From Candidatus Sumerlaeota bacterium (GTDB lineage: Bacteria; Sumerlaeota; Sumerlaeia; JADFCW01), in contig JADFCW010000008.1 of NCBI GenBank assembly GCA_017161705.1, forward strand, positions 1 to 48,824: DNA of 48,824 bases, written 5' to 3'. Positions 1 to 48,824 of this stretch are shown piece by piece (the first letter of the stretch is position 1; each line of letters opens with the position of its first letter). The notes below the pieces were generated by a model that saw only the letters and a list, made by a program, of their open reading frames with translations, was not told where the DNA came from and did not search any database. Made by a program: the position numbers and the translations under genes.

Positions 1-1161
1 GAGGATTGCGGGGTCGGGATGAGACGGCGGGACTTTCATGCGCATGCCGCACGAACATTGGGCGATGTGATAGCCGCTTTTGCGATACAGCACGTCCATT
101 GCCTCGCGCTTTCGAGCGGCGGGAGAGGGTTCAGCGTCGGTCGCACCTTCGCGCACAGGTATCTCGCTCGAATCGGCCAGCGCCGACGTACCGATCAATC
201 CGGACCTGCCGCTGACGGCGCGGTAGGCTTCCTCGTATTGTACAAAAGAAGCACTTTTCCCCATGGCCCGAAGAATCTTGATCCTCTCGGCCGTCGGCGG
301 ATGGGTCGAGAACAAACCGGAAACACCGCCCCGGGCAGCCAGAGGGTTGACAATAAACATCGGGGCGATCACACGGTTCACCGTGGGGCGTTCGCTCAAT
401 ACCGCTCTTTCGATCTTTTCCAGGGCGGAGGCCAATCCTTCGGGGTAACGCGTGAAACGCGCCGCCGACGCGTCGGCCAAATACTCGCGCTTGCGCGAGC
501 AGGCAAAATAGAGCAAGCGTGCAAAGATCGGCGCCAGAATTACCAACACCAGCGAGATCACTACCAGAAGGGCCTGCACCTGATCGCCGCCCCGGCTCCG
601 CCCGCCCCGAAACCGCCCATAGGCCATGCTCCGCCAGAACAGGTCGGCAATCAGCACAATGGCCGCCACCATCACGCCCGCTAACACGATGAACCGCGTG
701 TCCTGATTGCGGATGTGCCCAATTTCGTGGGCGACGACGCCCTGCAGCTCGTCGCGGTTCAGCCGTGCCAGAAGCCCCGTGGTCACCGCCACCGCTGAAC
801 GTTTCGGCGATCCGACCGCAAACGCATTGGGTACGTTGGACTCGATCAGGTAGACCTCGGGCATGGCGGGCAGGCCCGAGGCAATGGTCATCTCCTCGAC
901 GATGTTGAACAGTTTCGGCAGGTCGCGCTTTTCGATCCGGCGCGCGCCCGCTGTTGCCAGCATGATATTATCGCCGCCGGCATAGGCGACCAGGGTCAGA
1001 ATCAGCCATACGGCTCCGGCCAGTGCCGCGCCGGCCAACGCCCCTTCGGGCGCACCCGTGGCGGCCGCGCCGAGACTGGATCCCAGCGCCAGCAGAAGAA
1101 CGGCCATCAAGACCAGAAGGATCGCCGACTTGCGTTGGTTGGAACGGATTTGCTCCCACAC
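1..1161 (-). CDS. htpX: HtpX-like M48 membrane zinc metalloprotease with C-terminal zinc-ribbon tail (partial, runs off left edge)
   Basis: This is an integral membrane zinc protease for quality control of membrane proteins. It is absent from the ORF track because it has no stop inside the window. Reading the minus strand from a GTG at 1161 gives 387 open codons. An N-terminal hydrophobic segment is followed by VVAHEIGHIRNQD, with the first zinc-binding His near residue 145, then further membrane segments, and REYLADA supplying the third ligand. A typical M48 ending (STHPPTAERI) is followed by an extra stretch with CSCGMRMKVPP, which looks like the start of a zinc ribbon that standard HtpX lacks. 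The GTG lies 4 nt after the stop of the zf-TFIIB gene, so the two are probably translationally coupled. The family assignment is firm; the extra domain is only partly visible. Confidence 0.9.
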   Translation of the reverse strand, partial: MWEQIRSNQRKSAILLVLMAVLLLALGSSLGAAATGAPEGALAGAALAGAVWLILTLVAYAGGDNIMLATAGARRIEKRDLPKLFNIVEEMTIASGLPAMPEVYLIESNVPNAFAVGSPKRSAVAVTTGLLARLNRDELQGVVAHEIGHIRNQDTRFIVLAGVMVAAIVLIADLFWRSMAYGRFRGGRSRGGDQVQALLVVISLVLVILAPIFARLLYFACSRKREYLADASAARFTRYPEGLASALEKIERAVLSERPTVNRVIAPMFIVNPLAARGGVSGLFSTHPPTAERIKILRAMGKSASFVQYEEAYRAVSGRSGLIGTSALADSSEIPVREGATDAEPSPAARKREAMDVLYRKSGYHIAQCSCGMRMKVPPSHPDPAIL

Positions 1162-1165
1162 GGTT

Positions 1166-1582
1166 TTACCCGCTTCCCGGCCGCCCTCGTTCGCTTTGCA
1201 GCAGACGGCCCAACAAACGCTTTACGGCTTCGGTTTCCGGTGCTCCGCCCGCCGATTCGATCAGCCGTCCCAGTTCGCCCTCATCGAGCCAGAGACCGTG
1301 GCCGTGCGAGCAACGGTCCACGACCACCGGCAGCGATCCTTTCGCGTCCACTTCATCCATTCGCGCGCCGCAGACCGGACATCGCCGCTTCGGGCCGCTC
1401 AAAGGCCGACCCTGCTGCTGGAGAGTCTGGCGGATCGGTCCGGACGGCACGCCGCTCATTTCCAGCAGAAGCTCGAGTTCGCCCCGATCGAGCCAGATTC
1501 CCTTGCACCGCAAACAGTGGTCCACCTCGATGCGGTCCATCTCCAGCACAATCATTTCAATCAGGCAAACGGGACACAACAT
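1166..1582 (-). CDS. zf-TFIIB zinc-finger protein
   Basis: This is a small, probably soluble protein with two zinc-ribbon repeats of the zf-TFIIB type. The first contains CPVC, then HCLRCKGIWLDRGELE; the second contains CPVCGARMD, then DRCSHGHGLWLDEGELG. The W-L-D-x-G-E-L signature occurs twice. Start choice: the ORF track begins at 1639, but the ATG at 1582 sits 8 nt after AAGGA and begins directly at the first ribbon (MLCPVC), so I prefer 1582, giving 138 aa. It lies 78 nt after argB and 4 nt before the htpX start on the same strand. The family is common and its function is not established; proximity to htpX suggests a link to that protease or simple co-transcription. Confidence 0.85.
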   Translation of the reverse strand: MLCPVCLIEMIVLEMDRIEVDHCLRCKGIWLDRGELELLLEMSGVPSGPIRQTLQQQGRPLSGPKRRCPVCGARMDEVDAKGSLPVVVDRCSHGHGLWLDEGELGRLIESAGGAPETEAVKRLLGRLLQSERGRPGSG

Positions 1583-1660
1583 CCCAGTGATCCTTCGCGG
1601 CTGAAATCCGTTCGCGCCTGCGTAGTGTTTTTGTCGCACTCCGGCGGTCGGGCAAGGCCG

Positions 1661-2575
1661 TTACGAAATAATCTCCGTTCCGATCCCTGTATCTGTGAAC
1701 AGTTCGAGCAGGAGCGCATGGGGGATGCGCCCGTCGAGAATATGGGTTTTTTCGACGCCGCCGGCAAGAGCTTCGAGACAGGCGCGAACCTTCGGGATCA
1801 TGCCGCCGCTGATGATGCCATCGCGGATCAATGCCTCGCAATCGGCGGCGCGAATCGTGGGGATCATGGTTGCAGGGTCGGCGGGATTTTTGCAGATCCC
1901 GCGCACGTCCGTCAATAGAATCAGGCGCGCAGCTTTGAGGGCGGCGGCAATTTCGGCAGCCACCGTGTCGGCATTGATGTTGAGCGTCTGGCCGTCGGCA
2001 TCCACGCCGATCGGTGAAATAACGGGAATAAACTCGTGCTTGTCGAGCACATCGAGGATTTCGGGATTGACGCGTTCGACTTCGCCGACGTAACCGATGT
2101 CGCCGACCTTGCCGTCGGGACCCGTCGGCCGGAACCGTTTGGCCAGAACCAGTCCAGCATCCTTGCCGCTGAGCCCCACGGCCCGACCCCCAGCCAGGTT
2201 GATTCCATTGACAATTTCGCCGTTGATCTTCCCGTCGAGCACCATCTGCGTGACGGAAAGAGTCTCCTCGTCGGTAACCCTCTGGCCCTCGAAGAATTTC
2301 GGCTGAATACCCAGCTTTTTCATGAGCTTGGTAATTTCCGGCCCTCCGCCGTGAACAATCACCACCCGAATGCCGACCGATTCCATCAGCACCACGTCGT
2401 GGATGACTCCCGCCTTCAACTCCTCCTTCACCATGGCGTGGCCGCCGTATTTGATGACGACGGTCTTGTTGTCGAATTGCTGGATGTACGGCAAGGCCTC
2501 GGCTAAAACGCGGGCGCGCTCGATGGCCGGTGCCAGAACCGGATCCTCGAGCTGTTGTTCTTTTGCCGAACCCAT
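1661..2575 (-). CDS. argB: Acetylglutamate kinase (NAGK)
   Basis: The enzyme phosphorylates N-acetyl-L-glutamate with ATP, the second step of arginine biosynthesis, in the cytoplasm. The 304-aa product has the amino-acid kinase fold: KTVVIKYGGHAM near residue 40, IVHGGGPEI, and the C-terminal GGMIPKVRACLEA segment. The N-terminal stretch ending in ARVLAEALPYIQ matches the extra helix of hexameric, arginine-inhibited NAGKs, which usually accompany the cyclic (ArgJ) pathway. This family knowledge fits the nearby argJ. A GGAGGAG box lies 10 nt before the ATG. The gene is on the same strand as argJ, separated from it by one lipoprotein gene. It is distinct from the LysZ paralogue at 19396, which has the shorter carrier-type kinase sequence. 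Confidence 0.97.
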   Translation of the reverse strand: MGSAKEQQLEDPVLAPAIERARVLAEALPYIQQFDNKTVVIKYGGHAMVKEELKAGVIHDVVLMESVGIRVVIVHGGGPEITKLMKKLGIQPKFFEGQRVTDEETLSVTQMVLDGKINGEIVNGINLAGGRAVGLSGKDAGLVLAKRFRPTGPDGKVGDIGYVGEVERVNPEILDVLDKHEFIPVISPIGVDADGQTLNINADTVAAEIAAALKAARLILLTDVRGICKNPADPATMIPTIRAADCEALIRDGIISGGMIPKVRACLEALAGGVEKTHILDGRIPHALLLELFTDTGIGTEIIS

Positions 2576-2666
2576 GGGGTGTTTTCTCCTCCCGAAACAG
2601 AATCATGGAGCCGACGCGCGGCTCGCGCCATGGAAGCAGTTCATTGGCTGCCCGCCTGCGCCGCCC

Positions 2667-3371
2667 TCACCGTTTGTTTTCGATTTTCAAATTGTCGAAC
2701 CGAACCCAGTTACCCACCGTGCTGAAACCAAAATAGCGGTGTTCGGCATCCTTGATGGGCGTTTCGTCCGAAGCGCTGATCAACAGGTCCTCGTTGATAT
2801 AAACTCGAATCGAGCCCCGGTAGCGTTTGATTTTCACTGCATAGGGACGCTCTTTGTGCAATGTGATAGATTCGCGGCCGAGGCGCTCGCGGCTGGCCTC
2901 ATCCCCGTCGCGCGTGATCTTATACAGCGTAATCCGCTTGTTGTCCGACCCGCCGACGATCAACTCGTAGCCCGACAGCGTCTTTCCGTTGCCGAAAATG
3001 TAGCAATTGAGCTCGCCCGGATGATCGAGGCATTCGCCCTCGAACTCCATCACCAGATCGTCGGGAATCGGATGCCTCAGCCAAAGAATGGTCCGGGTCT
3101 GCGAGGTTTGGCGCGCATCGCCCTCGAGCCAGCCGTCGCGAACCGCCCACTGGCCGGTGTCATTCCATTGCCAGTCCATCATTTCGGCGTTGGAGTTGAA
3201 CTGCGCTCGGAAGATAGCGAGCGTGCCGTCCTTGCTCTGTTTGCTGCCGCAGGCCCCCCCGACGAGAGCCATAGCCCCAAGCAGCCATATAAAAATGAAA
3301 GCACCCCTTCCCCGCGTACCCCGCTGGCTTTTTCGGATGCTGCTCTGACGACAGGTGGTTTGAGCTTTCAT
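2667..3371 (-). CDS. Lipoprotein with LamG/DUF1080-like beta-sandwich domain
   Basis: The product is a 234-aa exported protein. A basic N-terminus and the hydrophobic run FIFIWLLGAMALVGGAC form a plausible lipoprotein signal with the lipobox Cys near residue 41. The rest looks like one concanavalin-type beta-sandwich: WAVRDGWLEGDA near the start, LVMEFEGECL in the middle and YFGFSTVGNWVRFDNLKIEN at the end. That pattern is typical of DUF1080 (3-keto-disaccharide hydrolase)-like and LamG-like domains. It starts 19 nt after argJ and ends 91 nt before argB, so it seems to sit inside the arginine operon, where a surface carbohydrate-binding protein is unexpected. No catalytic residues can be assigned by eye, so the exact function is open. 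Confidence 0.7.
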   Translation of the reverse strand: MKAQTTCRQSSIRKSQRGTRGRGAFIFIWLLGAMALVGGACGSKQSKDGTLAIFRAQFNSNAEMMDWQWNDTGQWAVRDGWLEGDARQTSQTRTILWLRHPIPDDLVMEFEGECLDHPGELNCYIFGNGKTLSGYELIVGGSDNKRITLYKITRDGDEASRERLGRESITLHKERPYAVKIKRYRGSIRVYINEDLLISASDETPIKDAEHRYFGFSTVGNWVRFDNLKIENKR

Positions 3372-3390
3372 CTTCCTGCACGGTCAACCA

Positions 3391-4605
3391 TCAAGTCGTA
3401 TAATGGGCGTTAAAGCTGACATAGGCATCGGAAATGTCGCAAGTCCAAAAGATTGCAGCGCCCGAACCGCCCGTGCCCAGGTCCACCTCGACAGAGAATT
3501 CTGGCTTTTTCATCGCCGCGGCCAGCGCCCCACGGTCGGCCCCTGTCAGCGTTCCCCGATCCAGCACACGCATGCCGTCAAATCCCACGCTGCATTGCCG
3601 CGGATCTAATTCCACGCCCGCATTGCCCAAGGCCGCCGCAATCCGGCCCCAGTTGGGGTCCTCGCCCAGAAACGCCATTTTGACAAGGATGGAATTGGCC
3701 AGCGAGCGAGCGACTTGCCGCGCCTCGTCGTCCGACCGCGCGCCGGTGATCCGGAGCGTGACCAGCTTGGTCGCCCCTTCGCCGTCGCGCACCATCATGC
3801 GCGCCAGCTCAATGCATATATCGCGCACAGCGTTTTCGAAGACCGCTGCCTCGGCGCTCCCGCGCCGGATCGCGGCATTGCCCGCCGCGCCGTTGGCCAG
3901 CAGGATCACCGTGTCGTTGGTGCTCGTGTCGCCGTCCACCGAAATGCTGTTGAACGAATCGCGCACGGCGGGACGCAACACGGTCGGCAGACAGCCGGAC
4001 TCGACCGCCGCATCGGTGGCCAGAAAACAGAACATCGTCGCCATGTTGGGATGAATCATACCCGCGCCCTTGGCCATGCCGATCAAACGGACGTCCTTTC
4101 CGCCGACCTCGAATCGGCGTCCGGCCATCTTGCGGAACGCATCGGTCGTGCAGATCGCGTCGGCCGCCGACTCCCAGCCGGTCGGACTCAGCGCGGCCGC
4201 AACGCGCGGAATGCCTGCCTCGATCTTGTCCATGGGCAGCGGAACGCCGATAACGCCGGTCGAACAGACAAACACTTCCTCCGCTGGCGCGCCGATGGCC
4301 CGGCCCGCCGCCTCGCACATGGCCAGAGCATCGCGCTCGCCTTGCTCGCCCGTGCAGGCGTTGGCATTGCCGCTCGATGCAATAATAGCGCGCGCGCCGT
4401 TGCGGCCGTGACGGCGCGAAACCACCACCGGCGCGGCGGCAAAACGGTTCTGGGTGAACATCGCCGCCGCCTCACACCGCGTCTCCGAAACAATCATCGC
4501 CAGATCGGGCCGGCCCGATGCCTTGATCCCGCAGGTGACGCCCGCGGCGCGAAATCCCCGCGGATAGCATGCGCTTTCGACTGGCTGGGGACTATACATC
4601 GCCAT
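3391..4605 (-). CDS. argJ: Bifunctional ornithine acetyltransferase / N-acetylglutamate synthase
   Basis: ArgJ recycles the acetyl group from N-acetylornithine to glutamate, and can also make acetylglutamate from acetyl-CoA, in cyclic arginine biosynthesis. The self-processing site is present: KGAGMIHPNMATM, with the nucleophilic Thr near residue 190 that becomes the N-terminus of the beta chain after autocleavage. The C-terminus (ISDAYVSFNAHYTT) matches the family. The ORF track starts at 4719, but the ATG at 4605 has AAAGGA 7 nt upstream and gives the usual length (404 aa), so I chose it. It heads a minus-strand run: argJ, lipoprotein, argB, zf-TFIIB, htpX. No argC, argD or argF is adjacent. 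Confidence 0.96.
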   Translation of the reverse strand: MAMYSPQPVESACYPRGFRAAGVTCGIKASGRPDLAMIVSETRCEAAAMFTQNRFAAAPVVVSRRHGRNGARAIIASSGNANACTGEQGERDALAMCEAAGRAIGAPAEEVFVCSTGVIGVPLPMDKIEAGIPRVAAALSPTGWESAADAICTTDAFRKMAGRRFEVGGKDVRLIGMAKGAGMIHPNMATMFCFLATDAAVESGCLPTVLRPAVRDSFNSISVDGDTSTNDTVILLANGAAGNAAIRRGSAEAAVFENAVRDICIELARMMVRDGEGATKLVTLRITGARSDDEARQVARSLANSILVKMAFLGEDPNWGRIAAALGNAGVELDPRQCSVGFDGMRVLDRGTLTGADRGALAAAMKKPEFSVEVDLGTGGSGAAIFWTCDISDAYVSFNAHYTT

Positions 4606-4980
4606 TGCGCAATCCTTTCCTCGTGCGCCGGACAGTTGCGGGAAAAATTTTGACCTACCATCGCGAGTATACCGCACCAGCGCAACGAGTCCGGCATCAT
4701 GCGCGCGCCCGCAAAACAATCAATATAAAACTCTGCCGCGGGGGGCGGTGCGTTCGCTGACAGGCCTGTTCCGCAAAGAGAGAATATGCGCAGGGTGCGG
4801 CCTCCGCACCCCGTTCCGCCCCCGCCGGATTTCTATCTTGATTTGGAAGCGAGGTCTTTGATAACCACCCGAGCAGCGGCGGCGGGAAATTATAGGGCCG
4901 CAGGAGGACCGAAGCCTCTAGGTAACCGCCGTTTGTTCCCGCAATCGAGCCGCCGCAAAAGTCATTCGGCGAGGTTTCGC
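4606..4980. other. Divergent intergenic region between argJ and the PfkB kinase gene
   Basis: This 375-nt spacer separates genes read in opposite directions, so it should hold both promoters. On the minus strand, TATACT (4676-4681) is a fair -10 element about 70 nt upstream of argJ, but I cannot find a convincing -35 at the right spacing. On the plus strand, GAGG lies 6 nt before the kinase ATG and no clear promoter is visible. I see no ArgR-type palindrome that I would trust. Confidence 0.4.
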
Positions 4981-6006
4981 ATGACCAAACGCACGGGCAT
5001 CGCCGTTGCAGGCAATTGGATTATTGACCACGTCAAAATTCTCGACACATGGCCGGCCGAGGGCACCCTGGCCAACATTCTCTCGGAAGGCCGCGGCACA
5101 GGGGGCGCGCCTTACAACGTCGCCGTGGACCTCCACACTCTCGACCCCTCGCTGCCCATCGAGTGCATTGGTCTGATCGGCCGCGACTCCGACGGTGAGT
5201 TTATCCTCGGCCACATGCGCGCCCTCGGCTGCGACACTCGCCAGTTGCGCCAGACCCGCGCCGCCCCAACTTCCTACACCGACGTGATGACCGTTCAAGG
5301 AACGGGTAACCGCACGTTTTTTCACAACCGCGGCACCAATGCGCTGTTTTCCATTCAACACATCAACTTCGACGCCGTGCGGTCGCGCATCTTTCATCTC
5401 GGCTATCTTCTTCTGCTCGATCAATTGGACAAGAGCGATCCGGAGTTTCGCACGGTGGCGGCCCGGTTGCTCTGCGAGCTTCGCAAGCGCGGCATCAAAA
5501 CCTCCGTGGATGTCGTCAGCGAGGACAGCCGCCGCTTCGAGCGTATCGTCAATCCCGCCCTGCCCCACATGGACTATCTCATTCTCAACGAAATCGAGGC
5601 CTGCCGCACCACCGGCCACGTGCCGCGAAAGGGAAAGCACCTCGACATGGCGGCCATCAAGGCCAGCGCGCGCGAACTGCTCCGGCGCGGCGTCCATGAA
5701 CTGGTCTGCATTCACATGCCCGAGGGCGGCTATGTGCTCGATGCCAAAGGACGCGAGATTTTCCAGCCCTCGCTTGAACTGCCGCGCAGCTTTATCAAAG
5801 GAAGCGCGGGGGCCGGCGACGCCTTTTGCGCCGGCATGCTCTACGGCATTTACAACCGCTGGCCGATTCGCAAATGTCTTCTTCTGGCCGTCTGTTGCGG
5901 CGCCGCCTGCATGAGCGATCCCACGTGCACGGCGGGCATGCGGCCGCTGAAGGAAACGCTGGCCCTGGCCGGCGAATTTGCCTTTCAGGAACCGTTGGAG
6001 GTGTGA
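4981..6006 (+). CDS. PfkB-family carbohydrate kinase
   Basis: This 341-aa cytoplasmic protein is a ribokinase-like sugar kinase that should phosphorylate a sugar or sugar acid with ATP. The N-terminal GNWIIDHVK and GRGTGGAPYNVAVDL segments match the substrate-binding region. The C-terminal GSAGAGDAFCAGMLYG carries the PfkB anion hole and catalytic Asp (G-A-G-D). The ORF track start at 4786 is too early; the ATG at 4981 follows GAGG by 6 nt and starts the fold directly. The next gene on the strand is glucuronate isomerase, 350 nt away, so a 2-keto-3-deoxygluconate kinase role in uronate breakdown is possible. Sequence alone does not fix the substrate. Confidence 0.85.
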   Translation: MTKRTGIAVAGNWIIDHVKILDTWPAEGTLANILSEGRGTGGAPYNVAVDLHTLDPSLPIECIGLIGRDSDGEFILGHMRALGCDTRQLRQTRAAPTSYTDVMTVQGTGNRTFFHNRGTNALFSIQHINFDAVRSRIFHLGYLLLLDQLDKSDPEFRTVAARLLCELRKRGIKTSVDVVSEDSRRFERIVNPALPHMDYLILNEIEACRTTGHVPRKGKHLDMAAIKASARELLRRGVHELVCIHMPEGGYVLDAKGREIFQPSLELPRSFIKGSAGAGDAFCAGMLYGIYNRWPIRKCLLLAVCCGAACMSDPTCTAGMRPLKETLALAGEFAFQEPLEV

Positions 6007-6356
6007 GAAGAAACCCTGCTCCTGCGTGAAACAGCGCCCGACCCTCCGCCTCCCGCGGCAAGTGCGTGCCGCTCGTTTCCAACACCCATCCCCAAAGGGA
6101 TGCCCTGCAAATTCAACTCTGGGGATAGGCCTGCCCCGCGCGCAGTTCAAATCAAAACAGGCTTTCTACCCTTTTGAGCACGCCAACCTCCCCCCACCAA
6201 AGCAATCAATTTCCGCTTGCCCTCCTGGTGTCAACATGACAAACCATCGGCGGATTCATGGAACCGAACCGTGCGCCAAAACCGTTCACCGGCAAGAGGT
6301 CCGGCCGCTTGTCCAAAATCCAAAACCGAAAATCCAAAAGCCACAGGAGCCGAAAC
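6007..6356 (+). other. Intergenic region upstream of uxaC
   Basis: This 350-nt stretch has no credible gene. It holds a small perfect hairpin, CATCCC/GGGATG (6087-6102, loop CAAA), without a following T run, and a low-complexity stretch of AAAATCC-like units near 6312-6340. The uxaC ribosome-binding site AGGAG lies at its end. No recognisable promoter or operator was found. Confidence 0.4.
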
Positions 6357-7799
6357 ATGGCCAAACGTCCGTTTATCCACGAAGATTTCCTTCTCGAAAC
6401 CGAGCCCGCACGGCGGCTGTATCATGAGTTCGCTGCCGACATGCCCATCATTGACTATCACTGCCACCTCTCGCCCGAACTCATCGCCCGCGACCACCGC
6501 TTTGCCAATCTCGCCGAAATCTGGCTCCAGGGCGATCACTACAAATGGCGGGCCATGCGCGCCAACGGCGTCGCGGAACGCTTCATCACCGGCGATGCCA
6601 GCGACTGGGAGAAATTCGAGAAATGGGCCGAGACCGTCCCCGCGCTGCTTCGCAATCCGCTCTATCATTGGACGCACCTCGAGCTGAAGCGGCCGTTCGG
6701 AATCAACGACCGGCTGCTGGGGCCGAAGACTGCGCGCGCAATCTGGGACGAGTGCAACGCCAAGCTGAAAAAACCGGCTTTCTCTTGCCGCGGCATCCTC
6801 AAGCAGATGAATGTCGCCGTCGTTTGCACGACCGACGATCCGGCCGACTCTCTCGAGCATCATCGCGCGCTGGCCGCGGACAAAAAGTTCCCCGTCAAAG
6901 TGCTGCCCACCTGGCGCCCCGATAGGGGCATGGCCGTGGAAAACCCCGCCGCCTTCAACGCATGGCTCAGCCGCCTCGAAGCCGCCGCCGACCTCGAGAT
7001 CAGGAGTTTCAACACCTACATGGAGGCCCTGCGAAAGCGCCACGACTTCTTTCATGAGACCGGCTGCCGTGTCTCGGACCACGGGATCGAGACCGTCTAT
7101 GCCGAGGAAACGCTCCTTAGCAAAGCGGCCCAGATCTTTTCCAAAATTCGCGCCGGCAAGATGCTCGACTCCAGCGAGATCGCATCTTTCAAGTCTGCCA
7201 TGCTCTATGAGTTTGCCGTCATGGACGCCGAGAAAAACTGGACGCAGCAATTCCACATCGGCGCTCTGCGCAATAACAACACCCGTATGTTTGAGGCCCT
7301 CGGACCCGACGCGGGGTTTGATTCGATTGCCGACGGCGAACTGGCCCGTCCCCTTTCGCGCTTCCTCGACCGACTCGAACGCGCGGGCCGCCTCACGCGT
7401 ACCATTCTCTACAACCTCAACCCCCGCGACAACGCGTTGATTGCCACCATGATCGGCAATTTTCAGGATGGCCAAACCCCCGGCAAAATCCAGTTCGGCA
7501 GCGCCTGGTGGTTCCTCGATCAACTCGACGGCATGACCCAGCAGATCGAAACACTTTCACAGATGGGCCTTCTCAGCCGTTTTGTCGGGATGCTGACCGA
7601 CAGCCGGTCGTTCCTCAGCTACACGCGCCACGAATACTTCCGGCGATTGCTGTGCAACATTCTCGGCAACGACATTGTGCGCGGCCTGATCCCCAACGAC
7701 ATGGCCATGGTCGGGGCCATGGTGCGCGACATCTGCACTTACAATGCCGTGCGCTATTTCGGCTTCGATGTGCCGGGGATCAAGCTGCCCAAGGGATAA
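6357..7799 (+). CDS. uxaC: Glucuronate isomerase
   Basis: UxaC converts D-glucuronate to D-fructuronate, and D-galacturonate to D-tagaturonate, at the entry of hexuronate catabolism in the cytoplasm. The 480-aa product has the family opening (FIHEDFLLET), the metal-binding IIDYHCHLSP motif near residue 35, and conserved internal blocks such as WTHLEL, HIGALRNNN, GSAWWFLDQ and the C-terminal HEYFRRLLCNILG. The ORF track begins at 6258; the ATG at 6357 has AGGAG 7 nt upstream and matches known N-termini, so it is preferred. Other uronate genes (uxuA, uxuB, kdgA) are not in the window. The upstream PfkB kinase may act later in the same route. The gene ends 11 nt from the convergent GNAT gene. 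Confidence 0.96.
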   Translation: MAKRPFIHEDFLLETEPARRLYHEFAADMPIIDYHCHLSPELIARDHRFANLAEIWLQGDHYKWRAMRANGVAERFITGDASDWEKFEKWAETVPALLRNPLYHWTHLELKRPFGINDRLLGPKTARAIWDECNAKLKKPAFSCRGILKQMNVAVVCTTDDPADSLEHHRALAADKKFPVKVLPTWRPDRGMAVENPAAFNAWLSRLEAAADLEIRSFNTYMEALRKRHDFFHETGCRVSDHGIETVYAEETLLSKAAQIFSKIRAGKMLDSSEIASFKSAMLYEFAVMDAEKNWTQQFHIGALRNNNTRMFEALGPDAGFDSIADGELARPLSRFLDRLERAGRLTRTILYNLNPRDNALIATMIGNFQDGQTPGKIQFGSAWWFLDQLDGMTQQIETLSQMGLLSRFVGMLTDSRSFLSYTRHEYFRRLLCNILGNDIVRGLIPNDMAMVGAMVRDICTYNAVRYFGFDVPGIKLPKG

Positions 7800-7810
7800 C
7801 GCAGAAAAAC

Positions 7811-8989
7811 TTATCCGCGACTTATCCAAGTCTCGTTTCTGGAAAAGCGCCAGCAGCGGGGAAAAAGCGCTTCTAGAATGTCGGCGGCCTGCGGTGGGAT
7901 TTCCACTTGATGGAGATAGGCCAGCGTGCGCGCCGAGCGGTAGCCGAGGATCATCTGCGCCACGGCGCCCGCACGCAACGGCACCGGCGCGAGGCCGGCG
8001 GCGATTCCCGCACGGACATGCCAGCCGGCGAGGGTTGCCTCCAGCGTGGCTTGTCCGGCATCGGTGTCAAACGCAACCGCGCCGGGTTTGATGTCTGCCC
8101 GTTGGGCAGGCCCTCCCGATACTTCCAGAACCGCTTGAAGGGCCGCGGCCAGATCGGTCAGACGCACCATGTCGCAGCGAACGTTGCGCGACCGTCCATT
8201 TTCCTCTTCGTCTGCGTCCTCCTGCGGTTCGCTAGGGGAAACGCGCACGCGCGCGCCGGCGGCCATCGCCATGACCATCAGCGGCGTGTGGCGCGTGGCA
8301 TAGATGGGATAATTCAGGCCGGGGCCGGGCGCGGGCGGATACTCGAACAGAATGCGCGACTTGCCTCGGCTTCGCGCTATCCACGCCGCCTCGCGCAACG
8401 CCGCAACGGCTTCCCCTTCGTCGAGATCGCGTTCGCGCGCCACGACCAGCAGGTCTTCCTGGATGTCCGGCGACTCGTCGAACACTAGCATTCCCTCGGG
8501 ATTGTCCGGCCGCCCGCCTCCGAAGGTCTGTTCAATTTCTTCGGGTCGAAGAACAAACGCGCTGTTATGCGTGAAGGTCTCGAAACCCAGCTCTCGACCC
8601 AGCGCATAGGGCAGGCGCGCTGCCAGCCACGGCACGCCTGCCGCGCGCAAATCGCCGCAGCACGCAGCGAGAAGTTCCCGAAAGGCGTTTGCATCGCCAA
8701 ACTCCGGATGCATACGGCCGGCAATCAGAAACGCGTAGCGAACGCTGCCGCGCGGGAAGTCCATCCGGCGGTCCGGGGCTATTGCGGCGAAGGCAACGGG
8801 AAGGTCCCCGACGCACAGTACGCGGATCCACTCGGAAGGGACGGAATCCCATGGAGCGGAAATCGGCGCGTCCCGCAAAAAGCGCTCGACCGCCGCCGCT
8901 CCTTCCGCCGTTTCCGCAGTCAAAATATTTGCCATGTTGTTTGTACTCGACAAAGGAACTGCCTGAGGCCTCCGGCCACCCCGCGGCAT
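7811..8989 (-). CDS. GNAT-family N-acetyltransferase with C-terminal SCP2-like domain
   Basis: The product (392 aa from the track start) resembles the two-part Eis/YitI-like acetyltransferases: one or two GNAT folds followed by a sterol-carrier-like C-terminal domain. The N-terminal half contains GVPWLAARLPYALGRELGFETF, where short substrate-loop features of GNAT proteins can be seen. The C-terminal MILGYRSARTLAYLHQ and LFPRCWRFSRNETW blocks match the usual ending of this group. The start is uncertain: the ATG at 8989 lies 9 nt after the stop of the cohesin-like gene and may be coupled to it. The ATG at 8935 (MANILTAET) begins at the conserved part but lacks a clear ribosome site. The acyl acceptor is unknown. 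Confidence 0.65.
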   Translation of the reverse strand: MPRGGRRPQAVPLSSTNNMANILTAETAEGAAAVERFLRDAPISAPWDSVPSEWIRVLCVGDLPVAFAAIAPDRRMDFPRGSVRYAFLIAGRMHPEFGDANAFRELLAACCGDLRAAGVPWLAARLPYALGRELGFETFTHNSAFVLRPEEIEQTFGGGRPDNPEGMLVFDESPDIQEDLLVVARERDLDEGEAVAALREAAWIARSRGKSRILFEYPPAPGPGLNYPIYATRHTPLMVMAMAAGARVRVSPSEPQEDADEEENGRSRNVRCDMVRLTDLAAALQAVLEVSGGPAQRADIKPGAVAFDTDAGQATLEATLAGWHVRAGIAAGLAPVPLRAGAVAQMILGYRSARTLAYLHQVEIPPQAADILEALFPRCWRFSRNETWISRG

Positions 8990-8998
8990 TCTCCCGCG

Positions 8999-10741
8999 CT
9001 ACTTTTCCGTTTGGAGTAGTCGCGGCAGGCGCGGTTCGACAATACGAACCGCCAGGTTCTCCACCCCATCGTCGTCGCGTTCGGGCGAACCCAGCAGGTC
9101 GTTGCCGAGATACGTGGCCTGCGTTCGCAGCGGGTCGTCCTTTGGCTCGAAGAGGAACATAATGGGCGTCGAAGCCGCCTGCGCTTTGGGCCGGAACCGG
9201 ATCCTTGCCACATAGCCGCGTTCGGCCAACACGCGCCGCCCAAGGCAAGATACCGCATACACGATTCGACCGGCGGTATTCGAGACGCTGTTCTCCAGAT
9301 GAATGTCGAACGGAAACTGGTCGTGGAAATCGCCGTCAAAAATGTTGACGCCGGTGGTAATCCAATTGTTTGCGTCGTCGTCCACCACTTCGAGAACGTT
9401 GGGATCGAAGGCGATCTTCAGCGCCAACTTGCTGACGTCGAGCAGGCGCGGATTTTCGAACCACACACCCACGTAGAAATCCTCGTTCACGGGAATCTCC
9501 TCGCGGTTGGTGGTCAGGCGGAGCCGGATGCCGCCGCGCGAAGGGCTTTTGCCGGGGCCGGCAAACAATTCGTCGCCGATAGGCGGTCCGTCCGCCAGCG
9601 CCGCCGGCGAATACACCTGCAACGACATGCCCAGTGCGCCCGTATTGCCCGTGCCGCCAAGAATATTGACCCCTTCGGTGTTCGATAACGCCGTGCGCTT
9701 CATTTGCCATACGCCAAACGTGATGTCGGAGGCATGGACGGGGGCGAGCGACTTCCAGCGGATGGAGAAGAAATCCGCCGACTGCGCCGCGGTCGGTTTG
9801 GCCAGCCGCGCGCGATACGTCAAGATGCCCGCTTCGGTAAAGACGACCGACTCCGACTGGCCTTCGATCAATGGAGCAATATCCTCCTCGTCGAGTCGGA
9901 GCGGTTCGAGCACCCTCGGGTCGTACTGCAAAATAATCTCGATGGTTTGAAATTCCTTTTTCCCCGGATTGGCAAGCGACAGGCGTGTTTCCAGCTCGTC
10001 GCCCACGGGCACGCTGGCCTGGAATGGAGTCAGATAGACAAGGGCCACATCGGGCGGCGGGCGATAGGAAAATGCCGCCGACACGGCCGGAGCGGCCGGT
10101 GCGGCAGCACGCGGTGGAGGGGGCGGAGCACCCTGAACGACGGTTGCGGGCCCTTTGTCGCGGGTCGAAGCCGGTCCTTTGCCCGGCGGAGTCGGCACAC
10201 CGCCCGCGGGTGTCGGCGATGGCTGGGTGCGCGAAGTCCGGCCCGATGTGCGACCCGCTATGCCCGGTGCGGGGCCTGTATCGGCGCCCGTCGAAGGCGA
10301 GCCGTATCGCCCCGTGCGCGGATTGCGGGTGCGAGTGCCGATGTTCCCTGTGCCGAGTCCGCCAGGGCCGAATGTCCCGGGATAATTGGGATAGCCGGTT
10401 CCGTAGCCCGAACCGTAGCCGGTGGAGTATCCGTAAGGATTGGTCGTTACCCCATATTGGGTAGGATCTTGATAGGAATACCCCGAACCATATTGTCCAT
10501 ACTGTCCATAAGACCCTGCTGGATTGTAGCCGGAATAGGGCGTAACCGCCGGCCGGCTGTATTGTGCATGCAATGGCAGGGCCGCCAGGTTCATGCAAAG
10601 CAGGACCGCCGACCGCAACGGAGAAAGAGCGCGGCGGGCCTGCTGCGGCACGGGGCGGCTGGAATGCGCTGCCAAGCATTCCGTCTTGTTTGAATCTGAA
10701 TTCCGCCGTTGCGTAATCACAATTGCCGACGGTCCTTTCAC
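8999..10741 (-). CDS. Exported protein with Gly/Tyr-rich linker and two cohesin-like domains
   Basis: The 580-aa product has a long basic N-terminus and a hydrophobic signal ending in LPLHAQ (cleavage near residue 60). A Tyr/Gly/Gln-rich low-complexity stretch follows at about 61-120, then a Pro/Thr/Arg-rich linker to about 230. Two similar beta-sandwich modules come next. Module 1 (about 231-380) has VPVGDELETRLSLANPG and LQYDPRVLEPL; module 2 (about 405-560) has IPVNEDFYVGVWFEN and IAFDPNVLEVV. The pattern of a hydrophobic strand, a D/E-rich loop and a YDP-type turn is typical of cohesin and related modules. The GTG start has AAAAGGA only 3 nt upstream, so a GTG 21 nt downstream is possible. 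A scaffold, adhesion or pseudopilin-associated role is inferred, not shown. Confidence 0.65.
   Translation of the reverse strand: MKGPSAIVITQRRNSDSNKTECLAAHSSRPVPQQARRALSPLRSAVLLCMNLAALPLHAQYSRPAVTPYSGYNPAGSYGQYGQYGSGYSYQDPTQYGVTTNPYGYSTGYGSGYGTGYPNYPGTFGPGGLGTGNIGTRTRNPRTGRYGSPSTGADTGPAPGIAGRTSGRTSRTQPSPTPAGGVPTPPGKGPASTRDKGPATVVQGAPPPPPRAAAPAAPAVSAAFSYRPPPDVALVYLTPFQASVPVGDELETRLSLANPGKKEFQTIEIILQYDPRVLEPLRLDEEDIAPLIEGQSESVVFTEAGILTYRARLAKPTAAQSADFFSIRWKSLAPVHASDITFGVWQMKRTALSNTEGVNILGGTGNTGALGMSLQVYSPAALADGPPIGDELFAGPGKSPSRGGIRLRLTTNREEIPVNEDFYVGVWFENPRLLDVSKLALKIAFDPNVLEVVDDDANNWITTGVNIFDGDFHDQFPFDIHLENSVSNTAGRIVYAVSCLGRRVLAERGYVARIRFRPKAQAASTPIMFLFEPKDDPLRTQATYLGNDLLGSPERDDDGVENLAVRIVEPRLPRLLQTEK
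10490..10516. repeat. 9-bp tandem repeat inside the coding region of the cohesin-like protein
   Basis: The plus strand reads ATATTGTCC, ATACTGTCC, ATAAGACCC: two good units and one decayed unit with a period of 9. On the coding (minus) strand they give Tyr-Gly-Gln steps in the Tyr/Gly-rich linker. The first unit is identical to the first unit of the intergenic array at 27136. Confidence 0.6.
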
Positions 10742-10910
10742 AATTCCTTTTCAAGGATAGAATGGCTCGGCGCGGGGGCGATTGCAACTGCTTTTGCTGC
10801 CGATACGGAACCTGAGCCTCCAAGAGGCAGGGCGAAACCCCACCCTCGGATGGAGGCATGCCTTCCGCGGCGCTAGCCCCCTCGCAACTTCTGCATTCTT
10901 TATGCCAGCA

Positions 10911-12653
10911 TTATACCCATGCCAAGACGCCGGCGACCAGAAACGGCAGGTCGAGCAAAAATGCCCAAAGCAGATGCGAGCGCATTCTCTGCCGATAGGT
11001 GACCCAGTACACGGCAGCCATTACCAGCACAGGGGTCAGCGGCAGCCACGCGTCGCGGAATTGCCCGGTCGAAAGCCCCAGGACCGCGGCCATGATAGCC
11101 AGACCGGCCAGAATAAAGCTCAGCAAATAATGCGTCGGTTTGCGCCCTACAAGGATCGGCAGCGTCTCGCGTCCCAGCAATAAATCCCCTTCGATCTCGC
11201 GATAGTCCACTGTCAGCGAGCGAACCATGGCCAGCCCAAACACGAATCCGGCTGTCAATATCAACGGCGTCATATTGCGCCCCCCCAGCCACGCGATGCC
11301 GTACGTATGCACCCACGGGATAATGACAATCATCATCGCCCATGCCAGAGCCACGCACAAGTCTTTCGAGCCGGGAATGTTATGAAGATGACGATAGCGC
11401 ATACGTCGCGCCCAGGATTCCGGAATGCGCCCGAAACTATAGATCGCCCCCGCGAATGTGGTCAGCGCAACCAGGGCAAACACCCAGACGCCCATCCAGG
11501 CGCTGAGCACAATGGCAGCCAAAAGCGACAATAGCGCCCCGCACAGCGCCGTACGCCGATGCGCGGCAAACTGCCGCGTCGGGCCCGACACCAGCGACAG
11601 ATCGCGCGGCAGCGTCGCCCACAAATGCAACAAGTGCATCGAACCCAGATAGAAAAACGGCAGCCCCGAATAAGCCAAACGATACTCCAGACGCATCAAG
11701 TGGCTGGCGACCAGCGCCAAAGCCCCCGCCCCAAGCGCCAGAAACACCTGGCCGATGACCAGAAGCCGCAACAGAGCCGATGCCGCCCGCCACACCAGCG
11801 GCCGTCGCCGCCGTTGCAGCCATTCCAGCCGATCCACCACCTGCTCGATGATCCAATGGGGCGTCGAAGCCCCCGCCGTGACGCCGATTTCCTTATATCG
11901 CTCCAGCGCATCCAGAGGCAACTCTTCCGCCGTTTCGACATGCCACGTCGGCACGCCGCGCTCGCGCGACAGCTCGACCAGCCGCGTCGTATTGGCGCTG
12001 CCCCGCCCGCCTACAACTACCACCGCATCCACCTGTCCCGTCAGTTCAAACAGCTCCAACTGACGATTGTTGGTGTCGCTGCAGCGGGTGTTGAACACCT
12101 GCACGTTCTTACAGCGTCGGCGAATCGCCTCGACGCAGCGCTCGAAGCGGTCGCCCCCCTGTGTCGTCTGCGCCACCACGCAGACCTTTTCCAGGCCATC
12201 GGGCAGTGTTTCGACCTCTTCCGGTTTTTCAATCACCAGACCCCGCCCATGAGAATAGCCCAGTAGACCCTCGACCTCGGCGTGGCCGCGGTCGCCGACA
12301 ATAATGACATGGAACCCTTCGGCGGCCTGGCGCTCGACAATGCGCTGGGTGCGCGCCACATGCGGACAGGTGGCGTCAATGACCTCGAATCCGCCCGCGG
12401 CCAGATTCTCTTTGACGTCGGGCGCAACGCCGTGGGCGCGGATCAGAATCGGTCCGCCGCTGCGGCATTCCGGCTCCTTCGGCATTTGCTCAATGCCCTT
12501 GGTGCGGAGCAAATCCAGCGCCTGCCGGTTGTGAATGAGAGGGCCGAACGTCAGGATGCGCTGCGAGCGCTCGTGCGCCACACGAAGCGCCAGATTGACG
12601 GCACGCCGCACACCCCAGCAGAACCCAGCGGTTTTGGCCAGTCGAATACCCAT
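10911..12653 (-). CDS. ispH: IspH (HMBPP reductase) fused to a UbiA-like membrane domain
   Basis: Residues 1-285 are a complete 4-hydroxy-3-methylbut-2-enyl diphosphate reductase, the last MEP-pathway enzyme, making IPP and DMAPP with a [4Fe-4S] cluster. All key residues are visible: cluster Cys12 (GFCWGV), Cys96 (DATCPHV) and Cys191; His41, His74 and His124; Glu126 (HAEVEG); and the SANT and GAST phosphate-binding loops. Residues about 290-580 add eight or nine hydrophobic helices with the second Asp motif of UbiA prenyltransferases, DYREIEGDLLLGRETLP (about 483-499). The first UbiA Asp motif should lie near 338-352, but that region reads HLLHLWATLPRD and lacks the usual D-x-x-D spacing. The ATG at 12653 follows AAGG by 6 nt. 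The reading frame is continuous, so this is a genuine fusion in the sequence as given. Confidence 0.93.
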   Translation of the reverse strand: MGIRLAKTAGFCWGVRRAVNLALRVAHERSQRILTFGPLIHNRQALDLLRTKGIEQMPKEPECRSGGPILIRAHGVAPDVKENLAAGGFEVIDATCPHVARTQRIVERQAAEGFHVIIVGDRGHAEVEGLLGYSHGRGLVIEKPEEVETLPDGLEKVCVVAQTTQGGDRFERCVEAIRRRCKNVQVFNTRCSDTNNRQLELFELTGQVDAVVVVGGRGSANTTRLVELSRERGVPTWHVETAEELPLDALERYKEIGVTAGASTPHWIIEQVVDRLEWLQRRRRPLVWRAASALLRLLVIGQVFLALGAGALALVASHLMRLEYRLAYSGLPFFYLGSMHLLHLWATLPRDLSLVSGPTRQFAAHRRTALCGALLSLLAAIVLSAWMGVWVFALVALTTFAGAIYSFGRIPESWARRMRYRHLHNIPGSKDLCVALAWAMMIVIIPWVHTYGIAWLGGRNMTPLILTAGFVFGLAMVRSLTVDYREIEGDLLLGRETLPILVGRKPTHYLLSFILAGLAIMAAVLGLSTGQFRDAWLPLTPVLVMAAVYWVTYRQRMRSHLLWAFLLDLPFLVAGVLAWV

Positions 12654-12758
12654 ACAAAACCTTAAAAACCCCCGGTTCTATACCGCTGTGCCATTCTGTA
12701 GTCTGTCATTTCCGCACGCAGTGCTATTCCCGTTTCGCGTTTTGCCTTTTTCGCTCGA

Positions 12759-14033
12759 TCACCTCGGCATGGGCGAGGGCGGAATAGGAGGCGGCGGAAC
12801 GGGATTGGCCACATAGGCCAGTTCCTTTGGGCCGTATTTTTCTTCCATCTTCATGACCTGATCCCATGTCACACGCTGGCCCGTGTAGGCCGATGTGCGC
12901 CCCATAATGGCCATGAGCGTGCTGCGCGCAATGTTTTCGGCTTCGTTGAGATAGGGCGCTTCGCCGCGCACGGCCGCAATCAGATCGGTGTGCTCCTGAA
13001 TGTAGGGCTTGCTGCCGTCGGCCTCGGACTTCCACGTCTTGCCGCCGCTGCGAATCGTGCCGCTGGGGTCGCAGGTGCCTTTTGTGCCGACGACCCATTC
13101 GCCGATTTTGTTCCAGCAGTTGTCAATCTGACGGCACATGCTGTGGACATAGACTTCGTTGGGAAAGACGTACTCTACGGCGAAATTGTCGTAGCAGTCG
13201 CCGAAAGGACGACGCAGCTGACTGCCCATGCCGCGCGCCTCGACGGGGTTAGTTCCTAACACCCACAGGATCACATCTAGATTGTGGCAGTGCTGTTCCA
13301 CGATATGGTCGCCGCACGTCCACCGCCAGCGATACCAGGTGCGAATCTGGTATTCGACGTCGCTCATTTCCGGCGGTTTGGGCGGATAGACGCGGGCGCT
13401 GCCGCCGCCGCACCACCAGATGTTGGCGGCGACGATGTCGCCGATCGCCCCGTCGTGAATTCTCTTGATCGTCTCGATATAAGTGGCCTGGTGGCGGCGC
13501 TGCGAACCGACGGCGATGTTGAGTTTCCTGGCGCGCGCCTTCTCGCCCGTGGCGATAACCTGGCGGCAACCGGGTGCGTCCACGGCCGCGGCTTTCTCCA
13601 TAAACACGTGCTTGCCGGCCTCGATAGCCTCATCGAGATGAATAGGATGGAAGTAAATCGGGCTGCAAATCAGGATAATATCGCAATCGGTCTTCATCAT
13701 CTGCTTGTAGCCGTCCAGACCGGTGAAGCAATGGTCGGGGGCGACAGCGAACCCGTCGGCCACTTGTTTGTTGTTCTGGAGAGCGCTGCGCAGTTCCTCG
13801 ATGGGCTCCTCGCGCAGATCGCATAGGGCGGTGAGTTTGACATTGTCGGCCGCCTTGAGCACATCCACGGCGGCCCCGGAACCGCGCCGCCCGCAGCCGA
13901 TCAGGCCAACCTTGATGGGATCGGCGTTGCCGGCGTGCGCAGCGTGGAGAATGTTAAAGCCAGCCAGCGCGGAAGACGCCACCGTAGTTTCGAGAAAGCC
14001 GCGCCGGGACAAACCACGGGATTGCGTTTTCAT
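12759..14033 (-). CDS. Gfo/Idh/MocA-family oxidoreductase with Tat signal (A)
   Basis: This predicted NAD(P)-dependent sugar oxidoreductase is exported by the Tat pathway. The N-terminus carries LSRRGFLETTVAS followed by a hydrophobic stretch ending AAHAG. A Rossmann fold starts at IKVGLIGCGRRGSGA, and the EKAAAVDAPG block corresponds to the usual EKP catalytic region, with Ala where Pro is common. The C-terminal domain has the family's CGDHIVEQHCHNLD metal/substrate block and ends with a Pro-rich tail. The ATG at 14033 has GGAGG 8 nt upstream; the track start at 14132 is too early. It lies 105 nt upstream of the IspH-UbiA gene on the same strand. Its C-terminal part closely resembles the gene at 32460. 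The substrate is unknown. Confidence 0.87.
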   Translation of the reverse strand: MKTQSRGLSRRGFLETTVASSALAGFNILHAAHAGNADPIKVGLIGCGRRGSGAAVDVLKAADNVKLTALCDLREEPIEELRSALQNNKQVADGFAVAPDHCFTGLDGYKQMMKTDCDIILICSPIYFHPIHLDEAIEAGKHVFMEKAAAVDAPGCRQVIATGEKARARKLNIAVGSQRRHQATYIETIKRIHDGAIGDIVAANIWWCGGGSARVYPPKPPEMSDVEYQIRTWYRWRWTCGDHIVEQHCHNLDVILWVLGTNPVEARGMGSQLRRPFGDCYDNFAVEYVFPNEVYVHSMCRQIDNCWNKIGEWVVGTKGTCDPSGTIRSGGKTWKSEADGSKPYIQEHTDLIAAVRGEAPYLNEAENIARSTLMAIMGRTSAYTGQRVTWDQVMKMEEKYGPKELAYVANPVPPPPIPPSPMPR

Positions 14034-14497
14034 CCTCGTGTCCTCCATTGGGGGTTGAAATCCCCACCAGTCATGATTGAGATTTCTTCTGTGCATCGCA
14101 TCCGGAAGCAGCAAAGATGTAGACTCCGGCAATGGTCAAGGGGAATTCCAAGAATCCAACGCGGCCTTCTGCCATAACCAAAAAGATCTTCGCAAGACGG
14201 CTAGACCTCACGATGAAAGATCCTAAGGCGGCCGTAACAGCCAGGGCTATAGTTTGGCGTGCGATGGACCGATACGGCAAAGCGGAATGCTTTTGCTTTG
14301 GACTGCGGCAGCCATGCTGCCGCTTTTGCTCGACAAGTTTCGACGCACCTAACATGGCCTATAGTTGCAAGCGAACATGGAATGCTCCATAAAGATGCAT
14401 GCACTTTGGCATGATCTTTGAACGAAAGGATCAAGGGACTTCAGCCAATCCTTTTGGCGACGGAAATCCGGCGTTGCCGGTGTCGAGGAGATGCGAA
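14034..14497. other. Divergent intergenic region between Gfo/Idh (A) and sppA
   Basis: This 464-nt spacer has no believable gene; track ORFs here are on both strands and unrelated to any family I recognise. Its main feature is the palindromic repeat at 14297-14325. Promoters for both flanking genes should lie here, but none is clear. GAGGAG 7 nt before 14498 marks the sppA start. Confidence 0.4.
14297..14325 (+). repeat. Dispersed palindromic repeat, copy 1
   Basis: The sequence TTTGGACTGCGGCAGCCATG continues as CTGCCGCTT and contains a perfect 8-bp hairpin, GCGGCAGC/GCTGCCGC (14305-14323, loop CAT). Copy 2 at 39851 is identical over this length and copy 3 at 25621 is diverged. The following TTTT makes weak terminator activity possible. 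Confidence 0.75.
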
Positions 14498-15511
14498 ATG
14501 AAAAGACGCAGCGTATCATGGGTCGTGGGGATTGCACTGCTCGCGTGTCTGATGATTGTGGTGATCCTTTTCTCTTCCTTTCTCCGGCCTCAAGGCATTT
14601 CACTTGCCTCAATTGGCAGGGGGGCGGTCGCAATAGTTCGCATTGAAGGCACAATTATGGATCCGACCAATCCGATCCGCCTGATTCGACTGTATGCCAA
14701 GAGCCCCGCTGTCCGCGCCATTCTGGTTCGCATTGAGTCGCCCGGCGGCGCGGTCGGCGCCTCGCAGGAAATTCACCGCGAAATCCTGCGGGCACGGCGC
14801 GACAGCGGCAAGAGAGTTGTGGCCTCGATGGGCAACGTGGCGGCGTCCGGCGGCTACTACGTCGCTTGCGCGGCCGAGGAAATCTTTGCCAATGCCGGCA
14901 CGGTCACCGGCAGCATCGGCGTCGTACTCGAAACATACGACCTTCAGGGCATCAGCAAGAAAATCGGCATAGGCGTCAATACGATCAAGAGCGGCCAGAT
15001 GAAGGACGTCGGTTCGCCCTTCCGCGAAATGACGCCCGAGGAGCGTCAAGTTCTTCAAACCACCATTGACGACACGTACGACCAGTTTCTCGAAGCCGTG
15101 ATCGAGGGAAGGCAGGCGGCGCTGGCCCGCGCATGGCGGAATCACACTGACAAGCCAACCACAGCAAGCCGCGCGACCGACCGCCTGACGACGCCGGGCA
15201 TACCGGCCGCCGATGCCCGCCAAACATCGCCCACGCGCGAGACCCTCAAGGATTTTCTGCGCTCGTTTGCCGACGGCCGCGTCCTCAGCGGGCGTCAGGC
15301 CCTCGAACTCGGCCTGGTTGACCGCCTCGGCGGACTCCAGGACGCCACCGACCGCGCCGCCGAACTTGGCGCCATTCGCGGCAAACCGACCATCCTGCAG
15401 GAACGGCGCAAACCCTCGCTCTGGGAGCTGATCCGTGGACGAAACGATCCCGTTTCACGCTTGATCTCTCCCAACGGCTTCGCTCTCCAATACCGCCTGG
15501 TCTTTGATTAG
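14498..15511 (+). CDS. sppA: Signal peptide peptidase SppA (serine protease)
   Basis: This membrane-anchored protease degrades cleaved signal peptides. The 337-aa product has an N-terminal transmembrane helix (about 8-29) and one SppA/S49 domain. Ser117 in GNVAASGGYYVA is the nucleophile and Lys169 in KSGQMKD the general base; the 52-residue spacing equals that of the short Bacillus-type enzyme. A low-complexity insertion (about residues 215-250, with TDKPTTASRATDRL) splits the C-terminal part and is unusual. The ATG at 14498 has GAGGAG 7 nt upstream; the track start at 14399 is upstream of any conserved sequence. It precedes the lys operon leader but is separated from it by 347 nt that contain a terminator-like signal. 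Confidence 0.93.
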   Translation: MKRRSVSWVVGIALLACLMIVVILFSSFLRPQGISLASIGRGAVAIVRIEGTIMDPTNPIRLIRLYAKSPAVRAILVRIESPGGAVGASQEIHREILRARRDSGKRVVASMGNVAASGGYYVACAAEEIFANAGTVTGSIGVVLETYDLQGISKKIGIGVNTIKSGQMKDVGSPFREMTPEERQVLQTTIDDTYDQFLEAVIEGRQAALARAWRNHTDKPTTASRATDRLTTPGIPAADARQTSPTRETLKDFLRSFADGRVLSGRQALELGLVDRLGGLQDATDRAAELGAIRGKPTILQERRKPSLWELIRGRNDPVSRLISPNGFALQYRLVFD

Positions 15512-15571
15512 CCGGGTCGGAAAAATAGAATCGTGGCCGGTACCTCGGACAGCCGATCCATACCACAACCG

Positions 15572-15595
15572 GCGAACAAAGGCTTCGCTTTTTTT
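15572..15595 (+). terminator. Weak terminator candidate after sppA
   Basis: GCGAA (15572-15576) can pair with TTCGC (15584-15588), and TTTTTTT follows directly. The stem is only 5 bp, so activity is doubtful, but its place 60 nt after the sppA stop and just before a TTGACA element is suggestive. Confidence 0.35.
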
Positions 15596-15608
15596 CGTAA
15601 AAAGGTTC

Positions 15609-15640
15609 TTGACAGAAGCCAACCGAATCCGCAGGCATAG
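15609..15640 (+). promoter_or_regulatory. Possible promoter of the lys operon leader
   Basis: A perfect -35 hexamer TTGACA lies at 15609-15614. The expected -10 region (15632-15640) reads CAGGCATAG, a poor match. The location, about 55 nt before the leader-peptide start, fits, but the -10 is weak and this call is tentative. Confidence 0.3.
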
Positions 15641-15668
15641 CGCTCGTTTTTTTGAAAGGACGCAAAGG

Positions 15669-15764
15669 GTGAACGTAAGTTTTTCGCGAGCAAAGGAGAA
15701 ACCGAGCGGCATAAAGAAGCGCCGTCCGATCATCGGGCGGCGGCGACTTTGCTCTGTTTTTTGA
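15669..15764 (+). CDS. Putative Lys/Arg-rich leader peptide of the lys operon
   Basis: A short ORF starts at GTG 15669, with AAAGGA 8 nt upstream, and ends at TGA 15762-15764, coding 31 residues. Ten of them are basic: four Lys and six Arg, with a Lys-Lys-Arg-Arg run (codons 15714-15725) and an Arg-Arg-Arg run (15738-15746). The 5' arm of a strong hairpin begins exactly at the Arg codons after Lys-Lys. This is the layout of leader peptides that sense charged tRNA for amino-acid operons, and the next gene is homocitrate synthase for lysine. Caution: GC-rich spurious ORFs are often Arg-rich, and CGG codons come for free from the GGGCGGCGGCG pairing segment. The ribosome site and the Lys codons are the stronger evidence. 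Confidence 0.5.
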   Translation: MNVSFSRAKEKPSGIKKRRPIIGRRRLCSVF

Positions 15765-15830
15765 TTGCAGAAAGACCCGGAACTGCAAAGCATTCACCCG
15801 CCGCCCTTCATGACGGCGGGTTTTATTTTT
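15720..15830 (+). promoter_or_regulatory. Putative transcription attenuator of the lys operon
   Basis: Three mutually exclusive pairings are visible. Segment 1:2 is CGCCGTCCGA (15720-15729) with TCGGGCGGCG (15733-15742), 10 bp including one G-U and a TCA loop. Segment 2:3 is GGGCGGCGG (15735-15743) with CCGCCGCCC (15798-15806), 9 perfect GC pairs. Segment 3:4 is CCCGCCG (15797-15803) with CGGCGGG (15814-15820), followed by TTTTATTTTT. A ribosome stalled at the Lys/Arg codons just before segment 1 would free segment 2 to pair with 3, preventing the terminator. Unstalled translation would let 1:2 and then 3:4 form. The pairings are seen in the sequence; the regulation is inferred. Confidence 0.6.
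15797..15830 (+). terminator. Rho-independent terminator just upstream of homocitrate synthase
   Basis: A 7-bp all-GC stem, CCCGCCG/CGGCGGG (plus one A-T pair), with a 10-nt loop is followed by TTTTATTTTT. It ends only 28 nt before the ATG of the first lys gene. It could simply end sppA transcription, but at 286 nt after sppA, and with an alternative pairing partner upstream, it fits better as an attenuator terminator. Confidence 0.8.
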
Positions 15831-15858
15831 GCCCAACGACATTTGGGGGAGCACGGCC

Positions 15859-17058
15859 ATGACGATCGGCGCTTTCAGCATTGTAGATTCTACCCTGCGC
15901 GAGGGCGAACAGTTCGCTTATGCGCGCTTTACCACCAAGGACAAGCAGGACATTGCCCGGGCGCTGGATGCCTTCGGCGTCGAGTATATCGAACTGAGTT
16001 CGCCCGCCTCTTCGCCGATCAGCATGCAGGACACGAAACTTCTGCTGGACCTCGGGCTGCGGGCCAAAATCGTTCCCCATCTGCGCTGCGACCGAAAAGA
16101 CATTTCCCTGGCGCTCGATAGCGGCGTGCGCGTGATTCACATGATGTTCGGCACCTCGGCGCAGCTGCAAATGTTCAGCCATGGCAAAACGATTGACTAT
16201 ATCGCAGCGCGCGCCGCCGAAATGACCCGGTTTTGCAAGGACGAAGGCTGCGAGGTCCGATTCAGCGGCGAGGATGCCTTCCGCAGCCGCACGGAAGACC
16301 TCGACCGCGTCTTCGATGCCGTCGTCGAGGCCGGCGTGGACCGCATCGGCCTGCCCGACACGGTCGGCCGTGCAACCCCCTTCGAAGTCCACGATGTCGT
16401 GTCGCGGTTTCGAAAACGGTATCCCGGCATCCAGATCGAGTTTCACTGCCACAACGACACCGGCTGTGCGATTGCCAACGCCTGGGCGGCCCTCGAAGCG
16501 GGCGCCACGCATATTGACACAACGGTCCTCGGCATCGGCGAACGAAACGGCATCACGCCCCTGGGCGGCCTGATCGCCCGGCTCTATGCCGTAGACCGCA
16601 GCCTGGTGGCCAAGTACGACCTGAAACAGCTGAAGCCGCTGGATGAATTGGTGGCGGCCAAGGTCGGCATTTCAATCCCGTTCAACAATCCGCTGACCAG
16701 TCCGACGGCCTTCTTTCACCGGGCCGGCATCCATACCAATGCGATCCTGCGAGCCCCCGAAAGCTACGAAATCTTCAACCTTGACGATTTTGGCTTGACC
16801 CGCACGCTCGATCGCGCGCATCGGTTGATCGGTAAGAATGTGATCAAATCCCGCGCGGCAGAACTGGGATTGACGCTGAGCGAGGATATCCTCTACGAGG
16901 TTACGTGGGAGATCAAGACCATGAGCGACCAGGAGCGCCTGACGCCCGAATTTGTGGACGCGCTGCTGCGCGAGGCCGCCGCCGGTCGTTTCCGCTCCTC
17001 CATGCATTTTACGCAGGAGGGCTCTACCATACCGAATTCCCTTCACAAGGAGAAATGA
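15859..17058 (+). CDS. Homocitrate synthase
   Basis: The enzyme condenses 2-oxoglutarate with acetyl-CoA to homocitrate, the first step of lysine biosynthesis through alpha-aminoadipate. The 399-aa product is a DRE-TIM metallolyase: DSTLREGEQ near residue 10, HCHNDTGCAIAN with metal-binding His196/His198, and the GERNGITPLGG block near residue 225. The last is typical of homocitrate synthases rather than isopropylmalate synthases, which have GERAGN. The ATG at 15859 has GGGGGAG 7 nt upstream; the track start at 15829 lies inside the terminator T-run. It heads the order homocitrate synthase, lysW, lysX, lysY, lysZ and is followed 2 nt later by lysW. Control by the upstream attenuator is likely. 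A citramalate-type activity is less likely but not excluded. Confidence 0.92.
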   Translation: MTIGAFSIVDSTLREGEQFAYARFTTKDKQDIARALDAFGVEYIELSSPASSPISMQDTKLLLDLGLRAKIVPHLRCDRKDISLALDSGVRVIHMMFGTSAQLQMFSHGKTIDYIAARAAEMTRFCKDEGCEVRFSGEDAFRSRTEDLDRVFDAVVEAGVDRIGLPDTVGRATPFEVHDVVSRFRKRYPGIQIEFHCHNDTGCAIANAWAALEAGATHIDTTVLGIGERNGITPLGGLIARLYAVDRSLVAKYDLKQLKPLDELVAAKVGISIPFNNPLTSPTAFFHRAGIHTNAILRAPESYEIFNLDDFGLTRTLDRAHRLIGKNVIKSRAAELGLTLSEDILYEVTWEIKTMSDQERLTPEFVDALLREAAAGRFRSSMHFTQEGSTIPNSLHKEK

Positions 17059-17060
17059 CC

Positions 17061-17228
17061 ATGCCGAACTTTATCTGCCCCGTCTGCGAAGCCGACTTGG
17101 AGTTCGACGGCGTCGAGGAAGGCGAAATCGTCGTCTGCGACGAGTGCAGCGCCGAACTCGAAATCATCAGCCTCGAACCGCCTCAACTGGCCGAGGCCCC
17201 CGAAGAAGAAGAGGACTGGGGGGAGTAG
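17061..17228 (+). CDS. lysW: LysW amino-group carrier protein
   Basis: LysW is the small acidic carrier whose C-terminal Glu is linked to the amino group of alpha-aminoadipate (or glutamate), protecting it during reduction to lysine (or ornithine). The 55-aa product has four zinc-binding Cys (CPVC near residue 6 and CDEC near 26), many acidic residues, and the diagnostic C-terminus EDWGE. Start choice: ATG 17055 overlaps the stop of the previous gene (ATGA) but lies only 2 nt after AAGGAG; ATG 17061 has the better 8-nt spacing. The track ORF at 16905 includes out-of-family upstream sequence. It is followed 178 nt later by lysX. Confidence 0.97.
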   Translation: MPNFICPVCEADLEFDGVEEGEIVVCDECSAELEIISLEPPQLAEAPEEEEDWGE

Positions 17229-17406
17229 AATCGCCAGCGGACGGCATGGCTGACACCGACAGTGAAAGAAGCCCCAACGCGGCGTGCGGCGGCGCTGCGC
17301 GGTTTTCCGCGTATGTCGGGCCGCGGCAGGAATTCCTTGTTGGACGTCCGCATGCCGCGACATGTAGTAGTTTCCAAAATCCCAAACGAATCGAGGCCAC
17401 CCTCTC

Positions 17407-18258
17407 ATGAAAATCGGCATTCTCCTTTCGCAAGTGCGCAAGGAAGAAAAACTGCTTTTCGAGGAGTTCGATCGCCGCGGCATCCCCTATGACCGCATTG
17501 ACGACCGCGAGGTTATCTTCGATCTCCATCGCAAGGACTTTTCCCACTACGACGTCGTCGTCGAGCGCTGCATCAACCACTCGCGCGCGCTGCACGCCCT
17601 CCTGATTCTCAACATGCAGGGCGTCAAGACGGTCAACACGTACGAAGTCGCCGCCGTCTGCGGCGACAAGCTCAATACCACCGTTCACCTCATCAAGGCC
17701 GGTGTTCCCTGCCCGCCCAACTTCGTGGCTTTCACCGAAGAATCGGCCCTGAAGGCCATCGAAAAGATGGGCTATCCGGTAGTGCTCAAACCGGCCGTTG
17801 GATCGTGGGGACGGCTCCTGTCGAAGGTCAACGACCGCGAGGCCGCGGAAGCGATTCTCGAGCACAAGACGGTACTCGGTTCGTATCACCACTCGATTTT
17901 CTACATCCAGAAATATGTCGAGAAACGCGGACGCGACATTCGGTCGTTTGTCGTGGGCGATAAGACAATCTGCGCCATTTATCGTACCTCGCCTCACTGG
18001 ATCACCAACACCGCCCGCGGCGGCGTGGCCGCCAACTGCCCCGTGACCGACGCGCTGAACGACATCAGCGTGCGCGCGGCGCGCGCGGTCGGCGGCGGCG
18101 TGGTCGCCATTGACATCTTCGAAACCGACGCGGGCCTCATGGTCAACGAGGTCAACTACACCATGGAGTTCCGCAACAGCATTCTTCCGACCGGCGTCAA
18201 CATCCCCGAAAAGATCGTGGACTACGTGCTGGAAGTGGCAGAGGGAAGAAAGAGTTGA
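17407..18258 (+). CDS. lysX: LysX: alpha-aminoadipate--LysW ligase (ATP-grasp)
   Basis: LysX uses ATP to form an isopeptide-type bond between the LysW C-terminal Glu and the amino group of alpha-aminoadipate. The 283-aa product shows the RimK-like ATP-grasp layout: an N-terminal domain ([17 protein letters not shown]), then [17 protein letters not shown] for nucleotide binding, [10 protein letters not shown], and [14 protein letters not shown] carrying the metal ligands. Length and order match lysine-type enzymes. Some relatives (ArgX) act on glutamate for arginine. I cannot assign specificity by eye, but the presence of argJ/argB elsewhere in the window argues for lysine. GAGG lies 10 nt before the ATG. 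The 178-nt gap after lysW shows no clear signal. Confidence 0.93.
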
Positions 18259-18335
18259 ACAACCTCCTGTGCCATTTCATCGGAAAAATTACACGTCCAA
18301 TTCTCCCAGATTGATTCGTATGGAAAGGAATCGGA

Positions 18336-19382
18336 ATGAGCGAAAAACTGAAAGTGTCCATCGTTGGCGCCTCCGGATACGCCGGCGGCGAGTTGCTTCG
18401 CATCCTGATGTTCCATCCCCGCGTCGAGCTCAAACAAGCCTCGTCGGAGAGCCATCCGGGGCGGCCGATCCACAGCGTCCATGCCAATTTGCGCGGCCTC
18501 CTGCCGATGAAATACTGCAAGTACGACGAGCTCGAAAATGCCGACATCATTTTTGCCGCCGTCCCTCACCACGTCAGCATGAAAATCATGCCGCAGCTAC
18601 GCACGAAGGCCAAGAAGATCATTGACCTCAGTGCCGACTTCCGCCTGCGCGACCCCAAACTGTACGAACTGTGGTATGGCGTGCCCCACGAGGCCCCCGA
18701 CCTGCTAAAGGAATTTGTCTATGGCGTGGTCGAGGTCAACCGGCCCAACATCATCGGCGCCGATCTCGTGGCCGGCGCCGGCTGCAACGCCACCGCCACG
18801 ATTCTCGGCGTCTATCCGCTGGTCAAAGCAGGTGTCCCGATCAAACACATTCTCGCCGATATCAAGGCCGGCTCGTCCGAAGGCGGCAAAAAGCCGTCCG
18901 AGGCCTCGCACCACCCCGAACGTGCCGGCTGTGTCCGTTCCTTCATGCCCACCGGTCATCGTCACACCGCCGAAGTGCTCCAACTGCTCGGCAGCACCGA
19001 CCCGCACCTGGTGGAAATGTCCGTCACGGCGATTGACATGGTGCGGGGAATTCTGGCGACCATCCACGTCACGACCGAAACCCGGCTGACCGAGAAAGAC
19101 CTCTGGAAGCTGTTCCGCGACGCTTACAAGGACAGTCCGTTTGTCCGCATCGTCAAGGACAAGCAGGGAATTTTCCGCTATCCGGAACCGAAGATTCTCG
19201 CTGGCTCGAACTACTGCGACGTCGGGTTCGAGGTGGACGAACGTACGGGTCGTGTTGTGATCATTTCAGCCATAGATAACTTGATGAAGGGCGCGTCGGG
19301 CAACTGCGTGCAGGCAATGAACCTCATGTGCGGCTGGCCGGAAACCGCGGGACTGGAGTTTCCGGGCCTCCATCCGGTGTAA
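18336..19382 (+). CDS. lysY: LysY/ArgC-type [LysW]-aminoadipate semialdehyde (or N-acetylglutamyl-phosphate) reductase
   Basis: The 348-aa NADPH-dependent reductase converts the LysW-bound aminoadipyl phosphate to the semialdehyde. The Rossmann motif SIVGASGYAGGELLR is near the N-terminus and the catalytic Cys150 sits in VAGAGCNATA. MPTGHRHTAEV and the SAIDNLMKGASGNCVQAMN ending are typical of ArgC/LysY. AAGGA lies 6 nt before the ATG. It follows lysX by 77 nt and precedes lysZ by 13 nt. No other argC is in the window although argJ and argB are, so this enzyme may serve both arginine and lysine synthesis, as reported for some LysY proteins. That dual role is inference. Confidence 0.93.
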   Translation: MSEKLKVSIVGASGYAGGELLRILMFHPRVELKQASSESHPGRPIHSVHANLRGLLPMKYCKYDELENADIIFAAVPHHVSMKIMPQLRTKAKKIIDLSADFRLRDPKLYELWYGVPHEAPDLLKEFVYGVVEVNRPNIIGADLVAGAGCNATATILGVYPLVKAGVPIKHILADIKAGSSEGGKKPSEASHHPERAGCVRSFMPTGHRHTAEVLQLLGSTDPHLVEMSVTAIDMVRGILATIHVTTETRLTEKDLWKLFRDAYKDSPFVRIVKDKQGIFRYPEPKILAGSNYCDVGFEVDERTGRVVIISAIDNLMKGASGNCVQAMNLMCGWPETAGLEFPGLHPV

Positions 19383-19395
19383 AGAGAAAGCGAGG

Positions 19396-20208
19396 ATGCC
19401 GCTGATGATTGTCATTAAGATCGGCGGGAGCGAGGGGACGGATTTCGCGGCGATCTGCGCCGATGTCGCTGCGCGCATTGCCGCCGGCGAGAAGTTCGTC
19501 CTCGTCCATGGCGGATCGAACGAAACCAACCAGCTAAGCGAAGCACTCGGCCACCCGCCGCGGTTCGTTACCTCGGTCTCCGGACAGGTCAGCCGCTATA
19601 CCGACCGCAAGACGCTCGAAATGTTTATCATGGCCGTCGCCGGAAAAGTGAACACCCTCCTGGTCGAAGCCTTGCAGCGGAACGGCGTGAACGCAATCGG
19701 CCTTACGGGACTGGACGGCCGGCTGCTCGAGGCCAAACGCAAGGACACCATCAAGGTTGTCGAAGACGGCAAGACAAAAATTCTCCGCGACGACTACACA
19801 GGTAAAATCGAAAAGGTCAACGTGGCGCTGCTCCAGAGCCTTCTGATGCAGGGCTACACCCCCGTCGTGGCGCCGCTGGCCATCTCAACCACCCATGACG
19901 CGGTCAACGTGGACGGCGACCGCGCCGCCGCGATGATCGCCGGCGCTTTGGCTGCCGATATGCTGATTGTTTTCTCGAACGTGCCCGGCCTTCTGCGCGA
20001 CGTCAACGATCCGGCGTCGCTGATCGGCGAAATTCCGCGCGAACGCCTTGAAGAGTTCGCGCAGTTCGCCAAAGGTCGGATGAAAAAGAAAATCATGGGA
20101 ACCGGCGAGGCCCTGGCCGGCGGCGTCAAAGAAATCCGCCTCGCCGACGGCCGTGTCGCTCATCCTCTCCAGAACGCCCTCGAAGGCCGTTGCACGGTGA
20201 TTCACTGA
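19396..20208 (+). CDS. lysZ: LysZ: [LysW]-aminoadipate kinase
   Basis: LysZ phosphorylates the side-chain carboxylate of LysW-bound alpha-aminoadipate. The 270-aa product has the amino-acid kinase fold with IVIKIGGSEG at the N-terminus, VLVHGGSNETNQL, VNVDGDRAAAMIAGAL, and GRMKKKIMGTGEAL in the position where ArgB has its C-terminal Lys motif. It lacks the N-terminal helix of the ArgB at 1661. The start could be ATG 19396 or ATG 19405 (MIVIKIGG); the latter has GAGG 9 nt upstream and matches known LysZ N-termini, while the former follows GAGG directly. It is the last clear lysine gene of the run. The homoaconitase and aminotransferase/deacetylase steps (LysT, LysU, LysJ, LysK) are not in the window. 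Confidence 0.93.
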   Translation: MPLMIVIKIGGSEGTDFAAICADVAARIAAGEKFVLVHGGSNETNQLSEALGHPPRFVTSVSGQVSRYTDRKTLEMFIMAVAGKVNTLLVEALQRNGVNAIGLTGLDGRLLEAKRKDTIKVVEDGKTKILRDDYTGKIEKVNVALLQSLLMQGYTPVVAPLAISTTHDAVNVDGDRAAAMIAGALAADMLIVFSNVPGLLRDVNDPASLIGEIPRERLEEFAQFAKGRMKKKIMGTGEALAGGVKEIRLADGRVAHPLQNALEGRCTVIH

Positions 20209-20212
20209 GGTC

Positions 20213-20267
20213 CAACAAGTCGGGCAGATCGGACAAGTCGGACAAGTCAGAGAACTCGGACAAAAAA
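20213..20267. repeat. 9-bp tandem repeat array between lysZ and surE
   Basis: The units CAACAAGTC, GGGCAGATC, GGACAAGTC, GGACAAGTC, AGAGAACTC, GGACAAAAA have an exact period of 9. The consensus GGACAAGTC is the reverse complement of GACTTGTCC found in the arrays at 23342 and 24629. It creates an artefactual Ser/Asp/Lys-rich N-terminal extension in the surE track ORF. Confidence 0.75.
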
Positions 20268-20282
20268 CAGGATATCCATCAC

Positions 20283-21134
20283 GTGGCCCCAAAGCCCAAA
20301 ATCCTCCTGACCAACGACGACGGCGCGGACGCCCCTGGCCTCTGGGCGCTCTTCAACGAGATCGCTGCAATTGCCGAGCCTGTCATCGTCGCGCCGGCAT
20401 CCGAGCGCAGCGCTTCCGGCCACGCGATCACGGTGCGACGCCCCATGGCCCTGAGCGAAATTTACCGCCGCGGCCGCCGCGTCGGCTTCCGGCTCGACGG
20501 CACGCCTGCCGACTGCGTCAAACTCGCCGTCACCTACTTGTATCGCAAGCAACTGGCCATGGTCATCTCCGGAATCAACTGGGGCGCCAACGTCGGCAAC
20601 AACGTCATCTACTCCGGCACCGTAGCCGCCGCCATCGAGGCCGCCATGTTCGGTCTGCCTGCCATGGCCGTTTCGCTGCGCGACGAAGCGGCCCCGCCCG
20701 TTCACTTCGAGACCGCCGCACGCGTTGCCCGCCGCCTTGCCCTGGATCTGCTGGCTTGTCCTCTTCCCTGCGGCACTACCCTCAACGTCAATGTGCCCAA
20801 TCTGCCTTTGCGCAAAGTTGCCGGCATTCGCGTCGCCCGACAGGGAACGGAAATCTACACCGATCACTTTGTGGCCGCGCAGGACGCCGACGGCAAGGTC
20901 CATGTCTCCAACCTCGGCGACCAGCGCTTGCCCACCGCCTCGCGCGAGCATCCCTATGACGACCATGCGCTGGCCGACCGCCGGATCTCCCTCACCCCTC
21001 TCCATTACGATCTGACCAATCACGCCGCGATCGAAACCCTTCAGGAAAGATTCGCCCGGTTCAACTGGGCTGCCGATACGGTCGGCAAGACGAACCGCAA
21101 GCGCTCGGCCCTGCGCAAACCCGCCCGCTCGTAA
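20283..21134 (+). CDS. surE: 5'/3'-nucleotidase SurE
   Basis: SurE is a metal-dependent phosphatase acting on nucleoside monophosphates and other phosphoesters, linked to stationary-phase survival. The 283-aa product starts with KILLTNDDGADAPG, where the two Asp bind metal, followed by VIVAPASERSASGHA and SGINWGANVGNNVIYSGTVAAA, all SurE hallmarks. The track ORF starts at 20190 inside lysZ, but its first 30 residues are translated 9-bp repeat. The GTG at 20283, 10 nt after AGGA, begins just before the conserved fold and is preferred. It closes the lys-gene run by position but has no known role in lysine synthesis. Its C-terminal tail is rich in basic residues. Confidence 0.93.
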   Translation: MAPKPKILLTNDDGADAPGLWALFNEIAAIAEPVIVAPASERSASGHAITVRRPMALSEIYRRGRRVGFRLDGTPADCVKLAVTYLYRKQLAMVISGINWGANVGNNVIYSGTVAAAIEAAMFGLPAMAVSLRDEAAPPVHFETAARVARRLALDLLACPLPCGTTLNVNVPNLPLRKVAGIRVARQGTEIYTDHFVAAQDADGKVHVSNLGDQRLPTASREHPYDDHALADRRISLTPLHYDLTNHAAIETLQERFARFNWAADTVGKTNRKRSALRKPARS

Positions 21135-21267
21135 ATTCTGTCCGCTCCGAACATCTCATCCCCGCTGTCGCCAAAACCACCTTCCCGCTTGACACCCACC
21201 CCAATCGGCCCAACCATCAGTTGGTTTTGCGCGCGAGTTCATTTCCTGGGGTCTGAATGAGAAACCC

Positions 21268-21768
21268 ATGCCGCCCAAGATTAAAATCGCCATCTATCCG
21301 GGAACGTTCGATCCAATTACCAACGGCCACGCCGATCTGATCCAGCGCAGCTCGCACATGTTCGACCGCGTGATCGTGGCTGTGACGGAAAATCCGGCCA
21401 AAAAGGTCACGTTCCCTATCGAGGAGCGCTTGGCGATGATCCGGGAAACCATCGCCGAGTGGCCGACAGTGTCGGTCGAGGCATTCGACGGTCTGACAGT
21501 GGAGTTTGCGCGAAGCGTCGGCGCGCGCTACATTGTGCGGGGCTTGCGCGCCGTCGGCGATTTCGACTACGAGCTGCAGATGGGCATGATGAACCGGCAG
21601 CTGGCGCCCGAAGTCGAGACCGTCTTTCTGGTTCCGGCTGCCGAATACATCTTTGTCAGTTCCACTCTGGTCAAAGACGTCATTCGGCTGGGCGGCAGCG
21701 TGTCGAACTTCGTGCCGCCGCCGGTCGAAAAACGCCTGCTCGAACGCCTCGCACCGCCGGAGAAGTGA
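21268..21768 (+). CDS. coaD: Phosphopantetheine adenylyltransferase
   Basis: CoaD transfers AMP from ATP to 4'-phosphopantetheine, the fourth of five steps to coenzyme A. The 166-aa product is full length and has AIYPGTFDPITNGHADLI with the T/HxGH nucleotidyltransferase motif (His21), YIVRGLRAVGDFDYE, and FVSSTLVKDV in place of the usual ISSTxVR signature. The ribosome site is weak (TGAGAAACCC before the ATG). It follows surE by 133 nt and precedes a DUF1841 gene. Confidence 0.96.
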   Translation: MPPKIKIAIYPGTFDPITNGHADLIQRSSHMFDRVIVAVTENPAKKVTFPIEERLAMIRETIAEWPTVSVEAFDGLTVEFARSVGARYIVRGLRAVGDFDYELQMGMMNRQLAPEVETVFLVPAAEYIFVSSTLVKDVIRLGGSVSNFVPPPVEKRLLERLAPPEK

Positions 21769-21865
21769 GGCCCCCAAACGTCCGCCGACGGCTCACTCCA
21801 GAAGGGAGAAACCCGCCGGCCATACTGCGCTCGAAAGCATGGCGCCAGGGCAAAGGAGCACGACT

Positions 21866-22297
21866 ATGGATGAGGACATCCACTACAAAGAACTCGCGCT
21901 GCTCAACCGCGCCTACATGGCCGAGGTCTGGCGCAAACTCAACGACAACGAGGATATGACTGTTGAGGAAGACCTCCTGGCCGAGCAGATGCAGGCCCAC
22001 CCGGAATACGCCAGTTTCTGGGAAGACGAGGAGATGCTCGAGCATCAGTTCGACCCCGAACGCGAGGAGAATCCCTTTCTTCACATCTCGCTCCACGTGA
22101 TGCTCGAACGCCAGATCACGTCCAATAATCCGTCCTATGTGCGGGCGGCCGTCGAGCGCCTCGAAGCGCGCGGCGAAGACCCCCACGAAGTGCGCCATGC
22201 TCTTCTCCGCATTCTCGTAGGAGAGATCTGGCAGGTTCTGTCGGGCAAGGGCCCCTTCAACGAAAAACGTTACCGCAGGGAGATCGAGAAACTCTGA
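21866..22297 (+). CDS. DUF1841-family protein
   Basis: The 143-aa acidic protein belongs to DUF1841 by its core: [23 protein letters not shown], followed by a helical [16 protein letters not shown] segment and a basic end. No enzymatic motif is visible and the family has no established function that I know of. The ATG at 21866 follows AAAGGAG by 7 nt; the track ORF at 21653 includes coaD shadow sequence. Its stop overlaps the start of the phosphotransacetylase gene (TGATG), so the two are translationally coupled. Confidence 0.8.
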
Positions 22298-23337
22298 TGG
22301 CCATGCATCTTGTTCTCAGCCGGCTTTACGACCGCGTACGCGGAACGGGAAAAACCGTTGTTTTGCCTGAGGGCACGGATGTGCGCGTCCAGCGGGCAGC
22401 CGTCCGCGCCGTCGAACTTCAGGTCTGCCGTCCCGTGTTGCTCGGCGAACCGTCGGCCGTGCGCGAAGCCGCTGCCCGCGAGCAGATCAATCTCGGCGCC
22501 ATTGACATCGTGGACCCCAAAACCGCGCCCGAATTCCCGGCCTACTGCCAGCGCTTCATCGAGTTGCGCGCCGCTCGCGGCAAAACCGTCCGCCCCAAAT
22601 CCGCCGAAACCATGATGAGCGATCCGCTGTTTTATGCCGCCATGATGGTGCGGGAGGGAGCGGCCGACGCGGCGGTCGGCGGCGCCGTCAACACCACCGC
22701 CAACGTTGTCCGCGCCGCGCTCTATATTATCGGTCTGCGCGAAGGCGTCAACACCATCACCAGTCTGTTTCTCATGCTGTTTGCCGACCGCTCGATCGGC
22801 CACGAGGGGGCACTGGTTTACGCCGACGGCGGTGTCGTGCCCGATCCGACCGCCGAGCAACTGGCCGAAATCACCCTGCTTGCCGCTGCCGAGACACGCC
22901 TGCTCCTCAACCTCGAACCCCGCGTGGCCCTGCTGTCGTTCTCGACGCGCGGCAGCGCCTCGCATCCCGCTATTGACAAGGTCAGGCAGGCCACAGCGCT
23001 GGTGCGCCAGCGCGATCCCCGGCTGTGCGTGGACGGCGAATTGCAGGTGGACGCCGCGCTCGTGCCGCACGTGGCCGCTCGCAAATGCCCCGACAGCGTG
23101 CTCGGCGGCCGGGCGAATGTCCTGATCTTCCCCGACCTGAACGCCGGCAATATCGTCTATAAAGCGACAGAGCGCCTCGCACGCGCCGAAGCCTACGGCC
23201 CCATCCTGCTGGGCCTGAACCACCCGATGAACGATCTGTCGCGCGGTTGCAAATGGGAGGACATCCTCGCCAGTATAATCATCGCTATTGTTCAAGGGCA
23301 AGCCAGGTGCCCAGCTGGCTTTTCCCCCAGCGAATAG
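22297..23337 (+). CDS. pta: Phosphate acetyltransferase (Pta catalytic domain)
   Basis: The enzyme interconverts acetyl-CoA and acetyl phosphate. The 346-aa protein is the catalytic domain only, with no N-terminal DRTGG regulatory region. It has [15 protein letters not shown] near the start, [20 protein letters not shown], and [22 protein letters not shown], characteristic of the PTA/phosphate butyryltransferase family. The C-terminal [18 protein letters not shown] is also typical of Pta. Acetate kinase is not in the window. The start codon overlaps the DUF1841 stop by one base. Phosphobutyryltransferase is the main alternative. Confidence 0.88.
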
Positions 23338-23341
23338 GTCT

Positions 23342-23386
23342 GACTTGTCCAACCTGTCCGGCCTGTCCGACCCGACCGACTCGTTC
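23342..23386. repeat. 9-bp tandem repeat array before Gfo/Idh (B)
   Basis: The units GACTTGTCC, AACCTGTCC, GGCCTGTCC, GACCCGACC, GACTCGTTC have a strict period of 9. The array lies directly upstream of the GGAGG ribosome site of the next gene, so it would be in the 5' untranslated region. Confidence 0.75.
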
Positions 23387-23405
23387 GGATTTCACGGAGG
23401 CTCCA

Positions 23406-24611
23406 ATGAAAACTCCATCATTCCAAAGCAAGTTTCACCGCCGCGCGTTTTTGGCGGGAGCCGCGGCAACGACCTTTACGATTGTCAAGCCCTCGCTCGT
23501 CTGCGGCAGTGCGGCGAATTCGGCCATCGCGCTCGGCATGATCGGCTGCGGCGGGCGAGGCAACTGGATCGCCAAACTGTTTCCGGCCAACGCCGACTAT
23601 CGCTGGGTCGCCTGCGCCGACTATTTTCAGGATCGCGTGGATGCCTTCGGCAGTAAGAACGCCGTCCCCGCCGACCGCCGCTATACGACCCTTTCGTGCC
23701 ACAAGAAACTGCTCGAAAGCCCGGTGGACGCCGTGGTCATCGAGTCGCCGCCGTATTTTCACCCCGAACATGCCGCGGCCGCGGTCGAAGCCGGCAAGCA
23801 TGTCTTCCTCGCCAAACCGATTGCCATTGACGTCCCCGGCTGTCTGAGTATCGCCGAGTCGGGCAGGAAGGCCGCGTCGAAGAATCTGGTCTTCCTCGTG
23901 GATTTTCAAACCCGCGCCAACGAGCTCTATCGCGAAGCCGCGCGCCGGGTCCACGCCGGCGACATCGGCCGCATTGTCTGCGCCGAATCGCACTATCCGT
24001 GGGCCGGCGGCACGGGGGGCATAAATGGCAAAACCCCCGAAGAGCGGATGCGCTACTGGCACAACACGCTCGAATTCTGCGGCGATGTCATCGTCGAACA
24101 GGACATTCACGCACTCGACGTCGCCACATGGTTCCTCCACGCCGATCCCGTGGCCGCCGTCGGGCGCGGCGGACGGACGCTGCGCAAGGTCGGCAATACC
24201 TGGGATCACTTCTCGATCACCTACACCTTCCCCAACGACGTGATCCTGACTCACAGCTCGATCAAGATGATCCCCGGCTGTAAGGACGAAATTCGCTGCC
24301 GGGTGTTTGGCAGCGACGGCATGGTCGGAAGCGACTACTATACCGAGGTATGGATTCGCGGCAGGAAGCCCTACGAGGGCGGTTCAGTCGGAAACCTTTA
24401 CACCACTGGCGCGGAAAACAACATTGTCGAGTTTCACCGCTGCATCACAACGCGCGACTACACCAATCCGACCGTCGCACCGTCGGTCAGATCGAACCTG
24501 ACCGCTGTGCTGGGCCGCATGGCCGCCTATTCCGGCAAACCAGTGACGTGGGACGAGATGCTGAAAACCGGTGAAAAGCTCGAGCCGGATTTGACAGGAT
24601 TGAAGACATAA
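23406..24611 (+). CDS. Gfo/Idh/MocA-family oxidoreductase with Tat signal (B)
   Basis: The 401-aa product has a twin-arginine signal (KFHRRAFLAGAAATTF), then a Rossmann fold (ALGMIGCGGRGNWIA), the block LAKPIAIDVPG in place of EKP, and VIVEQDIHALDVATWF in the substrate/metal region. It is probably exported folded with bound cofactor and acts on a sugar or glycoside. The ATG at 23406 has GGAGG 5 nt upstream; the track start at 23247 covers pta sequence and the repeat. Repeat arrays flank the gene on both sides (23342 and 24629). It follows pta by 68 nt. The substrate is unknown. Confidence 0.87.
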   Translation: MKTPSFQSKFHRRAFLAGAAATTFTIVKPSLVCGSAANSAIALGMIGCGGRGNWIAKLFPANADYRWVACADYFQDRVDAFGSKNAVPADRRYTTLSCHKKLLESPVDAVVIESPPYFHPEHAAAAVEAGKHVFLAKPIAIDVPGCLSIAESGRKAASKNLVFLVDFQTRANELYREAARRVHAGDIGRIVCAESHYPWAGGTGGINGKTPEERMRYWHNTLEFCGDVIVEQDIHALDVATWFLHADPVAAVGRGGRTLRKVGNTWDHFSITYTFPNDVILTHSSIKMIPGCKDEIRCRVFGSDGMVGSDYYTEVWIRGRKPYEGGSVGNLYTTGAENNIVEFHRCITTRDYTNPTVAPSVRSNLTAVLGRMAAYSGKPVTWDEMLKTGEKLEPDLTGLKT

Positions 24612-24628
24612 AGAAATCTGCCCCCTCC

Positions 24629-24673
24629 GCCTTGTCCGCTCCGTCCGATCTGTCCGGCTCGCCCGACGCGGCG
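24629..24673. repeat. 9-bp tandem repeat array after Gfo/Idh (B)
   Basis: The units GCCTTGTCC, GCTCCGTCC, GATCTGTCC, GGCTCGCCC, GACGCGGCG have a period of 9 and decay toward the 3' end. The array lies between two convergent genes. Confidence 0.65.
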
Positions 24674-24687
24674 CGGGGTCCGTCTCG

Positions 24688-25476
24688 TCATTTCTTCTTC
24701 GCCCGCCCCATGATGAAATCCACTTCATCCTGCTTGCGAACGGAGAAATCGGTCCGGGCAAACTTCTCGCTCTGCGGAAGTGCTACAAAGACATTGGGCG
24801 AGAGATCGGCCTCCGCCCGAATGCTCCTGGCGCGAAACGCAACCAGATGCCCCCCGCCGCTTCGGTCCGACGCCAGGAAGTGCAAATGCCAACCCGGCAC
24901 GCCCAGACTGTCGAAATACGCCGGCAGACGAAAACCAACCAGCACGCCCTCGACATCCTGGAATTCGAATTCGATCTGGCGCCGGATCACTTCGATCAAG
25001 CGCGGATACGGCTCCGCCTGCCGCGGGACACTGCGCGCCTTGACATACGGAAATTTCCCCTCGATCCGAAACGCATAAGGTAGATTCGGATTCGAACAAA
25101 TTTGATCGAGGCGGGCCTTCAGCTGGTCGTAGTCCATCTCTTCCGTGAACGAGGCCGTCACATCGGCCTCGAATGGCGTAACGAGCGCGTAGGGTGTGCG
25201 GACCGAATCGGGCACGCGCTCCACCGTGCCGTCGCTCTTGGCATGATAGCAAACCCCATCGAGCACGATCAACTCGCCGTCGAGACCATCCACCGTTCCC
25301 AGGCCGATGTCGCCGTGGCGGCGCAGTTCGCCGCACGTCACCTCCCCGTCAAAAAGGCCTTCGATCAGCGAGTGAATCGTTGCAGCACAGTAAATCGTGT
25401 CACGCTGGAGATTGTGCCGGGCGCAACCCGCCAGTCCCCACGCGATCACACCCAGCCAAACCATGCATCGGTTCAT
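24688..25476 (-). CDS. Acetolactate decarboxylase, predicted lipoprotein
   Basis: The enzyme decarboxylates 2-acetolactate to acetoin. The family blocks are clear in the 262-aa product: DTIYCAATIHSLIEGLFDG, ELRRHGDIGLGTVDGLDGELIVLDG (Glu68), and GWHLHFLASDRSGGGH with zinc-ligand His197, His199 and His210. The N-terminus MVWLGVIAWGLAGC is a lipoprotein signal with Cys18 as the lipidated residue, so the enzyme should sit on a membrane outside the cytoplasm, as some secreted relatives do. AGGAGGAGG lies 6 nt before the ATG. No acetolactate synthase or butanediol dehydrogenase is nearby. It converges with Gfo/Idh (B) and is divergent from the GH172 gene. Confidence 0.9.
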   Translation of the reverse strand: MNRCMVWLGVIAWGLAGCARHNLQRDTIYCAATIHSLIEGLFDGEVTCGELRRHGDIGLGTVDGLDGELIVLDGVCYHAKSDGTVERVPDSVRTPYALVTPFEADVTASFTEEMDYDQLKARLDQICSNPNLPYAFRIEGKFPYVKARSVPRQAEPYPRLIEVIRRQIEFEFQDVEGVLVGFRLPAYFDSLGVPGWHLHFLASDRSGGGHLVAFRARSIRAEADLSPNVFVALPQSEKFARTDFSVRKQDEVDFIMGRAKKK

Positions 25477-25866
25477 CGCATTCCTCCTCCTGCGTGTATT
25501 CTTCGTTTACGGCGCGCAAGCCATGTTCCCGTCACGTTCTTGCAGGAAGGTTGTCTTGGCCGCAGCCGGTTTTGGCTTCTCCAAAAGCCATCTAACGATG
25601 TCAAGAGACAGTCGCTTTGCGGATGCGCGCAGCCATGCTGCTGCTTTGGATTTGTGGGTTTTGCAGTTCAAGTCTGACCCTCCATCCAAAATTCTATTGC
25701 ACCGTCCTACCCGCCCTCGTAGCCTTTGGCCCTCGATGTGGAGGATATAAGAAAAACATTTGGCACAGCATAAAACCGGATCTCCGGAGGGTGAGGTCTT
25801 TTCCGTGACCCCGACCCCTCCCGAACCCGATTCCAGACGACGCTTTATCGGGAAAGGAGAATCGCA
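25477..25866. other. Divergent intergenic region between acetolactate decarboxylase and GH172 genes
   Basis: This 390-nt spacer contains no convincing gene. It carries copy 3 of the palindromic repeat (25621-25647). AAAGGAG 7 nt before 25867 marks the GH172 start. I see no clear promoter hexamers. Confidence 0.4.
25621..25647 (+). repeat. Dispersed palindromic repeat, copy 3 (diverged)
   Basis: GGATGCGCGCAGCCATGCTG followed by CTGCTTT aligns with copies 1 and 2, with small indels on the left arm and one substitution on the right. The core GCAGCCATGCTGC is kept in the same orientation; the stem is shortened. Confidence 0.6.
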
Positions 25867-27045
25867 ATGGCAACCTCCCGGCGGCAAACCGCCGCAATCC
25901 TGATCGCAACGCTTGCAGCGAGTCTTTACAGTCCGTCCTGGGCGCAAAAAAGCAAGGCGGCCACATCTCAATTCAACGGCTTGGGCATGAACATGGGCAC
26001 CCTATCGCTCTTGTCCAACGCCCAGACCCGCTCGATCAGCCCCGAGAACTTTACGGGCGAAAAAGGCAAAGGCGGCATGGCCCTCACGGGCACCAATCAA
26101 GCCGCCGCGCGCGACCTCGGTCAGGGCTGGAAAATCTCGCCCTCTGTGGACATCAAGCCCGGCGAAACCTTCACCCTCGCCGACATCAAAGGCTCGGGCG
26201 CCATTCAGCAGATCTGGATGACCCCCACGGGCGACTGGCGCAAGAGCATCCTCCGCTTCTATTGGGACGACCAGAAGCAGCCGTCGGTCGAATGCCCCGT
26301 CGGCGATTTCTTCTGCATGGGCTGGGGCAAATACGCCCAACTGTCCTCGCTCGCCGTCTGCGTCAATCCCGGCAGCGCGTTCAATTGCTACTGGGAAATG
26401 CCCTTCCGCAAACGCGGCCTGATTACCATGACCAACATCGCCGACACGCAGATGCGCCTCTATTATCAAATCAACTATACGCTGACCGACGTGCCGGAAA
26501 ACGCCGCCTACTTCCATGCCCAGTTCCGCCGCGTCAATCCGCTCCCCTACAAGCAGGTCTATACCATTCTCGACGGCGTAAAGGGCCGCGGCCACTATGT
26601 AGGTACCTATCTCGCCTGGGGCGTTCACAACAACGGCTGGTGGGGCGAGGGCGAGATCAAGTTCTATATGGACGGCGACAAGGAGTTCCCCACCATCTGC
26701 GGCACCGGCACCGAGGACTATATCTGCGGCTCCTACAACTTCGAGAATCGCGATACTAAACAGTATCAGGAGTTCACAACACCCTATTCAGGGTTGCATC
26801 AGGTGATCCGCGGCGACGGCCTCTATCAAGTCTGTCAGCGCTTCGGCATGTATCGCTGGCATATCCCCGATCCCATCCGGTTCGAGAAAGACCTGCGCGT
26901 GACCATTCAAGCGCTCGGCTGGCGCAAAGACCGCCGCTATCTGCCGCTGCAGGACGACATCGCGTCGGTGGCCTTCTGGTATCAGACGCTCCCGACCGCG
27001 CCGTTCCCCCCGCTGCCGGACAAGGACGCCCTGGAAGTGAACTAA
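25867..27045 (+). CDS. Secreted DUF2961 / GH172 glycoside hydrolase
   Basis: The 392-aa protein has an N-terminal signal peptide ending SPSWAQ and a DUF2961 domain, the family now classed as GH172, which includes difructose-anhydride enzymes and alpha-D-arabinofuranosidases. Visible family blocks are GSGAIQQIWMTP, LRFYWDDQKQPSVECPVGDFF, GEGEIKFYMDGDKEFPTICGTGTEDY (containing the acidic residues that act in catalysis in characterised members) and LGWRKDRRYLPLQDDIASVAFWYQ at the C-terminus. AAAGGAG lies 7 nt before the ATG. A repeat array separates it from the next gene on the same strand. The sugar substrate cannot be told from sequence; some members work as oligomers on D-arabinan or inulin products. 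Confidence 0.9.
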   Translation: MATSRRQTAAILIATLAASLYSPSWAQKSKAATSQFNGLGMNMGTLSLLSNAQTRSISPENFTGEKGKGGMALTGTNQAAARDLGQGWKISPSVDIKPGETFTLADIKGSGAIQQIWMTPTGDWRKSILRFYWDDQKQPSVECPVGDFFCMGWGKYAQLSSLAVCVNPGSAFNCYWEMPFRKRGLITMTNIADTQMRLYYQINYTLTDVPENAAYFHAQFRRVNPLPYKQVYTILDGVKGRGHYVGTYLAWGVHNNGWWGEGEIKFYMDGDKEFPTICGTGTEDYICGSYNFENRDTKQYQEFTTPYSGLHQVIRGDGLYQVCQRFGMYRWHIPDPIRFEKDLRVTIQALGWRKDRRYLPLQDDIASVAFWYQTLPTAPFPPLPDKDALEVN

Positions 27046-27135
27046 CACCGTTTCCGGCCGGACCGAATGAAGCCGGAGCCAAAAGGGTGGAAGTCGGGAA
27101 AAGATGAGTAGCCCGCGACGCGCTATGGCGAAGGA

Positions 27136-27189
27136 ATATTGTCCATGCTGTCCACAATGTCCCCTCCGTCCATGCCGTCCCCATTCTCC
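27136..27189. repeat. 9-bp tandem repeat array before the 27205 lipoprotein gene
   Basis: The units ATATTGTCC, ATGCTGTCC, ACAATGTCC, CCTCCGTCC, ATGCCGTCC, CCATTCTCC have a period of 9. The array ends 6 nt before the AAAGGAG ribosome site. The first unit is identical to one inside the cohesin-like gene at 10490. Confidence 0.75.
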
Positions 27190-27204
27190 CCAAAGGAGCC
27201 TCCG

Positions 27205-28911
27205 ATGAAAATCCATCGCCCCATTGCCCTCGCTGCAATGTGCCTGTTGCCGGCGTTCGCTTTCGTCGCCTGCAAGAGCGAACCGGCCTTGCGGCCCATG
27301 AGCGAACGGCCTGCGCGGCCTCTGCCCGCTCTCTTCCACGCCTTTCCCGCCGACACCGTCCTCGCTTTCGCACTGACCGATCTCGACGCCTTTCGCACGG
27401 GCTTCAAACAGACGGCCCTCAACGAAGCATGGGAGGGGCCCAACATGCAGGCGTGGCGGCAGGACAGCTGGCCGAAATTCAAAAACATGATCCTCGAACG
27501 GATCGGCACCACCAGCGAGGAAGTGGACGGCCTGTTTCACGGCGACATACTGCTGTTGATGATCAAGGGCGGGGAGCCGGGTGACGCTCCCCACGGCGTG
27601 GTGTTGGTCCGGCCCACAACCAACAAAGCCCAGATCGAGGCGTTCGCGCAAAAACTCGCGGCGCGGCCCGGAGCCGGAAAGCTCGTCATGCGGTGGGCCA
27701 ATGATGTATTTGTCATATCCGACGCCGAGCCGCTGGTCGCCGAAGTCGAAGCCAACCTCAAAGCCGGCCATTCGCCCATCGAGAAAACTCCTGGCTTCGG
27801 GGTGCTGGCCCGCAGTTTTGACTCGAAGGCCTTTGCCCATCTTTGGGTGAATGGACAATCCGGCGGAACGGCCGGTGCAGCCGCCGGAAATCCCGACGAT
27901 ATTGCCGGCGCCTACTTCTCCGCGGCCCTCCTGAAAAAGGGTTTTGCCACCCACGGGGTGGTTCAATTCCCCGGAAAACGTCCCGAAGCGTTGGACATTC
28001 TCGGCGACAGCGCGCCGTCGAAAGCCATTCGCCTCGTGCCGCCGGACATTCAGGCCTTCGTCAGCCTGCGCCATGCCGGCGCCGCCAAAATCCTCGAAGT
28101 TGCTAAATCCAACGGCCAGGTGACCGACGCCGAATGGAAACAAGGCATCGCCGAGGCCAACAGCGCTCTGGGCGTCAACGTCGAGACCGATCTGCCCAGA
28201 ATGCTCGGCAGCGAGATCGCCGTTAGCTACGCGCCCACGGCGGCCATGCCGCAAATCGCCGTCTATATCGAGTGCCTCGACGGGCCCGCCCTGCTCAAAG
28301 TGATAGACAATCTGTTTGCGACATCGCCTCTGCAGGTCGCCCAGGCCGAACAGAATGGGCTAAAATACAAGCAGATTACCATTCCGCTTGGGTTTATCCC
28401 GCTGCAAATCGCCTGGGCGCAGGTCGGCAATTTCATTGTCTTCGCCACACCCGCCGCCGGGCTCTCGACGGCCGCCGCAACCGTCAAGTCCGGCAAGTCG
28501 CTGGCCGACGATGCCAACTATAAACAGGCCATTGCCGAGACCGGTCCAGCCGGCTGGTATGAAAGCTACGTGCGCCCCGCCCAGGGCACCGGCGGCGCGG
28601 GCCCGCTGGCCGTTATGCTGCCGCTGTGGCTCCAGCAATTCAACCAACAAACCGGTCTGAACCTTGCGCTCTCGGACATCACCAATTTCCAGCTGGTCTC
28701 CAGCGACAAAACGCCGGCCGTCAGCCGCTGCCGCCTCAGTCCCGACGGCATCGAAACGCAGGGCTACTTCACCTGCGGGTTGACGCTCGATCCGGCGATC
28801 ATTCTTGCGGCGGCCAGCCTGATGCGGGCAAGGGTCGCGCCCGTCGAGCCAGTCGCCGGCACACCGCCGGCCGCCCCGGCAGTTCGATCCCGCAGCTCGA
28901 CCAAGCGATAG
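27205..28911 (+). CDS. Large exported lipoprotein, DUF3352-like, unknown function
   Basis: The 568-aa product starts with the signal ALAAMCLLPAFAFVAC, matching the lipobox pattern with Cys near residue 23, so it should be an anchored envelope protein. The body opens with ALFHAFPADTVLAFALTDLDAF, resembling proteins that begin 'FPADT..' in the DUF3352 group. It continues as two related alpha/beta-looking halves with repeated 'D...I' strands. No catalytic motif is visible. The C-terminus is Pro/Ala/Arg-rich. The ATG at 27205 has AAAGGAG 6 nt upstream; the track start at 27139 is within the repeat. It follows GH172 by 159 nt on the same strand. I make the family call with low certainty. Confidence 0.6.
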   Translation: MKIHRPIALAAMCLLPAFAFVACKSEPALRPMSERPARPLPALFHAFPADTVLAFALTDLDAFRTGFKQTALNEAWEGPNMQAWRQDSWPKFKNMILERIGTTSEEVDGLFHGDILLLMIKGGEPGDAPHGVVLVRPTTNKAQIEAFAQKLAARPGAGKLVMRWANDVFVISDAEPLVAEVEANLKAGHSPIEKTPGFGVLARSFDSKAFAHLWVNGQSGGTAGAAAGNPDDIAGAYFSAALLKKGFATHGVVQFPGKRPEALDILGDSAPSKAIRLVPPDIQAFVSLRHAGAAKILEVAKSNGQVTDAEWKQGIAEANSALGVNVETDLPRMLGSEIAVSYAPTAAMPQIAVYIECLDGPALLKVIDNLFATSPLQVAQAEQNGLKYKQITIPLGFIPLQIAWAQVGNFIVFATPAAGLSTAAATVKSGKSLADDANYKQAIAETGPAGWYESYVRPAQGTGGAGPLAVMLPLWLQQFNQQTGLNLALSDITNFQLVSSDKTPAVSRCRLSPDGIETQGYFTCGLTLDPAIILAAASLMRARVAPVEPVAGTPPAAPAVRSRSSTKR

Positions 28912-28994
28912 CGCTTGCGCTTGACAAATCGAACAGGCCTCTTGCAGATACCATCCGCCATGACAGTTTATTATTTCACGGAAGGACTTGCCTT

Positions 28995-29975
28995 ATGGGT
29001 TTCAATGTCTATGTCACGCGCCAAATTCCCGAACCCGGTCTGGAACTGCTCCGCCGCGAATGCAGTGTAGTCGAAGTCAATCCCGAAGACCGTGTCATCA
29101 CGCGCGCAGAACTTCTGGAAAAAGTCCGCGGACGCGACGGTCTCCTGCCCATGCTCACCGAGCGCATTGACGCCGAGGTCATGGACGCCGCCCCGACGCT
29201 TCGCGTCGTCGCCAACTACGCCGTCGGCTACAACAACATTGACCTCGCTGCCGCCACCGCCCGCGGCATCGTCGTCACCAACACCCCGGGCGTTTTGACC
29301 GACGCCACGGCCGATTTGGCCTGGGCGTTGCTCTTTGCTGTTGCCCGCCGCGTCGTCGAGTCCGACCGCTTCACGCGCGAGGGCAAGTTTGCCGGCTGGG
29401 CGCCCATGCTTTTCCTCGGAGCCGACATTACCGGCCGCACGCTCGGCATCGTTGGCGCCGGCCGAATCGGCACCGCCATGGCCGAGCGCGCACGCGGCTT
29501 TCAAATGAAAATCCTTTACACGGATGCGGTCGGATCCGATCGGATGGAACGGGAACTCGGCGCCCAACGCGTCTCGCTCGACGAACTGCTCGCCGAAAGC
29601 GACTTCGTCTCCGTCCATGTTCCCCTGACCGAGGGAACGCAGCACTTGTTTGGCATAGAGCAGTTTCGGAAAATGAAACGCACGGCCATTTTCATCAATA
29701 CCGCGCGCGGCCCCGTTCACGACGAAACCGCTCTGGTCGAAGCCCTGAAGTCAGGTCTGATTGCCGGCGCCGGACTGGACGTCTATGAACATGAACCCGC
29801 GCTGGCACCGGGACTTGCCGAACTGCCCAACGTCGTCGTGCTCCCGCATATCGGCAGCGCCACAATCGGCACACGCACGCGCATGGCGCTGATGGCCGCC
29901 GAGAACCTCGTGGCGGTTCTCAAAGGCCAGCGCGCACCCAACTGCGTGAATCCAGAAGTGTATAACCGGAAATAA
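28995..29975 (+). CDS. D-2-hydroxyacid dehydrogenase (glyoxylate/hydroxypyruvate reductase type)
   Basis: The 326-aa NAD(P)-dependent enzyme reduces 2-oxoacids such as glyoxylate or hydroxypyruvate. Family features: LRVVANYAVGYNNID at the substrate site, TLGIVGAGRIGTAMAERARGF for nucleotide binding (GxGxxG), NTARGPVHDETAL with the catalytic Arg, DVYEHEPAL, and LPHIGSATIGTRTRM with the catalytic His. GGAAGGA lies 8 nt before the ATG at 28995; the track start at 28626 covers the lipoprotein gene. It follows that gene by 83 nt. The exact substrate is open; GyaR-type glyoxylate reductase is the best guess. Confidence 0.9.
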   Translation: MGFNVYVTRQIPEPGLELLRRECSVVEVNPEDRVITRAELLEKVRGRDGLLPMLTERIDAEVMDAAPTLRVVANYAVGYNNIDLAAATARGIVVTNTPGVLTDATADLAWALLFAVARRVVESDRFTREGKFAGWAPMLFLGADITGRTLGIVGAGRIGTAMAERARGFQMKILYTDAVGSDRMERELGAQRVSLDELLAESDFVSVHVPLTEGTQHLFGIEQFRKMKRTAIFINTARGPVHDETALVEALKSGLIAGAGLDVYEHEPALAPGLAELPNVVVLPHIGSATIGTRTRMALMAAENLVAVLKGQRAPNCVNPEVYNRK

Positions 29976-30087
29976 TGCGCTGCGTCGCGGGCAAAACTCG
30001 ACACCGCGGTCACTCACCGCCTAAAGATGCAATGCAGCCTCGCCTTTCTCCCTTCGGAGCCCGCGTTCTCTCGACACGCTTCCAGAC

Positions 30088-30669
30088 CTACAAGCGGGTA
30101 AAAGGACGCCCGACGCCCGTGAAGACCTGCTTTTCCTGCAGGCGGCCGTCTAGAAAAATATACTTCTCGCCCACGTCCCAATATGTCCAACTCTCGCGTT
30201 TCATTCCCTGCACGGGACTCAACACATCGCGCTCCTGCGGATCGCCCCGCTCGCACAGCACGCGGAACTGATCGGACATCGGCACCTCGACAAACTTGGT
30301 GGGCGACTCGAACCGAATCTCGATTCCCGCCTTCTCATACAGCCACGACAGGGGCAGCTTGCTGACCTGCCGGTTGCGATACACCGGCCCGGCCTCGCGG
30401 CTGGTGGCGATCTCGCCGCGGGGATTATACCAGATGCGGAAAAAGTCCGGCTTGCCGTATTTCTCATAGGCCGCAAGTTCAGCCGCCGACAGCTCGCGCA
30501 GATTCGGCCAGTTCTCCGACGGCCGCACCAGATTGACCGAAAACTTGGTGTCCATGGAAACCGACAGGTCCTTTTGGCAGGTCGCCGAGGCACCGCATAA
30601 CAACAGGGCCATACCGCAAGCCCACATCCTCCCCTGCGCAGCCTTTCTCCGTCTGTTTTTCTCGATCAT
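30088..30669 (-). CDS. Exported protein of unknown function
   Basis: I do not recognise this 193-aa product. It has a basic N-terminus (IEKNRRRKAAQGR) and the hydrophobic stretch MWACGMALLLCGASATC, so it is probably exported. The Cys at its end has Thr before it, which does not fit the standard lipobox. The mature part is mixed charged and aromatic, with PDFFRIWYNPRGEIA and KRESWTYWDVGEKYIFLDGRL. The latter resembles a beta-hairpin ending in which a calculated value is compared with a target, but no family is clear. The ATG at 30669 has GGAGG 7 nt upstream, better than the track start at 30741. It is divergent from Gfo/Idh (C) and convergent with the dehydrogenase gene. Confidence 0.6.
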   Translation of the reverse strand: MIEKNRRRKAAQGRMWACGMALLLCGASATCQKDLSVSMDTKFSVNLVRPSENWPNLRELSAAELAAYEKYGKPDFFRIWYNPRGEIATSREAGPVYRNRQVSKLPLSWLYEKAGIEIRFESPTKFVEVPMSDQFRVLCERGDPQERDVLSPVQGMKRESWTYWDVGEKYIFLDGRLQEKQVFTGVGRPFTRL

Positions 30670-31065
30670 TCTCCACCCTCCAACCGAATCTGACCTTATG
30701 ATTTTGCCCGCGCCCTGCAAAATGCAACGGAAAAACCGCACGGGGCGGATCTCCGAGCTCTTTCAACAAGAGCCTCAAAAAATCCCATGATCCCTTCGCG
30801 GCGGAGCGATTTTGCGTGAAACTTCCATTGAAGGACCAGAAATCACGCCGGGACTGCCGGTCGGCTTTCATGCGTTTGGGCTTGCGCGTCGCAATCGCGT
30901 ATGGTGCCGTTGCGGTCGTAACGCTTCCTTCCAGAGGAACGAAGCGCGGAATATAACGCCCGGAGGGTGCCGACTACGGCGTGGGATCGTGAATCGTACA
31001 CCACCGCGCCGAGACGATAAACCGAATCCAGGGCCGCAGATCATTCAAACAAGGAGCCGCCGACA
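30670..31065. other. Divergent intergenic region before Gfo/Idh (C)
   Basis: This 396-nt spacer lies between oppositely directed genes. The track ORF at 30812 on the plus strand has no family resemblance and no ribosome site, so I treat it as chance. AAGGAG lies 9 nt before the ATG at 31066. No repeat, terminator or clear promoter is visible. Confidence 0.4.
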
Positions 31066-32432
31066 ATGACCGACAGAGCCACGAAGTCGAAAAGCATTTC
31101 CCATCGCTCACAACGCACAGCCCGACGGGAGTTTATCAAATCCGCCGCCGCCGCTGCCGGAGGGCTGATTCTTCTGCGCAGCGGAACGCGCCTGGGCGCC
31201 GGGGCGCCCCGAGCAATACGCTCAACATTGCCCTGATCGGCACCGGCGGACGCGCCCGCGCGCATTTCCGCGTGGCCTCCGAAGAGAACGTTGTGGCGCT
31301 GTGCGACGTGAACGAACAGGCCCTTGCCGCCGCCGCCCAGAAGTTCCCCAACGCGAAACACTATGTGGACTGGCGAAAGTGTCTCGACCAGAAAGACCTT
31401 GACGCTGTCATTTGCAGCACGACGGATTTCACGCACGCCTTCGTGGCCAACTGGGCGCTGAACCGCAACTTCCACGTCTATTGCGAAAAGCCCCTGGGCA
31501 TCACGGTCGAGGAAGCGCGTGTGGTTCGCGCCAACTATCTCAAGCGAAAGGACAAAGTGGCTACGCAGGTAGGCACGCAGCGGCACGCGAATCCGAACTT
31601 CAACCGCGTGCGCGAAATCATCCTCGACGGCGGCGTCGGTACGCTGCAACACGTCCACGCCTGGGGCAACCGGCAGATTCGGCGCAAAGAATACCTTCCC
31701 GGCGAAGGCGAGGTGCCGCCGTATCTTCACTACGATTTGTGGCTCGGACCCGCTCCTTATCACCCTTACAATAAAGGATATTTCGGCGGCTGTCTGGCGT
31801 GGAACATGTATTGGGATTTCGGCGCCGGCCAGATCGGCGACATGGGCAGCCACACCATTGACCTCGCCTGGAATGCAATGGACGCGGAATTGCCGACCTC
31901 AGCCGAGGCGCACGGCGAGCCGTTCAATCCCGACGTGACGCCGGTGGACCTGACCGCAACATTCGAGTTTCCGGCGAACAAGTGGCGGCCGCCCATTCGC
32001 TATACGTGGTATCAGGGCGCTCACAAACCCAACCGGCTCGAAGGCGAGATCAACGTCGAGAAGATCGGCCACGGCGCGCTGTTTGTCGGCGACAAGGGTT
32101 TTCTGGTCGCCGACTTTACCAAGAACGAGCTTCTTCCTCGCAACCAGGAGGCGGGATTGGCCCACTACAAACCGCGGCCCAAGGAAGAACAGATCCCCGA
32201 CATGGGCAATTTCCAGGAACAGTGGATCAATGCTTGCAAGGGCGACCTGAAGACGTCGTGCGATTTTAAATACAGCGGCGATGCCATCGAAACGATGCTG
32301 CTGGGCCTCGTCGCCTATCGCGCCGAAAAGAAAATCCTCTACGACGGCAAAAATGGCCGCGTGACCAACGCCAACGAGGCCAACAAGTTTCTGCGGCGCG
32401 ACTACCGCGACGGCTGGACGCTCGACGGATAG
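31066..32432 (+). CDS. Gfo/Idh/MocA-family oxidoreductase with Tat-like signal (C), apparent frameshift
   Basis: From ATG 31066 (AAGGAG 9 nt upstream) the frame codes a Tat-like signal (TARREFIKSAAAAAGGL) and runs to a stop at 31236. The Rossmann domain (SNTLNIALIGTGGRARAHF) begins in a different frame at about 31212 and continues to 32432, with the CEKPLGITVEEAR catalytic block. No ATG, GTG or TTG lies in the second frame upstream of the nucleotide-binding motif, so the track start at 31272 would lose that motif. Adding one base in the GGGGCGCCCC tract (31201-31210) would join the two parts smoothly. This is either a sequencing/assembly error or a recent inactivating deletion. The remaining domain looks intact and well conserved, which favours error or a very recent event. 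Confidence 0.8.
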
Positions 32433-32459
32433 TCGCCGGTGTCAAAAAGATAGTGTCGC

Positions 32460-33818
32460 TTACGCTTTCGCGCCCGCTTTTCGCGCCCCCGGCTTCTTTT
32501 CGCGGGCGCCTAAACCGGGAATCTGATAAACGCCGGGAACAGGAATTTCCGGCGCCGGAAGCTTGGCCTCGAAACTCAGCGGCTTGGGCACCAGATCGAG
32601 TTCCGAGTTCAGCAACGCATCCCACGTCAGGCGCTTGCCGGAATAAGCCGACTCGCGTCCGAGAATCGCCGTGAACGAGCTTTCGGCCACTTGCATCGCC
32701 TCATTGTAATAACGGCCTTTGCCCGTGATGCTGATGATCAGGTCCACGTGCTCCTGCACGTTGCCCGACTCGCCCTCGTCCTTGAGCGGCTGGCCGAGGT
32801 TGTCGCGGCAGTCGGTCTCCCGCTTGGTTCCGACGACGATCTCCGACACGTTGCCGTCGCAATTCTGCCAATGGCGCGTGAGAGCGGTCATGTGGACAAT
32901 ACGCCCGCCAATCTCATATTCGTAGTCCACCGACACGTTGTCCCAGATGTTGCCCATATATTCCTGGTCTTTGGTTTTCCAGGCTCTTCCACCTGAAGCG
33001 AACGCAGCAACGGGGTGCCCGCCCAGCGCCCAGTTCATGGCGTCAATGCTGTGGATGGCCTGCTCGACGATTTGATCGCCGCTCAGCCAGATGTAGGAAT
33101 ACCACGCGCGAATCTGCCATTCGAGGTCGCTCCACTTCGGGTCGCGCACCTTGGCTTTGAAGACCGGGCCGCGGCAATCGTAGCAGCGCGCGGCCAAAAT
33201 ATCGCCGATCTGCCCATCGTGGATTTTTTTGATGGTCTCGATGAACGCAACGGTATGGCGCCGCTGCGTGCCGGCGACCACGGACAGCCGCATTTCCTCG
33301 GACTTTTTGGCGGCGGCCATAAACCGCCGGATGCCGACCGCATCAGTCCCGACAGGCTTTTCGCAGAAGATGTTCTTCCCGGCATTGACCGCCGCCTCGA
33401 AATGCATCGGGCGGAAGCCGGGCGGCGTGGCCAGGATGATATAATTGGCCTCGCTCTTGAGCAACTTCTCATAGCAGTCCAGTCCCGTAAAGCACATCTC
33501 TTCGGTGAGTTTGATCCGGTCGCGTATTTCCGGTCCCCCCGATTCCATGAAACGCTTCCGGGCGGCATCCACCGGGTCTTTGAACACGTCGGCGATCGCC
33601 ACCAGCTGCATGGGGACGTTGGCGATTTCAGCGGCGCGAAGCGCATCACGCACAGCGCCCGTGCCACGGCCTCCGCACCCGATCAGGCCGATCTTGAGAG
33701 GTGCAGCTTCGGCCACATAGCCGGGTCGGGGCGCACCGACCGCAGCGGCAGCCGCTGCCGAGACCGTCGCGCTCGTTTTCAGAAAATCACGCCGATTGAC
33801 TCGTTGGCTCTTTTCCAT
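32460..33818 (-). CDS. Gfo/Idh/MocA-family oxidoreductase with Tat signal (D)
   Basis: The 452-aa product starts with RVNRRDFLKTSATVSAAAAAAV, a good twin-arginine signal, then LKIGLIGCGGRGTGAVRDAL (Rossmann motif), FCEKPVGTDAVGIRR (catalytic EKP block) and SGDQIVEQAIHSIDAMNW in the substrate/metal region. The C-terminal AILGRESAYSGKRLTWDALL parallels Gfo/Idh (A). It ends in a Lys/Arg/Ala-rich tail. The ATG at 33818 has AAGGA close upstream within a GGAGGAGGAAGGA run; the track start at 33866 is upstream of the signal. It converges with Gfo/Idh (C), 27 nt away. It is predicted to be an exported sugar oxidoreductase of unknown substrate. Confidence 0.88.
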   Translation of the reverse strand: MEKSQRVNRRDFLKTSATVSAAAAAAVGAPRPGYVAEAAPLKIGLIGCGGRGTGAVRDALRAAEIANVPMQLVAIADVFKDPVDAARKRFMESGGPEIRDRIKLTEEMCFTGLDCYEKLLKSEANYIILATPPGFRPMHFEAAVNAGKNIFCEKPVGTDAVGIRRFMAAAKKSEEMRLSVVAGTQRRHTVAFIETIKKIHDGQIGDILAARCYDCRGPVFKAKVRDPKWSDLEWQIRAWYSYIWLSGDQIVEQAIHSIDAMNWALGGHPVAAFASGGRAWKTKDQEYMGNIWDNVSVDYEYEIGGRIVHMTALTRHWQNCDGNVSEIVVGTKRETDCRDNLGQPLKDEGESGNVQEHVDLIISITGKGRYYNEAMQVAESSFTAILGRESAYSGKRLTWDALLNSELDLVPKPLSFEAKLPAPEIPVPGVYQIPGLGAREKKPGARKAGAKA

Positions 33819-33950
33819 GGTTCCTTCCTCCTCCAAAAGTGGTTTGAGGATAGGTCGGTTCCTCATGATCAGAAAGGGTCATGGTCTGACTCCGATGAAC
33901 CGTACCAACCATAACGGCCGGATTTCACAAGTCAAGAGGAAGGCAGCGGG

Positions 33951-35468
33951 CTAAAAACGCAGACTCACCAGAAGCTCGCCAATCCGGTCCTGAATGGCGC
34001 AGACCTCGGCCGTTCGGTTTGCGCAGTCGTTGGCCAAAATGGAGAACGCCACCGTGTGTCCCGAAGCGGTCTGCGCGTAGCCCGACAGGCAGCAGGCGAT
34101 GGACAAAGAACCGGTCTTGGCCTGTATTTTCCCCAGAGCACGCTGGCCCATTCGCCGCGAAAGCGTGCCGTCGCGGCCTGCAACGGCCAGCGAGTCGCGG
34201 AAAACCTGGCCTTCCTTGTGACGGGCCATGTGGGTCAGCAAAGCCACGACGGCCCGCGGGGTAACCAAATTTAGGCGGGACAAGCCGCTGCCATCCTCGA
34301 AGTTCGCCGCCGAGGGCAGAATGCCGATTTCGGCCAGAAACTCTTCCTCGAACGACTGGGCTTCCTTATACGAAGTGCGCTGCCGCAGCACAAAAGCCGT
34401 GGCTTGAAACAACTGCTCCGCGCAGTAGTTGTCGCTCTGTTTATTGGTTATGGCTATGATTTCTTTGAGCGGCGGCGACTGATAGCGGCCAACCAAAAGA
34501 GACAACGGGGGCGTGCTTGCCAAATCGCCATTGCGAACAGAAACAGTTCCGCCGACCGTAATTCCCTTTTTTGCCAGACAGTCCCGAAATACCTCGCCGG
34601 CCACTCGCGCCGCCTGCTCGAGCGGGACGCGGTGGACCTGTTCCGGTGCGCCCAGAGCGAGCCGCCCGCGTAGAATCAGATGATCGGGACCGTTTGTCCC
34701 CCGTTCGACGGCGATCGTATCCGGCGTGCCGCGCGGCCCCGTCATCGTCCGGTTTTCCACGGTCACTACAGAATTGGCCGGAAGCAGCGACACAATGGCC
34801 GGGCGGCCGGCCTGGGCCGCGGGCCGAACGCTGACCGAAATGCGGTTGCCGGCGATGCCAACGGCGCTGGCCCGCGGGGCATATTCGGCCGTTTCGTAAT
34901 CCTTGATCCACCCCTCCGCGGGCAGTCCGCCCGACACAAAACCGCTTTCGTCGAGGACGAGGTTGCCCTGAATGGCCCGCACGCCCAGGGTCGCCAGTCC
35001 GTCGGCCCATTCCTGAAGGGTCGCGGTCATGGAGCCGCGATGGAAACGCGGATTTAGAAAGGTCGGGTCGCCTGTCCCGCGCAGAATCAGATCGCCGGCC
35101 ACGGTACCGTCGTCGCCGATAGGAGCGGACAGATACAGCGAGGTAGTGAAGCGGAAATCGGCGCCGAGGCGATCCAGCGCCAATGCGGTAACGAACAGTT
35201 TGCGGTTCGAGGCGGGAATGAACAAATCGTCGGCGTGATAGGCACAGAGCACCTCGCCCGTATCGGTTCGCGCCGCACACACGCCCCAGCGGATGGAATT
35301 CGTCCCCTTGCGCTCCAGCAAGGATCGAATTTGTTCGGCCAGTTGCGGCGGAGAGATGGTTGTGAAGGTAGTTTGTTTTCGGGAGGCCGGCCCAAGCAGG
35401 AGAAGCGCTGCGACCAGCCCGAACGCCATGGACCATGACGTCGTTCGGCAACTCCGCCAACCCTTCAT
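33951..35468 (-). CDS. dacB: D-alanyl-D-alanine carboxypeptidase/endopeptidase (PBP4 type)
   Basis: This periplasmic penicillin-binding protein trims peptidoglycan peptides and cuts cross-links. The 505-aa product has a signal segment (SMAFGLVAALLLLGPAS) and the three active-site motifs of class C PBPs: SxxK in IPASNRKL (Ser87, Lys90), SxN in KQSDNYCAEQL, and KTG in QAKTGSLS. The long insertion between SxxK and SxN, with RGTGDPTF and VLDESGF, is typical of PBP4/DacB. It is divergent from the PilZ-like gene, with 103 nt between them. Confidence 0.94.
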   Translation of the reverse strand: MKGWRSCRTTSWSMAFGLVAALLLLGPASRKQTTFTTISPPQLAEQIRSLLERKGTNSIRWGVCAARTDTGEVLCAYHADDLFIPASNRKLFVTALALDRLGADFRFTTSLYLSAPIGDDGTVAGDLILRGTGDPTFLNPRFHRGSMTATLQEWADGLATLGVRAIQGNLVLDESGFVSGGLPAEGWIKDYETAEYAPRASAVGIAGNRISVSVRPAAQAGRPAIVSLLPANSVVTVENRTMTGPRGTPDTIAVERGTNGPDHLILRGRLALGAPEQVHRVPLEQAARVAGEVFRDCLAKKGITVGGTVSVRNGDLASTPPLSLLVGRYQSPPLKEIIAITNKQSDNYCAEQLFQATAFVLRQRTSYKEAQSFEEEFLAEIGILPSAANFEDGSGLSRLNLVTPRAVVALLTHMARHKEGQVFRDSLAVAGRDGTLSRRMGQRALGKIQAKTGSLSIACCLSGYAQTASGHTVAFSILANDCANRTAEVCAIQDRIGELLVSLRF

Positions 35469-35571
35469 TGTGCCTCCGGCGAAAGAAAGTGAAAAAAACC
35501 TTGCTTTGTTTCGGCTGATTGTCTTTTATTAGGGCGGCTATTTTGGATTTTGGCAAAGGTGCCCGCGCCGC

Positions 35572-36162
35572 ATGTTGAAAATCGCAAGCTATAGCTTGCA
35601 GGGACAAAACGTTAGGGTCAAGCTAAAGTGCTCCTGCGGGGCAGGAAAGGTCTTTGCGGTCAGCGACGAAAACAAGACGGTCTATTATTGCACGCGATGC
35701 CGCAGCCGAAAGACCCTAGACCAGCTCAAACGCGAGGCCTCGTCCTACTGGCGCAAGCGCAACTGGATTATTGCCTGCGAACCGGATCAGCGGGCCCATT
35801 CCCGAATCCACGTTCAATACCCAGCCCAGATGAAGGTTCGAGCTTCGCCTGCGGATTTGGCGCGCTTTGTGTTTCACGGACAGTGCCGGGTGCTCAGTGC
35901 TTCCGGCGCGCTGATTGTCGTAGATGATTTTCAGGAATCCTGTTTTCAGGAAGTCACGACCACCCATCGTCATGCCGAGATTGCTCTGGAGCGCAGACCC
36001 GAATTCCTTCCCCCAATTCTCGTGGGCAAGATTGTTGCTGTGCGCTATCGGCCCGACACACTTCCGCAATGCAACATCGGTGTGGCATTTGTAGGCCTTT
36101 CGGCCGACATCCAAGGCCGCATCCGCGAGTATATCGAAAAACAACGGGCGACTTCCACGTAG
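35572..36162 (+). CDS. PilZ-like protein with N-terminal zinc ribbon
   Basis: The 196-aa product begins with a probable zinc ribbon: CSCG near residue 20 and YYCTRCRSRK near residue 40. A PilZ-like domain follows. RAHSR fits the RxxxR c-di-GMP-binding motif, and VLSASGALIVVDD sits where the second motif (D/N)xSxxG is expected, but the leading acidic residue is replaced. The domain ends with GVAFVGLSADIQGRIREYI, a usual PilZ ending. This suggests a signalling protein that may bind c-di-GMP weakly or not at all. It is transcribed away from dacB and toward the PCMT genes, 171 nt downstream. The PilZ call is by pattern only. Confidence 0.6.
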   Translation: MLKIASYSLQGQNVRVKLKCSCGAGKVFAVSDENKTVYYCTRCRSRKTLDQLKREASSYWRKRNWIIACEPDQRAHSRIHVQYPAQMKVRASPADLARFVFHGQCRVLSASGALIVVDDFQESCFQEVTTTHRHAEIALERRPEFLPPILVGKIVAVRYRPDTLPQCNIGVAFVGLSADIQGRIREYIEKQRATST

Positions 36163-36333
36163 GACAACGCAATTCCGCAACACGCGACAGACTTAGGCTT
36201 TATCCGACGAAACCGTTGCGGCCGATTGCCCGCGAGCGCCGTTTCCGTCAGGAAGGTCTCTCGCGAGGGGTTTATATTTCTCTGGACTATCGGGCAAAAA
36301 TAAGCAGGAATATCAACCGCGGAGGAGAAGGCG

Positions 36334-37257
36334 ATGACACGTTTCGCAAACTGGATGGCGGCTGTAACCCTGTTGGCAGGCCTTGCCTGCCGGCAAGGCG
36401 ACATCCCTGCCCCGCGCGCCGCTGCCGAATCTGCCCCTGCCGTTTCGGCCAGCCTTCCGCCGGAATCCGCTGCCTCGTCGGCAACGGTGCAGGCCGACGC
36501 GCCCACCACAGCGCTCAATCTCCGGATTCCAGAAGCGTCGCGAAAGGCATTGGCCGATCCCGCATTTCGCGCCGTTCGGTACGAGATGGTCGAGCGCACG
36601 ATCGGCCCGAAAACTCCTTATGACGGCCGGCCGCCGGTGCGCGACCTCCGAGTGCTGGAAGCCATGCGCTGGGTGCCGCGCCACGAGTTCGTGCCGGCCG
36701 CCTACCGGCGTTTCAGCTACGCCGACGAACCGTTGGAAATCGGCTATGGCCAAACCATTTCACAGCCCTATATTGTGGCCCTGATGACCGAACTCCTGAA
36801 ACCGAAACCCGACGACCGCGTATTGGAAATCGGCACCGGTTCCGGCTATCAGGCAGCGGTTCTTGCCTTGCTGGTCAAAGAGGTCTACACCATCGAAATA
36901 GTCGAGCCATTGGCCAAACGGGCGGAAAAGGACTTGCGGCGGCTCGGCTATGACAATGTCTTTGTGCGTGCAGGCGACGGCTATCGCGGCTGGCCTGAAA
37001 AAGCGCCCTTCGACAGCATCATCGTGACCGCCGCGCCGGAACGAATTCCCCGCCCGCTCGAAGAACAACTCAAGGTCGGCGGACGGATGGTCATGCCGAT
37101 CGGCCCCCAGTTTCATCAGGAACTGGTCGTCTTGACCAAGACCGCGCCGGACGACCAGCGGCCCCGGAAAGCCGGCAATGGTTTGATCCGCGAAGTCGTG
37201 ATCCCGGTTCGTTTTGTTCCGATGACCGGCGAGATCCAGAAAGTGGGCAAAGAGTGA
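36334..37257 (+). CDS. pcm: Protein-L-isoaspartate O-methyltransferase, exported (lipoprotein-type signal)
   Basis: PCMT methylates isoaspartyl residues in damaged proteins using S-adenosylmethionine. The 307-aa product has the core motifs YGQTISQPYIVALMTELL and VLEIGTGSGYQAAVLA (SAM-binding motif I), followed by FDSIIVTAAPERIP and VIPVRFVPMTG. Unlike cytoplasmic PCMTs, it begins with MAAVTLLAGLAC, a signal fitting the lipobox pattern (Cys19), plus an Ala/Pro-rich linker to about residue 60. It should therefore act outside the cytoplasm, where the SAM supply is unclear. Its last codons overlap the second PCMT gene by 4 nt (GTGA). GGAGGAG lies near the ATG. Confidence 0.9.
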   Translation: MTRFANWMAAVTLLAGLACRQGDIPAPRAAAESAPAVSASLPPESAASSATVQADAPTTALNLRIPEASRKALADPAFRAVRYEMVERTIGPKTPYDGRPPVRDLRVLEAMRWVPRHEFVPAAYRRFSYADEPLEIGYGQTISQPYIVALMTELLKPKPDDRVLEIGTGSGYQAAVLALLVKEVYTIEIVEPLAKRAEKDLRRLGYDNVFVRAGDGYRGWPEKAPFDSIIVTAAPERIPRPLEEQLKVGGRMVMPIGPQFHQELVVLTKTAPDDQRPRKAGNGLIREVVIPVRFVPMTGEIQKVGKE

Positions 37258-37955
37258 ACTTTCTCCGGCGCCAGCGATCGAACCTGTCTCCGGATGTCGC
37301 CGCAATGGACCGCGAGCGGGAATTCGAACGGCAGCGGCGCGAAATGGTGGACTGTCAGATTGCGCGGCGCGGGGTCCGTTCGGCGGCGGTGCTCGACGCG
37401 CTGCGCGCGGTGCCGCGCCATTGCTTTGTCCCCGATTCGATGCGCACCGAAGCCTACGCCGATACGCCCCTTCCGATCGGCTACGAGCAAACCATTTCGC
37501 AACCCTATATTGTCGGCCTGATGTCGGAGCTGCTGGGAGTCGGCGCGGGCGACAAGGTTCTGGAAATCGGGACCGGCTCCGGCTATCAGGCGGCGATTCT
37601 TGCCGAAATGGGCTGCGAAGTGTTCACCATCGAGATTATTCCAGAACTGGCGCGCCGGGCACGCGACACGCTGGCCCGGCTGGGCTATCGCAATGTGCAC
37701 GTGTCCGAAGGCGACGGCTACGGCGGTCTTCCCGACCAGGCGCCATTCGACGGCATTCTTCTCACGGCCGCGCCAGATCATATTCCCAGCGCGCTGACCG
37801 AGCAACTGAAAGTCGGAAAACGCCTTGTGCTGCCGTTGGGCAAATCCGAACAGGATTTGTATGTAATCGAAAAACGGAGCGACGGACTGGACCAGCGGCT
37901 TGTGATCCCCGTCCGTTTCGTGCCCATGACCGGTCGGGCGGAATTTCCCCCTTGA
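37254..37955 (+). CDS. pcm: Protein-L-isoaspartate O-methyltransferase, cytoplasmic
   Basis: This is the second, 233-aa PCMT, with no signal peptide. It keeps RQRREMVDCQIARRGV, YEQTISQPYIVGLMSELL, VLEIGTGSGYQAAILAEMG, FDGILLTAAPDHIP and IPVRFVPMTG, so it has the full canonical set. It starts at GTG 37254, overlapping the stop of the first pcm (GTGA), which implies translational coupling. The two proteins are clearly paralogues and probably arose by tandem duplication followed by acquisition or loss of an export signal. The ATG at 37305 (MDREREFERQ) is an alternative start. Confidence 0.93.
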   Translation: MNFLRRQRSNLSPDVAAMDREREFERQRREMVDCQIARRGVRSAAVLDALRAVPRHCFVPDSMRTEAYADTPLPIGYEQTISQPYIVGLMSELLGVGAGDKVLEIGTGSGYQAAILAEMGCEVFTIEIIPELARRARDTLARLGYRNVHVSEGDGYGGLPDQAPFDGILLTAAPDHIPSALTEQLKVGKRLVLPLGKSEQDLYVIEKRSDGLDQRLVIPVRFVPMTGRAEFPP

Positions 37956-38066
37956 TTCCCCGCCCTCCGATCCGGTAGGTGTTTCTGCTCAGTGATTCTG
38001 TGAGCAGGACTGCTGTGACGGTGAGACCGATCGTTTTTACCCAATCCCGTTCCCACAGGTTCTCGA

Positions 38067-39728
38067 ATGAAGCTGCAGTATCTGGTTAATGTCGAGAAGA
38101 AGGAAATTCTCGTTGCGGTTCTCGAAGATGGAAACCTTGTCCAGCTGCTGATCGAACCGACGGACGAGCGCGCAATCCTCGGCAATATTTACAAGGCCGT
38201 CGTCTGCGATATCAAACCGGGCATTCATGCGGTGTTTGTGGATATTGGCCTGGAACGCAACGCCTTCCTTCATTTTGACGACATCCAAAAAGAAACGGTC
38301 GAGTTCTCCCGGGGCGAGGGACGCCGCAGAGAAAGCCCCGCTGCAGAGAAAGGAACCAAGCCGCGCGGGCAAGACGGCAGCCGCCGCCACTTCGATCCGG
38401 CTACGGCCCTCAAGCCCGGCGAACCGCTTCTGGTTCAAGTGACCAAAGAGGGGATCGGCCAGAAGGGCCCCCGCGTCTCGACCCACATCTCCCTGCCCGG
38501 ACGCTATCTTGTCCTGCTGCCGTTTGCCGGCCAGGAAGGCGGCGTATCGCGAAAGATCGAGGATGCGCGCGAGCGGCGCCGGCTGCGGAAAATCCTCCGC
38601 GAAATCCTCGCTCCCGACAAGGCCTACATTGTCCGCACCGCCGGTCTGGAACGCACCGCCGACGAAATCAAGAGCGATGTGGGATATCTCGACCGCGCGT
38701 GGCAGTCTATCCGGCAGAAGTATCGCACCGCCAAGGCCCCCTCGCTGATCTACAATGATCACGACATCCTCTACCGGGTGGTGCGCGACGTGGTCAGTTC
38801 GACCGCCGATGAAATCTGGGTGGACGCCCGCCGCGAGTATCGGCAAGTGCGCCGCTGGGTTCAGCAAATGATTCCCTCTCTGACCGATCATGTTCTGCTT
38901 CATTCGGATCCGCTGCGAAACATTTTTGATCAATTCGAGGTGGAGAAACAGATTCAAAAAGCGCTGCGGCGAAAAGTCTGGCTCAAAAGCGGCGGCTATT
39001 TGATTTTCGACGAAATGGAAGCTATGACCGCCATAGACGTGAACACGGGCAAATACACGGGCGGGCACGACCAGGAGAAAACTGTCTATCGTACCAATCT
39101 GGAGGCGGCGCGAACCGTGGCCCAGCAATTGCGCCTGCGTGACATCGGCGGCCTCATCGTCATTGATTTTATTGATATGGAGAACAAGCAGTATCAGAAA
39201 AACCTGATCAACGAATTCAAACGCCTGGTCCGCCAGGACAAGGCCAAAACCACCGTGCTGAACATCAGCGAGTTCGGCCTGGTCGAAATGACCCGCAAAC
39301 GGGTGCGCCATAGCTTGAAGGGCTATTTCTTTACCGACTGCCCGGTCTGCGGAGGATCGGGCGAAATCCTTACCCGCGAGCAGGTCTGGCGCAATATCCG
39401 GCGCGATCTGGTCAGCCGCCTGACCGCCACGCCGCGGCCGTCATTCGAAATTACCATGCATCCGGACGAAAAAGCCTATATCGAGGCCGAGCATGCCGAT
39501 GTGCTCAATCGCTGGCGGTCGCGCTATCGAATCCAAATCCTTCTGCACAGCAGCGAGACGTTTTTGCCGGAACAGTATCAAATCCGCGAAATTCCGCGTG
39601 TCTCCGAGCGCCGGCGCCGCCCGCGGCCAAGCGAACCGGCCACGCCGCCCGCGCCGTCAATGCCGCTGGCAGAGCCGCAGACCGAGATGGCAGAAATCGC
39701 CGCGGCGGAGGCCGAGCCGGTCGAATAG
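38067..39728 (+). CDS. rng: Ribonuclease G/E family endoribonuclease
   Basis: This single-strand-specific endoribonuclease acts in rRNA maturation and mRNA decay in the cytoplasm. The 553-aa product begins with an S1-type domain (ILGNIYKAVVCDIKPGIHAVFVDIG) interrupted by a charged insertion (about residues 85-115). The catalytic metal site is MTAIDVNTGKYTGG, followed by GGLIVIDFIDM and the zinc-link CPVCGGSGEI. A short Pro/Glu/Ala-rich tail ends the protein, with no long degradosome scaffold, so it is RNase G-like. The ribosome site is weak. It follows the pcm pair by 111 nt. Confidence 0.94.
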   Translation: MKLQYLVNVEKKEILVAVLEDGNLVQLLIEPTDERAILGNIYKAVVCDIKPGIHAVFVDIGLERNAFLHFDDIQKETVEFSRGEGRRRESPAAEKGTKPRGQDGSRRHFDPATALKPGEPLLVQVTKEGIGQKGPRVSTHISLPGRYLVLLPFAGQEGGVSRKIEDARERRRLRKILREILAPDKAYIVRTAGLERTADEIKSDVGYLDRAWQSIRQKYRTAKAPSLIYNDHDILYRVVRDVVSSTADEIWVDARREYRQVRRWVQQMIPSLTDHVLLHSDPLRNIFDQFEVEKQIQKALRRKVWLKSGGYLIFDEMEAMTAIDVNTGKYTGGHDQEKTVYRTNLEAARTVAQQLRLRDIGGLIVIDFIDMENKQYQKNLINEFKRLVRQDKAKTTVLNISEFGLVEMTRKRVRHSLKGYFFTDCPVCGGSGEILTREQVWRNIRRDLVSRLTATPRPSFEITMHPDEKAYIEAEHADVLNRWRSRYRIQILLHSSETFLPEQYQIREIPRVSERRRRPRPSEPATPPAPSMPLAEPQTEMAEIAAAEAEPVE

Positions 39729-40132
39729 ACACGCAAATGCAGATACCTCCGCGCTGTTGCACAAGATTGGACAGGCTCTTCCAGGATTTTCAGGATGATG
39801 ATTTTTTGCCGGCCGCCCGAAAGCGCATCCGCGCAAAAGCAGGGATTTTTTTTGGACTGCGGCAGCCATGCTGCCGCTTTGCTTTAATCAAAGACAGTTC
39901 AGCCAAACGGTATTTCGGTTTCAACGCCGTGGAAGACGTTCCTCCGTAGGCGTCTCTTTATCGGATGACGACACCTCGGAATGTTGCATGGGTCAGTAGT
40001 TGCGCCTTTCTGACTTGCAAGCAAAGCGAGCCGCGTTCTATTCGTTCCGCTATCGAATGACGCTATCCGCTATTCTCTCGATGTACGAGGAAAATTTCTT
40101 TTGACGAGCGGGTTGCAAGGAGGCGGCCGTCC
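39729..40132. other. Intergenic region between rng and dnaE
   Basis: This 404-nt gap has no credible gene. It contains CAGGATTTT CAGGATGAT (near 39785), a two-unit direct repeat of period 9, and copy 2 of the palindromic repeat (39851-39880). AAGGAGG lies 9 nt before the dnaE ATG. TTGACG at about 40100 is too close to the ATG to serve as a -35 element. Confidence 0.45.
39851..39880 (+). repeat. Dispersed palindromic repeat, copy 2
   Basis: TTTGGACTGCGGCAGCCATG continuing CTGCCGCTTT is identical to copy 1 at 14297 over 29 nt. The hairpin GCGGCAGC/GCTGCCGC spans 39859-39877 with a CAT loop and is preceded by a T-rich run. Confidence 0.75.
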
Positions 40133-43100
40133 ATGCCCGCCAAGCCCTTTGTCCACCTCCACTTACATAGCCAATACAGCCTGTGCGACAGCACGGTCCG
40201 CATGGATGCGTTGTGCAAGGCGTTGAAAGAAACCGGCATGACGGCCGCCGCGCTGACCGACCACGGCAATCTTTTCGGAGCCCTCGAATTCTATCAGACT
40301 CTCAAAGCCGAAGGCCTCAAACCCATTCTCGGCTGCGAGCTGTACGTCGCTCCGACCCGCCGCGACGACCGCGGGCCTCAGCAAGCCCACAACTACACCC
40401 ATTTGGTCGTCCTCGCGCGCGACCTCGAGGGCTACCGGAATCTTACCGCCCTCAGCAGCATCGGCTATCTCGAAGGCTTCTACTACAAACCGCGCGTGGA
40501 CAAGGAGACACTGGCCCAATACAGCCGCGGCCTGCTGGCCCTGTCCGCCTGCACCAAGGGTGTGGTTGCCGTCCCTCTTTTGGAAGGGCAGGAAGCCGCC
40601 GCCGAGCAGGCCCTGGACGACTATCGCCAGATTTTCGGGCCTGACGGCTTCTACCTCGAACTGATGGAACACGGCCTGCCCGAGCAGAAAAAACTCAATC
40701 CGGCGCTGATCCGCCTCGCCCAAAAGCACAACGTTCCCCTCGTGGCCACAAACGACGTCCACTATCTGCGCGCCGGGGATCACGTCGCCCACGATGTGCT
40801 TCTTTGCATCGGCACGAGCAGCGCGGTCAGCGACCGCAACCGCCTGCGCTATGAAAGCGACCAGTTCTATCTGAAGTCGCCCGAGGAGATGGATGCGCTG
40901 TTCAGTTCTGTCCCGGACGCGCTCAAAAATACTCTCGCCATTGCAGAGCAATGCAATCTGACCCTGCCGCTCCATCAACGGCTGATTCCGCGCTTCGATC
41001 CCCCGCCGGGCGAAACGGTGTCCAGCTACCTGCGCAAACTGGTCTATGCCGGCCTGGAAAAGCGCTGCGCCCCTGTCACCGAGGAGAAGCGCCAGCGTGT
41101 GGACATGGAATTGGACGTCATCGGCCGGATGGGCTTCGAGTCGTATTTCCTCATCGTGTGGGATTTTATTCATTTTGCCAAAGAGAAGGGAATTCCCGTC
41201 GGACCGGGGCGCGGTTCGGTCGGCGGCAGCCTCGTCAGCTATTGCCTCGAAATCACCGACATAGACCCGCTGGCCTACAATCTGATGTTCGAGCGGTTTC
41301 TGAACATCGGCCGCATCACGATGCCTGACATTGACATAGACTTCTGCTACGAGCGGCGCGGCGAGGTGATTGATTACGTTCGCCGCAAGTACGGCGAGCG
41401 CAACGTCGCGCAAATCATCACCTTCGGCACCATGAAAGCCAAGAACGCCATCCGCGATGTCGGCCGCGCCCTCAACATTGACCTGCGCACCGTGGATGAA
41501 ATCGCCAAACTCATCCCCGCCGAACTGGACATCACGATTGCTTCCGCACTGGAAAAAGAACCGCGCCTGCGCGAGCGCTACGAAGGCAACGAAGCCATCC
41601 GCCAGCTGATTGACACCGCCCGCAGTCTCGAAGGCCTCGCGCGCCATGCCTCGACCCATGCCGCCGGCGTCGTCATCGCCGACCGCCCGCTGATCGAATA
41701 CGTCCCGCTCTACCGCACCGAAAACGAAATTGTCACACAGTATTCGATGGAAGACGTGGAGACCATCGGCCTGCTCAAAATGGATTTTCTCGGCCTTAAA
41801 AACCTGACCGTGATCGAAAACACCGTCCGGGCCGTCGAGCGCAATCACGGCATCCGGATTGACTGGGATAAAATTGACCGCAACGACCCCGAAACGTTCC
41901 GCCTGTTTCAGGAAGGCGACACGTTTGGCGTGTTCCAGTTTGAAAGTTCGGGCATGCAGGGCTACTTGCGGAAACTCAGTCCCGAACGGTTCGAGGACAT
42001 GATCGCCATGAACGCGCTCTACCGGCCCGGCCCCCTCAAGGCCGGCATGGTGGACGAATACATCAACCGCCGTCACGGACTGACGGAAGTCAAATACCTT
42101 CATCCCAGTCTCGAACCCATCCTGCGCGAGACCTACGGCGTCATCGTGTATCAGGAGCAGGTGGCGCAGATCGCCGCCGCGCTGGCCGGCTACACGCTGT
42201 CGGAAGCCGACCTGCTGCGGCGCGCCATGGGCAAAAAGAAAAAGGAGGTCATGAAGGAGCAACGGGAAGTATTTGTTCAGAAGGCGACTGCCCGCGGCGT
42301 CCCCCGCCAGACCGCCGAGCAGGTCTTTGACTTAATGGACCATTTCGGCGGCTATGGATTCAACAAGTCGCACAGCGCCGCGTACGCCCTCATCGCCTTC
42401 CGCACCGCCTATCTCAAGGCCCATTATCCGGTCGAATACATGGCCGCCTTGATGACGAATGACATGGGCAATACCGACCGGATGCCCCTGTATTTCGCCC
42501 AGTGCAAGGCGATGGGCATTCAAATCTTGCCGCCGGATGTGAATGAATCCGACCTGCATTTCACGGTGGTCGGGCGCAACATCCGGTTCGGCCTCGGCGC
42601 CGTCAAGAATGTGGGCCATGGAGCAGTGGAGAAGATACGGGCCGCGCGGCGCAAAGCCGGCCCGTTCCGGTCGCTTCAGGATTTTTGTGAACGCGTGGAT
42701 CTGCATACGCTCAACTCCCGCATGATCGCCTGCCTGATCAAAGCGGGCGCGTGCGACAGCCTCGGAGGGCATCGCGCGCAATTGCTGGCCGCGCTCGACG
42801 GCCTGATCGAGGCGGCTGCGGCCGCGCAGCGCGAGCGCGAGGCCGGCCAGATTTCGCTTTTCGATCGTGAGGATGGCGACGTCCAGCAACCGCCGGTGCT
42901 GTCCGCCGTTCGGTTGCCCGACGTCCCGCCGTGGTCGCTCCGCGAGACGCTGCAAAATGAAAAGGAGCAGGTAGGCTTCTACATCAGCGGCCATCCCCTC
43001 GATGAATACATCGTGGATTACTACTCCTTCGCCACGTCCTCCATCCGGCGGTTCCGCGAGCAAACCAACGGCGCGGGCGGCGAGGCTCTGCTCCTGGGCG

Positions 43101-43588
43101 AAATCCACAAGATCACCCGCAAGATTGACCGCAACGGCAATCTCATGGCCTTCTTCGAACTGGAGGATTTTACCGGCACCGTCGAGTGCATCGCCTTCAG
43201 CCGCATCCATGCCGCCTACGCGCACTTGATTCAGGACGATTCGATTGTCTATGTGCGGGGCGTGCCCAACTCGCGCACCGGCGAAACCGTTAAGTGCCAG
43301 GTCCAGGAGATCGTCAGCGCCGAAGAGTATCGGCGGGCGCATGCACGCGTTCTGGAGATTGTGCTGCGCGAGGCCCGCTGCCCCCGCGAGGAACTCAGCG
43401 ACGTGTATACCGTGCTGGCCCGCAACAAAGGTCCGTTGCCCGTGCGCCTGATTGTGCCCTTTGATGCCCACGGCCACCAGCTGGCGTTGGAGGCGGGCGA
43501 TCACCTGCGCGTGGCGCCGGAACCCCAGCTTCTGACAGATCTGCGCCGTCTTCCCGCGATAAAGAGATTGACGTTTCGGGAGAGATAG
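40133..43588 (+). CDS. dnaE: DNA polymerase III alpha subunit
   Basis: This is the replicative DNA polymerase catalytic subunit, 1151 aa, of normal DnaE length. The N-terminal PHP domain (FVHLHLHSQYSLCDS, and TDHGNLFG) keeps several metal-binding His, so it may be active. The palm carries PGRGSVGGSLVSYCLEI and MPDIDIDFCYERRGEV with the catalytic Asp pair. Then come the tau-binding and helix-hairpin-helix regions (FNKSHSAAYALIAFRTAYLKAHYP) and an OB fold near residues 980-1060 (GEIHKITRKIDRNGNLMAFFELEDFTG). A 3'-5' exonuclease domain is absent, as expected for DnaE. AAGGAGG lies 9 nt before the ATG. accA follows 82 nt downstream, an order seen in many bacteria. Confidence 0.97.
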   Translation: MPAKPFVHLHLHSQYSLCDSTVRMDALCKALKETGMTAAALTDHGNLFGALEFYQTLKAEGLKPILGCELYVAPTRRDDRGPQQAHNYTHLVVLARDLEGYRNLTALSSIGYLEGFYYKPRVDKETLAQYSRGLLALSACTKGVVAVPLLEGQEAAAEQALDDYRQIFGPDGFYLELMEHGLPEQKKLNPALIRLAQKHNVPLVATNDVHYLRAGDHVAHDVLLCIGTSSAVSDRNRLRYESDQFYLKSPEEMDALFSSVPDALKNTLAIAEQCNLTLPLHQRLIPRFDPPPGETVSSYLRKLVYAGLEKRCAPVTEEKRQRVDMELDVIGRMGFESYFLIVWDFIHFAKEKGIPVGPGRGSVGGSLVSYCLEITDIDPLAYNLMFERFLNIGRITMPDIDIDFCYERRGEVIDYVRRKYGERNVAQIITFGTMKAKNAIRDVGRALNIDLRTVDEIAKLIPAELDITIASALEKEPRLRERYEGNEAIRQLIDTARSLEGLARHASTHAAGVVIADRPLIEYVPLYRTENEIVTQYSMEDVETIGLLKMDFLGLKNLTVIENTVRAVERNHGIRIDWDKIDRNDPETFRLFQEGDTFGVFQFESSGMQGYLRKLSPERFEDMIAMNALYRPGPLKAGMVDEYINRRHGLTEVKYLHPSLEPILRETYGVIVYQEQVAQIAAALAGYTLSEADLLRRAMGKKKKEVMKEQREVFVQKATARGVPRQTAEQVFDLMDHFGGYGFNKSHSAAYALIAFRTAYLKAHYPVEYMAALMTNDMGNTDRMPLYFAQCKAMGIQILPPDVNESDLHFTVVGRNIRFGLGAVKNVGHGAVEKIRAARRKAGPFRSLQDFCERVDLHTLNSRMIACLIKAGACDSLGGHRAQLLAALDGLIEAAAAAQREREAGQISLFDREDGDVQQPPVLSAVRLPDVPPWSLRETLQNEKEQVGFYISGHPLDEYIVDYYSFATSSIRRFREQTNGAGGEALLLGEIHKITRKIDRNGNLMAFFELEDFTGTVECIAFSRIHAAYAHLIQDDSIVYVRGVPNSRTGETVKCQVQEIVSAEEYRRAHARVLEIVLREARCPREELSDVYTVLARNKGPLPVRLIVPFDAHGHQLALEAGDHLRVAPEPQLLTDLRRLPAIKRLTFRER

Positions 43589-43670
43589 AATAGCACTCCG
43601 TGAAGTGAGTTGGACTGGGCCATAAATCTTTCGCAAAATTTGTCGCATTTTCAGCCGAGGATTCTTTCTT

Positions 43671-44705
43671 ATGGCAATGACTACCTTTGAATTTGAGAAG
43701 CCCATCGTGGATTTGGAAGCGCGCCTTGCCGAGCTGCGCCAGCGCGAGGCCGCCGGCGAGGACGTGGCCAGCGAACTCCATGTGGCGGAAATTGAACTGC
43801 AAAAAACCCGCGAAACCATCTATCGCAACTTAACACCTCACCAGCGCGTTTTGATTGCCCGTCACTTCGACCGGCCGCACTCGCTCGACTATATCCGCGC
43901 CCTGTTCGAGCAATTCACCGAGCTGCACGGCGACCGCCAGTTCCGCGACGATCCCTCGGTGGTTTGCGGCTTCGGGTTCTTTCAAGGCCGCCCCATGGCC
44001 GTCATCGGTCAGCAAAAGGGCAAGGACGTCAAAGAAAATGTCGCGCGCAACTTCGGCATGATGCATCCGGAAGGCTACCGCAAAGCGCTGCGCGTGATGA
44101 AACTGGCGGACAAATTCCGCCGCCCCATCGCCATTTTCGTGGACACCCCCGGCGCATATCCGGGCATCGGCGCCGAAGAGCGCGGCCAGGCCGAGGCCAT
44201 CGCTCGCAACATCATGGAAATGTTCACGCTCAGCGTGCCGATTGTCGTCATCATCATCGGCGAAGGGGCCAGCGGTGGCGCCCTGGGCATCGGGGTCGGC
44301 GACCGCGTGTTGATGCTGGAAAACGCATGGTACAGCGTGATTTCGCCCGAAGGGTGCGCTTCCATTTTATGGCGCGATGCCAAAATGGCTCCCGTCGCCG
44401 CCGCTAATCTGAAATTGACAGCCCCTGATCTGCTGCAACTGGGCATCATAGACGACATCATTGCCGAGCCGCTGGGCGGCGCTCACCGCGATCCGCTCGT
44501 GGCCATTGAAAACGTGCGCGTCGCTCTCGAGCAAGCACTCGGCGAACTGATCCCTCTGGCTCCGGATATGTTGCGCCGTCTGCGCCATGAAAAATATCGC
44601 GCCATGGGCAAATTCATCGAGGAGGTTTCTGAAACGGCCGAGGAGGCCGCCGGCGACGCAACGCCGGCCCAGACTTTCCGGCCCCCCCGCAGCCGAAAGC
44701 TCTAG
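43671..44705 (+). CDS. accA: Acetyl-CoA carboxylase carboxyltransferase subunit alpha
   Basis: AccA works with AccD to transfer a carboxyl group from carboxybiotin to acetyl-CoA, giving malonyl-CoA for fatty-acid synthesis. The 344-aa product has the coiled N-terminal region (FEKPIVDLEARLAELRQ), LDYIRALFEQFTELHGDR, VDTPGAYPGIGAEERGQ and the oxyanion-type SGGALGIGVGDRVLMLENAWYSVISPEGCASILW. ATG 43671 and ATG 43677 are both possible; GAGG lies 10 nt before the first. accD is not in the window. Confidence 0.97.
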   Translation: MAMTTFEFEKPIVDLEARLAELRQREAAGEDVASELHVAEIELQKTRETIYRNLTPHQRVLIARHFDRPHSLDYIRALFEQFTELHGDRQFRDDPSVVCGFGFFQGRPMAVIGQQKGKDVKENVARNFGMMHPEGYRKALRVMKLADKFRRPIAIFVDTPGAYPGIGAEERGQAEAIARNIMEMFTLSVPIVVIIIGEGASGGALGIGVGDRVLMLENAWYSVISPEGCASILWRDAKMAPVAAANLKLTAPDLLQLGIIDDIIAEPLGGAHRDPLVAIENVRVALEQALGELIPLAPDMLRRLRHEKYRAMGKFIEEVSETAEEAAGDATPAQTFRPPRSRKL

Positions 44706-44798
44706 CCGCATGACAAATGCACCCGCGGTCTCAGGTCCACCGGTCGGCGGCGTTCAACCATTCGTGTACCGCATCTCCCGATACAGGAGGACAAAAGT

Positions 44799-45350
44799 AT
44801 GGGGTACCTTATCGCTCTCGCCATCATCGCGTTGATCATCTTTTTTATTATCGCCATTTACAACGGCCTGGTCCAATTGCGGCAGGAGGTCAAAAATGCC
44901 TGGGCGCAGATTGACGTCCAGCTCAAGCGCCGCTATGACCTCATTCCCAACCTCGTCGAAACCTGCAAGGGCTACATCAAGCACGAGCGGGAGACACTGG
45001 AAGCCGTGACCCGCGCGCGCCAGCAGGCCATTGACGCCAAGGGCATCGCTGAAAAAGCCGGCGCCGAAAACATGCTCACCCAGACGCTCCGGTCGCTCTT
45101 TGCCGTGGCCGAAGCCTACCCAGATCTCAAGGCCAATCAGAACCTGCTGGCCTTGCAGGAGGAACTGGCCTCGACCGAAAACAAGATTGGTTTTGCCCGT
45201 CAATTCTACAACGATTCGGTCATGCGATACAACACGCGAATCCAGACGGTGCCGGCCAATATCATCGCCAGCATGTTTCACTTTACTCCGGAAGAATTCT
45301 TCGAGCTCGCCGAAGCCGCCCAGCGCGAGGCGCCAAAGGTGCAGTTTTAG
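44799..45350 (+). CDS. lemA: LemA-family membrane protein
   Basis: The 183-aa protein has one N-terminal transmembrane helix ([19 protein letters not shown]) followed by a helical LemA domain: [29 protein letters not shown], then [26 protein letters not shown] and ending in [10 protein letters not shown]. LemA proteins often occur next to htpX-type proteases. Here the only M48 gene is at the left edge, 43 kb away. AGGAGG lies 8 nt before the ATG. Confidence 0.95.
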
Positions 45351-45481
45351 CGGTCCTGCTGTGGACTTAGCGAGAAAGAATCCGCTGGCGAAATGCTTCT
45401 CTCATGGCAAAAAGACATGAAACCTGCCGTAGGCAATGATGCGAACGTGTCGGCCCCCGGATTATCCTATGGCTTTTTTCA

Positions 45482-46336
45482 TTGCCTTTGCTCATGCGGC
45501 ACTTTCCTGAGGAATATCCGTTGAATCCGACCTGCCCGCATCCCGAAACGACGGAAACGCCCGCGACTTCAATTCCTTCAATTCCGGCGACCGACCTTTG
45601 CGTGTTGTTGCGCACCCCAATCCAACCCCTTCTTCCTGTCTGGCTCCACGAAGGCCGCTCGATCACCCAGCCCAACGTCTGCGGCTATGAAATCGAAGGC
45701 CGGCGTTTCGTGGTCAAGGACTTCCGGCCCCGCCCCTGGCTGATCCGCCGGCTATGGGGACGCTGGATTCTCCGGCGCGAGTGGGCCCGGCTCGAAGCGC
45801 TTCAAGGCATCGCCGGCATCCCGCGATTGCTCGGCTGGGTAGACGACGACGCGTTTGCCATGGAGTGGGTCCATGGCGAGCGCCTGCCGCACCGGAAGCA
45901 GAACTGGCTCGAGCCTGTTTTTTTCGACCGTCTCCTGGCGCTGGTCGAGGCCATGCACGCGCGCGGCATCAGCCACGGCGACCTCCGCCGGAAGAACATC
46001 CTCGTCACGCGCGACCAGCAGCCCTATCTGATTGACTTTGCCACAGCCTTTCAGGCCGGCCCGACGCCGCGAAGCCGACGCTGGTTTGCCCAACTCTGCG
46101 AGGTGGATCGCCTCACCGTTCTCAAACTGAAGGGGTATTACTGCCCCGACGCTCTGGACAGCGATGAACAGCAGCGCCTTGACGACCAACCTCTGGCGTT
46201 GCGATTTGGCCGCTTTCTGCGCAAGCGGATCTATCGTCCTGTCAAACCCCGTCGCTGGCGGCAGCGCTGGGCGCGCTGGCGGCGCGCGTTGTTCGGCCCG
46301 CCATGCAAAAAGCAAGATGATGAATGGAGGGAATAA
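45482..46336 (+). CDS. Small protein-kinase-like (RIO/WaaP-type) protein
   Basis: The 284-aa product has kinase-fold features: RRFVVKDFRPRPW (ATP-binding Lys), REWARLEALQGIAGIPRLLGW, FAMEWVHGERL (hinge), HGDLRRKNILV (catalytic loop with Asp and Asn) and LIDFATAF, a DFA in place of DFG. This resembles RIO, lipopolysaccharide (WaaP) and ABC1-like kinases. The C-terminus is very rich in Arg/Trp, ending PRRWRQRWARWRRALFG, perhaps a membrane- or nucleic-acid-binding tail. Start: ATG 45482 lacks a ribosome site, whereas TTG 45521 has GAGGA 7 nt upstream, so the true start may be the TTG. It follows lemA by 131 nt. The substrate is unknown. Confidence 0.7.
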   Translation: MPLLMRHFPEEYPLNPTCPHPETTETPATSIPSIPATDLCVLLRTPIQPLLPVWLHEGRSITQPNVCGYEIEGRRFVVKDFRPRPWLIRRLWGRWILRREWARLEALQGIAGIPRLLGWVDDDAFAMEWVHGERLPHRKQNWLEPVFFDRLLALVEAMHARGISHGDLRRKNILVTRDQQPYLIDFATAFQAGPTPRSRRWFAQLCEVDRLTVLKLKGYYCPDALDSDEQQRLDDQPLALRFGRFLRKRIYRPVKPRRWRQRWARWRRALFGPPCKKQDDEWRE

Positions 46337-46638
46337 ACCGAAAGGAAGCGGAGCCGAACGCAAAACCATTATGCCGGAAGGCGGACCGGCGTTGGGCGCA
46401 GGATGTTTACAAGGGCGGCGCTCCCAGCAAAAGCCGAGCCGTTTGGCGCCAAACCGTCAAGCCGCCAGCGGGATTTCTGCGGTGCCGGGGGCGTTGATCC
46501 CTGTCTTCCTGATCCTTATGGATGGCTTGCCGGGGCCAAAAAGGAAACGCGATTTTAACAAAATTGGCCTTGACAGGCAGAGGCAGATCGGAATACACAT
46601 AAAACCGGTTTTGCTGGGAAGTCGGCGAAAAAAAACAG
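46337..46638. other. Intergenic region after the kinase gene
   Basis: This stretch of about 300 nt has no gene I can support. The track ORF 46164-46667 overlaps the kinase gene in another frame and shows no domain. The base composition shifts to A-rich near the end (GAAAAAAAACAG), immediately before the promoter at 46639, and could act as an UP-like element. Confidence 0.4.
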
Positions 46639-46668
46639 TTGACAAAAAAACACCAAGCGCCTCATAAA
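46639..46668 (+). promoter_or_regulatory. Sigma-70-type promoter of the secreted-protein gene
   Basis: TTGACA (46639-46644), an 18-nt spacer and CATAAA (46663-46668) form a good housekeeping promoter, with an A-tract upstream. The predicted start of transcription near 46675 gives a leader of about 185 nt before the gene at 46861. Confidence 0.65.
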
Positions 46669-46791
46669 CTACCCGATGCTTTTGGGGAGTGCCGCGAAAT
46701 CCTGCAAATCACGGATCGCCTCATAAAAGCCGGTTTCACTTTCTCACCTTACACGGGCAAAGGAGGAGCAAGCCACCCCTAAGGAGCCATT

Positions 46792-46842
46792 ATGAGAAGC
46801 GGGCCTTCAGCGGCTGTCTGCGCAGAAGGCGCCCAGTCCTAA
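46792..46842 (+). CDS. Short upstream ORF (16 aa) in the leader of the secreted-protein gene
   Basis: An ATG with AAGGAG 5 nt upstream opens a 16-codon frame ending at TAA 46840-46842, 18 nt before the main ATG. The peptide contains SGPSAAVCAEGAQS and has no run of one amino acid. The same bases form a hairpin: GGG-CCTTC-GCG pairing with CGC-GAAGG-CCC (46801-46834), with an A-A mismatch and a 2-nt bulge. It could regulate translation or stabilise the mRNA. Whether the peptide itself matters is unknown. Confidence 0.4.
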   Translation: MRSGPSAAVCAEGAQS

Positions 46843-46860
46843 AGGAAAGGAGGGTAGTAT

Positions 46861-48561
46861 ATGCGAAAGGGGTTGGTCGTAACCCTGGGAGTAGTGGCTC
46901 TGTGTATAATGGCTTCGCCTGGCTTCTCCCTTGCACCGGTCATCGCTTGCATCCCGGACATTATCATCAGCGATGCGGAGCAGAACACCCAGACGCTTGA
47001 CCGGAACTTTTTTGTGTTCTCTCAAGCGATCAATCTGGATGAAATGGTCCGCGACGATGATGCGACAACGAAAGCCGCATTGCGGTGGTCGTTTGTTGAA
47101 ACGAATCCGGGCAACAGCATCCTGATCAACGGGATTGCGCCGCTGGCCAGCCCGACCCCGGACACCATCAAGGATCCGGGAGCGAGCAACCTGCGCGCGG
47201 TCAGCAACTGGGCCTCGTTCCGCAACCGGCTTTGGAGCCCGGTCGCGGGAACGTTGCCTTTCCCCAATCCGGGTGCTTCGAGCATGACCTCCACCCTGCA
47301 GTTGTATGTGTCGGATGGAACCAGCTATACTGGACAAGCGATTCTTGTCCGGACGGTGAATACGGCGGCTGGCGCAACGAATCCTCAACTGGATGCGGTT
47401 GTTCCGCAGTCCCAGAAATCCTATCCGTTTACCTCCGGATCGGAAGGCTGGAACTGGTTTGACGTTTCACCGACGTTCCCCGCTCCGACTCGTGCAGCCA
47501 CGGGCGGCGTGCTGAGCATGACCAAGAGCGCCGCGACCACGGCGCCGATTCTCTTCGGTGCGTGGGAATCACCGCAGAATCCGAGCATTGCTCTGAAGAT
47601 GCGTTGGGGCTGCATCCTGCGTGCGCGCTACCGTATGACCAGCTCGGTTAACGGGCATGGTTGTCCGGGCATCCGTATGCAGGCCATCTGGACGCACGTC
47701 ACTCAATCGGGCAGCACGTGGATTCCTGACTTCCTCAATCAGGATTTCAACGACCGCGTTGAGGTAATCACGAACACCTACAACGTTGCCGGTGCCATTC
47801 CGTTCATTGAGGGTCGCGAACCCGGCACGTCGGGCAAGACCTACACCATCCTGTATTATCCGCAACAGACGGATAAACTGATGGCGCCGACGGCCGTAGT
47901 GTATATCACCTGCGGCATGCTGGATACCGACACGTTCAATGAAGACCTTGGCACGCTGAACGTGGACCAGGTGGATGTGGACGGCATTGCGCGTCCGGAT
48001 GTGGGCCGCGGCACGCTCGTGACGGCGAACGGCTTCACCACCACGAACTTCACCAACTGGGTCCGTGACGTGAAGAAACTCGATCCGTCGGGCACGACGA
48101 CCGGCTTGGTGGCCACCAAGAGCGCCACCAACATGGTCATTACGGTGCCGGAGGGCAACAAGCTGCTGGAAGCTTCGTTCTCCAGCCCGATGCCGGGCAC
48201 TCCGTTGAAAGCCGGCTACTACTACAGGGTGCTCTGGACGGTCAATTCCACCTATACGCCGGGCGGCAACTTCCTGCCGGCCGTCCGTACCAGCGTGATC
48301 GGTACCACATTCCAGTGGTATGCTCACAAGGAACTGGAGGGCGGCGGAAGCTACAGCTCGATCGGAACCGCAAATACACCGTTTGAACAGTGGGTTTGCG
48401 CTCCGTCGGCTGCTCCGCCTTCAACGACGGCGACCGAGCCAATGCAATTGCGTTGGGAGGCCTACGTCCTGGGCATTCCGAACGTGGTGTTCAATAAGAA
48501 CATCAGCGGCACGGTGCGGTGTCTGGGTGTGCTGACCGAAGAGTTCCCGCCAATGCCGTAA
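46861..48561 (+). CDS. Secreted 566-aa protein of unknown function, probably abundant
   Basis: I do not recognise a named family. A signal peptide (KGLVVTLGVVALCIMASPGFSLA) is followed by a segment like a cadherin/Ig-type repeat (IIISDAEQNTQTLDRNFFVFSQAINLDEMV). A long beta-rich region follows, with GWNWFDVSP, LFGAWESP and LRARYRMTSS, and a C-terminal part with the strands YYYRVLWTVNS and LRWEAYVLG. Ser/Thr/Gly/Asn and aromatics are frequent and no catalytic motif is visible. A good promoter, a structured leader, a strong ribosome site (AAGGAGG 7 nt upstream) and a near-ideal terminator suggest high expression, as for a surface or S-layer-like protein. That role is inference. It stands alone as a transcription unit. 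Confidence 0.7.
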   Translation: MRKGLVVTLGVVALCIMASPGFSLAPVIACIPDIIISDAEQNTQTLDRNFFVFSQAINLDEMVRDDDATTKAALRWSFVETNPGNSILINGIAPLASPTPDTIKDPGASNLRAVSNWASFRNRLWSPVAGTLPFPNPGASSMTSTLQLYVSDGTSYTGQAILVRTVNTAAGATNPQLDAVVPQSQKSYPFTSGSEGWNWFDVSPTFPAPTRAATGGVLSMTKSAATTAPILFGAWESPQNPSIALKMRWGCILRARYRMTSSVNGHGCPGIRMQAIWTHVTQSGSTWIPDFLNQDFNDRVEVITNTYNVAGAIPFIEGREPGTSGKTYTILYYPQQTDKLMAPTAVVYITCGMLDTDTFNEDLGTLNVDQVDVDGIARPDVGRGTLVTANGFTTTNFTNWVRDVKKLDPSGTTTGLVATKSATNMVITVPEGNKLLEASFSSPMPGTPLKAGYYYRVLWTVNSTYTPGGNFLPAVRTSVIGTTFQWYAHKELEGGGSYSSIGTANTPFEQWVCAPSAAPPSTTATEPMQLRWEAYVLGIPNVVFNKNISGTVRCLGVLTEEFPPMP

Positions 48562-48583
48562 GGTAGCCTGGTGGGTAATTCTT

Positions 48584-48626
48584 GCAGGCAAGGGATCGCA
48601 AGATTCCTTGCCTGCTTTCTTTTTTT
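48584..48626 (+). terminator. Strong rho-independent terminator
   Basis: A 14-bp stem, GCAGGCAAGGGATC/GATTCCTTGCCTGC (one G-U pair), is capped by a GCAA tetraloop and followed by TTTCTTTTTTT. It starts 22 nt after the stop of the secreted-protein gene and is a textbook intrinsic terminator. Confidence 0.95.
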
Positions 48627-48758
48627 ACGTTCGGAACGCTGGAAGGCGAGTCCTTCGAAGGTCTGCTTCTCGCACTGCCTTTCTATACGCGAAAAACCTA
48701 AGAAACCCCGACATCCGACGCACGCCGATGGCTGCGCAGTTCTTCTTTCGAACTGTCC

Positions 48759-48824
48759 CTATTTCACCGCGCCATTGCGATAGATATCGCCATCGCTGAC
48801 CACCCCGTTGGTCGGATCATAGTG
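48759..48824 (-). CDS. C-terminus of a prepilin-type H-X9-DG protein (partial, runs off right edge)
   Basis: The reverse strand from the window end reads 21 residues, HYDPTNGVVSDGDIYRNGAV then Lys, followed by TAG (48759-48761). A His, nine residues and then Asp-Gly is exactly the H-X9-DG motif at the C-terminus of DUF1559-type prepilin-like proteins, common in PVC-type bacteria. These have an N-terminal prepilin cleavage site, which would lie beyond the window. The gene converges with the secreted-protein gene, and the terminator at 48584 lies between them. Confidence 0.75.
   Translation of the reverse strand, partial: HYDPTNGVVSDGDIYRNGAVK

Follow-up and report, generated by a model that had tools for sequence, protein, structure and literature searches.

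The locus described here raises the question of what a UbiA-like membrane domain does when it is joined to IspH in one open reading frame (ORF), and whether it can still act on prenyl diphosphates with an eroded first Asp motif. The locus lies in a 48,824-nucleotide stretch of contig JADFCW010000008.1 of Candidatus Sumerlaeota bacterium, hereafter the window. A first-pass annotation of this DNA implied that the fusion was novel, but such proteins were described in 2015 as IspH-UbiA "Rosetta stone" fusions (Rao et al. 2015, Chem Sci; 47 sequences, all from sulfate reducers; PMC4746011), though their UbiA half is without biochemical characterization. Those authors classed the UbiA part as PT_UbiA_5, reported two DXXXD repeats, and proposed membrane localization or tethering and the channelling or local supply of IPP/DMAPP; expression of the full-length protein failed in their hands (PMC4746011). 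Since these proposals are closely similar to the channelling and anchoring ideas of the annotation, the latter are not new. The protein in the window shares with the fusions of Rao et al. an N-terminal IspH and a C-terminal UbiA-like membrane domain in one ORF, along with separate UbiA paralogs. However, theirs were reported only from sulfate reducers and were said to have two DXXXD motifs, whereas the fusion is found here in Sumerlaeota and WOR-3, with the first motif eroded. New here are this range, wider than the sulfate reducers, and the condition of the first motif throughout the family.

The gene and its parts, all on the minus strand of the window, are as follows.

10911..12653 (-): the fusion gene ispH-ubiA, encoding 580 aa (ATG at 12653, stop at 10911-10913; the ORF is equally intact in the congener G001)
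11823..12647 (-): IspH (LytB) domain, residues 3-277 (PF02401, TIGR00216, fold match to 3szu)
12618-12620 (C12), 12366-12368 (C96) and 12081-12083 (C191) (-): Fe-S Cys codons of the IspH domain
10914..11774 (-): UbiA-fold membrane domain, residues 294-580, with nine TM helices in the model (PF01040; model match to ApUbiA 4od5)
11601..11627 (-): first Asp motif in its eroded form (HLWATLPRD, residues 343-351), where TM2 ends (profile alignment)
11361..11366 (-): K430-D431, part of the family motif IPGSKD, where TM5 begins (K in 47/51 and D in 43/51 nonredundant fusions)
11184..11207 (-): DYREIEGD, the second Asp motif (residues 483-490), where TM6 ends (D490 in 51/51 fusions)
10950..10952 (-): D568, in TM9 (acidic in 47/51 fusions)

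The ORF at 10911-12653 contains no internal stops and encodes IspH at about residues 1-280, followed by the UbiA-fold domain at about residues 290-580; together with the Pfam matches, this bears out the annotation's account of a complete IspH joined to a UbiA-like domain in a single uninterrupted ORF. The IspH half matches Pfam LYTB (PF02401) over residues 3-277 of the fusion (E 1.5e-88) and scores 277.8 bits with TIGR00216 (cut-off 187.85). All of the cluster and substrate residues are present, as had been stated (C12, C96, C191, H41, H74, H124, E126, T164, S219, N221 and S263), and A. aeolicus IspH 3dnf aligns at those residues (E 1.3e-63). With a full-length LYTB match, the three cluster cysteines and the HMBPP-binding His/Glu/Thr/Ser/Asn set, this half is a member of the IspH (LytB) family, and the whole protein, in which a single ORF carries IspH followed by a UbiA-like domain at the C-terminus, is a member of the IspH-UbiA family. 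A search of the whole host genome (94% complete) for a standalone ispH, a check that the annotation had suggested, detected no second IspH, so that the fusion is the sole copy. The annotation had also raised the possibility that relatives carry separate adjacent genes, joined here by a missed stop or base error. We give such an artefact practically no chance: the ORF is uninterrupted in the window, in the congener (88% identity in the membrane domain) and in dozens of relatives from separate assemblies, which refutes a sequencing error or a missed stop.

How widespread the two-domain architecture is, another point marked for checking, was addressed by running a profile of the membrane domain over 386 genomes at a threshold of E 1e-12 or better. 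The domain was matched in 41 genomes, and in 38 of these, spanning 29 families, it is fused to IspH; the remaining three have a standalone match alone, in each case weak. Thus, the domain is nearly always found joined to IspH. The fusion occurs in Sumerlaeota, WOR-3/Stahlbacteria, two metagenome-assembled genomes titled delta proteobacterium, and many further lineages, with ORFs mostly of 553-671 aa in other families of the class and in other phyla; one fusion (G039) ends at a contig end and another (G020) is broken by an assembly gap. Within Sumerlaeota, some families possess the fusion and others do not. The Sumerlaeota without it (L078, L094-L107) have different and often longer IspH frames, of about 299-474 aa, and two of these (L078 and L094) form long branches outside the fused clade in the IspH tree, indicating that IspH is of more than one type within the class.

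A single IspH was found in all 16 fusion genomes tested, and at least one further UbiA in 26 of 26, so that the fused domain is an extra paralog and not the cell's only UbiA protein. The host genome has three other UbiA proteins, whose best models are MqnP/UbiA-like, MenA-like and decaprenyl-phosphate phosphoribosyltransferase; a standalone UbiA of the same genome was considered as the true partner and rejected, as all three match ordinary UbiA models. The neighborhoods of 35 loci (the fusion being located in 29) revealed no partner gene recurring across phyla. In the window, the gene directly downstream of the fusion (8999-10741, minus strand) encodes a cohesin domain (PF00963, E 1.2e-11) with a long Gly/Tyr/Pro-rich N-terminal part.

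The membrane half matches Pfam UbiA (PF01040) over residues 366-557 (E 3.7e-12; 46.5 bits versus a cut-off of 34.2), the match opening only at profile position 66, past the first Asp motif; all 20 domains scanned also match this model. An AlphaFold2 model of the whole fusion (mean pLDDT 83, pTM 0.75) places the IspH half on E. coli IspH 3szu (Z 32.7, rmsd 1.8 over 281 residues) and the membrane half on ApUbiA 4od5 (Z 19.2, rmsd 3.4 over 259 residues), with AfUbiA and UBIAD1 as further structural matches of the latter. A structure search with a model of the membrane half alone (pLDDT 83, pTM 0.84) returned UbiA proteins exclusively at E <= 0.001, including DGGGPS 7bpu, ApUbiA 4od4 and AfUbiA 4tq4. 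With its predicted nine-helix fold, a Pfam score above the cut-off and a Foldseek probability of 1.00, the domain belongs to the UbiA superfamily by fold. Its best sequence-profile match in the PDB is UBIAD1 (8djk), although this is weak (E 0.012), and the two Asp-motif sites in the model, at the ends of TM2 and TM6, are the same sites as in UBIAD1. The modelled helix 326-347 holds motif 1 near its end and helix 429-451 opens at K430-D431; judging from helix positions, D568 or K430-D431 may lie close to the second Asp motif.

To determine the state of the two Asp motifs, the fused domains were profile-aligned with 13 ordinary UbiAs, and residues were counted over 51 nonredundant fusions, a set without Rao et al.'s own sequences or named Desulfobacterota members and drawn from genomes in which the phylum of one locus (L075) is represented by three. 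In this alignment H343-L-W-A-T347-L-P-R-D351 falls on N-D-x-x-D-x-x-x-D, so that the residues at the N, D, D and D positions are H343, L344, T347 and D351, of which D351 alone matches a canonical Asp. The annotation was thus right that NDxxDxxxD is lost, but its word "lacking" is slightly too strong, because the last Asp is retained. It turns out that this loss, implied to be peculiar to the present protein, is shared by the whole family, in which the window's genus stands at the eroded end: the canonical first motif is missing from all 51 fusions, whereas N..D..D is present in 13 of the 13 ordinary UbiA paralogs. None of the fusions has acidic residues at all three motif-1 Asp positions, 12 have two, 34 have one and five have none. 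The commonest state is N-x-x-x-[D/E]; Sumerlaeota fusions mostly show N-[KR]-x-x-[SN]-x-x-x-D, the window's genus having H and T instead, and [D/E]xxxD occurs in four of the 51 (L133, L135, L137 and L141). The protein in the window therefore has neither the NDxxDxxxD of a canonical UbiA prenyltransferase nor the two DXXXD motifs that Rao et al. observed.

The second Asp motif, in contrast to the first, is intact as the annotation had read it (D483-YREIEG-D490), and fits the canonical DxxxD / D-x2-[DE]-x3-D pattern through D483, E486 and D490. D490 is invariant in the 51 fusions, position 486 is D or E in 47 and R478 is kept in 49. Compared with the solved UbiA enzymes ApUbiA (4od5), AfUbiA (4tq4) and MjDGGGPS (6m31/7bpu), the window's domain shares the nine-helix fold, the second Asp motif and a Tyr before the TM4-5 loop; the fused family, however, has lost NDxxDxxxD and conserves IPGSKD where TM5 begins, along with acidic residues in TM9. 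The latter form a pair, E/D-x3-D/E, which in the window (10950-10964) reads A564 and D568. If the UbiA topology holds, this pair would be on the cytoplasmic side, and it might replace the metal ligands of motif 1.

In a quick tree with several long branches, the fused UbiA domains occupy one side of a branch separating them from 24 standalone UbiAs (SH-aLRT 80), which lends modest support to a single origin. The nearest to the fused domains in this tree are standalone UbiA-like proteins of about 290-360 aa with a degenerate first Asp motif (L028, L029 and L147-L149), two of them from Sumerlaeota genomes without the fusion. One Sumerlaeota IspH without the domain (G007; L088 1423-2367) groups within the fused clade together with G015 and G020, members of its own family (SH-aLRT 100%); hence, the domain was lost there while IspH was kept, and IspH does not require it. 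When the window is compared with G001, dN/dS (NG86) comes to about 0.11 in the UbiA half and about 0.10 in IspH. The membrane half is under purifying selection, as IspH is, being maintained and not decaying.

Three systems are instructive for comparison. In MjDGGGPS, the changes D66A, D70A, D180A, D183A and D187A all cut activity, D66A and D70A strongly, although GGPP binding is hardly altered by changes in motif 1 or motif 3 (PMC9385802). Human UBIAD1 has N102TYYDFSKG as its first motif, in which two of the three Asps are absent, and is still a prenyltransferase that makes MK-4; it also senses GGPP, and binds and controls HMGCR, which limits the rate of the other isoprenoid route (PMC9314443). 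UBIAD1 and HMGCR resemble the fusion in that a UbiA-fold protein is physically tied to a key enzyme of an isoprenoid pathway, but they are separate proteins of the mevalonate pathway, UBIAD1 is a proven enzyme as well as a sensor, and the window's domain additionally lacks the N and the middle Asp. IspH-RPS1 fusions likewise carry a C-terminal partner domain on IspH and occur mostly in anaerobes, but there the partner is ribosomal protein S1, which is soluble.

Our favored reading, to which we give about an even chance, is that the domain is, across the family, a prenyl-diphosphate-binding and probably still catalytic UbiA-fold partner of IspH. The fusion would then be a membrane-bound IspH whose IspH half, the only one in the cell, would reduce HMBPP to IPP and DMAPP, and whose C-terminal half would use the conserved second Asp motif, together with Arg478 and Lys430-Asp431, to bind Mg2+ and a prenyl diphosphate; a rebuilt metal site would stand in for NDxxDxxxD. 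The family as a whole would most likely carry out prenyl-diphosphate chemistry beside an IspH that makes the building blocks, and the products of IspH may be channelled to the membrane half. Arguing for this reading are the intact ORF in the window and its congener, the sole IspH in 16 genomes, the 38 fused cases among 41, the grouping on one branch (SH-aLRT 80, which is not strong), the low dN/dS, the retention of D490 (51/51), R478 (49/51), K430 (47/51) and an acidic residue at D568 (47/51), and the precedent of UBIAD1, whose activity with N-x-x-x-D means that erosion of motif 1 alone need not indicate a dead enzyme. The strictly kept second motif argues that the handling of diphosphate or Mg2+ is still under selection. 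Counted against it are the absence in the window of an equivalent to D66 of MjDGGGPS, the five of 51 fusions in which all three motif-1 Asp positions are non-acidic, the lack of a conserved neighborhood, the failed expression in 2015 (PMC4746011) and the G007 IspH without the domain. In this Sumerlaeota lineage, which has also lost the N and the middle Asp, catalysis is less certain.

The same erosion, seen in 51 of 51 fusions, may instead mean that the domain binds a long prenyl diphosphate without turnover and adjusts the activity or stability of IspH by feedback, in the manner of UBIAD1, which senses GGPP and controls HMGCR (PMC9314443). That GGPP binding by MjDGGGPS survives changes in motif 1 or 3 while activity drops (PMC9385802), and that UBIAD1 is the best, though weak, PDB profile match, are both consistent with such a role; however, a pure lipid sensor would not need the invariant D490 of the second motif, and the likeness to UBIAD1 and HMGCR is one of analogy. 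We regard this as possible but rather doubtful, and it is with some skepticism that we consider its fuller form, a built-in prenyl-diphosphate sensor at the membrane that tunes the final MEP-pathway step, as a convergent bacterial counterpart of the control of HMGCR by UBIAD1. It seems unlikely that the domain serves merely to hold IspH at the membrane, close to electron donors or prenyl synthases, with a cavity that has no role in ligand binding. The degenerate first motif, the loss of the domain in G007 with a closely related IspH retained, and the place of localization among the proposals of Rao et al. (PMC4746011) would fit a tether, but an anchor needs none of the polar cavity-mouth residues (K430, R478, D490 and the acidic D568) that are kept across many families, and the domain's dN/dS is close to the low value of IspH.

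The fusion is real and conserved, and is of a known, biochemically uncharacterized kind whose published range is widened here beyond the sulfate reducers. It links the enzyme that makes IPP and DMAPP to a membrane domain expected to handle prenyl diphosphates, and across many bacterial groups evolution has altered the metal site of the second half without separating the two. This pattern makes it testable whether the partner uses, senses or merely tethers the products of IspH.
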